Positions 1 to 36,970 of a DNA stretch of 36,970 nt are shown piece after piece. The notes under the pieces were generated by a model. It saw only the letters and a list, made by a program, of their open reading frames with translations. It was not told the DNA's origin and did no database searches. The position numbers and the translations under genes are program-made. Numbering within the stretch: the stretch's first letter is position 1; every line of letters starts with the position of its first letter. Source of the stretch: Candidatus Aminicenantes bacterium (lineage in GTDB: Bacteria > Acidobacteriota > Aminicenantia > Aminicenantales > UBA4085); contig JAPKZJ010000057.1 in NCBI GenBank assembly GCA_026393855.1, forward strand, positions 1 to 36,970. Direction: 5' to 3'.

Positions 1-1212
1 GAAGGACTGGCGGAACAGCGATTCAAACGTCCGCCCTTCGCCGGGCAGATCGCCTTCCGTGACCAGGAAAAAGAGGCGTTCGGCTTGGCCGTAATGGGCC
101 CGCTTCTGCAGCGACCAGCGCATCCGGCCGGTCCGCAAGGCTTTGGTCCTCGTGCCGGCGATAGTCAAGATCTGAATGGCGTCGGCCTTGACCAGCTTGG
201 GAATAGTGGCTTCGGTGCGCAGATTTTGCAGCTCGTCGTGCAAAGCCCGGCCGATGTCGATGTCGTCACGGGCGAAAAGCCGCTCGACCCAGGGGTAGAA
301 CAGCATGGCGAAGGAGTCCTCGCGCTCGGCCTTAGCGGACTTGGCGCCGCATCGTTCGCTCCGGTCCAGCAGGGTTAAAAGCCGGGCGAACTGGGTCGCG
401 TCTGTCTCGTAGTCCCGACCCAGGGACCCCAAGATATGACGGAGCAAGCCATAGCGGCGCAGCTTTTCCAGCACCGGCCGCGTTTCGGCGGAAAGGTCTT
501 TGTTCAGCTCTTCATAGAGGCGGGCGCCGGCGCAGCCCGCGACAAGGGAGGCCTGGGCTCGGATGGCTTTCTCGGCCGCTTCGTCGATGCTGAACCCGAT
601 CCGGGCCGCGTGCCGGATGACGCGCCAGATCCGGACCGGGTCTTCGGCGAAGCGGATTTCCGGATCGCCGATAACTCGCACGCGCTTTCGCTCCAGATCC
701 TCCAGCCCGCCGGTATAATCGATGACCGAATCCAGAACGGCGTCGTAGAGCAGGGCGTTGATGGTGATGTCGCGGCGGAAGGCGTCTTCGCGCGGAGTGC
801 CGTAGGGATCGATGGGCTCGACCGCCTCGCCGCGGGCTTCCCGAGCCGCCTGGGCCTCTTCTTCCTCGGGCGGGATGGGCCGGCGGAAGGTGGCCACTTC
901 GATGATCTTGTCGCCCGGAAAATGGACATGGACGAGGCGGAACCGGCGGCCGATGACATAGGCGTTGGGAAAGCGCTTTTTGATCTGGCCGGGCCGGGCA
1001 TCGGTGGCGATATCGAAGTCTTTGGGTTTGCGGCCGAGCATCAGGTCGCGGACCGCTCCGCCCACGAGGCAGGCCAGAAAACCCTGTTTATCCAGGCGCT
1101 CCATGATCTTGAGGGCGTCGGGATCGATGTCCCGGCGAACGATCGGATGATGGGGGGCTTCAAGGATGACGCGGTCCTGGCCGCGGACGGGGGGATGTTG
1201 CGGGTCGTGCAT
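1..1212 (-). CDS. pcnB: Poly(A) polymerase / CCA-adding-type nucleotidyltransferase (PcnB-like), 3' end outside window
   Basis: This is a class II nucleotidyltransferase that adds nucleotides to RNA 3' ends. The ATG at 1212 follows GGAAGAG closely; 404 codons are present and the frame is still open at base 1, so the C-terminus is missing. The nucleotidyltransferase signature is seen around residues 39-61 (LVGGAVRDLMLGRKPKDFDI, with the DxD metal pair). It is followed by GRRFRLVHVHF and EVATFR, which are typical of PcnB rather than of short CCA enzymes, and by the RRDITINALLYD motif. The basic C-terminal part includes an RMRWSLQKRAHYG-like stretch. PcnB polyadenylates RNA for decay in Escherichia coli; in many other phyla the same family adds CCA to tRNA, so the exact activity is open. 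It is divergent from galK. Confidence 0.88.
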   Translation of the reverse strand, partial: MHDPQHPPVRGQDRVILEAPHHPIVRRDIDPDALKIMERLDKQGFLACLVGGAVRDLMLGRKPKDFDIATDARPGQIKKRFPNAYVIGRRFRLVHVHFPGDKIIEVATFRRPIPPEEEEAQAAREARGEAVEPIDPYGTPREDAFRRDITINALLYDAVLDSVIDYTGGLEDLERKRVRVIGDPEIRFAEDPVRIWRVIRHAARIGFSIDEAAEKAIRAQASLVAGCAGARLYEELNKDLSAETRPVLEKLRRYGLLRHILGSLGRDYETDATQFARLLTLLDRSERCGAKSAKAEREDSFAMLFYPWVERLFARDDIDIGRALHDELQNLRTEATIPKLVKADAIQILTIAGTRTKALRTGRMRWSLQKRAHYGQAERLFFLVTEGDLPGEGRTFESLFRQSF

Positions 1213-1242
1213 TCTCTTCCGGGGGTCTCCGACGGAGGGGGT

Positions 1243-1271
1243 AGTTTGCGATATCCGGAGGATTCTGTCAA
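1243..1271 (-). promoter_or_regulatory. Candidate sigma70 promoter of pcnB
   Basis: On the minus strand TTGACA (1271-1266) lies 17 bp from CAAACT (1248-1243), about 30 bp upstream of the pcnB start. The -35 is perfect but the -10 matches only 3 of 6, so this is moderate evidence. It lies back to back with the galK promoter, with only a few bases between the two -35 boxes. Confidence 0.4.
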
Positions 1272-1276
1272 TTCCG

Positions 1277-1305
1277 TTGACAACCCGGCCGCCCCGCACT
1301 ATCCT
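1277..1305 (+). promoter_or_regulatory. Candidate sigma70 promoter of galK
   Basis: TTGACA (1277-1282) and TATCCT (1300-1305) are separated by 17 bp, with galK starting about 50 bp downstream. This matches the TTGACA-N17/18 pattern seen before several other genes in the window. Confidence 0.55.
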
Positions 1306-1357
1306 CGATGGACCGCCCGGCCGGAACGACCGGCGCGCCGATCGCAGGAGAAGTCGC

Positions 1358-2530
1358 ATGAACGCGCTGTCCGAACGCCTGGCCGCCAAGCATCGCCGCC
1401 ACCACGGGATCGACCCGGATTTCATCGCCTACGCCCCGGGCCGGGTGGAGATCCTCGGCAACCACACCGATTACAACGAGGGCTTCGTCCTCTCGGCCGC
1501 CATCGACGCCGGCATCGCTTACGGCCTGACACCGTCGGGAACTCCCGAGTGTAGGCTGTACTCTGCCGATTTCGAGGAGAGCGTCCGCTGCCCGGCCGAC
1601 GATCCCGGTCGCACGGACAAAGAGCGCTGGTCGAACTACAGCCGGGGCGTATTCGCTTTTCTCCGGCAGCGCTACGGATTCTCCCCCAAGGGCTTTCTCG
1701 GGACCCAGATCGGCGACATTCCCATCGGCGCTGGCCTGTCCAGCTCGGCCGCGCTGGAGATCGCCTGTGGCCTGGCCGTGGCGGCCTTCCACGGCCTCCA
1801 GCCGGATCTGATCGACCTGGCCCGGATCGGGCAGAAAGCCGAGCACGAGTACGCCGGGGTGAAATGCGGCCTGCTCGACCAGATTTCGAGCCTGTTCGGC
1901 CGGGAAAACTCCTTAGTTTTCACCGATTTCCGCTCGCTCGAAGTCCGGACGGTCGGACTGCCTCCCGGGACGGCCTTCCTGATCGCCAACACGGCCGTCA
2001 AACATGCGCTCGTCGATTCCGAATATAACGAACGGCGGCAGCGCTGCGAGCAGGCGGCCGCCTATTTCACGCGGGTTCTGGGGCCGCGGGTCAAGGCCCT
2101 GCGGGATGTCACCTGGAACGATCTGGAAGCCCATCGCGGCCCTCTGGATCCGGCGGTCTGGCGGCGTGCCGCCCACCCGGTGGGGGAAAACGAGCGCGTC
2201 CTCAAGGGCGTGGCCATGCTGGAGGCCGGCGACGCCGCCGGCTTCGGACGCCTGATGTTCGAATCTCACAAGAGCTCGATGATCTATTTCGAGAACTCCT
2301 GCCCCGAGCTCGACACCCTGGTCGAGACGGCGCGAACGACGCCGGGGGTTCTGGGCGCCCGCTTGAGCGGCGGCGGGTTCGGCGGCAGCGTCGTGGCCTT
2401 CATCGAAGCGGGCCGGGAAGAAGCCATCGGGCGGGCCCTGGCCGAGGCCTACGAGCAGGCCCACGGACACCGCATCGAGCCGCGGCTGGTCGTGCCCTCC
2501 GCCGGCGCCCGCCTGGTTCGTCCGGCTTGA
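1358..2530 (+). CDS. galK: Galactokinase
   Basis: Cytoplasmic GHMP-family kinase that phosphorylates alpha-D-galactose to galactose-1-phosphate with ATP, the first Leloir step. The 390-residue length is normal. The galactokinase signature is at residues ~29-44 (GRVEILGNHTDYNEGF, cf. GRVNLIGEHTDYNGG), the ATP-binding motif is PIGAGLSSSAALE, and the C-terminal GHMP motif is LSGGGFGGSVVAF. The ATG at 1358 is preceded by AGGAG at 7 bp; the frame stays open upstream, but that extension lacks a ribosome site and crosses the promoter. The N in GNHTDY, where E is usual, is a substitution in the sugar-binding signature, so a relative acting on another sugar is possible. No galT or galE is visible nearby. 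It is convergent with the next gene, 10 bp away. Confidence 0.9.
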   Translation: MNALSERLAAKHRRHHGIDPDFIAYAPGRVEILGNHTDYNEGFVLSAAIDAGIAYGLTPSGTPECRLYSADFEESVRCPADDPGRTDKERWSNYSRGVFAFLRQRYGFSPKGFLGTQIGDIPIGAGLSSSAALEIACGLAVAAFHGLQPDLIDLARIGQKAEHEYAGVKCGLLDQISSLFGRENSLVFTDFRSLEVRTVGLPPGTAFLIANTAVKHALVDSEYNERRQRCEQAAAYFTRVLGPRVKALRDVTWNDLEAHRGPLDPAVWRRAAHPVGENERVLKGVAMLEAGDAAGFGRLMFESHKSSMIYFENSCPELDTLVETARTTPGVLGARLSGGGFGGSVVAFIEAGREEAIGRALAEAYEQAHGHRIEPRLVVPSAGARLVRPA

Positions 2531-2540
2531 AAGCGCGGCG

Positions 2541-2945
2541 TTACTTCTTCTTGGCCGCCGTGAAGGTCGAAGTGCCGAAGTCTCCCATCTGTATCTCGCC
2601 GGTCATCTTCTCGCCCTCGATCTTGGCCTTGAAAACAAGCTGAAAATCGCCGTTCGGGGTCGAGATCGTCAGCGTCCACGCCGCCTCGCTTCCTTTGACC
2701 TTGCCCTCGCCCTTCATCTCGTCCCCCATGGGGCTGGGCATGGTGACTTTTATAACGTCATCCTTCTGGACGAAAGTGGCGTCTGACTTCATCTCGCCCT
2801 GGGGCGACTGCATGGTGATCTCCCAAACGCCGGAGAGATCGACCGGTTTGGGGGCTTGCGCGGGGGCTTGTTGAGCGGCGGACAGAACGCCGGCCAGGGC
2901 GACCACAATCCCAGCGGTCAAGATCTTGCACCAAACAGCTTTCAT
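2541..2945 (-). CDS. Small exported protein, beta-rich, unknown function
   Basis: A 134-residue protein starting at ATG 2945, with AGGAG 7 bp upstream. Residues 1-24 form a signal peptide (KAVWCK, a hydrophobic run, LSAAQQ). The mature part begins with an Ala/Pro/Gln linker, then DLSGVWEIT, and continues as alternating polar/hydrophobic strands rich in Gly, Lys and Glu (MKGEGKVKGSEAAWTL, KIEGEKMTGEIQMG). DLSGxW...GxxxG...GEIxxG is typical of small lipocalin- or avidin-like beta-barrels common in Acidobacteria-type secretomes; that fold is inferred. It ends in a run of lysines. It has its own promoter downstream of the IMPACT gene. No catalytic motif is seen. Confidence 0.75.
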   Translation of the reverse strand: MKAVWCKILTAGIVVALAGVLSAAQQAPAQAPKPVDLSGVWEITMQSPQGEMKSDATFVQKDDVIKVTMPSPMGDEMKGEGKVKGSEAAWTLTISTPNGDFQLVFKAKIEGEKMTGEIQMGDFGTSTFTAAKKK

Positions 2946-2978
2946 TTGAGACTCCTACAGTGAGAATATCGAAGCGGT

Positions 2979-3008
2979 ATTATGGACTTCGGATCGGCCG
3001 GCCGTCAA
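2979..3008 (-). promoter_or_regulatory. Candidate sigma70 promoter of the small exported protein
   Basis: On the minus strand TTGACG (3008-3003) and CATAAT (2984-2979) are 18 bp apart, with 5 of 6 matches in each box. The site sits just after the stop of the upstream IMPACT gene and 34 bp before the start, so the small gene can be transcribed independently. Confidence 0.55.
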
Positions 3009-3014
3009 ATCCGG

Positions 3015-3634
3015 TCAGGCATGATCCCGGCCCAGCTCCCGGCAGGGATGGCGACCGCTGACCAGGCCGAGATGAAAAGACCGGAAAGTGGGCTCCTCGT
3101 CGGCCGGCAAGCGCACGACCAGGACGACGACTTCCCCGAATTCCCGCGACACGATCTCGAAGCCGCGTTTGGCCAGGAAATGCTCCATAGCCGGCAGGGC
3201 GGCGTGCGGTAATTCGGCCCGCAGGGTCGCCAGCAACCGCAGCGGCCGCGGTTCCGAGGCCTCGATCGCAGCCTTGGCCGCGTCGCCATAAGCGCGGGCC
3301 AGCCCCCCTGCTCCGAGCTTGGTGCCGCCGAAATAGCGGGTCACGACGAGAAGGATGTTGGTCATCCCGCGCCGGCTTAAAACCTGAAGGATCGGCGGGC
3401 CCGCCGTCCCGGAGGGTTCGCCGTCGTCGTTGTAACGGGCCTGCTCGGCGGCCGGCCCGATCCGCCAGGCCCAGCAATTATGATCGGCATCGCGGCGCTC
3501 GTCCCGGATCCGCTTGACGGCAGCCATGGCCTCGTTCGTCGATATCACCCGGAAAGTGCGGGCTAGGAAGCGGGACTTCCGGACTTCAAGCGTCGCCTCG
3601 GCCTCGCGGGAAATGACGTTCATGCCGCCAGCCA

Positions 3635-3635
<1 letters not shown>
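3015..3635 (-). CDS. IMPACT/YigZ family protein
   Basis: A 206-residue cytoplasmic protein of the YigZ/IMPACT (UPF0029) family. The N-terminal domain carries the family hallmarks DDGEPSGTAGPPIL and VVTRYFGGTKLGAGGLARAY (residues ~70-120), and a ferredoxin-like C-terminal domain follows. Eukaryotic IMPACT acts on translation control through GCN1; the bacterial role is not firmly known. The start ATG overlaps the stop of the upstream S9 peptidase gene by one base (TAATG at 3635), which predicts translational coupling and one transcript. Pairing with a secreted peptidase is more likely an accident of operon compaction than a functional link. Confidence 0.88.
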
Positions 3636-5668
<2,033 letters not shown>

Positions 5669-5712
5669 GAGGTCCATCTCCTTGCCGAAATCGGGCCCGG
5701 CCCGGAAGCCAA

Positions 5713-5742
5713 GATATAGGCCGGGGGCGTGAGATCTGTCAA
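5713..5742 (-). promoter_or_regulatory. Candidate sigma70 promoter of the S9 peptidase operon
   Basis: On the minus strand TTGACA (5742-5737) and TATATC (5718-5713) are 18 bp apart, about 45 bp upstream of the S9 start. This is a strong match to the housekeeping consensus. Confidence 0.6.
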
Positions 5743-5760
5743 GCCGAATCGCGGTCGGGC

Positions 5761-5789
5761 TTGTCGGGGCGCCCGCTTTCGGCTATGCT
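5761..5789 (+). promoter_or_regulatory. Candidate sigma70 promoter of the MFS transporter
   Basis: TTGTCG (5761-5766), 17 bp, then TATGCT (5784-5789), 31 bp before the start codon; 4 of 6 matches in each box. Confidence 0.45.
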
Positions 5790-5820
5790 GAATCGTCCCA
5801 AGCCCCTGCAAGGATGATGG

Positions 5821-7035
5821 ATGGACGGATCGCGGAAGGAAAAGAAATATTTCGGCCTGAGCCGGAATGTCTTCGTCTTTGGGTTCGTCAGCCTGCTCAA
5901 CGACTGGAGCAGCGAGATCACCGTCCGCATCCTGCCTCTTTTCCTGGCCAACGTCCTGGGCGTCAAGACCTCCGTCATCGGGCTGATCGAAGGCGTCGCC
6001 GACAGCACCGCCACCCTGCTGAAGATGCTCTCGGGCTGGTTCTCGGACAAGATCGGGCGCCGCAAACCCCTGGTCCTGGCCGGCTACGCGCTCTCTTCCC
6101 TCTCCAAACCCCTCTTCTATTTCGCCAATTCCTGGCCTTTTGTCCTCGTCCTCAGGTTCCTGGACCGGGTCGGCAAGGGCGTGCGAACCTCGCCCAAGGA
6201 CGCCCTGATCGCGGACTCGACGGAATCGCGGCACCAAGGCCGGGCTTTCGGTTTCAGCCGGGCCATGGACCCCCTGGGCGCGGTGCTCGGCCTGCTGACG
6301 GCGGCGGGGCTGATCGCCTTGGGCGGAGCCGCGGTCAAGGTCATGACCCGATCGGCTTTCCGGCACCTGGTTCTCCTTTCCGCCGTCCCCGCGCTTTTGG
6401 GCGTCTTCCTGGTCGGCGCCTTCATCCGGGACAAGGAAGCGCGCCCGGAAAAGCAAACCATGCCCCGGCTGTCGTTCAAGGGACTTGACCGGCGCTTCCG
6501 GCGCTTTCTAGGCCTCATGATCATCTTCACCCTGGGCAATTCCTCGGACGCCTTCCTCATCCTTCGCTCCCAGCAGCTCGGCCTGTCGCTCGTCCAGATC
6601 CTGCTGATGTTGGCCGCGTTCAACCTGGTCACGACCCTGATCGCCTACCCGGCCGGAATCCTTTCCGACCGTATCGGCCGCTCCCGGGTCATCATCGCGG
6701 GCTGGCTCGTCTACGGACTGATCTATCTGGGCTTCGCTTTCGCCAACCGCGCCTGGCAGGTCTGGGTACTGTATACGATCTACGGCGCTTATTACGGGGC
6801 GACCGAAGGGGTGGGCAGGGCTCTGGTGGCCGACGTCGTCCAAGCCTCGGACAAGCGCGGCACGGCCTACGGCCTCTACAACGCCGCCATCGGCGTCAGC
6901 GCCCTGCCCGCCAGCTTCCTGGCCGGCCTGCTGTGGCAGAGCCTGGGCCCGGCCGCGCCGTTCCTGTTCGGGGCCGGCCTCTCGCTCCTCGCGGCCGGAG
7001 GCATGGCGATCTTCGTCCGCGAACGGCGGGCTTGA
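5821..7035 (+). CDS. Major facilitator superfamily transporter
   Basis: A 404-residue inner-membrane protein with about 12 hydrophobic segments in two halves. The conserved MFS loop between TM2 and TM3 reads GWFSDKIGRRKPL, and its repeat in the second half reads GILSDRIGRSRVI. An additional loop, RVGKGVRTSPKDALIAD, resembles a subgroup of uncharacterised MFS permeases with GKGxRxxPRDALIA. The ATG at 5821 has AAGGA 7 bp upstream. The substrate cannot be read from sequence; drug or metabolite efflux is possible. It is monocistronic, divergent from the S9 peptidase, and followed by a gene with its own strong promoter. Confidence 0.88.
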   Translation: MDGSRKEKKYFGLSRNVFVFGFVSLLNDWSSEITVRILPLFLANVLGVKTSVIGLIEGVADSTATLLKMLSGWFSDKIGRRKPLVLAGYALSSLSKPLFYFANSWPFVLVLRFLDRVGKGVRTSPKDALIADSTESRHQGRAFGFSRAMDPLGAVLGLLTAAGLIALGGAAVKVMTRSAFRHLVLLSAVPALLGVFLVGAFIRDKEARPEKQTMPRLSFKGLDRRFRRFLGLMIIFTLGNSSDAFLILRSQQLGLSLVQILLMLAAFNLVTTLIAYPAGILSDRIGRSRVIIAGWLVYGLIYLGFAFANRAWQVWVLYTIYGAYYGATEGVGRALVADVVQASDKRGTAYGLYNAAIGVSALPASFLAGLLWQSLGPAAPFLFGAGLSLLAAGGMAIFVRERRA

Positions 7036-7086
7036 GCCGGCCGGACGCCGCCAGACCGTTATTTCCCATCGATGCGATAAGAATTC

Positions 7087-7115
7087 TTGACTTTATCCCG
7101 GCCGGGGATTATATT
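7087..7115 (+). promoter_or_regulatory. Strong candidate sigma70 promoter of the BON-domain gene
   Basis: TTGACT (7087-7092), 17 bp, then TATATT (7110-7115), followed by an AT-rich run. Each box matches 5 of 6, the best AT-rich promoter in the window. A start near 7122 would give a leader of about 50 nt. Confidence 0.7.
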
Positions 7116-7171
7116 TTTTACGTGACCCGAAGGGAGGCGCTTCGGAAAATCAAATTCCTTTGGAGGTCATT

Positions 7172-7687
7172 ATGAAAAGAGTCCTTCTCGTCACCGCTTT
7201 AGCGGTCGCCCTCGGCCTGTCGGCTCTGTCTCTCCCCGCCGCCACGCAGGGCCTCGACGACCCGATCGTCAAGGCGCTCCTCTCACTGCCCCATTACGGC
7301 GTCTTCGACAACCTGGCCTACGAGCTCAACGGAACAGACGTTATCCTGTCCGGCCAAGTCCTGCTGCCGATCACCAAGTCGGAAGCCGGCCGCCGAGTGG
7401 CCCGGATTGCGGGCCTCGGCAAAGTGACCAACAACATCGAGGTCCTGCCTCTGTCCAAGAACGACGACGCCATCCGTCTGCTCGCCTATCGGTCTCTATT
7501 CGGCACGTCCGATCTCTACAAATACTCGCTGGGCGCCAACCCTTCGATCCACATCATCGTCAAGGGCGGCCATATCACCCTGGAGGGGGTGGTCTCCTCC
7601 GAAACCGACGCCAAGACCGCGCTTCTGGCGATCCGCGGCGTTCCGGATTCGCTCTCCCAGACGAGCCACCTGACGGTAGCCAAGTAA
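7172..7687 (+). CDS. Exported protein with two BON domains
   Basis: A 171-residue exported protein. Residues 1-24 form a signal peptide (KRVLLVTALAVALGLSALSLPA). Two BON-type alpha/beta repeats follow: residues ~42-91 (YGVFDNLAYELNGTDVILSG ... GKVTNNIEVLPLS) and ~95-168 (RLLAYRSLFG ... IHIIVKGGHITLEGVV ... SHLTVAK). BON domains are found in OsmY-like periplasmic stress proteins and bind membranes or ligands. The two are slightly divergent, with the typical VxLxGxV core in both. The ATG at 7172 follows GGAGG (7162-7166); an in-frame TTG 12 bp upstream overlaps that site and is rejected. A hairpin at 7717 ends the unit. Confidence 0.85.
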   Translation: MKRVLLVTALAVALGLSALSLPAATQGLDDPIVKALLSLPHYGVFDNLAYELNGTDVILSGQVLLPITKSEAGRRVARIAGLGKVTNNIEVLPLSKNDDAIRLLAYRSLFGTSDLYKYSLGANPSIHIIVKGGHITLEGVVSSETDAKTALLAIRGVPDSLSQTSHLTVAK

Positions 7688-7716
7688 GCCTCGGCCGGGC
7701 TGGCGCTTGACTCACG

Positions 7717-7757
7717 CCCTCCCCTAGCCGAGCTTACGGCCGGGGGAGGGTTTCCTT
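7717..7757 (+). terminator. Probable intrinsic terminator after the BON-domain gene
   Basis: CCCTCCCC (7717-7724) can pair with GGGGAGGG (7743-7750); a shorter inner pairing lies within, and TTTCCTT follows. It sits 30 bp after the BON stop. The T tract is imperfect, so confidence is moderate. The rest of the gap from 7758 to the RNase P RNA 3' end shows no other feature I can support. Confidence 0.55.
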
Positions 7758-7877
7758 AGACGCCGTCGTCCTGTCATCGGCAATTTGGCCCCTTCGATCA
7801 ATATTCCCGAGCGCCCGGGCCCGCGGGAATCCGGGGTCGACCGGATAGCCGGGAAATAACGGGAATTCGGAGATGAA

Positions 7878-8240
7878 GCGGCTGGAGTCGGGCATAAGCC
7901 GAATTCTGTTCCCGCGGAAGCGGGGGCGGTTATTTGACTAGCCCCGCGGTTGCCCGCGGGATCGAGCGGCCGACCCGCCCCCGGAACGGGCCGTTCCATG
8001 TGGGGCCGATTTGGCCTTGCTCCGGATGGGGTTTGCCCTGCCCCCGATGTCGCCATCGGGGCGGTGAGCTCTTACCTCGCCTTTTCACCCTTGCCCTCGC
8101 GGGCGGTGTGTTTTCTGTGGCACTTTCCCCCGGTCGCCCGGAGTCGCCGTTAGCGACCATCCTGCCCTGTGGAGTTCGGACTTTCCTCCCCCGCGCCCCT
8201 TGCGGGGCGCGGCGGCAACCGCCTCGCCGACTCCAGCCGG
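7878..8240 (-). ncRNA. rnpB: RNase P RNA, bacterial A-type
   Basis: Catalytic RNA that matures tRNA 5' ends. Read on the minus strand, the universal block GAGGAAAGTCCG begins about 50 nt from the 5' end (8188-8177), followed by ACTCCACAGGGCAG. Further on come GGGTGAAAAGGCGAGGTAAGAGCTCACCG and GGAGCAAGGCCAAAT, and near the 3' end ACAGAATTCGGCTTAT (7908-7893). The P1 helix closes the molecule: GGCTGGAGTCGG (8238-8227) pairs perfectly with CCGACTCCAGCC (7891-7880). The GGU that binds the tRNA CCA end is retained in CGGGTCGG (about 7978-7971). The ~360-nt length and P15/P16 layout match type A. It lies 43 bp downstream of the sigma54-activator gene on the same strand, with a TATAAAT-like element just upstream. 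Coding frames crossing it are spurious. Confidence 0.96.
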
Positions 8241-8282
8241 CTTATTTATACCATAGGCGCGCAAAGGGAGGAAACCGAACGG

Positions 8283-9707
8283 TTAGTCGGACTTCGGCCC
8301 GGCCTCGTCGTCCGGCTCGGGCGTCTCGCCGACGCCGGCCGTGATCTTGATGCCGTATTGCTCCAGCTTTTTGTAGAGATTCGAGCGGGGCGTGTCGATC
8401 TCCCGGGCCGTCAGCGAAATATTCCAGCCGCTGCTCTCGAGCTTGGCCAGGATGAATTCCTTCTCGGCTTGGTCGCGGAAATCTTTGAGCGTCTTGATCT
8501 TGTCGGGCTCCGGCATGAGCAGGGCGTGGCCGCCGCGGATCGCTTCCGGCAAGTCCTTGCGCTCAATGACGTCCTTGTCGACCATGATCAGCAGCCGTTC
8601 CACGACATTTCGCAGCTCCCGGATGTTGCCTTTCCAGGGCGCCTTGGTCATCGTCTCCAGGGCTTCGGAGTTGAAGGACTTGGCCCGAAAATTGTTCTCG
8701 TCGGCGAACTGCCGGCTGAAATAATCGACCAGGATCGGGATGTCCTCACGCTTCTCCCGCAGGGCCGGTGAGTAGAGCGGCACGACATTCAGCCGGAAGT
8801 AGAGATCGTCCCGGAAATTTCCCTTCTCGATCTCCTTCCGGAGGTCCTTGTTGGTGGCGGCGATGACCCGAACGTCGACCCTGCTGATCTTGCTCGATCC
8901 GACTTTCTGGACTTCGCCCTCCTCCAGCACCCGGAGGACCTTGGACTGGGTTTTCAGGCTCATGTCGCCGATCTCGTCCAAGAAGATCGTGCCGCCGTCG
9001 GCCTGCTCGAACTTGCCCGTTTTGCGCTCGGTGGCCCCGGTGAAGGAGCCCTTTTCGTGGCCGAAGAGCTCCGATTCGATCAGCTCCTCGGGGATGGCGG
9101 CGCAGTTGACCTGGACGAAGGGCTCCTTGGCCCGCAGGCTCTGGGCGTGGACGGCCCGGGCGATGAGCTCTTTGCCCGTCCCGCTCTCGCCGTGGACGAG
9201 AACCGTGGCGTTGGTCGGCGCGGCGGACTGGATCTCCTTCCACAGCTTCTTCATCAGGGGATGGCTGCCGATGAGCTCGTAGCGCTTCTCGGCCTTGCGC
9301 CGCAGGTCGACGTTCTCGCGGGCCAGCGAGTTCTGGGTCAGGGCATTGCGGATGCTCAGAAGAACCCGGTCGCGATGGAGGGGCTTCTCCAGGAACTCGA
9401 AAGCCCCCGATTTGGTGGCCTCCACGGCCGTATGGATCGTGCCCTGACCCGAGATCATAATGACCTCGGGCGAGGTGGGTCGAGCCTTGATGTCCTTGAG
9501 GATGTCCAAGCCGTCACGCCCCGGCATCTTGATGTCGAGCAGGACGATGTCGATGCCCACGGACTCGTCGAGCTTCTGCAGTCCTTCCTCGCCATCGCCC
9601 GCCTCCAGGAACACGAAGCCCTCGTATTCCAGGATCATCTTCAGGGATTTGCGGATGTTCTCCTCGTCGTCGATGACGAGGATGCGGGCTTTGCGCTCGG
9701 GTTTCAT
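8283..9707 (-). CDS. NtrC-family sigma54-dependent response regulator
   Basis: A 474-residue transcription activator for sigma54 RNA polymerase. Its receiver domain is at residues ~8-120, with acidic pocket IDDEEN and phospho-acceptor Asp58 (VLLDIKMPG). The AAA+ domain spans ~145-380, with Walker A GESGTGKE, the sigma54-contact loop GSFTGA (usually GAFTGA) and Walker B GGTIFLDEIGD. A Fis-type helix-turn-helix sits at the C-terminus (NISLTAREIDTPRSNLYKKL). The ATG at 9707 has GGGAGG ~10 bp upstream; a 23-residue upstream extension lacks a ribosome site and crosses a TACAAT -10 element (9738-9733). No histidine kinase is adjacent. A -24/-12 promoter lies about 120 bp away before the divergent M16 genes, a likely target. 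Confidence 0.94.
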   Translation of the reverse strand: MKPERKARILVIDDEENIRKSLKMILEYEGFVFLEAGDGEEGLQKLDESVGIDIVLLDIKMPGRDGLDILKDIKARPTSPEVIMISGQGTIHTAVEATKSGAFEFLEKPLHRDRVLLSIRNALTQNSLARENVDLRRKAEKRYELIGSHPLMKKLWKEIQSAAPTNATVLVHGESGTGKELIARAVHAQSLRAKEPFVQVNCAAIPEELIESELFGHEKGSFTGATERKTGKFEQADGGTIFLDEIGDMSLKTQSKVLRVLEEGEVQKVGSSKISRVDVRVIAATNKDLRKEIEKGNFRDDLYFRLNVVPLYSPALREKREDIPILVDYFSRQFADENNFRAKSFNSEALETMTKAPWKGNIRELRNVVERLLIMVDKDVIERKDLPEAIRGGHALLMPEPDKIKTLKDFRDQAEKEFILAKLESSGWNISLTAREIDTPRSNLYKKLEQYGIKITAGVGETPEPDDEAGPKSD

Positions 9708-9830
9708 CGGAATCGGCCTCCCAGAGTGACCGATTGTAGCACAGCCGGCCGCCGGCCCAAAAAGGCGCCGCGTCAAGAGTCTTTACACAGGGCGGCCGGG
9801 CCGAGGGGGATTTCCCCTGGTTGCCGGGGC

Positions 9831-9847
9831 TGGCATAATTATTGCTT
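9831..9847 (+). promoter_or_regulatory. Predicted sigma54 (-24/-12) promoter of the M16 peptidase pair
   Basis: TGGCAT (9831-9836), 5 bp, then TTGCTT (9842-9847) matches the RpoN consensus TGGCAC-N5-TTGC[AT] with one mismatch and exact GG-N10-GC spacing. It lies about 50 bp before the first M16 start and next to a gene for a sigma54 activator. I see no equally good TTGACA/TATAAT pair in this gap on the plus strand. Upstream is a G/C inverted repeat (GGGGG at 9805, CCCC at 9814), but it is closer than usual activator sites. Confidence 0.65.
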
Positions 9848-9895
9848 CTCAACGATCCGTGGAGCCGCTAAAATAGTGAGCGCATGGGAGAAGGG

Positions 9896-11275
9896 ATGAA
9901 AAGGCCTCGATTCAAAGGGCGGCGGCTCGGCCGGACAGCCGCAGGGCTCCTGATCCTGTTCCTGACCGCCCCGGCTGTCCGTTCCCAGGCGGCGGCGGCC
10001 AAAGACCGCGCCTTCACCCTCGACAACGGCTTGCGGGTGATCCTCCTCGAGCGGCGCACGCTCCCGCTGATCAACATCGTCGCCGCCGTGGGCGCCGGGA
10101 CTAAGGACGAGACCGACGCCGCAAGCGGAGTCACCCATCTCCTCGAGCATGTCATCCTCTTCCGCGGCACCGAGGTCCGCAGCGGCAGCGAAGTCGCCGC
10201 CGATATCCGCCGCCACGGGGCCTATTTCAACGCCCACACCGGTCCGGACATCGCCACGTTCGAGCTCACTTCGCCGGTCGAGTACGCGGATTTCGCCCTG
10301 CGGAACCAGAAAGAGATTCTATTCAACCTCAAGATTTCGGCGCCGGAGCTCGAGTCGGAGAAGGAGGTCATTCTGGAGGAGATCCGCCAGATCGAAGACG
10401 ATCCTTTCCGAATCGCAAGCGCCCTCATCTATCAGAACCTGTTTCCGGGCCATCCCTACGCCAATCCGGTCTATGGCCGCGCCGACGTCCTGAGAGCCCT
10501 GACGGCCGGAGATGTCGAGAATTTCTACCGGCGATTTTTCGTCCCGGCTAACACCGCCCTGGCCGTGGTCGGCGATTTCGGACTGGACGAGATGGAAGCC
10601 AAGGTTCGGGAGGTCTTCGGTTCCCTGCCTCGGTCCGATTTCAAGCCCGCTCCCCTTGCCGCTCCGGCTCCTCTGCCCAAAACCGTCGAGATCCACCTGG
10701 AGCGCGATGTCGAAGAGGGATATCTCGTGATCGGGGCGGCCGGGCCCGACTACAACAACCCCGACCAATTCGCTTCGGACGTCTTGACGGAAGCCCTGGG
10801 CCACGGCTTGAGCCCCAAGCTGGTCCAGGCCTTACGGGGCGGCCGCCGCGATCTGGTCAACTCGGTCTCCATGAACTACATCGCCCTTAAGCGGGCCGGC
10901 GCATTTCTTGTCTACGCGGCCCTCGATCCCAAGAACATGGACGCGGCCAAGAAGGAGGCTCTGGCCTACCTGCGGCAAGTCCGAAATGAGAGCTTCTCCA
11001 AGTCCGAATTCCAAGGCGAGGAGAAGGCGTACGCCTACGAGCATCTGGAAGGGGCCCGCAACGAGCTGCGCATTTCCGTCCAGAAGGCCTGGGAGAGCGG
11101 CCTTGGGTTGGCCCAATCCCTGGCCATGCACATGATGCTGAACGAGACCCCGTCCCGAATCGATTACCTGGAGCGAATCGCCCAAGTTACGCCTTCCGAC
11201 CTGCGCCGGATCGGAGCCCGCTATCTGAGCCGGGCCGAATACGTCGTGGTGACCGTCCAACCGAGGGTGAAATGA
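9896..11275 (+). CDS. Secreted M16 family zinc peptidase, catalytic subunit
   Basis: A 459-residue pitrilysin/processing-peptidase-type protein with an N-terminal signal or anchor (residues ~10-32, TAAGLLILFLTAPAVRSQA). The inverted zinc motif HxxEH is intact as His81-Leu-Leu-Glu84-His85, and the third ligand is Glu161 in VILEEIRQIEDDP, 77 residues later as expected. The C-terminal half is the second M16 domain. The chosen ATG 9896 has GGGAG 5 bp upstream; ATG 9884 in the same frame overlaps that site. The downstream gene overlaps by 4 bp and encodes a non-catalytic partner, so the product probably works as a heterodimer degrading peptides in the periplasm. Confidence 0.9.
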   Translation: MKRPRFKGRRLGRTAAGLLILFLTAPAVRSQAAAAKDRAFTLDNGLRVILLERRTLPLINIVAAVGAGTKDETDAASGVTHLLEHVILFRGTEVRSGSEVAADIRRHGAYFNAHTGPDIATFELTSPVEYADFALRNQKEILFNLKISAPELESEKEVILEEIRQIEDDPFRIASALIYQNLFPGHPYANPVYGRADVLRALTAGDVENFYRRFFVPANTALAVVGDFGLDEMEAKVREVFGSLPRSDFKPAPLAAPAPLPKTVEIHLERDVEEGYLVIGAAGPDYNNPDQFASDVLTEALGHGLSPKLVQALRGGRRDLVNSVSMNYIALKRAGAFLVYAALDPKNMDAAKKEALAYLRQVRNESFSKSEFQGEEKAYAYEHLEGARNELRISVQKAWESGLGLAQSLAMHMMLNETPSRIDYLERIAQVTPSDLRRIGARYLSRAEYVVVTVQPRVK

Positions 11276-12576
11276 CCGCTCCTGCCCGCCGTCTTCCCCA
11301 TCGGATCGCTCTGATCGCAGCGGTTCTGCTCGGCGCGGTGCTCCTGGCCGCGGGCCCGGAGCTGCAGGAACGCTTCCGGCTCGACAACGGCATGACCGTT
11401 GTTTATCGGCACGACCCCGCCTCCGAAGTGACCGTCCTCCTGATCGGGATCGGCGGTGGGCAATCGGCGGAGCCGGTGGACAAGGCCGGGCTGGCCTTCC
11501 TCACGTCCCGGCTGGCCATCGACATTCCCGATCAAAGCAAGGCCCAGGATTTCGTCGTCAAAGCCCTCCACTCCAGCCTGAACGTCCGCGGCGACTTCGC
11601 CGTCATCCAGCTCGAATGCTTGAGCGAGTTCTTCGACGAGGTGGCGGCGGCGTTCGTCCGCATCTTGGCCGATCCCCTATTCACGGGAGTCCGCATCGAA
11701 CGGATCAAGGAATTCATGGCTCACCAGCGCCGGCTCGAGGCTGACGACGCGGGCAACGCGGGCCGGTTGGCCCAGGCAGAGGCGTTCTTCGCCGGGACCG
11801 GATACGGCCGTTCGATCTACGGCTCGGAGGCGTCGCTTGCCGCGATCAAAGCCAAGGACATCAAGGACTTCTATGATCGTCTGTTCATCGCCGGGAATAT
11901 CACTCTTACGGTCGTCACGGATCTCGACCGAGAACGTCTGGCCGCGATGCTCAAGAAGCATTTCGGAGGCTTCCGGAAGTCGGCGACGGCGCCAGCGATC
12001 CCCTCCCTCGCTTCGGCCTCGCCGGCCGAACCTTCGCGCCAGATGGAGAAAGAAGCGCTGCAAACCTATGTTTCGGCCGCTTACCCTCTGCCGGCGGCCG
12101 GCCGCCGCAATTATGTCCTGGATTCCCTGTTGGAGAACGCTCTTGGCCGCGGACCCGGGACACGGCTTTGGAGCCTGCGGTCGGAACAGAAGCTGGCCTA
12201 CAACGTGGCGGCCTCGGCCCTCCAGATGAAACAGGGCGGACTTTTCGAAGCCTTCCTGGAAACCGATCCATCGAAGACGGCGCAGGCCCGAACCGCCTTG
12301 GGCGCGCTGCTGGCCGAAGTCCACCACACCGGCCTCTCGGCCGAGGAGCTCGACGTGGCCAAGGCGGGGCTCAAATCGCTCTTCCTGCGCGGCAACGAGA
12401 CGAAGATCTCCCGGGCCTCTACCCTGGCGTCATTCGAAGCGCTGGGTCTGGACGCTTCTTTTTTTGAAGCCTTCGCCAAAGAAGTCGATGCCGTGACGCT
12501 CGACGAGATGAACGCCCATATTCGGAGCGTCCTCGACCCGGCCAAGGCTCATTGGGTGCTGGTCGGGCCGAAGTAA
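11272..12576 (+). CDS. M16 family protein lacking the zinc site (partner subunit)
   Basis: A 434-residue M16-like protein with a signal peptide (IALIAAVLLGAVLLAAG). It retains the family fold: FRLDNGMTVVYRHDP at the N-terminus, and ALGRGPGTRLWSLRSEQKLAYNV in the second half, the usual R...LAY substrate-holding region. Where HxxEH should be, the sequence reads AGLAFLTSRL, so no zinc can bind. Paired catalytic and inactive subunits are the rule for mitochondrial processing peptidase and many bacterial M16B pairs. The ATGA overlap with the catalytic gene (11272-11275) implies coupled translation and equal amounts. The unit ends before the separate promoter at 12604. Confidence 0.88.
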   Translation: MTAPARRLPHRIALIAAVLLGAVLLAAGPELQERFRLDNGMTVVYRHDPASEVTVLLIGIGGGQSAEPVDKAGLAFLTSRLAIDIPDQSKAQDFVVKALHSSLNVRGDFAVIQLECLSEFFDEVAAAFVRILADPLFTGVRIERIKEFMAHQRRLEADDAGNAGRLAQAEAFFAGTGYGRSIYGSEASLAAIKAKDIKDFYDRLFIAGNITLTVVTDLDRERLAAMLKKHFGGFRKSATAPAIPSLASASPAEPSRQMEKEALQTYVSAAYPLPAAGRRNYVLDSLLENALGRGPGTRLWSLRSEQKLAYNVAASALQMKQGGLFEAFLETDPSKTAQARTALGALLAEVHHTGLSAEELDVAKAGLKSLFLRGNETKISRASTLASFEALGLDASFFEAFAKEVDAVTLDEMNAHIRSVLDPAKAHWVLVGPK

Positions 12577-12603
12577 AAGCGGATGGCGACGCCGGCCCTC
12601 GCC

Positions 12604-12631
12604 TTGACATCTTCAATAGTCTGAAGATAAT
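12604..12631 (+). promoter_or_regulatory. Strong candidate promoter with a palindrome in the spacer
   Basis: TTGACA (12604-12609) and GATAAT (12626-12631) are 16 bp apart. The spacer contains the inverted repeat CTTCA-N6-TGAAG (12611-12615 / 12622-12626), a position where a repressor could block polymerase. It drives the thioesterase and probably the DUF3795 gene. Confidence 0.6.
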
Positions 12632-12658
12632 GGGGTGAATTCCGCCACGGAGGCCGCC

Positions 12659-13081
12659 ATGGGCGAGACCGCACTGACCGACGACCACTTCTGCTTCGTC
12701 TGCGGGGAGAAGAATCCCGACGGCTTGCGGATCGTCTTCGAATACCCCGAACCGGGACGATGCCGGGCCGTCTTCACCCCCGAAAAGCGCTTCCAAGGCT
12801 GGCAGGATATCCTGCACGGAGGGATCATCTCGACCCTTCTGGATGAGGCTTTGGCCCATGCCTACGGCGGAGCGGCCCGCGGGGCGGGCGAAGCGGCCGT
12901 GACCGCCGAGATGACCGTCAAATTCAAGAAGCCGGTCCGGATCGGCATCCCCGCCGTTTTGGAAGGCCGCTTGATCGCAGTCAACGGCCGGGTCGTCGAA
13001 TGTGAATCCGTCATCCGAGACATGGCCGGCACCGAGCTTGCGGCGGCGACCGGAAAGCTCATCAAGCTTAAGAAAGCGTGA
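12659..13081 (+). CDS. PaaI-type hotdog-fold thioesterase
   Basis: A 140-residue cytoplasmic protein of the hotdog thioesterase superfamily, probably hydrolysing an acyl-CoA. The family core is WQDILHGGIISTLLDEALAH (residues ~44-63): the HGG turn followed by the acidic residue on the long helix. The N-terminus carries FCFVCGEKNPDGL, the CxxCG-x-NPxGL signature of a UPF/PaaI subgroup. The ATG at 12659 is preceded by GGAGG at 5 bp, better than the in-frame GTG at 12635, which lies almost on the -10. DUF3795 follows 22 bp downstream. Confidence 0.86.
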   Translation: MGETALTDDHFCFVCGEKNPDGLRIVFEYPEPGRCRAVFTPEKRFQGWQDILHGGIISTLLDEALAHAYGGAARGAGEAAVTAEMTVKFKKPVRIGIPAVLEGRLIAVNGRVVECESVIRDMAGTELAAATGKLIKLKKA

Positions 13082-13103
13082 AGATAAACGGAGGGAAACT
13101 GCC

Positions 13104-13457
13104 ATGGCCAAAATAATCTCGTTTTGCGGGCTGGATTGCTCGACATGCCCGGCCCATGTCGCCCACCTGACCGGCGACCAAGCTCTAAGGGAAAAGACGG
13201 CCAAGGAATGGGCGGCCGCCTATCATTTCGATTTTAAGCCCGAGATGGTCGATTGCGTCGGCTGCACCATCGTCGCCGGCCCCCACATCGGCCACTGCGC
13301 CGAATGCGCCATGCGGACGTGCGGCCTGGCCAAGGGGGTCGCCAACTGCGGCCTCTGCGCCGAGTTCGACGGTTGCGCCACGATCGGCGACTTCATCGCC
13401 AAGGTGCCCCCGGCCAAGGCCAACCTCGAGGAAGTCCGGGCCGCCCGTAAGGGCTAG
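13104..13457 (+). CDS. DUF3795 cysteine-rich protein
   Basis: A 117-residue protein with 11 cysteines. It starts with ISFCGLDCSTCPAH, the typical DUF3795 opening (YCGLDCxxCPA), followed by CVGCTIVAGPHIGHCAECAMRTC and CGLCAEFDGC. The spacing suggests one or two bound zinc ions or an iron-sulfur cluster; the family's function is unknown. GGAGGG lies just upstream of ATG 13104. It probably shares a transcript with the thioesterase. Its stop lies 11 bp from the stop of the convergent M24 gene. Confidence 0.85.
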   Translation: MAKIISFCGLDCSTCPAHVAHLTGDQALREKTAKEWAAAYHFDFKPEMVDCVGCTIVAGPHIGHCAECAMRTCGLAKGVANCGLCAEFDGCATIGDFIAKVPPAKANLEEVRAARKG

Positions 13458-13468
13458 CCGGCGCGAAG

Positions 13469-14833
13469 CTATTTCCCCGGCTTGAACGGGCTGGGAAGCT
13501 TCATCGCCTTTTCGATCTCGGCGATCGTCTTCGGAGCCGAAGCCGTCATCACCCGGTTCCCGGTTTCGAGGACGAGCACGTCGTCTTCGATGCGGCAGCC
13601 CAGGCCTTCATACTTTTTGTATATCGGACCGACCGCATCCGCGAACGCCTTCCACTCTTCCGCCGGCACTTGGCCGGGAGCCTTATCCAGCCGTCCGGGG
13701 GCGAAATAGAGCCCCGGTTCCATGGTCAGCACCATCCCGGGCTTGAACTCAAGGCCGTTGCGCATTTGCCGCGCGAACCAGCCCCAGACGTCGTGGATAT
13801 CGAGCCCGATCCCGTGGATGAACCCGTGCTGGATGTAGAAGCGCCTCTGCCAGGCTTTGGCCGGGTCGGTCACGAGCCCCAGCTTGGCCAGGCCTCGCAG
13901 AAGGGCGTCCTCGACCAAGGTCTGGGTCTTGAGGATGCCGTTTCCCGCCGTCATGGCGGCAAGGCCTTCGAGCTGAGCCGTCAGGACGACACCGTGCAGA
14001 TCGGCCTGTTCGCGGCTGAATCTCCCGCTCACCGGGATCGTCCGGCTCAAGTCCGAGGTATAAAGATCGTGCCAGGCGCCAAGGTCGAAGACGATCAGGT
14101 CGCCGGCTTTCATCTCCCGCTTGGTGGCCCCGAAATGGATGTTGACGGAGTTCGGGCCGGAGGCGATCTGGGTGAAGGAGGCCGAGGCTCCGCGCCGGAC
14201 ATGGACGTATTCGAGAACGGCTTGCAAGTCGATCTCGCTCATTCCCGGCCGGGCCGCCTTGAGCATCTCGATGTATCCCTCCGTCGTGATGTCGACGGCC
14301 GCCTGCAAGATGGCAATCTCTTCGGGCGATTTGACGATCCGCATCTCGGCCAAAGCCGGATCCAGGTTGGCGGTCCCGGCCGCATTGGCCAAGGCGGCCG
14401 CGCCTCCCGCGACTTGGAAGACGCCTTCCATCGCCGCGAACGGGAAAAAGATCGTCTTTTCCGCGGCCGAGCGGTTCAAGAACATCCGCAGCTCGCTTAA
14501 AGGCCGGGCATCGACGGGAGTCCCTTCGGTCCGAGGCCATTTGCCGCCGCGGTTGAAATAGATTTCGCGCTTCTCCGCCGTCGGCCATAAGAGCAGCAAA
14601 GCGTCCGGCTCGGCGATCCCGGTCAGGTAATAAAAATCCTTATTATCCTGCGGCCCGCGCGGGCTCGGGATCTGCGAAGGGATGAGGGCGATCCCGGCCC
14701 CGACCCGGCCCATGAGCGCAGCCCGGCGGACGGCATAGGCGTCAGGAGCGGACTGGGCCAGCGCCAGGCTGGAGACGATTATCAATAGGGCGGCTGTCAG
14801 GATGAGTATCGGGCGGTACGGGCGCTGCGGCAT
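13469..14833 (-). CDS. Secreted M24 family aminopeptidase (Xaa-Pro aminopeptidase-like)
   Basis: A 454-residue dinuclear metallopeptidase expected to remove N-terminal residues before proline. The signal peptide is residues 1-27 (ILILTAALLIIVSSLALA). The N-terminal creatinase-like domain carries DFYYLTGIAEPDALLLLWP. The five metal ligands are readable in the pita-bread domain: Asp in VFDLGAW, Asp in SDLSRTIPV, His in HGIGLDIHDVWG, Glu in LTMEPGLYF and Glu in GCRIEDDVLV. The extra HGFIHGIG histidines are typical of the prolidase subgroup. GGAGG lies 7 bp before ATG 14833. Its promoter is unclear (a TAAAGT -10 without a good -35). It is divergent from the TPM gene. Confidence 0.92.
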   Translation of the reverse strand: MPQRPYRPILILTAALLIIVSSLALAQSAPDAYAVRRAALMGRVGAGIALIPSQIPSPRGPQDNKDFYYLTGIAEPDALLLLWPTAEKREIYFNRGGKWPRTEGTPVDARPLSELRMFLNRSAAEKTIFFPFAAMEGVFQVAGGAAALANAAGTANLDPALAEMRIVKSPEEIAILQAAVDITTEGYIEMLKAARPGMSEIDLQAVLEYVHVRRGASASFTQIASGPNSVNIHFGATKREMKAGDLIVFDLGAWHDLYTSDLSRTIPVSGRFSREQADLHGVVLTAQLEGLAAMTAGNGILKTQTLVEDALLRGLAKLGLVTDPAKAWQRRFYIQHGFIHGIGLDIHDVWGWFARQMRNGLEFKPGMVLTMEPGLYFAPGRLDKAPGQVPAEEWKAFADAVGPIYKKYEGLGCRIEDDVLVLETGNRVMTASAPKTIAEIEKAMKLPSPFKPGK

Positions 14834-14904
14834 GGGCGAACCTCCGGTTGGGATTCCGAGAAAACAACTTTACCACAACCAAGGGTTGATAAAAAAAGGC
14901 AGCG

Positions 14905-14934
14905 GTGACCCGGGGGCCGCAAATACGGTACAAT
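14905..14934 (+). promoter_or_regulatory. Candidate promoter of the TPM-domain gene
   Basis: GTGACC (14905-14910), 18 bp, then TACAAT (14929-14934), about 40 bp before the start. Upstream in the same divergent gap is the small inverted repeat CAACC-AAG-GGTTG (14876-14888), which could be an operator shared with the M24 gene. Confidence 0.45.
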
Positions 14935-14972
14935 GCGGCCGGCAAACGATCCGCGACCTTCAGGGAGGCTTC

Positions 14973-16337
14973 ATGCGAACCGAATCCCGAAAAACTTTCC
15001 AGCGGGCGGCTTGGGCCGCCGGGCTCGTCCTGATCGCCTGCTTCAGCCTGCCGGCGGCGGAAAAGCCCGAAAACATCCCCAATCCGCTGGCCGCCTCCGG
15101 CCTCTTTGTCGGCGACAACGCCGGCATCCTGGGTTCGGAATACGCGGCGTTGATCGATTCGATCTGCCGCAGGCTTAAGGAGGCGACGACGGTCGAGCTG
15201 GCCGTCATCACCGTCCGCGACCTCGGGGGTACGACGGTTGAGGACTTCGCCGACCGACTATTCCGGCGCTTCGGGATCGGCGTCAAGGGCAAGGACAACG
15301 GCGTCCTGATCCTTTGCTCGGCCGGGGATCGCGACGTCCGCATCGAAGTCGGCTACGGCCTGGAAGCTGTTCTGACCGACGCCGTCTCGTCGCGCCTTCT
15401 CGACGAGGAAGCCGGTCCCTTTCTAGCCAAGAACGAGTTCGGCCGCGGCCTTTATGCCTTGACCAAGGCGGCGGCGGGCAAAATCGCCGGCGCCCAGAAC
15501 GCTTCCCTGGAAACGGCCGATCCGGCCGCCTGGCCGACCCAGCCCGTTTTCGTCCCGGAGACGCCTGAGGCGTCCGGCGGCCGGGCCAAGCCGGCCGCGG
15601 CCAGGTCGGGAACCGGCCCCCTCATCCTGGCGGGGCTGGCCGTGCTTTGGGGCCTGCTCGGAGCGGGGATCGTCTTCGGGAAATACAATCGGACCCGCGG
15701 CAAGGCGGCCCGGGGGAAGGCGATTTCCGGAGCCAACGGCGTGACGGCGCTTTTATGGACGGGAGCGGTCGGAGGCTTCGTCGCCCTGGCCGCGACGCAC
15801 AGCGGCGTCTGGTCCTCCCTGCTTTCGATGCTCTCCCCGACCGGAGTCACGGTCGGCCTGGGTGCTTTCCGCCGGTCGCTGCGGCGCCGGCTCGAAAGCT
15901 ACCATCTGCCTTGCGCCAAATGCGGCGCGCCGATGGACCTGACGCCGGAGGACAAGGACGACGCGCTCCTCTCGGTGGAGGAAGCGGCCGAAGAGAAGGC
16001 CGGGGGAATGGACTATGAGATCTGGACCTGCCCGGCCTGTCAGCACCAGGAGCGCTTGTCGGTCAAATTGAACAAAGCCCGCGAATGCCCCAAGTGCAAG
16101 CGCCGAACTCTCAAGGAAGTCTCAACGACGCTGATCGCCGCCACGACGAGCCACGGCGGCAAGGTCCGGGTGGATCGGAATTGCCTGAATCCGAATTGCG
16201 GGTTCACCGAGACGATCGAACGGGCGACCCCCAAGTTGTCCTCGTCGACGACGGGAAGCGCCGGCCATTCCGGAAGCTCGCATTCCTCGTTCGGCGGCGG
16301 GCGTTCCGGCGGCGGCGGCGCCTCGCGGCATTTTTAG
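14973..16337 (+). CDS. TPM-domain (YgcG-like) membrane protein with zinc-ribbon tail
   Basis: A 454-residue envelope protein. A signal peptide (residues ~10-30) is followed by a TPM domain (~35-165; DNAGILGSEYAALIDSICRRL ... IEVGYGLEAVLTDAVSSRLL). An Ala/Pro linker leads to about three membrane segments (~208-300: LILAGLAVLWGLLGAGIVFG, ALLWTGAVGGFVALAA, and one weaker). A cytoplasmic tail then holds four Cys pairs (CAKCG, CPACQ, CPKCK, CLNPNC), compatible with two zinc ribbons. It ends in the Gly/Ser-rich SFGGGRSGGGGASRHF typical of TPM proteins. TPM proteins have been tied to photosystem repair and membrane stress; the bacterial role is unknown. ATG 14973 has GGGAGG 6 bp upstream. The 3' end overlaps the convergent gene's stop (TTAG). 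Confidence 0.85.
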   Translation: MRTESRKTFQRAAWAAGLVLIACFSLPAAEKPENIPNPLAASGLFVGDNAGILGSEYAALIDSICRRLKEATTVELAVITVRDLGGTTVEDFADRLFRRFGIGVKGKDNGVLILCSAGDRDVRIEVGYGLEAVLTDAVSSRLLDEEAGPFLAKNEFGRGLYALTKAAAGKIAGAQNASLETADPAAWPTQPVFVPETPEASGGRAKPAAARSGTGPLILAGLAVLWGLLGAGIVFGKYNRTRGKAARGKAISGANGVTALLWTGAVGGFVALAATHSGVWSSLLSMLSPTGVTVGLGAFRRSLRRRLESYHLPCAKCGAPMDLTPEDKDDALLSVEEAAEEKAGGMDYEIWTCPACQHQERLSVKLNKARECPKCKRRTLKEVSTTLIAATTSHGGKVRVDRNCLNPNCGFTETIERATPKLSSSTTGSAGHSGSSHSSFGGGRSGGGGASRHF

Positions 16338-16858
16338 ACGGCCGAGGGGACTCCCGGCGCTTGGCCCGGCCCCGGCCGGTCCAGGCGCCATTGCGAGACC
16401 GGACCGTCCTCTGGATCGATGCGGCTGCCGGTTTGACGGAACCCGTTCTTCTCCAGAACCCGTTCCGAAGCTCGGTTGGCGACGGCGGCTTCCGCCGTGA
16501 CGGCGACGACTTCGGGCCGCCCAAACGCCTCCTCGACCATCTGCGCCGCTCCAAGGGAAGCCAATCCCCGGCCCGCGCAGGAGGCGGCGACCCCGTACCC
16601 GATCTCGACGTCGCCATTGCGGGGCGCATGACGGAAGCTGCCCGCCCCGACGATGAGGCCGCCGTCCCCGCTGAGGAAGAGACGAGGCGCGCACCAGAAC
16701 CATTCCTCCCCCGCCTCGAAACGGTTGAACGCATCCTCGATGACGACACCGGGCAGGATATCCGGCTCGGCCGCGGCAAAGCCTCGGCACTCATCCATGC
16801 GGCCGGCGGCCCGGACGCGCTCGAGCTCGTCCGGGGCGATCGTGAGCAGACGGATCAT
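16334..16858 (-). CDS. GNAT family N-acetyltransferase (RimJ/RimL-like)
   Basis: A 174-residue cytoplasmic acetyl-CoA-dependent acyltransferase. Visible GNAT elements are strand 4 with IGYGV, the pyrophosphate-binding loop CAGRGLAS (RxxGxG/A-like), and the C-terminal NRASERVLEKNGF signature shared with RimJ/RimL. The acceptor cannot be predicted. The start ATG overlaps the stop of the upstream M28 gene (ATGA, 16858-16855), giving translational coupling. A longer open frame continuing upstream in the same register is an artefact inside the M28 gene. The stop codon TAA shares bases with the convergent TPM stop. Confidence 0.87.
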   Translation of the reverse strand: MIRLLTIAPDELERVRAAGRMDECRGFAAAEPDILPGVVIEDAFNRFEAGEEWFWCAPRLFLSGDGGLIVGAGSFRHAPRNGDVEIGYGVAASCAGRGLASLGAAQMVEEAFGRPEVVAVTAEAAVANRASERVLEKNGFRQTGSRIDPEDGPVSQWRLDRPGPGQAPGVPSAV

Positions 16859-19131
16859 CTCTTGCCCCTGGGGGTTTGAAGGATCTCCACCACCCCGGTC
16901 TTCTCGAGGTTGCGGATGATATTGACGACCGTTTCCATGTCGACATCCGGGTATTCCGGGCCCAGGACATAGGCGTATTTCGCATCCTGGCTGCCGATCT
17001 GGAGATTTCCGCACTCCGCCCGCACGGCGTTGTAAATCTCGAGGATGCTGCGCTTGCCGTCGATGAAGTAGTTCGTCGAGGTCGAGGCGAACCCCATCCC
17101 CCGCCCCGCGCCGCCCGGCCGCCCGCCGGGAGTTGTCTGGGCGGGTGCCTTGGCGGCCGCCGCCGGAGGCTGGGCCTGGGCTTGCGCTTGGCTCTGAGCT
17201 TGCGGCTTGGCCGGCGGCTGGGCGGACGGCGGAGCGGCCGGGGCGGCCCCAGCCGGAGGCACGGCCGGCTGGCCGCCTCGCGCGGCTTGGCTGAGCTTCC
17301 GGGCTTCCTCGGAATAGACCTTGAACCTGCGCCGCGGGACGAGCTTCGAGTATTCGATCTCCTGGGCCGTCAGGACCGGCGGCGCCGGCTTGATCTTGAG
17401 CTCGCCGCACAGGCCTTTGTAGACGGACTCGAGACGCTTCGAGGCGGCGTCGCGATCGGCGGCCAGGCTGTCGGTGAGCTGGCGGATATCGGCCTCCACC
17501 TCGGGCGCCGCAGCCAGGGTGCGGACGGACTCGACGCCGCCTTTGGCCCGGCCGAAGGCGCCGCCGACCTTGGTCAGCGCGGCCTTGTACTGTTCGTGAA
17601 TCTTGGCCGGATCGGCGCCCAGCAGGCGGACGCTCTGGCGGCCGACCTCGGCAATCCACTTGGCTCCGTTGGAAGCCGCTTCCCAGGCCAAGTCGCGGGC
17701 TTCAGGCGCCCCGGCGCCGGCCAGGTAGGCGAAGGCCGAGGCCGCCACGACGCCGACCCTCTTCAGCTCGGTCGGATCGACATGGATGATCCGGTCCGCA
17801 CTGCTGTGGTAGAAATTGTCCGGCCAATAATTGAACTGCATGGTCGGGATGCCCGCGGCCAAAAAGACCGTATGATCGCTGCCCGAGGTGATCGTGGCCA
17901 GCGGGGCCAGCCGGTAGTTGAAGGTCGCGTTGGCGCCCTGGGTGGTTCGGATTTCGCTCTGATCGACATACTGCAGGAGGCTCGCGATCAGGTCGTTCAA
18001 ATAGCTGGCCCGGCCGTCCGGCGTCATCTTGATCCGCAGATAGCAATCCGTAGTCGCCAGATTGGCCCCGGTCATATCGAAGTTCAGAGCCGCCAGCAGC
18101 TTGTCCTGCAGCTCCGGATGCTTGTTCATGTAGGCCGTTGATCCGGAGATCTCGTTGCCCCAAAGGAAGTGGATCGTACGCCGCGGTTTGGGCAGGACGC
18201 CGTCGCGGATCAGGCGGGCCAGCGTCCGGCCGATCTCCAGGAGTGTGGCGACACCGGTGCAATTGTCGTTGGCCCCGGGGGTCGCGATCGTCTCGAAGGC
18301 ATGGGCGACGCAGAGCAGCTCCCCCGCCGCGGGATCGGACCCGGGGATCACGGCCGAAATGACGTTCATCTGGCTGGGGTAGGTCTTGGCCCGGACATGG
18401 GCCCGCAGGACGACCTTCTCGCCCCGCTCGACGAGGCCGCGCAGCTCAAGGAACTGCCGAAGCGATAAGGCAAAGCCAAACCCGCCTTTATCGGGACGGG
18501 GCGAGACGCTGGACCAGCCGATCTGGTCTAGGGTGTAGCCCGGAGTATTGCCGCTGACGCCGGAGGACCCGGTGCCGAGAGCCCCGGCGGCACCTCGCTG
18601 GCTGACGGCTCCGCCGAACACGCCGCCGACCGATCCGCTGCCCAGGACAATCTTGCCGGCGACGTCTTTGCCGGCATAATCGGCCTCCCGGCCGGCTCCG
18701 ACATAGACGAGTTCGGCCTCGACATCGGCACTCATGCTGCCTTGGGCCAAGGAGGTCGGCACTTGGTTGAAGCTGGCGATTTTCTTCAGGACCGGCTTGA
18801 CCATCCAGAGATCGCCTTCCTCGCCGTCCCAGGTGTCGCGCGAAGGGTATTTCTCGACGATCACTTCCGAGAGTCCGGCCTGGACGGCCTGGTCACGGAT
18901 ATAAGCCGTCTCATAGTAGATGTCCTTGTATTCTTCCGGGGTTCGATCACGACTGCCCGCCAGCATCTGGACATGGAGAAAGGCCTCCTCGCCCGAGATC
19001 TCCTGAACGATCGGATCGCGCACGGCCGCCGGTACGAGGCAGCGATCGGGGGGGACTTGGGCGCCGACGAGGCCGACGATCAGGGCCGCGAGAGGCAGGA
19101 TCGGAAAGGCGAGGCGAACTCGGTTGGACAT
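16855..19131 (-). CDS. Secreted M28 family peptidase with variant active-site Glu and C-terminal extension
   Basis: A 758-residue secreted zinc peptidase-like protein; signal peptide residues ~1-24. A PA-like insert (~130-230) precedes the M28 core. Metal ligands are readable: His~277 (CVAHAF), Asp~290 (PGANDNCTG), Glu~327 (LWGNEISGS), Asp~352 (LNFDMTG) and His~440 (FYHSSAD). In classical M28 enzymes the metal-ligand Glu is preceded by the general-base Glu (GEE); here that residue is Asn (GNE), so activity may be altered. Residues ~620-690 are a Pro/Ala/Gln-rich linker (PQAQSQAQAQAQPP), followed by a ~65-residue C-terminal domain of unknown type. ATG 19131 has GGGAG upstream. The gene is coupled to a GNAT gene. 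Confidence 0.86.
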   Translation of the reverse strand: MSNRVRLAFPILPLAALIVGLVGAQVPPDRCLVPAAVRDPIVQEISGEEAFLHVQMLAGSRDRTPEEYKDIYYETAYIRDQAVQAGLSEVIVEKYPSRDTWDGEEGDLWMVKPVLKKIASFNQVPTSLAQGSMSADVEAELVYVGAGREADYAGKDVAGKIVLGSGSVGGVFGGAVSQRGAAGALGTGSSGVSGNTPGYTLDQIGWSSVSPRPDKGGFGFALSLRQFLELRGLVERGEKVVLRAHVRAKTYPSQMNVISAVIPGSDPAAGELLCVAHAFETIATPGANDNCTGVATLLEIGRTLARLIRDGVLPKPRRTIHFLWGNEISGSTAYMNKHPELQDKLLAALNFDMTGANLATTDCYLRIKMTPDGRASYLNDLIASLLQYVDQSEIRTTQGANATFNYRLAPLATITSGSDHTVFLAAGIPTMQFNYWPDNFYHSSADRIIHVDPTELKRVGVVAASAFAYLAGAGAPEARDLAWEAASNGAKWIAEVGRQSVRLLGADPAKIHEQYKAALTKVGGAFGRAKGGVESVRTLAAAPEVEADIRQLTDSLAADRDAASKRLESVYKGLCGELKIKPAPPVLTAQEIEYSKLVPRRRFKVYSEEARKLSQAARGGQPAVPPAGAAPAAPPSAQPPAKPQAQSQAQAQAQPPAAAAKAPAQTTPGGRPGGAGRGMGFASTSTNYFIDGKRSILEIYNAVRAECGNLQIGSQDAKYAYVLGPEYPDVDMETVVNIIRNLEKTGVVEILQTPRGKR

Positions 19132-19210
19132 CGTTCTCTCCCTCGGAGGATTGGGTCGGCTCGAGGCGGACGCGGGACGCCCGGGTCGAAACGCGGCCAG
19201 CGAAAGGCCG

Positions 19211-19240
19211 ATCATATGTATTGTCCAAGCCCCAAGTCAA
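19211..19240 (-). promoter_or_regulatory. Candidate sigma70 promoter of the M28 peptidase
   Basis: On the minus strand TTGACT (19240-19235) and TATGAT (19216-19211) are 18 bp apart, 5 of 6 in each box. It physically overlaps the plus-strand promoter at 19221-19251, so the two genes probably compete for polymerase. Confidence 0.62.
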
Positions 19241-19251
19241 TCGGTTATAAT
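19221..19251 (+). promoter_or_regulatory. Candidate promoter of the aminotransferase gene
   Basis: A perfect TATAAT -10 (19246-19251) is preceded by TTGTCC (19221-19226) at a long 19-bp spacing. The start codon is 28 bp downstream. It shares DNA with the divergent M28 promoter. Confidence 0.55.
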
Positions 19252-19278
19252 GAAAGGACTTCCGCCGAGGAGGGAGCC

Positions 19279-20493
19279 ATGGCTTTTTCCGAACAGATGC
19301 TGTCCCGAACCACGCGCTCGATGGGCGTCTCGTTCATCCGCGAGATGCTAAAGGCGACCAAGGGTGTCGAAGGCATGATCTCGCTCGCCGGGGGCCTGCC
19401 TTCGCCGGATTCCTTCCCCAAGGACCTGCTGGCCGGGCTGTTCAAGGAAGTCGTCGAGACCGAAGGCGCCGACGTTCTGCAGTATGGCCCCAGCGAAGGC
19501 GACGACGTCCTCAAGGCGCAGATCTTGCGGCATGAGGGCGACGCCTCGGTCGGCCACGACGAAATCCTGATCACCGACGGCACGACCAACGCCATCTACT
19601 TCTTCACCCGCTCGGTCATCGATCCGGGCGACATCGTCATCTGCGAGGCTCCCTCGTTTAACGGTTCGCTGGTGGCCATCGAGGCCTGCGGCGCCGAGCT
19701 GGTGGCGGCCCCGATGGACGAAGACGGGCTGATCGTCGAGGCCGTCCGGGAGGAGATTCGGGCCCAACGGGCCAAGGGGCGGATCGTTAAATACGTCTAC
19801 ACCATACCCGAGTTCCAGAATCCGAGCGGCCGGACCATGAGCTTGGCCCGGCGGCGGGATCTGATTCGGACGGCCCGCGAAGCCGGTATTCTGATCCTCG
19901 AGGACCAGCCCTACCGGGACCTCCGCTTCTACGGCGAACGTTTGCCCAGTCTGTGGAACCTGGCCCGGACGGAGTTTGACGACGACGCGACCGTGACCAT
20001 CTGCAAGTCCTTCTCCAAGATCCTGGGACCGGGGCTGCGCCTCGGGTTCGCGGTCGGACCCGCCCCGCTCATCGCGGCCATGGCCAAGTGGGCCCAGAAG
20101 GTCATCGTCTCGCCCGAGGGGGTCGTCCAGCGGGTCACGGCGCGGTTTCTGGAACGGGGCTATATGGCGCCCCACATGGCCCGCATCAAGGAGTTATACC
20201 GATCCAAGCGGGACACGATCATTTCCGCCCTGAAGGAAGCGATGCCTTCCTCCGTCCGCTGGACGGAGCCTGAAGGCGGCCTCTTCATCTGGGTCACCTG
20301 CCCCGCGACGGTCGATACGGACGTGCTCTTCTTCGAGGCAGCCAAGGCCGGGGTCGCGTTCATCCCGGGGGCCAAGTTCTATCTCGCCGGAGCCGAGCGG
20401 AAGAACGAAATGCGCCTCAACTTCTCCTATGCCCCGGCGGCGGATCTTCGCGAAGGGGTGGCCCGGCTGGCCCGCCTGCTGGGCCGACCCTAG
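19279..20493 (+). CDS. PLP-dependent aminotransferase, class I/II (2-aminoadipate / aromatic type)
   Basis: A 404-residue fold-type I aminotransferase without the GntR-like DNA-binding domain of MocR proteins. It opens with ISLAGGLPSPDSFP, the usual start for the 2-aminoadipate/LysN and multi-substrate group. PLP contacts are visible: YTIPEFQNPSGRTM (Asn), LILEDQPYRDL (Asp, Tyr), and the Schiff-base Lys247 in CKSFSKILGPGLRLGF. The C-terminal GGLFIWVT and NEMRLNFSY (carboxylate-binding Arg) are present. The amino donor is not certain. ATG 19279 follows GAGGAGGGA at 5 bp. The frame is open upstream but crosses the promoter and M28 gene, so that extension is rejected. Confidence 0.9.
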   Translation: MAFSEQMLSRTTRSMGVSFIREMLKATKGVEGMISLAGGLPSPDSFPKDLLAGLFKEVVETEGADVLQYGPSEGDDVLKAQILRHEGDASVGHDEILITDGTTNAIYFFTRSVIDPGDIVICEAPSFNGSLVAIEACGAELVAAPMDEDGLIVEAVREEIRAQRAKGRIVKYVYTIPEFQNPSGRTMSLARRRDLIRTAREAGILILEDQPYRDLRFYGERLPSLWNLARTEFDDDATVTICKSFSKILGPGLRLGFAVGPAPLIAAMAKWAQKVIVSPEGVVQRVTARFLERGYMAPHMARIKELYRSKRDTIISALKEAMPSSVRWTEPEGGLFIWVTCPATVDTDVLFFEAAKAGVAFIPGAKFYLAGAERKNEMRLNFSYAPAADLREGVARLARLLGRP

Positions 20494-21638
20494 ACGCGCG
20501 TCCAGCTTCCGGTTCGCGACGATTCGACGGCGGCGTCGATGATCCGCATCTCCTCGTGGCCGGTGGCGAAATCGGGGAAAGCGACCTCAAACGGGCGCCC
20601 CTCGCGCTTGGCCGCAGCCGCTTCATAGAATTCCCGGAATAGGTTATAGACCGCGTCGTGGTAACCCATCGGGTGGCCCGTGGGCAGCGCGGCATAGCGG
20701 GCCGTTCCCGACGTTTGCAGGGCGGATGACTCGTAGAAGACTTCGTTGCCGCGATCCCGGCGGCCGATCCAAAGGGCGTTGGGATGGACATGGCTCCAAG
20801 CGTAGGACTCCTTCGAGCCGAAGACTTGAAGCTCGAGGTCGACCTTGCGGCCGGCGCAGACCTGGCACGTGGTGAAATTGCCGCGGGCGCCGTTCTCCAA
20901 CCGCAGGAACAGGGCGGCATAGTCGTCCAAGCGAATCTGGACATCCTCGGCCTCGACGTCCCTCCGGGTGGAGAACGAGAGAGGGCCGGCCTTGGGTTTG
21001 CGGCGGACGGGAATGCAGGTGTGAAGCTCGCTCATGACCTCGACGATCTTCAGGCCGGTGACGAACTGGAGGAGGTCGCACCAATGGCTGCCCAAATCGG
21101 CCACGACATTGGCCCGGCCCGCGACCGCGGGGTCCAGGCGCCAGGAATAATCGGTATCGTAGAACAGCCAATCCTGCAGGAAATGGCCGACGAAGGCGCG
21201 AACCTCCCCCAGATCCCCGCGGCGGACCCGGGCGGCGGCTTCCTGAACGACGGGATAATACCGGTAGCAGAAATCGATCCCTGTCAGAGTCCCTTTCTCC
21301 CGGGCCAGTCGGACCAGCTCGGCCGACTCCTTGGCGTCGAGGGAAAGGGGCTTCTCGGACAGGACCTCTTTGTCCGCCAGGATGGCCTTGCGGTTGATGT
21401 CGAAATGGACGTTGTTCGGGGCGCAATTATGGACAATCTCGATCTCGGGGTCGTCCAGGAGCGCATCCGCGTTATCATAGATCCGGGGGATGCCGAGCTT
21501 ATCCGCAGCTCGGCGGGCCAGCTCCCGGTTCGGATCGGCGACGGCGACGACCTCGGCCTCGACGATTCGGCGAAGCATCTCCAGGTGGACCATGCCGATA
21601 TAGCCCGCGCCGACCAGCCCGACTTTCAGCTTCTTCAT
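20490..21638 (-). CDS. Gfo/Idh/MocA family oxidoreductase
   Basis: A 382-residue NAD(P)-dependent dehydrogenase-like protein, normally acting on sugars, inositols or their derivatives. The Rossmann motif is at residues ~5-20 (VGLVGAGYIGMVHLEML). The conserved catalytic-region Lys is in LSEKPLSLDAKESAELV and is followed by GIDFCYRYYPVVQEA; a beta-sheet C-terminal domain spans ~125-360. The true start is ATG 21638 with GAGGA upstream; the longer open frame would extend through the promoter. The stop codon TAG is palindromically shared with the convergent aminotransferase stop (CTAG, 20490-20493). The substrate is unknown; the GH127 enzyme 3 kb away hints at plant-sugar use but is not linked in an operon. 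Confidence 0.9.
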   Translation of the reverse strand: MKKLKVGLVGAGYIGMVHLEMLRRIVEAEVVAVADPNRELARRAADKLGIPRIYDNADALLDDPEIEIVHNCAPNNVHFDINRKAILADKEVLSEKPLSLDAKESAELVRLAREKGTLTGIDFCYRYYPVVQEAAARVRRGDLGEVRAFVGHFLQDWLFYDTDYSWRLDPAVAGRANVVADLGSHWCDLLQFVTGLKIVEVMSELHTCIPVRRKPKAGPLSFSTRRDVEAEDVQIRLDDYAALFLRLENGARGNFTTCQVCAGRKVDLELQVFGSKESYAWSHVHPNALWIGRRDRGNEVFYESSALQTSGTARYAALPTGHPMGYHDAVYNLFREFYEAAAAKREGRPFEVAFPDFATGHEEMRIIDAAVESSRTGSWTRV

Positions 21639-21659
21639 GTCGTCCTCGCTTTCCGACTG

Positions 21660-21689
21660 ACTATAGCCCCGACCGCGAAAACCTGTCAA
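21660..21689 (-). promoter_or_regulatory. Candidate sigma70 promoter of the Gfo/Idh gene
   Basis: On the minus strand TTGACA (21689-21684) and TATAGT (21665-21660) are 18 bp apart: 6 of 6 and 5 of 6 matches. The start codon lies about 22 bp beyond the -10, so the leader is very short. Confidence 0.65.
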
Positions 21690-21807
21690 TCGGATGTCCG
21701 CCCTCGGAGGCCGGGACTCTTGATTTTGCCGGCCTGATGGATCATGATCGGGACATCCGAATGACCCGGAAAGGAAGAACCATGGCCCAATTCGAAAGGA
21801 GGCATTC

Positions 21808-22320
21808 ATGCGGAAGCGGATCGTGACTCTCGCAGTCATGGCGGGGGCGCTGGCGGCGTTGCTCGCCTCAGCCCCGGCAGCGGCGCAGAATCCCAGACTG
21901 GATATCAAGAAGCCGCCGCTTGAACAAGGCCCCGTCATCTCGCTGCTCAAGCCCGACCTGCGCATTCGGAGGATCTGGTTCGCCCGGTTCGTCGACAATC
22001 CGAATGTGCAGCCGCTCGTCGCCATCACCGCCCCCCTCAAGCTGAACGAAAAGGTCCTGATGATCTGCGATCTGGCCAACGAGGGCTCCGCCAATGTCAA
22101 AGGGCTTTGGCAGCTCGGCTATTACATCGATAACGTCATGCTCTGGAATAATTCCTGGGGCGATCTGGCCGCCGGCGCCCCCTTGCGCGGCGTCGGTCCC
22201 TACACGCCGACCTCGGAAGGCCAGCACAGCTACCGGGCCGTCCTGGATGTGGGAGACGTGATCAAGGAATCCAAGGAAGACAACAACAAATCCGAGATCC
22301 TGTTCCAGGTCATCCACTGA
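21808..22320 (+). CDS. Exported CARDB-like domain protein
   Basis: A 170-residue exported protein. Residues 1-26 form a signal peptide (IVTLAVMAGALAALLASAPAAA). The mature region has the CARDB (APHP) pattern: KPDLRIRRIW, then LNEKVLMICDLANEGSANV, a long middle strand with YYIDNVMLW, and the closing YRAVLDVGDVIKESKEDNN. CARDB is an immunoglobulin-like adhesion or spacer fold found in bacterial surface proteins; here it stands alone. A strong AAAGGAGG site precedes ATG 21808. A weak promoter (TTGATT 21720, CATGAT 21743) may drive it. It is convergent with the MetF-like gene, 27 bp apart. Confidence 0.78.
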   Translation: MRKRIVTLAVMAGALAALLASAPAAAQNPRLDIKKPPLEQGPVISLLKPDLRIRRIWFARFVDNPNVQPLVAITAPLKLNEKVLMICDLANEGSANVKGLWQLGYYIDNVMLWNNSWGDLAAGAPLRGVGPYTPTSEGQHSYRAVLDVGDVIKESKEDNNKSEILFQVIH

Positions 22321-22347
22321 GCGGCGGCCGGACGGCCCAAGCCCGGT

Positions 22348-23136
22348 TCAGCTCCAGACCGACTTGAGCTGGGGGTACTGGGTCTTGAATCCCAGCAGGG
22401 CCAGGTAGGACCCGAAATCGGGATACAGGGCCCTGAGATCCCGCAGGTTCTGCATCGGGTCGTAGGGCGTGTCCTCGGGAATCGTAGCCCCGACGCATTC
22501 CGAGAGCAGGTGGAGCTTTTTCGACATCCAAGCGTCCAGGATCACGGGGCGGCCGAACGGCTTCAGGGCCAGGACGCGGTCGTCCCGCCCGATGATCGGC
22601 TGGGTAATGATGAACTCGGCCCCGGCGTCGATCTTCCGCCGCATCTTCTCGAGCTCTGAGTCCTGCGGCTCGTACGGGTTGAAGGCGACGCCGCAGTGGA
22701 AGGCGCCCGAGAACTCTCGATGGATGTAGCGGATCAGCTCAACCGACGTCACGGTGACGGCCGGAATCCCGATCTCCTCCGGCTCCAGCCGATGGAGGCG
22801 CTGGCTGCCGTCCCCCGAGACCACGAGCAGGTGGCGTCCGCCCATCTCGCGATAGGCCTGCAGCAGCTCGTCGAGCTCCTTTTTGGTGTGGAACGTGTTG
22901 AGATGGACGAGGATCTGGTCCGGGGCCACCGGCAACTCGGAGATCTCGATGACCTCGGTCGCCTGGAAACTCAACAGGCCCATGGGGTTGTCGGTGATGC
23001 AGGCGGCATATCCCGCAGCCATGACCAGACGGTACTTTTCCGCGAATTTCTCCAGATCCTCCTCGATCCTGGCCGAATCCCGCTTGGGGGTCAAGATCTC
23101 GACGTGGAAGATCTTGCGGTTGATGTGGCCCTGCAT
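22348..23136 (-). CDS. Methylenetetrahydrofolate reductase family protein
   Basis: A 262-residue TIM-barrel protein of the MetF family, which interconverts methylene- and methyl-tetrahydrofolate with FAD. Family features: FHVEILTPKRD at the N-terminus (E. coli FxxEFFPPK), LVHLNTFHTKKELDELL, the GGRHLLVVSGDG strand for FAD, and AGAEFIITQPII, matching the ITQ-F/P strand of MetF. It is shorter than E. coli MetF (296) and divergent, resembling the versions found beside corrinoid methyltransferases. Two starts are possible: ATG 23136 (used here) or TTG 23148, which overlaps the upstream stop and has AAGGA about 9 bp before it. It is cotranscribed with the pterin methyltransferase gene. Confidence 0.78.
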   Translation of the reverse strand: MQGHINRKIFHVEILTPKRDSARIEEDLEKFAEKYRLVMAAGYAACITDNPMGLLSFQATEVIEISELPVAPDQILVHLNTFHTKKELDELLQAYREMGGRHLLVVSGDGSQRLHRLEPEEIGIPAVTVTSVELIRYIHREFSGAFHCGVAFNPYEPQDSELEKMRRKIDAGAEFIITQPIIGRDDRVLALKPFGRPVILDAWMSKKLHLLSECVGATIPEDTPYDPMQNLRDLRALYPDFGSYLALLGFKTQYPQLKSVWS

Positions 23137-23144
23137 GACCCCGC

Positions 23145-24014
23145 TCAAGCGTAAAATTCCTTGACCCGCATCAAAGTGTCGAATCCCTCCAGCCCCAGGA
23201 TGTCCGTCAGACAGGCCAGGGCGGGATGGCCATCCGGCAGGAGCTCATACTTGCGGGCCGTCGAGCCGATAATTGTGTCCAAGCCCCTAGGCATGGCCAG
23301 CGTCAGGAACGCGCTTTCCAGAGGCCCTTTGACGGGAGAGCCGTCGGCCCGCTTGGAAGGCAGCATGACGGTGAAGTTGCTGAGGCCCACCGACATATGG
23401 ACTCCGGCCAGGTCGGGGTCGGCCTGGATAAGGGCCAGCGATTCCAGGACCCGGCGCAGGTGTCCCTCGCAGTCGCTGCCGATGGGCGCGATGCCGGGGT
23501 CGATGACGGCCTGATCGTTCCGGAATCCGGGGATTCTCGCCTTGGCCTCGGCCATCAACCGGCGGGCGGTGCGATGGGTCTCCTCGGCCGTGCGGTTGGG
23601 CGCCGAATCGCCGCCCTCCAGTCGCTCCGAGGACATCAGGATCGGCCGGAAGGGACGGATCTTGTGGAGATCGAACATCCAGAGCCGTAGGGGCGAGATC
23701 GAGTTCAGGATCGGCTCCCGCCCGCCGGTCCGCGAGGGATCATAGGCGCGAAGCCCGGCCTCGGCCAAGGCCGGGTCCGGCGTATCGATCGAGAGGGGCT
23801 TGGCTGAGGCCCGCTGAATGGTCGCCACCAGCTCGGCCATGAATTCGGGCGAGCGCGCCCCGACGTTGACGTCGAGGTAGGCCGCGCCTTTCTCGTCCTG
23901 GGTCCGGGCCAGCTCGACCAAGCCGGGGATATCACCCGCTTCGAAGAGCCTCTTAGTCGAGGGGACGGAATCGTTGATGGATTCGCCGATGATCGTCAAT
24001 CCGGGAATAGCCAT
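23145..24014 (-). CDS. Pterin-binding methyltransferase (AcsE/MtrH-like methyltetrahydrofolate:corrinoid methyltransferase)
   Basis: A 289-residue DHPS-fold TIM barrel. IIGESINDSV, GAAYLDVNVGA (Asp-x-Asn for pterin), LSIDTPDP, ILNSISP, DPGIAPIG and GLSNFTVMLP match in order the pterin-binding strands of AcsE and MetH. The end, ESAFLTLAMPRGLDTIIG, corresponds to the AcsE stretch FLAMAMACGLDAAI. Real dihydropteroate synthase lacks this C-terminal pattern, so a methyl transfer from methyl-tetrahydrofolate to a corrinoid is the likely role. No corrinoid protein gene is in the window. The stop TGA at 23147-23145 falls directly before the MetF-like gene, forming a two-gene C1 unit. The start is ATG 24014 with AAAGG close upstream and no strong promoter. 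Confidence 0.82.
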   Translation of the reverse strand: MAIPGLTIIGESINDSVPSTKRLFEAGDIPGLVELARTQDEKGAAYLDVNVGARSPEFMAELVATIQRASAKPLSIDTPDPALAEAGLRAYDPSRTGGREPILNSISPLRLWMFDLHKIRPFRPILMSSERLEGGDSAPNRTAEETHRTARRLMAEAKARIPGFRNDQAVIDPGIAPIGSDCEGHLRRVLESLALIQADPDLAGVHMSVGLSNFTVMLPSKRADGSPVKGPLESAFLTLAMPRGLDTIIGSTARKYELLPDGHPALACLTDILGLEGFDTLMRVKEFYA

Positions 24015-24077
24015 GGCCTTTATTTATCCTTTTCGCGGCCCGGATGCAACCCGCTCCCGCCATCCGGGAGGGATTCC

Positions 24078-24106
24078 TTGACAGCCCCCCGATCCGGCGA
24101 TACATT
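24078..24106 (+). promoter_or_regulatory. Candidate sigma70 promoter of the GH127 gene
   Basis: TTGACA (24078-24083), 17 bp, then TACATT (24101-24106), about 70 bp before the start codon. The -35 is perfect and the -10 is 4 of 6. Confidence 0.55.
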
Positions 24107-24174
24107 CCCATCGCGGACGCGGGAAGCGCGCGCCGCCGCCCGCTTCGCCCAAGTCCGCTGAAGAGAGGTTGCCG

Positions 24175-26052
24175 ATGAGAAAGAAAGGCCTGGCCCTTGG
24201 ATTCCTGGCCCTGTCGGCGCTAGCCGCCGCCGTATCGGACCGTCCGCAGAACATGGATTCGCGGGACGGCGACAAGCTCATCCCCGTGGCGCTGAAGCAG
24301 AACGAGCTCAGGGGCGAGATCGGCCGGCGGATCAACGATCTGATCTACAAGAACTACATGGTCCTGGACCCCGAGAAGCAGTTCATCGAGCCTTTCCGCC
24401 TGCGGCCATTCACCAGCGGCGGGCATTATGTGGGCATCGGCAAGGTGATCGACGCGGGAAGCTATTTTACCGCCTACACGGGCGATCCGAAAGTGGCGGA
24501 GCAAACGTCCCGTTTCATCGACGGCATCATCCGAACCCGCGACGCCGACGGTTACATCGGCACCTTCAAGCCCGAACCCGAAGGGCGCCAGAACCATTAC
24601 AACTGGGCCCTGCACGAACAGGAGTATCTGCTGCTCGGCCTGACCCGTCATTATCTGGAAACCGGGAACGGACGCTCCTTGGAGCAGGCCCGGACTCTCG
24701 GCGATTATGTGATCAGGATTTTCTCCAAGGACCCCAAGCCCGAGGAGGTTTGCACGGCCGGGCTCCCCGAAGCCTTCCTCCTGCTCTACCGCTGCACTCA
24801 CGACGAGCGGTATCTGAAGTTTGCGGCGGAGGTCCGGCACGGGAATACGAAGTCAGAGGTTCAATGCGCCTCGCTGCTCGATTGGAAGCAGACGTTCGAT
24901 GCAGGTGCCGCGCACGTCTATGTCATGCTGGCCCGATGCTACGCCCAGACGGAGCTGTACCGTTTCATGAAGAAGCCGTCCCTCCTGGACATGTCGGCGT
25001 ACATGCGCCGCGAGCTGCTGCGCCCGGGAGGCGGCCTCAATGTCGTCGGTTCGGCTTCCGACGGCGAGTGGTTCTCCTATACTCAGAACGGAGCCGGGAT
25101 GATCGGGGAATCGTGCGTGACGGCCTATCTGGTGCGCTGGCTGGAAAGCCTCATGCGCCTGGATGGCGATCTCCGCTACGGCGACATCATGGAGCGGACG
25201 ATCTACAACGCCCTCTTCGCCGCCCAGGATCCGGAGGGCCGGAAGCTGAGGTACTTCACGCCGTTCACGGGGGCGCGGGTCTATTTCGACCAGGACGGCT
25301 TCTGCTGTCCCGGCAATTTCCGCCGCATCATGGCCGAGCTGCCCCGCCAGGTGTACTACCGATGCGCCGACAACGCCATCGCGGTCAATCTTTATACGAC
25401 CTCGACCGCCGCGGTCAAGCTGGACTCCGATCTGTTCGTGACGTTGTCCCAGGAAACGGATTATCCGAACTCGGGTCATGTCGTCTTCCGGGTGACCCCA
25501 TCGCGGGAGGCGGCCTTCGCCCTGCGGCTGCGGATCCCCCGCTGGTGCGGGAAGGCGACTGTTCGGACGAACGACGGCGACGCGGTCGCCGTGCCTGTCG
25601 GAGCATCCCCTTTCGAAATCCGCCGTAAATGGAAGGCCGGCGACACTGTGGTCCTGGACATGCCCATGGCCTGGCGCTTCATCCGGGGGCATCAGCTTCA
25701 GGAAGGCAAGGCGGCCCTGGCCTGGGGGCCCGTGGTGTACTGCCTGGGAACCGCCCAGAACGAGGAAATCCTCAAGAAATATCCGGATTTCAAAGGCATC
25801 GTCATCGATCCGACTTCGCTGGGCCGGCCCGAAAGGGACGACTCGATCCGTCCGGACGGGAGGAAAGTATCGCTCCGGGCCAGAGTCGAAGCCCCCGGAC
25901 GCTGGAGCCAGGGGGCGCCCCGCGAGATCCTGACCTTCACCGAATTCGTCGACCCGACCGGGATCGCGACCTATGTCCACCTTCTGGATCTGGGTGCGGC
26001 CATCGAGGACGAGCTGATGGCGGACTGCTTCGGCTCGTCGAAGATCCGGTAG
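24175..26052 (+). CDS. GH127 family beta-L-arabinofuranosidase-like glycoside hydrolase
   Basis: A 625-residue exported (alpha/alpha)6-barrel glycosidase of the DUF1680/GH127 group, which removes beta-L-arabinofuranose from plant glycans and glycoproteins. The signal sequence is residues 1-20 (RKKGLALGFLALSALAAAV). The unusual cysteine-nucleophile site is conserved: Glu312-x-Cys314 (GMIGESCVTAY) and Cys377-Cys378 (GFCCPGN), equivalent to the Glu/Cys/Cys-Cys zinc and nucleophile cluster of HypBA1. Other family elements are ALHEQEYLLLGLTRHY near the start and the C-terminal LRIPRWC, followed by LPM-like WRFIRGH. The ATG at 24175 has GAGAGG upstream; an in-frame TTG 6 bp earlier is rejected. It is a single gene with no sugar transporter beside it. 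Confidence 0.9.
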   Translation: MRKKGLALGFLALSALAAAVSDRPQNMDSRDGDKLIPVALKQNELRGEIGRRINDLIYKNYMVLDPEKQFIEPFRLRPFTSGGHYVGIGKVIDAGSYFTAYTGDPKVAEQTSRFIDGIIRTRDADGYIGTFKPEPEGRQNHYNWALHEQEYLLLGLTRHYLETGNGRSLEQARTLGDYVIRIFSKDPKPEEVCTAGLPEAFLLLYRCTHDERYLKFAAEVRHGNTKSEVQCASLLDWKQTFDAGAAHVYVMLARCYAQTELYRFMKKPSLLDMSAYMRRELLRPGGGLNVVGSASDGEWFSYTQNGAGMIGESCVTAYLVRWLESLMRLDGDLRYGDIMERTIYNALFAAQDPEGRKLRYFTPFTGARVYFDQDGFCCPGNFRRIMAELPRQVYYRCADNAIAVNLYTTSTAAVKLDSDLFVTLSQETDYPNSGHVVFRVTPSREAAFALRLRIPRWCGKATVRTNDGDAVAVPVGASPFEIRRKWKAGDTVVLDMPMAWRFIRGHQLQEGKAALAWGPVVYCLGTAQNEEILKKYPDFKGIVIDPTSLGRPERDDSIRPDGRKVSLRARVEAPGRWSQGAPREILTFTEFVDPTGIATYVHLLDLGAAIEDELMADCFGSSKIR

Positions 26053-26064
26053 GTCTCGTACGGG

Positions 26065-29007
26065 TCAGAGCAGCTTGAGGGAAAACATAAACTCGTTGCG
26101 TGGAGGCAGCCCCTTTTCCTGGGCCCTGGCGTAGCCGAAGGAAACGGTCGTGTTAAGCAGTGAGAACAGCACGACCCGCAGGTCGAGCTGGACGCCGATA
26201 TTGGCGGCCTGGCGGCGATAAGCGTCGTTATCGAAGTCGGTGACGATGCCGGAGGCGAAGAAGGCCAGGCGGGCCCAATTGCAGAACAGGCTCAGGAAGC
26301 CGAAGCGGCGGAAATGGACCGCCGGCAGGGTCCATTCCAGCATGGCCCGGGCGTAGTTGCGGCCGCCGAGGGCGTTCAGCTCGAGCCCGGGAAAGCTGTA
26401 AAACTCCCGGTAGCGCTTCTCCCCCAGATAGTCGATCCAGTTGTTGCCGAATCCGCCGAAGTAGAAGTTGACGAAATTGTTCGTCCGGTCGCCGAACGAT
26501 TGGCCGGCCGTCGTCCGGAGCCACAGCGAGGAGTGCTTGATCGGCAGGGCCAGCCCATAGTCGAAGATGGCATTGAGGCGGGGATAGAAGTGCCCGTTGA
26601 CGAAGTTGGACCGAGCGAAGACGTGAAAGCGATAGCCCTTCTCCTCGTCCACCGCCCCCAGCGATTTCCGGACGTCGGTGTAGCGCAAGCCGATCCGGGC
26701 GCTCAAGAACCGGTCATAGGTGGCGTCGATGTTCTGGTAGTCGGGCAGCTTGTCCAACCCCCAATACCCGGCCGCCTGGAAGTCGAGCTCCAAGGTTCGG
26801 GGCGTGTCATAGACCAGGTACTTGGAGTAGGCCAAGGCCAGCGAGTATCCTTTGCGGGCCACCTTGGTCGGCCCGAAGAGGTCGTAGAAGCTGGCCCCGT
26901 TGACGGTGGCGCTCAGAGTCCAATTCCAATAATGGTAGCTGAGCGCCAGATGAGGCCGCTCTTTGGCCGGCAGATCCGGGTTGGGCGTATAGGAGGCCGA
27001 GAGGTCGAAACCATTGAAGCGGAGGGGGTTGCGGAAGTCGGCCCGCAGCCCGATCGAAACCGAGTCCTTATAGCCCTCCACGATCGGGTAGATCGAGTTA
27101 AGCCGGATGTCGCGCCAGGAATTGTAGGGGCCGTCGGACCGAACCAGCGATTCGATGGGCACCGAGGCCGGCGAGGGCGGCAGCCAAGTCTTGACGATCG
27201 GGTACTTCTGAACAATTTCTTGGCCCAGGAAGCGGACCGCCCCGACGTCCGGGACCGGTTGGTTGGGAATCCAGCCCGGGACGAACCCGGCGTCGGTAAA
27301 CTTGAACACCAGGAGGGCATCGTCCTTGACTGGGATCGGACGGAAGAATCCCGTCTCGGCGTTGGAGACGACCTCCATCGATCGCTTGGCGAAATCGTAT
27401 CGGAAGATGTTGGAGGCCCCGGTGTAGTAAGAGGAGCCGAAGAGGAACCGGCCGTCCGGCGAATACCGGAAATCGGCCGGCGAATCCGTGCCGAAATCGT
27501 AGAGCGTTTCCATCGCCGGCAGGCCCTTGAGCAGGTCCGCCGTCTTCATCCGGACGAGCTTCTGGGCGCCCGAGACGTCGGCCACGGCCGCCGTGGCGAA
27601 GGCCCCGTCGGGCGAGAGATCCATGTCGTAGATGTCGGTGAAGTAGTCGAACCCGCAGACCGCAGTCCAATCGCGGTACGGCGGTTCGATCTTGACGATC
27701 GTGGACAGGCCGATATTGTGGCGGATGCCCCAGAGGGACTGATCCGCGGGGTTGAAAGCCAGGTCGCCGATGCGGGCGTCCTTGATCAGCGATTCGGTGC
27801 GGCCGCTCTTGAGGTCGACCACGGCCAGATCGCGCAGGGCGCTGTTGTCGGTGGTGAAGAACATCCGGCCGCCGGCCCGGTCGTAGGCCAGGGAAGCGAC
27901 GGAGTAGAGCATGGCCCCCTTGATATCGCAGATCCGATCGATGCGGCCGCTGGCCGTATCCAAGGCCGCAATATGGGCGACCTGGCCCGGGAAGTTGATC
28001 CCGGCATAGATCTTGCCCCCCTCGGGGTCGTAGAAAGCCCGCGAGACCGAGCCCATCTGGGACCGGGTCAGAGGCGTGAATGGGGTCACCGGGTTCTTCC
28101 GGATGAGGGCCAGGTTCGCCTCTTGCCAGACCTTCTCGGCCGCGACCCAATCGCCCCATTCGGCGGCCAGGGGGCGCCCGAACTGCCGCTTGAACTCGGC
28201 CGCGAAATAGCTCTTGCTGCCCTTCGAGGCGGAAGTCCAGTCGACGACCTTCTGGGGACCGTACTTGAGGGCCAAGTGGGTGAAGAAGCGCGTGCCGTAG
28301 AGATACGAGATAGCCCCGATCTGAAAATCAACGGCCGTCCCTTCGGACTCCAGCCCGACCGCGTCATAGATCGTCTTATCCTCCAGAACCTTGGTCCGGA
28401 AGATCATCTCATCGTAAGATCCCAGGGCCCGCCCCAGGCCGCCGTCCATCCAAGTCTCCATGAAGACCGCGATGCCCTCGACGTACCAGCGCGGAGTATA
28501 CGTTCGCGGGCTGGTCAAATAGGCATAGGCCATCGAGATGGGGTTGTCTTTATCGGCCATGACCTTGCCGAAAAACAGGGAGCGGAAGAAGCGGGCCGAT
28601 CCGACCGGCTTGTCCATGGTCACGACATGGACCAGCTCGTGATTCATGATCAGGCTCATCCGCTCGTATCCGGGCATCATGTCGTAAACGTGCTGGAACG
28701 GCGACAGTTCAAGGAAGACCAGATTCTTAGGCACCGCCGTGGCGCCGCCGTTGCCCCAATCGCTGTAGTCCTGCAGGAACAGCGAGGTATTTTCCGCGGG
28801 CTGGTAGTCGAAGAACTTCTTGTAGAATCCCATCGTCGCGGTGAAGCAGCGGGCCAGATGCGAAACGACGAAGGTGTGGGTCTGGTTGTAGTAGACCAGG
28901 TCGAGTCCCGGGCACTTGAAGCTGAACAACGATTGGCCGGTGAGGAGCGACGGCCCGGCCGTCAGGGCGAACAGGATGACGAAGGCGATGGTCAGACGGG
29001 TTCTCAT
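26065..29007 (-). CDS. Exported HExxH metallopeptidase-like / beta-propeller / outer-membrane beta-barrel fusion
   Basis: A 980-residue exported protein with three parts. The signal peptide is residues 1-25. Residues ~30-290 form a gluzincin-like domain (peptidase MA-like): His123-Glu-Leu-Val-His127 (NHELVHVV) and, ~50 residues later, Glu177 in WYVEGIAVFME, giving a complete HExxH...E zinc set. Residues ~310-600 have blade repeats (YSPDGRFLFGSSYY, DLSPDGAFATAAV) typical of TolB/WD40-like propellers. Residues ~650-980 alternate aromatic/hydrophobic strands (LALSYHYWNWTLSATVN) and end FMFSLKLL, with a C-terminal aromatic/hydrophobic strand as in outer-membrane barrels. A surface-anchored protease or peptide-processing protein is inferred. 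It is convergent with GH127, 12 bp apart. Confidence 0.78.
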   Translation of the reverse strand: MRTRLTIAFVILFALTAGPSLLTGQSLFSFKCPGLDLVYYNQTHTFVVSHLARCFTATMGFYKKFFDYQPAENTSLFLQDYSDWGNGGATAVPKNLVFLELSPFQHVYDMMPGYERMSLIMNHELVHVVTMDKPVGSARFFRSLFFGKVMADKDNPISMAYAYLTSPRTYTPRWYVEGIAVFMETWMDGGLGRALGSYDEMIFRTKVLEDKTIYDAVGLESEGTAVDFQIGAISYLYGTRFFTHLALKYGPQKVVDWTSASKGSKSYFAAEFKRQFGRPLAAEWGDWVAAEKVWQEANLALIRKNPVTPFTPLTRSQMGSVSRAFYDPEGGKIYAGINFPGQVAHIAALDTASGRIDRICDIKGAMLYSVASLAYDRAGGRMFFTTDNSALRDLAVVDLKSGRTESLIKDARIGDLAFNPADQSLWGIRHNIGLSTIVKIEPPYRDWTAVCGFDYFTDIYDMDLSPDGAFATAAVADVSGAQKLVRMKTADLLKGLPAMETLYDFGTDSPADFRYSPDGRFLFGSSYYTGASNIFRYDFAKRSMEVVSNAETGFFRPIPVKDDALLVFKFTDAGFVPGWIPNQPVPDVGAVRFLGQEIVQKYPIVKTWLPPSPASVPIESLVRSDGPYNSWRDIRLNSIYPIVEGYKDSVSIGLRADFRNPLRFNGFDLSASYTPNPDLPAKERPHLALSYHYWNWTLSATVNGASFYDLFGPTKVARKGYSLALAYSKYLVYDTPRTLELDFQAAGYWGLDKLPDYQNIDATYDRFLSARIGLRYTDVRKSLGAVDEEKGYRFHVFARSNFVNGHFYPRLNAIFDYGLALPIKHSSLWLRTTAGQSFGDRTNNFVNFYFGGFGNNWIDYLGEKRYREFYSFPGLELNALGGRNYARAMLEWTLPAVHFRRFGFLSLFCNWARLAFFASGIVTDFDNDAYRRQAANIGVQLDLRVVLFSLLNTTVSFGYARAQEKGLPPRNEFMFSLKLL

Positions 29008-29081
29008 CTGGCTCTCCTGGCTTTCCGCGGTACCTAAGACATATCCAAGATCGGCCGTCGATGCAAGCCCTTTCCGTGGCT

Positions 29082-29139
29082 AAAAAAATCCCGCCCTCGC
29101 CGCCTCCTCCCCGGAGGGCCGGAGGACGGCGAGGACGGG
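29082..29139 (-). terminator. Strong intrinsic terminator after the giant-repeat gene
   Basis: On the minus strand an arm of about 19 nt (29139-29121, CCCGTCCTCGCCGTCCTCC) pairs with GGAGG...CGGCGAGGGCGGG (29107-29090) with a few G-U pairs, closing a short GC loop, and is followed by T7 (29088-29082). This is a textbook terminator 23 bp past the stop, so the sigma/anti-sigma transcript ends here. It fills the 154-bp gap before the HExxH gene. Confidence 0.88.
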
Positions 29140-29161
29140 TCAGTGGGGCTATCGGATCGGA

Positions 29162-32100
29162 CTACTTGGCCAGGAGGCCGGCCTCCTTCATCAGGCTGGC
29201 AAAATTCGCTCCCTGCAGGAGGCCGGCGAAATCGGCGTCCTGCATCAGGCCGACGAAGTTCGCGTCCGCCATCATGGCGGCGAATCCGCCGTCCTTGACC
29301 AGGCTGGCGAACTGGGCATTAGCCATCAGGGAGGCGAACTGGGCATTGGCCATCAACCCCGTGAACCGGGAATTGGCCAGCAGGCCGGCGAAGTTGGCGT
29401 CGGCCATCAGGTTGACGAAGGCCGCGCTCTTCAGCAGGCCGGCGAACTGGGCATTGGCCATCAGCCCCGCAAAATTGGCGTTGGCCAGGGCGCCGGCAAA
29501 GCGGGCGCTCTTCATCAATTCGGCGAAGCGGGCGTCGGCCAGCAGGCCGGCAAAGCCGGCGCTCTTGAGCAATCCGGCGAATTCGGCGCTCTTCAGGAGG
29601 CCGGCGAATTCGCCGTTGTCCAGCAGCTTGGCCACCCGGCCCCAAGTCGCGCTGCTGCCGGCCATTTGGAGATTGGCTTGGACGTTGGCGAAGGCCGCGC
29701 TCTTCAACAGGTTGGAGAAGCGGGCGTTGGCCAGAAGGGAGGCATAGGCGGGATCCTGCTGCAGGCCGACGAAATTGGCGCTTTTCAACGCTTCCGCGAA
29801 GGCCGCGCTTTTCATCAGGGCCGCGAATTGGGCGCTCTTGAGCAGGCCTGAGAACTGCGGGTCCTGCAGGCATTCGACGAAGGAGGCGTCGGCCAAAAGA
29901 TTGACGAAGGCCGCGTTCTGGAGCAGCCCGGCGAACTCGGCGCTCTTCATCATCCCGGCGAACTGGGCGCTCTTCATCAAGCCGGCGAAGCGTGCGTCGG
30001 CCATCAGGCCGGCAAAATTAGCGCTCTTCATCAGGCCGGCGAATCCGGCATCCTGCATCAGCCCGGCAAAATTGACGCTCTTCAACAAGCCGGCGAAATT
30101 GGCGTTGGCCAGGAGAGAGGCGAAATGGGCGTTCTGGAGAAGGCCCGCGAACCGGGCGTCGGCCATCAGGTTGGCGAACGAGGCGCTCTTGAGCAGGCCG
30201 GCGAATTGGGCGTTGGCCAGCAGCCCGGAATAGACCGGATCGGCCATCAGGCCGGCGAAATTGGCGCTCCGGACGGCGTTGGCGAAGGAGGCGCTTTTCA
30301 GCAGCGACGCGAACTGGGCGCTCTTCAGCAGGCCGGCGAAGGCCGGGTCCGCCATGAGGCCGGCGAAATTGGCGTTGGCCAGGACGTTGACGAAACCCTC
30401 GTCCTGAAGCAGGGCGGCGAAGTGCGCGTCCGCCATCAGGGCCGAGAACTGGGCGCTCTTCAGTAGGCCGGCGAAATTGGCATTGGCCAGCAGGCCCGCG
30501 AAGTTGGCATCCCTCAACAGGGAGGCGAATTGGGCGTTAGCCAGCAGGCCCGTGAAGCGGGCGCTTTTCATCAAACCCGCGAAGTTAGCGTTGGCCAGGA
30601 GGCCGGAGAACTGGGCGTTCTGCATAAGGCCGGCGAAGGCCGCGTTGGCCAGGAGGCCGGAGAACTGAGCGTTGGCCAGCACCCCGGCGAACGAGGCGCT
30701 CTTGAGCAAATCGACGAAAGCCGCGCTCTTCAGCAAGCCCGCGAACTGGGCGCTCTGCATCAGGTCGGCGAAAGCGGCGCTCCTCATCAGCTCGGCGAAC
30801 TGGGCGCTCTTGAGCAGGCCGGCGAAGGCGGCGCTCTTGAGCAGGCCCGCGAACTGGGCGTTCTGCATCAGGTCGGCGAAAGCGGCGCTCTTCATCAGCT
30901 CGGCGAATTGGGCGCTCTTGAGCAGCTCGGCGTAGGCGGCGTTCTTCATCAGCGCAGCATAATTCGGCTCGGCCTGGAGGCCGGCGAAGCTGCCGCTCTT
31001 GACCGCTTCCGCGAAGGTCGCGCTCTTGAGCAGGCCCGCGAACTCGGCGCTCTTCAGCAAGTCGACGAATGCGGCGCTCTTAAGCAGACCGGCGAACTGG
31101 GCGCTCTTCATCAGCTCGACGAAAGAGGCGCTCTTGAGCAAGCCCGCGAACTCGGCGTTCTGCATCAAGTCGACAAAGGAGGCGCTCTTGAGCAGGCCCG
31201 CGAACTGGGCGCTCTTCATCAGCTCGGCGAACTGGGCGCTCTTCAACAGATCGATAAAAGCGGCGTCCTTCAGCAAACCCGCGAACTGGGCGCTCTTCAT
31301 CAGCTCGGCAAATTGGGCGTTCTTGAGCAGAGCGGCGAAATTCGGCTCGGCCAGGAGGCCGACGAACCCGGGATTCTCGAGCAGGCCGGCGAATTGGGCG
31401 CTCTTGAGCAGAGCGGCGAAATCGGGATCCTGCATCAAGGCGGCGAACTGGGCGTTCTGCATCAGCCCGGCGAAGCTCGGCTGTTCGATGACGTTGACGA
31501 AGCCGGCGCCCTTGAGCAGGCCCGCGAAGTTCGGGTCCTGCATCAGGCCGGCGAAATTGGCGCTCTTGAGAAGCGAGGCGAACTCCGCGTTCTTCATCAG
31601 CGCCGCGAAGTTCGGGTCCGCCTGTAGGCCGGCGAAATTGGCCTGGGCCAATAGGGAGGCGAACTCGGCGTTCTTGAGCACGGCGGCGAAGTTCGGATCC
31701 TGCATCAGGGAGGCGAAGTTCGGATCCTGCATCAGCTTTTGGAAGCGGATGTCGCGGAGCACGTTCTGAACAAAGGGATTCTGGAGCAGCCGGAGGACGT
31801 TTTCCTTAGTCAGGATGACGTCCTTGGCCGACATCTGGCCGGCTCGATATCGGTCGGCCTTGGTGATCGTTCCGGCCACCTGGTCGGCGGCGGTCTTTTT
31901 CCAGAGCTGGGGGCTCAGGATCAGGATCAGGGCGATCACGGCGACAACCGCGACCGCGGCCAGCGAAAACACCTTTTGCTTCTTGGTCATGGGGTCCTCC
32001 TCCAAGTTCCCTCGCCGGATTCCGGCGAGAATATGGGCGGTAAAATCCGGCCCCGGGGCCGGTCCATCCATTGCCTTGATCAGGTCCCGAGACGCCCGCA

Positions 32101-32227
32101 GCTCGGCCCAGCGCTTCCGGGCATCGGCGTCGGCGTCCAAGCGGTCCCGCAGGATCCGGGATTCCGCGGCGGTGTTGGCCCCGTCCAGCTCCTGGTTCAT
32201 CAGCCGGGCCAGGGGCTTGTCAATCAT
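29162..32227 (-). CDS. Giant nonapeptide-repeat membrane protein with anti-sigma-like N-terminus
   Basis: A 1021-residue protein. Residues 1-75 (MIDKPLARLMNQELDGA ... AHILAGIRRG) look like the helical N-terminus of ECF anti-sigma factors, but with no His/Cys zinc motif. TKKQK precedes one membrane segment (~86-105, FSLAAVAVVAVIALILIL), placing the N-terminus inside. After a ~55-residue linker, residues 162-1017 consist of 94 nine-residue repeats, consensus F-A-G-L-[LM]-x-[SND]-[AP]-x, broken only by residues 855-864. Position 1 is Phe in 89 units, Tyr in 4 and Val in 1. It ends LLAK. Start ATG 32227 lies inside the sigma gene end (8-bp overlap), with AAGGA ~10 bp upstream. I do not recognise the repeat as a named family; function is inferred only from context (ECF sigma, PrsW). 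Confidence 0.85.
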   Translation of the reverse strand: MIDKPLARLMNQELDGANTAAESRILRDRLDADADARKRWAELRASRDLIKAMDGPAPGPDFTAHILAGIRRGNLEEDPMTKKQKVFSLAAVAVVAVIALILILSPQLWKKTAADQVAGTITKADRYRAGQMSAKDVILTKENVLRLLQNPFVQNVLRDIRFQKLMQDPNFASLMQDPNFAAVLKNAEFASLLAQANFAGLQADPNFAALMKNAEFASLLKSANFAGLMQDPNFAGLLKGAGFVNVIEQPSFAGLMQNAQFAALMQDPDFAALLKSAQFAGLLENPGFVGLLAEPNFAALLKNAQFAELMKSAQFAGLLKDAAFIDLLKSAQFAELMKSAQFAGLLKSASFVDLMQNAEFAGLLKSASFVELMKSAQFAGLLKSAAFVDLLKSAEFAGLLKSATFAEAVKSGSFAGLQAEPNYAALMKNAAYAELLKSAQFAELMKSAAFADLMQNAQFAGLLKSAAFAGLLKSAQFAELMRSAAFADLMQSAQFAGLLKSAAFVDLLKSASFAGVLANAQFSGLLANAAFAGLMQNAQFSGLLANANFAGLMKSARFTGLLANAQFASLLRDANFAGLLANANFAGLLKSAQFSALMADAHFAALLQDEGFVNVLANANFAGLMADPAFAGLLKSAQFASLLKSASFANAVRSANFAGLMADPVYSGLLANAQFAGLLKSASFANLMADARFAGLLQNAHFASLLANANFAGLLKSVNFAGLMQDAGFAGLMKSANFAGLMADARFAGLMKSAQFAGMMKSAEFAGLLQNAAFVNLLADASFVECLQDPQFSGLLKSAQFAALMKSAAFAEALKSANFVGLQQDPAYASLLANARFSNLLKSAAFANVQANLQMAGSSATWGRVAKLLDNGEFAGLLKSAEFAGLLKSAGFAGLLADARFAELMKSARFAGALANANFAGLMANAQFAGLLKSAAFVNLMADANFAGLLANSRFTGLMANAQFASLMANAQFASLVKDGGFAAMMADANFVGLMQDADFAGLLQGANFASLMKEAGLLAK
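29177..31744 (-). repeat. 27-bp-period coding repeat array (94 units)
   Basis: The array encodes residues 162-1017 of the giant-repeat protein in strict 27-bp register, with 77 units (31744-29666), a 30-bp break (29665-29636) and 17 more units. Units differ at synonymous and non-synonymous sites, so most copies are old. Some blocks are nearly identical, such as 30733-30817 and 30841-30925, which are 108 bp apart. Position 7 is mostly Ser, Asn or Asp, and position 8 Ala or Pro. Variants cluster as KSA, QDP, QNA, ANA and ADA types. The complementary strand is also largely open, but only because the repeat lacks stops in that frame. Confidence 0.92.
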
Positions 32228-32765
32228 GGGCCTGGCGTCCTTCCCGCCCGACAAGCTCACGCATCCGGTCCCGGGCTGCAAACAGACGGGATTTGACTTT
32301 CCGTTCCGGAAGGCCCAGTGTCGCCGCCATCTCGCGGTAGGAAAGCCCTTCCGCGCTCAGGGCCAAGAGGGCTCGCTGGCCCGGGGCCAAGCTTCCCATC
32401 ACCATCTCGAAGCGCCCCCGCTCCTCGGCCGCGGCCATCTCGGCCGCGGGATCAGGCGATGCGGCCGCCCAATCCGGCCCGGACGGCGCGCGGCGGTCCC
32501 GCTTGGCGGCGAAGTTGATCGATTCGTTGACGGCAATCCGGTAAAGCCAGCTGAAGAATTTGAACCGGGGGTCGTAGGCGCTCAGCTTGGCATAAGCCTT
32601 GATGAAGACGGATTGGGCGACGTCCCTGGCGTCTTCTTGGTTTCGGACGATGCGGTAAGCCAAGTTCAGCACCGGTCGCTCGTAGCGGCGAATGATCTCC
32701 TCAAAAGCCGCGACCTCTCCCTCGAGGCACCTGCGGACGGACTCGAGGTCGGTCGGTTCACTCAT
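32220..32765 (-). CDS. ECF-type RNA polymerase sigma factor
   Basis: A 181-residue sigma70-family factor with only regions 2 and 4. Region 2 runs ~10-85: FEEIIRRYERPVLNLAYRIV, then NQEDARDVAQSVFIKAY (the D-x-E/Q-D-x2-Q core that contacts polymerase) and FFSWLYRIAVNESINF for -10 recognition. Region 4 runs ~120-172: LSYREMAATLGLPERKVKSRLFAAR, the helix-turn-helix. It resembles the RpoE/SigW group. ATG 32765 lacks a clear Shine-Dalgarno site. Its stop overlaps the start of the giant-repeat anti-sigma-like gene by 8 bp, so the two are translationally coupled, the usual arrangement for an ECF sigma and its anti-sigma. Confidence 0.93.
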   Translation of the reverse strand: MSEPTDLESVRRCLEGEVAAFEEIIRRYERPVLNLAYRIVRNQEDARDVAQSVFIKAYAKLSAYDPRFKFFSWLYRIAVNESINFAAKRDRRAPSGPDWAAASPDPAAEMAAAEERGRFEMVMGSLAPGQRALLALSAEGLSYREMAATLGLPERKVKSRLFAARDRMRELVGREGRQAHD

Positions 32766-32834
32766 AATTACAATCGAGCGGGAGAATAGTTCGGCCGCAT
32801 CCGGCGGACGGACGAATCCGGCGCGGGGCGAGGC

Positions 32835-32884
32835 GGGCCAAAAGTCCTTTCAGCAATCGGATGCCGAAAATATACTTTGGCCCC
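32835..32884. promoter_or_regulatory. Long inverted repeat in the sigma/prsW divergent gap
   Basis: GGGCCAAAAGT (32835-32845) and ACTTTGGCCCC (32874-32884) are inverted copies apart from one extra A, separated by 28 bp. The arms bracket the candidate prsW promoter, so this could be an operator for that promoter or for the divergent sigma gene. Pairing as RNA is also possible; nothing in the sequence decides between these. Confidence 0.4.
32848..32876 (+). promoter_or_regulatory. Candidate promoter of the prsW-like gene
   Basis: TTTCAG (32848-32853), 17 bp, then TATACT (32871-32876), about 75 bp before the start. The -10 is 5 of 6; the -35 is weak (3 of 6). It lies between the two arms of the inverted repeat at 32835-32884. 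Confidence 0.45.
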
Positions 32885-32950
32885 GCCGACCCTGTCAAGG
32901 CCGGCCGACGGCCCGAGCCGCGGCTTGACTGGGCGGAGGAATGTCATAAA

Positions 32951-33997
32951 ATGACAAGCGAAAACGACGCCATGGCGAATACCCTGCCGATCCTGGCCCT
33001 GAAAACCCTGGTCGGCCTGCTTCCCGTGCTCGTCTTCCTCCTGGCCCTGGTCTTCCTGGACAGCTACAAGCTGGTCCGCTTGAACGCCCTCCTTCTCGCC
33101 GTCCTGGGCGGAGGCCTGGCGGCAGCGATCGGCTACTTCGCCAACACGAACCTGATGCCCCTGTTCCAGAGGGATTTCGCGCTCTATTCCCGCTATATCG
33201 CCCCCCTGATCGAAGAGGGGCTGAAGGCCTGCGTCGTCCTGGCCTTTTTCCGGGCCCGGCGGATCGGCTTCCTCGTCGACGCCGCCATCTTCGGCTTCGC
33301 GGCCGGGGCCGGTTTCTCGCTGGCCGAGAACATCTATTATCTGAACGCCTCGCCCGAAGCAGGGCTGGCCGTCTGGATCATCCGCGGCTTCGGCACGGCC
33401 ATGATGCACGGCGGCACGACGGCCATCTTCGCCGCCGTAGCCAAGTCGGTCTCGGACCGCCGCGACATGTCGGCGGGACTGGCCGGACTGCCCGGGTTCG
33501 CCATTGCGTTCCTCGTCCATTCCGCTTTCAACCACTTTCTCTTGCCCCCGCTCCTGGCGACCGCCGCCATCCTCGTCTTCCTGCCCCTGGTCGCCGTCAA
33601 CGTCTTTCTGGTCAGCGAACGGGGCACCCGCAAGTGGCTGGACGTAGGCTTCGACTCGGACGTCGAGCTGCTGGGCCTCATCACCGCCGGACGCGCTTCA
33701 ACCACCAAGGTCGGCCAATATCTGCTGGCCCTGAAGGGCAAGTTCCCCGGCGAGGTCGTGGCCGACATGCTCTGCCTGATCCGCCTCCACCTCGAGCTGT
33801 CGATCAGCGCCAAGGGCCTCCTGTTGCTGCGGGAGGCGGGATTTCCGGCCCCGGCCGACCCCGCGGTCAGCGAGAAGTTCGCCGAGCTCAAGTACCTGGA
33901 GAAAAGCGTCGGCAAGACGGGGATGCTGGCCGTCGGCCCGCTCCTGCACCGCAGCCGGCGCGATCTCTGGGAGCTTCACATGCTGGGCATGAAGTAA
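32951..33997 (+). CDS. PrsW family intramembrane metalloprotease
   Basis: A 348-residue protein with about seven membrane segments in residues 10-230 and a ~115-residue soluble tail. PrsW motifs are intact: Glu88-Glu89 in APLIEEGLKA (EExxK), Glu126 in GFSLAENIYY (FxxxE), His153 in GTAMMHGGTT and His190 in LVHSAFNH. In Bacillus subtilis PrsW makes the first cut in the anti-sigma factor RsiW, releasing SigW. The gene is divergent from an ECF sigma/anti-sigma pair, which makes the giant-repeat protein its natural candidate substrate (inference). ATG 32951 follows GGAGGA at 10 bp. The tail, with LKGKFPGEVVADMLCLIRLHLEL, is additional to the minimal family core. Confidence 0.88.
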   Translation: MTSENDAMANTLPILALKTLVGLLPVLVFLLALVFLDSYKLVRLNALLLAVLGGGLAAAIGYFANTNLMPLFQRDFALYSRYIAPLIEEGLKACVVLAFFRARRIGFLVDAAIFGFAAGAGFSLAENIYYLNASPEAGLAVWIIRGFGTAMMHGGTTAIFAAVAKSVSDRRDMSAGLAGLPGFAIAFLVHSAFNHFLLPPLLATAAILVFLPLVAVNVFLVSERGTRKWLDVGFDSDVELLGLITAGRASTTKVGQYLLALKGKFPGEVVADMLCLIRLHLELSISAKGLLLLREAGFPAPADPAVSEKFAELKYLEKSVGKTGMLAVGPLLHRSRRDLWELHMLGMK

Positions 33998-34012
33998 GAC
34001 GGTCGGCCTAGA

Positions 34013-35584
34013 TCAATCGTCGGAAGGCCCGATCGGGCCCGGCCCTTTGTATTTAAGCGCGACCATGGTGATGTCGTCCGAGGGCGGGTTTTCCCGGACG
34101 AAGGCCTTGACGGCGCCGCGGGCCCGGTGGACGAGCGCTTCCGCATCCAGGGCCGTCGCCCCGGCCAAGCCTTCAATCAAGCGGGCCTCGGAGAACAATC
34201 GATCCGACGCGTCCATCGCCTCGGTCACGCCGTCGGTGTAGAGGAAGACGGTTTCGCCCGGCCGCAGGACCCTACTTGTGGTCCGGAAGGCATCGCTCTC
34301 GAACGCGCCCAGGATCGTCCCCGTCGGCCCTTCGAGGGGCACGAATCCGGCCGGGCCGGCCGAGACAAGCGGGGCCGGGTGGCCGCCGTTGGCGTATTGG
34401 AGCTCCCCGGTCTTGACGTCCAGGACAAGCAGATAGACGGTGACGAACATCAGGGTCTCGTTGTCGGGGATCAGGGTCCGGTTGACCCGGGCCAGAATTT
34501 CGGCCGGCAGCAGTCCGCGCAGGGCCTCGGTCTTGAGCAGGGTCTTGCAGATGGCCATGAACAGGGCCGCCGGGACGCCCTTGCCGGACACGTCGCCGAC
34601 CAGGACGCAGAGCTTCCGATCGTCGATGAGAAAGAAATCAAAGAAATCCCCGCCGACCTCCTTGGCCGGCTCCATCACCGCGTAGATGTCGAACTCGGTC
34701 CGGTCGGGAAACGGCGGAAAGATCCGCGGCAGCATGCTGGCCTGGATGTCGCGGGCAATCCGCAGCTCGCTTTGGATCCTCTCCTTGGCCTCGGTCTCGG
34801 CCCTCAGGTTCTCGATGAAGCGCTTGATGCACAGGTGGACGAGCTGGAAGGCCAGGGCCGAGTCCCGGTTGAAGAGCCGGATGACGTCGTCCTTGTCGAT
34901 CGTGTACGCCTCGAGGTCCTCTGCGCAGACGGCCGAGGCCGTGCGGGCGTGGAACGGCGAGAGGATGCCCATCTCGCCGATGACCTCCCCTTCTTTGACC
35001 ACCTTATCGATCTCGATGAGCTTGAGCGAGCCGCGGGCGACATAGAACATCTTGTCGGCCCGGTCCCCCGCCTTGAACAGGACGTCGCCCTTCTTGTACG
35101 TCTCCCGGTTCATCGAGGCCAGGGGAAATCGTAGATCGTCGTCGGCCGCCGCGGCGGTTCGGGCGTTCGCGGGCTTGTCCGGCCCGAGGCGGAGGCGAAG
35201 GATGTTCTTGTCGCTCTCCCGCCGGTAGTCCACCTCGTCCACCATGTTCAAAAGGAAAAAGACGCCGAGCCCGCCGATCTTGCGATCCTCCAAACCGCTC
35301 CGCAGGTCCGGAGGCGGAACGGACCGGACGTCGAAGGGCACCCCCGTGTCCTCGATCTCGAGGATGGAATTCCCGGGCTCAGGGCCGGATTCCCAGATCA
35401 ATTCGATGTCTCCGGGGATGCCGATGTACGCGTGGCGGATGATATTGACGACGGCTTCCTCGACGGCCAGCTGGACCTCCCCCGTCCGGAGGGACGAATA
35501 GCCCGCCGCGGCCGAGCGGGCCGCGACGAAGGCCAGGAAGGGATTGAGGGACTCGAGCCGGGCGGGCAGGCGGAGGCGGGGCAA
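34013..35584 (-). CDS. Fusion of RsbW-like ATPase, cyclic-nucleotide-binding domain and SpoIIE phosphatase
   Basis: A 523-residue cytoplasmic regulator. Residues ~10-135 are a GHKL/HATPase_c domain of the anti-sigma kinase type (AVEEAVVNIIRHAY with Asn47; DTGVPFD; GGLGVFFL). Residues ~155-260 are a cNMP-binding domain with the phosphate cassette GEVIGEMGIL...ARTAS (Glu204, Arg214). A helical linker (ETEAKERIQSELRIARDIQASMLP) leads to the PP2C/SpoIIE domain, with metal Asp313 (GGDFFDFF), Asp331 (VGDVSGKG), NGGHPAPL, LYTDGVTEAMD and SDDITM. Kinase and phosphatase in one chain could set the phosphorylation of the STAS protein encoded 22 bp upstream. The start is TTG 35584 with GGAG ~8 bp before; no ATG serves. 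It is convergent with prsW. Confidence 0.9.
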   Translation of the reverse strand: MPRLRLPARLESLNPFLAFVAARSAAAGYSSLRTGEVQLAVEEAVVNIIRHAYIGIPGDIELIWESGPEPGNSILEIEDTGVPFDVRSVPPPDLRSGLEDRKIGGLGVFFLLNMVDEVDYRRESDKNILRLRLGPDKPANARTAAAADDDLRFPLASMNRETYKKGDVLFKAGDRADKMFYVARGSLKLIEIDKVVKEGEVIGEMGILSPFHARTASAVCAEDLEAYTIDKDDVIRLFNRDSALAFQLVHLCIKRFIENLRAETEAKERIQSELRIARDIQASMLPRIFPPFPDRTEFDIYAVMEPAKEVGGDFFDFFLIDDRKLCVLVGDVSGKGVPAALFMAICKTLLKTEALRGLLPAEILARVNRTLIPDNETLMFVTVYLLVLDVKTGELQYANGGHPAPLVSAGPAGFVPLEGPTGTILGAFESDAFRTTSRVLRPGETVFLYTDGVTEAMDASDRLFSEARLIEGLAGATALDAEALVHRARGAVKAFVRENPPSDDITMVALKYKGPGPIGPSDD

Positions 35585-35606
35585 GGGATCGCTCCGGGTC
35601 CGCGGC

Positions 35607-35939
35607 CTAGGGCCGGCCGAGCGCGGACTCGACCGAGTCGGTCATGGGAAAGATCGAGCCGAAGCCGGAAATGGTGAAGACTTCCTTGACCACGTCTTTG
35701 GCTGCGGCGATGACGACCCGGCCCTGCTTGGGTGCGAGCTTCTTGCCCAGGACAAGCAGGCTCCGCAGGCCGGCGCTGCTGATATAGTCCAGGCCGGAGA
35801 AATCGACGATGAAAGTGCCCGCCCCCTCGGCCAGCCAGCTCTCGCAGCGCTTGTCGAACTCCGGGGCTGAACCGGCGTCCATGCGCCCCGCAACCGTGAC
35901 GATCATCCTGCCGCCGTCCCGTCTGCCGTCGATGGTCAT
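35607..35939 (-). CDS. STAS-domain anti-sigma factor antagonist
   Basis: A 110-residue SpoIIAA/RsbV-like protein. The STAS fold is clear: VTVAGRMDAGSAPEFDKRC, then FIVDFSGLDYISSAGLRSLLVLGKKL. Candidate phospho-acceptors are Ser54/Ser55 in DYISSAGL; the residue directly before Gly is Ala, not the Ser of SpoIIAA, so the exact site is uncertain. Unphosphorylated antagonists bind the anti-sigma kinase and free its partner. ATG 35939 has AAGGA 8 bp upstream. It is first in an operon with the ATPase/cNMP/SpoIIE fusion from the promoter at 36000-36029. No SigB-type sigma gene is near, so the output may not be a sigma factor. Confidence 0.9.
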   Translation of the reverse strand: MTIDGRRDGGRMIVTVAGRMDAGSAPEFDKRCESWLAEGAGTFIVDFSGLDYISSAGLRSLLVLGKKLAPKQGRVVIAAAKDVVKEVFTISGFGSIFPMTDSVESALGRP

Positions 35940-35999
35940 GTGGCCGTCCTTCCCCGCCGCCGGGATCCTCCGGCGCTCTCGCGCGCCGTCGATGATCGG

Positions 36000-36029
36000 A
36001 TTCTATCGTCGGCCGCCGACGCCTGTCAA
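36000..36029 (-). promoter_or_regulatory. Candidate sigma70 promoter of the STAS-SpoIIE operon
   Basis: On the minus strand TTGACA (36029-36024) and TAGAAT (36005-36000) are 18 bp apart, 6 of 6 and 5 of 6. It lies just after the DUF362 stop, which separates the two transcription units. Confidence 0.65.
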
Positions 36030-36034
36030 CGGGC

Positions 36035-36970
36035 CTAAACCCGGAGCTCCCGCAGGTCGATGCGGGAGAGGTCGTCCGTCCCCAAGCCCGCCGCGGCGCA
36101 AGAGGCGACGTGAGTGGCGATGGGGCGGATTGATTCCAACCCCTGAACCCGACGCTTTTCCTCGAGCAGATCCAGGCCGAGTCGATCCATGGCCACGGGG
36201 TCCCGACTGAAGAATATGCGGTTGTCGGTCGCCAGGTGGGTTCCGGCCACACTGACGGTCGAGATCTTGGCCGCCTCGCCGATATGCAGGACCATTTTGT
36301 CCCGCAGGCAGGGCATGGCCAGGATGGCCGGGATGGCCTTGGCGCAATAGTCGATGTGGAAGCGGACTTTATTGGTGGTGACGCCGAGGGCGATGTTTTT
36401 CGTGGCCCAGGTCACGCCGCTGTCCTCGTTGTGTTTGAGGACGGCGATATTGACCAGCTTGGTGATATCGCGGGTCACGATCCGGGAGAAGCACGATTTC
36501 TCCTCGTCGGGGATGGCGACGCCCTCGAACTTGTCGATTACGGCCGCGGCGATCTTTTTAATGCCCTCGCGGTCGTCGTAAGCGGTATACAGCCGCCGCA
36601 GCTCCGGCTCGAACTGGACGGCCCGCGCATCTCCCATCCGGCTCAGCATCCACAGCCAGGTCACGGAGTTAAAGATCCTACGGTAGGAGGCGGTCTGAAG
36701 GAAATCGCCGCGGACGAGCTCCCGAAACTTCTTGAGCGTCCCGTCTTCAAGGGACAGAAAGACATCCCGGTCGTAACCCTCGACCCACGGCAGGATCGAC
36801 TCGCCCTGGGTCGACGTGCCCATGACCCGCATGCCGACCGGGCCTTTGTTGAGGGTCAGGCCGGTCCGCTGGAACTCGCGGTCGAGGCGGTCCCAGACAA
36901 TGACGGCGTTATCCTTGACTCCGGCGCTCTTAAGCCCGGCCGCAACCGCGTTGACCGACTCGATCGAAGA
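36035..36970 (-). CDS. DUF362 domain protein, 5' end outside window
   Basis: 312 codons of an open frame that continues past the right edge; the start is missing. The first visible residues, AVAAGLKSAGVKDNAVIVWDR, match the typical DUF362 pattern of a glycosyltransferase-like helix-strand followed by xWDR. Later parts include NIAVLKHNEDSGVTWATKN, THLATDNRIFFSRDPVAMDRLGLDLLEEKR (the DPVAxDRxGxDLL family motif) and a C-terminal HVASCAAAGLGTDD. DUF362 proteins are uncharacterised; several are fused to ferredoxin domains or carry Tat signals, but no Fe-S motif is visible in this portion. An internal ATG at 36832 is not the start because homologous sequence continues upstream of it. Confidence 0.82.
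   Translation of the reverse strand, partial: SSIESVNAVAAGLKSAGVKDNAVIVWDRLDREFQRTGLTLNKGPVGMRVMGTSTQGESILPWVEGYDRDVFLSLEDGTLKKFRELVRGDFLQTASYRRIFNSVTWLWMLSRMGDARAVQFEPELRRLYTAYDDREGIKKIAAAVIDKFEGVAIPDEEKSCFSRIVTRDITKLVNIAVLKHNEDSGVTWATKNIALGVTTNKVRFHIDYCAKAIPAILAMPCLRDKMVLHIGEAAKISTVSVAGTHLATDNRIFFSRDPVAMDRLGLDLLEEKRRVQGLESIRPIATHVASCAAAGLGTDDLSRIDLRELRV

Follow-up and report, generated by a model that had tools for sequence, protein, structure and literature searches.

Does sigma54 control a pair of M16 peptidase genes, and if so through which activator? The question is raised by a promoter-like element in a 36,970-nucleotide stretch of DNA (hereafter the window, meaning the whole stretch that was analysed). 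A first-pass annotation had credited this element with exact −24/−12 geometry, and the letters bear this out: TGGCAT (9831-9836), AATTA (9837-9841) and TTGCTT (9842-9847) follow one another on the plus strand, and exactly 10 bases separate the GG at 9832-9833 from the GC at 9844-9845, which gives the GG-N10-GC arrangement and a predicted transcript start near 9857. As an explanation of the locus as a whole, we favour, with moderate confidence, a working sigma54 promoter of an M16B operon that belongs to an order-wide regulon, with a distantly encoded NtrC-type regulator, P0004, as its most likely activator. The features of the locus are collected in Table 1.

Table 1. Positions of genes and predicted regulatory elements at the M16 locus of the window.
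Feature	Coordinates	Strand	Evidence or remark
M16 active-type subunit P0001, HLLEH at residue 85	9884..11275	+	Pfam M16, motif, signal peptide
M16 inactive-type partner P0002, RSEQKLAY (R-N6-Y) at 303	11272..12576	+	Pfam M16, motif
Sigma54 −24/−12 promoter TGGCATAATTATTGCTT	9831..9847	+	Exact match; kept in 9/10 same-family loci
Candidate sigma70-type promoter TTCTCA-N17-TAAAAT	9846..9874	+	9 of 12 consensus
Candidate activator site (UAS) GTCAAGAGTCTTTAC, GTNAA-N5-TTNAC palindrome	9772..9786	+	Centre 52 bp upstream of −24 T
Orphan NtrC-type regulator P0003: receiver, AAA+ with GSFTGA, Fis-type HTH	8283..9707	-	
Extended −10-like element of P0003, TGTGCTACAAT	9733..9743	-	In 24/28 intergenic regions

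Within the window, TGGCA-N6-TTGCW has one match against 0.06 expected from shuffling. With one mismatch allowed there are two matches against 1.96 expected, and since this is the chance level, the weight rests on the exact match only. The genome encodes rpoN (PF04552, E 1.8e-56), the presence of which the first-pass annotation had wanted confirmed, and it holds 22 sites of the form TGGCAY-N5-TTGCW compared with two for a reversed control pattern. When this search was extended to 59 genomes, including the window's own, all 59 showed an excess, with 10-54 sites each against 0-5 control matches.

The two genes behind the promoter share a 4-base overlap, and both products have signal-like N-termini. 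P0001 carries the HxxEH motif together with a downstream E at +76/77; its partner P0002 lacks HxxEH and has instead the R/Y motif. The start codon of P0001 is probably the ATG at 9896 rather than the first ATG of the open reading frame at 9884, because the former is preceded by GGAGAAGG and opens the signal peptide. Both subunits match the active and the inactive chains of the Sphingomonas M16B heterodimer in PDB entry 3amj. They resemble that type in having HxxEH in one subunit and the R/Y motif in the other, both assigned to M16 by Pfam; they differ from it in standing behind a sigma54 promoter, and the similarity is remote. On these features, P0001 and P0002 are predicted to form an exported M16B heterodimer of periplasmic type, encoded by a two-gene operon.

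Conservation of the locus adds to the case for the promoter. The named relatives of the M16 protein come almost entirely from one group, with 20 of 23 loci in Candidatus Aminicenantes MAGs, one in an Acidobacteria MAG and two in distant Armatimonadetes MAGs. We scored sigma54 sites in the P0003-M16 intergenic regions with a hand-weighted consensus at a threshold of 13; as the series L024-L076 includes duplicates of the same genomes, the count was restricted to distinct upstream sequences. At 28 distinct loci in which P0003 is divergent from and adjoins the M16 gene, a strong site was found on the M16 strand in 14 and on the other strand in none, and 23 further P0003-M16 loci added two sites, again both on the M16 strand. 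Of all 51 adjacent loci together, 16 therefore carry the site on the M16 strand, while not one has it on the opposite strand; in the window's own family, nine of ten loci have it before the M16 gene. The possibility that the motif arose by chance in a GC-rich genome, in favour of which the frequency of one-mismatch matches in the window could be cited, was rejected on the excess of sites in the genome, the corresponding excess in its relatives and the conservation of the locus; with the strand bias, and with a palindrome placed at a phased distance upstream (see below), we regard it as very improbable. The proposal of the first-pass annotation that an M16B heterodimer is under sigma54 control is therefore borne out as a prediction, with promoter, rpoN and conservation all in good agreement, and we consider it well supported at the level of sequence.

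The promoter may not act alone. TANAAT is found at 9869-9874 in the window, and a script recovered it 20-25 nt downstream of the −12 GC at nine of the ten same-family loci; in the tenth, L030, it was recognised by eye, and here it is kept even though the −24 GG, and with it the sigma54 site, has been lost. It is likely, judging from these loci, that a basal sigma70 promoter lies beside an inducible sigma54 promoter of the M16 pair. A stronger version would have the pair transcribed mainly from a sigma70-type promoter, either the element in Table 1 or an extended −10, TGGCATAAT, with sigma54 contributing little or under inducing conditions only. The family-wide persistence of TANAAT, including in L030, and the nine-of-twelve consensus match in the window are what this version would predict, but no sigma70 model requires the −24 GG that nine of the ten loci keep, the palindrome and its phasing fit sigma54 activation only, and the −35 at 17 nt shows little conservation among the family loci. 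We accordingly rate a mainly sigma70-driven operon as improbable, and retain sigma54 as the predicted controlling factor.

The gene pairing itself reaches beyond the sigma54 promoter. P0003 and M16 are divergent in all 68 genomes in which both best hits lie on one contig, and are separated by less than 1 kb in 48, by 1-6 kb in 19 and by 11 kb in one. The sigma54 site is nevertheless missing before M16 in 35 of the 51 adjacent loci, which implies that the gene pair predates its sigma54 promoter and is the more widespread of the two. In most genomes of family f5 (among them L058, L059, L062 and L063), a potassium-channel-like gene of ~330 aa, labelled by eye as two-TM plus TrkA-N-like, lies between P0003 and M16, and in the 17 genomes with this arrangement a sigma54 site precedes the channel gene in none. 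In f5 loci, positions −375 to −400 give sigma54-like scores, which fall inside the channel gene and for this reason were not taken as promoters. Given the 35 loci that lack the site and the absence of one before the channel gene in 17 of 17 genomes, M16 is not a core target of the system. In G002, a member of the same genus, P0003 is kept at 87% identity and no close M16 match was found.

A second element in the intergenic region, the palindrome GTNAA-N5-TTNAC, bears on how the promoter might be activated. It was first noticed on visual reading of the sequences between P0003 and M16, and its count there is therefore post hoc: nine of the 28 regions contain it, whereas shuffling gives a mean of 0.05. 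Among spacers of 0-15 tried in the same 28 regions, only spacer 5 gave a signal, and all nine palindromes belong to loci whose sigma54 score is at least 12 (Fisher p = 0.003). Because the element had been found by eye, we carried out a wider test over 99 genomes, combining the palindrome with a sigma54 promoter into a composite site. This recovered 64 sites at gaps of 27-57 (six control matches) and 127 at gaps of 58-88 (seven control matches), for a total of 191 sites against 13 control matches in a genome set that includes the M16 loci where the palindrome was first seen. The distances from palindrome centre to promoter cluster near 39, 49, 59, 69, 80 and 90 bp, with a best period of 10.55 bp. 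At 10.5 bp the phasing statistic R reaches 0.57 compared with a null maximum of 0.21, and as orthologous sites in this collection are not independent, we also drew random subsets of 20 sites, for which R had a median of 0.58, compared with 0.57 at the 99.9% level of the null.

The composite site was present in nine of ten order members sampled in a test across the phylum, and in 188 genomes outside the order there were 22 matches against 10 controls, so that the composite is near background there. Of the 22 sigma54 sites in the window's genome, five have the palindrome (with up to one mismatch) upstream, whereas the same search downstream returned one; the five genes encode an SBP, a DUF5916 protein, a TonB-type receptor, M16 and a protein with an IPKEV stretch. 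The copy in the window has one arm reading GTCAA, where the usual arm is GTAAA. Taken together, these patterns make the palindrome a candidate enhancer that would sit on a constant helix face, some 39-90 bp before the −24 element, and mark the members of a regulon. Two more exact palindromes are present in the window, at 1267-1281 (inside a coding ORF) and 23151-23165, and within the window no exact sigma54 match lies near either.

Which regulator would bind the palindrome is a separate matter. The gene divergent from the M16 pair had been described from its sequence as a full NtrC-type activator with no kinase beside it, and both parts of this description stand: P0003 has the complete domain set (Table 1), and a Pfam scan of 29 window ORFs found no HisKA-type kinase. 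The sole histidine-kinase-like ATPase fold in the scanned ORFs belongs to 34013-35584, which combines SpoIIE phosphatase, HATPase_c_2 and cyclic-nucleotide-binding domains. P0003 falls below the NCBIfam cut-offs for NtrC (426 of 558.6 bits), NtrX (427 of 600) and AtoC (442.5 of 714). Its extended −10-like element was found in 24 of the 28 intergenic regions compared with 0 of 28 for a reversed-text control.

The window's genome has 12 matches to PF00158, 11 of them strong, and one of these regulators, P0004, stands out by its surroundings. It is the third gene of an operon that begins with an SBP_bac_5 gene bearing the palindrome, followed by a HAMP histidine kinase and then by P0004 itself, an NtrC-type regulator with a GAFTDA loop; the operon carries the same palindrome and sigma54 promoter as its predicted targets. 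The same order of binding protein, kinase and regulator is seen in G035, and the binding protein matches peptide-binding proteins. Close matches to P0004 were found in 83 of 99 genomes, and a composite site lies within 6 kb of it in 58 of these 83, while a composite site within 3 kb of P0003 was found in only six of 82. Co-occurrence gives the same picture, with the proviso that the genomes are drafts and absences of P0003 or P0004 will in part be assembly gaps: among P0003-bearing genomes, 69 of the 73 that also have P0004 contain composite sites, against five of the nine that lack it (p = 0.004), whereas among P0004-bearing genomes the corresponding figures are 69 of 73 where P0003 occurs and nine of ten where it does not (p = 0.48).

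On the strength of this co-location and co-occurrence, we favour the distant P0004 as the activator of the M16 promoter, a choice that we judge reasonably likely from the genomic patterns, and P0003 is probably not the activator. The assignment by adjacency that the first-pass annotation had implied was dropped on the same contrast in co-location. The alternative, that P0003 binds the palindrome and drives the M16 pair, the P0004 operon and other targets, is not without merit. Nine of the 28 loci, and G034 as well, have the palindrome in the interval that separates P0003 from M16; the sigma54-contact loop of P0003 is GSFTGA or GAFTGA, its recognition helix at TPRSN is invariant (32/32), and it is divergent from M16 on every one of the 68 shared contigs, with the two genes within 6 kb on 67. 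By comparison, the GAFTDA loop of P0004 is less clean for sigma54 contact; it is, however, invariant in 27 of 27 P0004 relatives, and PMC4641369 lists DVU2106 of Desulfovibrio, an EBP with GAFTDA, together with target operons. Against P0003 stand the composite sites, which gather near P0004, the frequent lack of the palindrome in genomes that have P0003 without P0004, and the fact that P0003 adjoins M16 in many genomes even where the sigma54 site is missing. We consider activation by P0003 unlikely and prefer P0004.

If P0004 is the activator, the operon suggests a course of events. A periplasmic ligand, perhaps peptides, would be captured by the solute-binding protein, upon which the HAMP histidine kinase would phosphorylate P0004; phosphorylated P0004, bound to the palindrome, would then drive sigma54 polymerase. 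The output would comprise the P0004 operon itself and a conserved exported protein, with the M16 pair added in some lineages. The promoter, the palindrome, conservation, phasing and co-location are read directly from the genomes, and from these we infer binding, the identity of the binding regulator, the ligand and the biological purpose. The full picture, an order-wide peptide-sensing sigma54 regulon in which a binding protein, a kinase and a GAFTDA regulator act on exported proteins through strictly phased enhancers only 4-9 turns from the promoter, and into which peptidases are recruited lineage by lineage, is tentative, and we would put it slightly short of an even chance.

Several elements of this system are of known kinds. 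GG-N10-GC, TGGCAY-N5-TTGCW, NtrC-type activators and rpoN are those of classic sigma54 promoters with NtrC-type enhancers, and a palindrome with a 5-bp spacer upstream of the promoter resembles NtrC-type enhancer sites. Unlike in the classic sigma54/NtrC systems, the target here is an exported M16 pair, and the enhancer reads GTNAA-N5-TTNAC and lies close by, helically phased at 39-90 bp upstream of −24. PgtC-PgtB-PgtA is an operon type with a binding protein, a kinase and an NtrC-type regulator, and the P0004 operon is like it in encoding a solute-binding protein, a histidine kinase and an NtrC-type response regulator together; P0004 itself, however, scores 169 bits against a PgtA cut-off of 650, and its binding protein belongs to the peptide-type family SBP_bac_5. 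NtrYX of Rhodobacter sphaeroides (PMC7240162) offers a parallel in that a regulator of the NtrC family controls cell-envelope genes, but the site proposed there is GCA-N9-TGC, and P0003 is below the NtrX cut-off.

Among the results listed for literature searches on sigma54/RpoN in Aminicenantes or Acidobacteria or with M16 peptidases, there was no report of this regulon, and term searches of two sigma54 surveys (PMC12316311 and PMC3162934) found no mention of Acidobacteria or peptidases. Systems of this kind are known; no earlier description of this regulon, of its enhancer or of its members turned up in the literature searched. The analysis would place an M16B peptidase pair under sigma54 control and gives an uncultured order a concrete predicted regulon, with a promoter, an enhancer sequence, a spacing rule and a likely sensor. 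The 191 natural composite sites form a large collection for asking which way a sigma54 enhancer acting at short range has to be turned towards the polymerase, and the locus illustrates that an activator guessed from the neighbouring gene can mislead.

As to membership, we read the genes downstream of 60 of the 64 composite sites in the first set (gaps 27-57); from the second set of 127 (gaps 58-88), 20 loci and the site of the window's genome were read, as was L121, which is a first-set site. Several target labels in relatives were assigned by eye. The commonest enhancer target is one exported family of ~350 residues with an IPKEV-like stretch shortly after the signal sequence, which was noted at L023 (G000:C125) and follows 37 of the 60 first-set sites. 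A profile search with its alignment A1 against solved structures gave no PDB match up to E = 1, and its matches in Pfam are weak only (Y_Y_Y, matched by 11 of 25 members with E no better than 0.00031); as a core target, the family is now a defined object of study. Other composite targets include the SBP_bac_5 binding protein, TonB-type receptors, DUF5916 and further exported proteins.

The window's own genome shows a similar tendency. The first-pass annotation had suggested looking through the genome for peptidase genes close to such a promoter, and the 22 sites instead precede mostly other exported proteins, with no second M16 among them. By a crude hydrophobicity test for signal peptides, 17 of the 18 sites with a downstream gene precede a signal-like N-terminus, compared with 10 of 24 window genes, which agrees with the proposal that sigma54 controls the bacterial exterior (PMC3162934). 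The M16 promoter looks like one member of a larger predicted sigma54 regulon through which uncultured Aminicenantes-type bacteria would control exported proteins. The remaining four of the 22 sites lie inside long ORFs (two) or at contig ends (two). One site precedes a pilin-like N_methyl gene (G000:C14, L008), as in classic PilR-controlled systems. The sites L009 and L012 are near-identical and lie at the ends of contigs C15 and C35, where a repeated gene has probably broken the assembly.

Follow-up and report, generated by a model that had tools for sequence, protein, structure and literature searches.

Organization of the locus

The window, the whole stretch of 36 970 nucleotides of Candidatus Aminicenantes DNA analysed here, encodes on its reverse strand a protein of 1021 residues comprising an anti-sigma domain, a single transmembrane (TM) helix, a conserved head and a long array of nine-residue repeats. 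The gene has the following features (G and L numbers denote genomes and loci, respectively).

29162..32227 (-): whole open reading frame, 1021 aa; anti-sigma domain, TM helix, head and 93-unit nonapeptide array
32003..32227 (-): RsiW-type sigma-binding domain, residues 1-75, zinc ligands absent (RsiW profile match, Foldseek)
31996..32003 (-): internal Shine-Dalgarno sequence GGAGGAGG, 5 nt ahead of the internal ATG; duplex dG -12.1 kcal/mol
31988..31990 (-): internal ATG, Met80; corresponds to the first codon of the array gene where this is separate (G076 and G008)
31919..31981 (-): single TM helix, residues 83-103, preceded by basic residues (AlphaFold2 helix 83-103, modelled with low confidence); every homologue is hydrophobic here
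31745..31990 (-): conserved TM and head, residues 80-161, the family signature in the alignment (GTITKADRYRAGQMSAKDVxL...LLQNP)
29666..31744 (-): first part of the array, residues 162-854, with 77 nonapeptide units
29609..29665 (-): residues 855-873, an irregular 19-residue stretch, MAGSSATWGRVAKLLDNGE, equal to two units plus one residue, shifting the register by one residue
29177..29608 (-): second part of the array, residues 874-1017, with 16 units

Counted in register, the array contains 93 units (77 + 16), 84 of them distinct, with the consensus F-A-[GSAEN]-L-[LM]-[KAQ]-[SND]-[AP]-x; position 1 is Phe in 89 units and Tyr in four. An earlier note on this DNA had given the consensus as F-A-G-L-[LM]-x-[SND]-[AP]-x, with which the in-register units agree, and had reported 94 units with a single ten-residue break. 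The periodicity itself stands, but the supernumerary unit is a degenerate one, starting with V, that belongs to the irregular stretch, and the one-residue register shift, although real, lies within these 19 residues, which are absent from the G002 and G076 arrays. In the autocorrelation of the array the identity is 0.475 at lag 9 and 0.48-0.52 at lags 18-36, compared with about 0.05-0.1 at other lags. A weak four-unit superperiod (0.52 at lag 36 versus 0.47) is absent from other arrays.

Authenticity of the array and selection

The window comes from a draft genome of 144 contigs, a circumstance that would suit an assembly artefact or a chance periodicity, and an artefact was among the refutations that the earlier note had envisaged. 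The longest exact DNA repeat within the array is only 32 bp, however, and the gene is present in G002 at 66% identity and has been recovered from many other genomes, so that we regard this explanation as practically negligible. Compared with the G002 orthologue, the array has a dN of 0.231 and a dS of 0.841 (dN/dS of about 0.27), and identity by unit phase is 0.89, 0.88 and 0.80 at positions 1, 4 and 8, but only 0.45 and 0.46 at positions 3 and 9. The low dN/dS and the phase-specific conservation indicate that selection keeps the period and the hydrophobic positions. They also weigh against the array being a low-complexity expansion, lacking a specific function, on an ordinary anti-sigma factor. 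Such an expansion would fit both the homogenization of repeats within each lineage (lag-9 identity of up to 0.82-0.84 in L072 and L079) and the fact that many length differences between relatives amount to whole units; the period nevertheless persists across families of the phylum while the sequence diverges, and we consider an expansion of this kind very improbable.

Predicted structure of the array

AlphaFold2 models of moderate confidence (pLDDT 60-83, pTM 0.36-0.53), in which the TM and linker region is poorly modelled, were obtained for the full protein with five relatives and for residues 80-400 with 20 diverse relatives. The former predicts one seven-residue helix per nine-residue unit throughout the entire array (pLDDT about 60-78, pTM 0.36), as had been proposed from the sequence, and the latter agrees (pTM 0.53, with a pLDDT of 75-83 in most of the array). 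At this level of confidence the array would be a solenoid or rod of stacked short helices, the superhelix geometry of which is not settled. Foldseek searches of the PDB with both models gave no match at E <= 0.001, and the repeat fold may be new. A likeness to BurrH/TALE (Foldseek E 1.1e-3, TM 0.12) was set aside as that of a generic superhelix that the better model does not support. A viral fold library returned merely weak tape-measure-like helices (E >= 0.17), and Pfam matches to Med31, Plasmodium_HRP, Phlebovirus_NSM and similar entries were driven by composition.

Judged by sequence, the nearest likeness of the array is to the STI1/HOP DP domain. Pfam PF17830 (STI1-HOP_DP) scores above its gathering cut-off, in keeping with the resemblance of the MQDP/NP units to STI1/DP motifs remarked on earlier, and is matched in 11 of 21 relatives; STI1 DP2 (PDB 2llw) is among the solved sequences nearest to the array (E 0.035). 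DP/NP helix starts and short Leu/Met-rich helices are common to both, whereas the DP domain is a single domain of ~55 residues and the array an open-ended tandem of equal-length units. The best stretch (residues 161-186) covers profile positions 4-29 of 55, about half of the profile rather than the full ~55-residue domain, and none of the Foldseek PDB matches has a DP-domain fold; membership is therefore not claimed. With RTX repeats the array shares a nine-residue period and a presumed extracytoplasmic location, but RTX units form a Ca2+ beta-roll with the motif GGxGxDxUx, whereas the array has the pattern FA-L-[LM]--A-, is helical in the models and lacks the Gly/Asp signature. The resemblance of A-[NQ]-F-A-G in the array to the pentapeptide motif is superficial, since pentapeptide repeats have a period of five and form a beta-helix, whereas the array has a period of nine (identity 0.046 at lag 5 versus 0.475 at lag 9) and is predicted to be helical. 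The earlier separation of the array from both families is thus upheld.

Sigma-binding domain and gene neighbourhood

The sigma-binding domain, residues 1-75, is of the RsiW type, with RsiW as the best solved relative, which bears out the anti-sigma likeness noticed previously. A profile of these residues and their relatives matched RsiW (5wuq) at E 2.1e-12 over positions 4-72, and RsiW chains were found by Foldseek with a TMt of 0.71 and a probability of 1.00, although with E values of 2-3 for the whole model. The region is also homologous to the stand-alone anti-sigma of G076 and G008. It lacks the ZAS motif H-x3-C-x2-C, the aligned window positions being neither His nor Cys; the zinc motif is present in the distant family members L080 and L092. 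The basic N-terminal flank and the single TM helix are consistent with the topology suggested earlier, in which the array would lie outside the membrane and the sigma-binding domain inside. The neighbouring features are as follows.

32220..32765 (-): ECF sigma factor, presumed partner (Pfam Sigma70_r2 1.3e-15, r4_2 5e-11)
26065..29007 (-): conserved partner downstream, 980 aa; HExxH...E metalloprotease-like domain, propeller and barrel-like C-terminus
32861..33997 (+): PrsW-family intramembrane protease, divergent (PF13367 3.3e-20); likely start near 32951-32972
32869..32898 (-): promoter of the sigma/array operon, of the sigma-70 type (TTGACA-18-TATATT) and conserved across five related genomes

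The first 8 bp of the array reading frame, including its ATG, are shared with the 3' end of the sigma gene, and an overlap or near-overlap is found in most other fused members. Orthologues of this sigma factor (56-67% identity) are confined to the tandem-array genomes G000, G001, G002, G008 and G076 among the neighbours of the window; G003, G004 and G011 have neither a tandem array nor the orthologous sigma, and in G010 the array is degenerate and the orthologous sigma missing.

The array, the 980-residue protein and PrsW are encoded in a phylum-wide run of genes. In all 21 loci with contig coverage there, apart from the G160 paralogue L092, the gene for the 980-residue protein comes immediately after that for the array. 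Among 20 aligned homologues of the 980-residue protein, 19 preserve the HELVH motif and Glu177; the protein has weak matches to Omp85_2 and PD40. The PrsW motif residues (E118, E119, K122, H183 and H220) are likewise conserved in 19 of 20, the overall range for the HExxH+E and PrsW motifs being 18-20 of 20; the prsW gene lies downstream of the 980-residue protein in most of the phylum and is divergent from the sigma gene in the window. Most loci have an ECF sigma gene within the same run, and an anti-sigma gene is usually present too; no sigma gene is adjacent in L026, L079 and L084. Of these, L079 and L084 encode the array-family protein, the 980-residue protein and PrsW without an adjacent sigma, and from them sigma control may not be the sole or original role of the system. 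A simple scan upstream of the sigma gene found no ECF-type autoregulatory promoter. Since the operon promoter is of the sigma-70 type and conserved, control of the system is probably post-translational.

Two further genes flank the operon in the window: one for a SpoIIE phosphatase/HATPase/cyclic-nucleotide-binding protein (34013-35584, -) and one for a GH127 beta-L-arabinofuranosidase-like protein (24169-26052, +). SpoIIE/HATPase-like genes also occur near the loci of many relatives (L072-L078, L089 and L094), a hint that a partner-switching module adjoins the ECF system.

Distribution in Acidobacteriota

The array protein belongs to a family, newly recognized here, that occurs in the phylum Acidobacteriota and has a conserved head. 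A profile of the TM and head was applied at three taxonomic levels within Acidobacteriota and identified members in six of 94 order-level genomes, in 13 of 142 at class level and in 17 of 396 genomes sampled phylum-wide; a contig search yielded one close relative, an Acidobacteriota MAG. No description of the family was found in the open-access literature on nine-residue helical repeats, Acidobacteria PrsW or dual-start anti-sigmas. Most members have a nine-residue array of lineage-specific sequence (FAGLMADRR, FQSVLANPN, LAALSNKDV, REALAKADV, FTALLGNAG or LRKALFSEP), with lag-9 identity of up to 0.84. Within any one protein the repeat copies are homogenized, but from protein to protein they differ; the period and the head persist. 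The nonapeptide pattern is lost or altered in L026, L084, L092, L093 and L094. Since array length varies among relatives from about 11 to 93 units, the array is no fixed ruler.

Individual members show further peculiarities. L074 and L076 (G124 and G130) have a clear 18-residue (two-unit) superperiod, SKAWAGLRANPDFTALMA, in which Trp and Phe units alternate. The operon and head are kept in L093 (G349) and L094 (G203) with a repeat that is no longer a nonapeptide (that of L094 is coiled-coil-like and ANR/ESR-rich), which suggests that the array type itself is swappable. Two members are encoded by G160, as though the system had been divided: L092 carries a fused anti-sigma domain of the zinc type and has a sigma gene as neighbour, and L084 is found next to PrsW and the 980-residue protein.

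Gene fusion and internal start

The membrane 'stub' of the window protein is the product of a gene fusion, a derived state: G076 and G008 encode the anti-sigma separately, with a TM helix and a periplasmic domain of its own, and their array gene begins at the codon equivalent to Met80. In a supported tree of the 980-residue protein, the fusion of the window is nested inside lineages with separate genes, and the fused or separate state has changed at least three times over the phylum. Fusions of the anti-sigma and the array occur in the genus of the window and elsewhere, and the fused frames of other families share the same layout; because fusion recurs, a physical partnership between anti-sigma and array is indicated by the Rosetta-stone argument. 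The earlier description of an anti-sigma-like membrane stub was therefore correct as to the anti-sigma, but missed the derived fusion, the internal start and the phylum-wide operon with the HExxH protein and PrsW.

Shine-Dalgarno duplexes have a dG of -8.1 or lower at 27 of 28 family starts, including nine of ten internal starts of fused frames, against a background in which 2.2% of 717 other ATGs reach -8. The internal start at Met80 is the stronger start. The simplest reading of these signals is that both sigma-binding and array-only products would be made from fused genes. The alternative, an ancestral start that is retained without use, is less likely because the start has been retained in several separate lineages. 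Clade f11 has no full anti-sigma domain and instead has a short conserved leader (RELKKYY...), which in the majority of members has a start of its own, upstream of the internal start. The G076 locus (L022) is nearer to the genus of the window than is that of G008, which is of the same family, although G076 belongs to another; its placement may reflect horizontal transfer or contamination (G076 is listed at 6% contamination).

Proposed mechanism and alternatives

RsiW is cleaved by PrsW and then by RasP (PMC5358783). The system in the window resembles RsiW/SigW/PrsW of B. subtilis in its N-terminal sigma-binding fold, its single TM helix, the ECF sigma encoded just upstream and the nearby PrsW; it differs in lacking zinc ligands, in having a nonapeptide array as its extracytoplasmic part and in the addition of a conserved HExxH envelope protein to the operon. 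From the computed domain make-up, array, conserved operon, repeated fusion and internal start site, we infer a scheme of cellular topology, partner contact, proteolysis, signal and internal start use in which the protein is, with reasonable probability, an anti-sigma of the RsiW kind, subject to regulated proteolysis, whose periplasmic sensor is the helical nonapeptide array. Residues 1-75 would retain the co-encoded ECF sigma at the membrane, and the array would replace the usual periplasmic domain of RsiW-like anti-sigmas. Located in the periplasm, it would act with the adjacently encoded HExxH/propeller/barrel-like envelope protein to sense the envelope. A disturbance of the envelope or of the partner would make the anti-sigma accessible to the HExxH protein or PrsW, one of which would perform the site-1 cleavage; intramembrane degradation would follow and release the sigma. 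The Met80 product, consisting of the TM helix and array only, would be produced alongside the sigma-binding form, probably in excess of it, and may co-assemble with this form and tune it.

Two other functions of the array were weighed. The array could be a structural tether or spacer that connects the inner membrane to the 980-residue outer-membrane-type protein, with the array-only product as the main form and sigma control as a secondary property gained by fusion. The stronger internal start, the separate array and anti-sigma genes of the sister lineages and the retention of the array-family and 980-residue proteins without an adjacent sigma in L079 and L084 all agree with this proposal, but the wide variation in array length, the recurrent fusion with the anti-sigma and the loss of the orthologous sigma that accompanies array degeneration in G010 do not, and we regard it as possible but doubtful. 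Alternatively, an STI1/DP-like hydrophobic groove could make the array a periplasmic chaperone or holdase for misfolded or unassembled outer-membrane proteins, its occupancy being signalled (by titration) through the anti-sigma domain. The PF17830 and 2llw matches described above point in this direction, and many units would suit multivalent binding. Yet the DP profile aligns over only part of its length, in tandem DPxFAxLM units, no DP-domain structure appears among the Foldseek matches and the DP dipeptide is missing in lineages that keep the period (FAGLMADRR and REALAKADV), which makes a holdase function unlikely.

Returning to the array as the sensor of an RsiW-kind anti-sigma, we propose more tentatively, at slightly less than even chances, that the system represents an undescribed class of envelope-stress system of Acidobacteriota, characterized by a new helical nonapeptide sensor fold with free sequence turnover at a fixed period, by an HExxH/propeller/barrel partner together with PrsW, and by two products per fused gene from in-frame starts.

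Implications

Anti-sigma factors are common, but to our knowledge few of the signals sensed by their extracytoplasmic parts have been identified. The phylum-wide operon offers a defined sensor-like part, namely a repeat whose sequence drifts while its period does not, together with a candidate partner in sensing and a site-1 protease of a known type, and thereby makes the pathway directly testable. The array is a candidate for a new solenoid class, as no similar solved structure was found in the searches made, and the repeated anti-sigma/array fusions that keep the internal start provide a natural test of dual-product genes.
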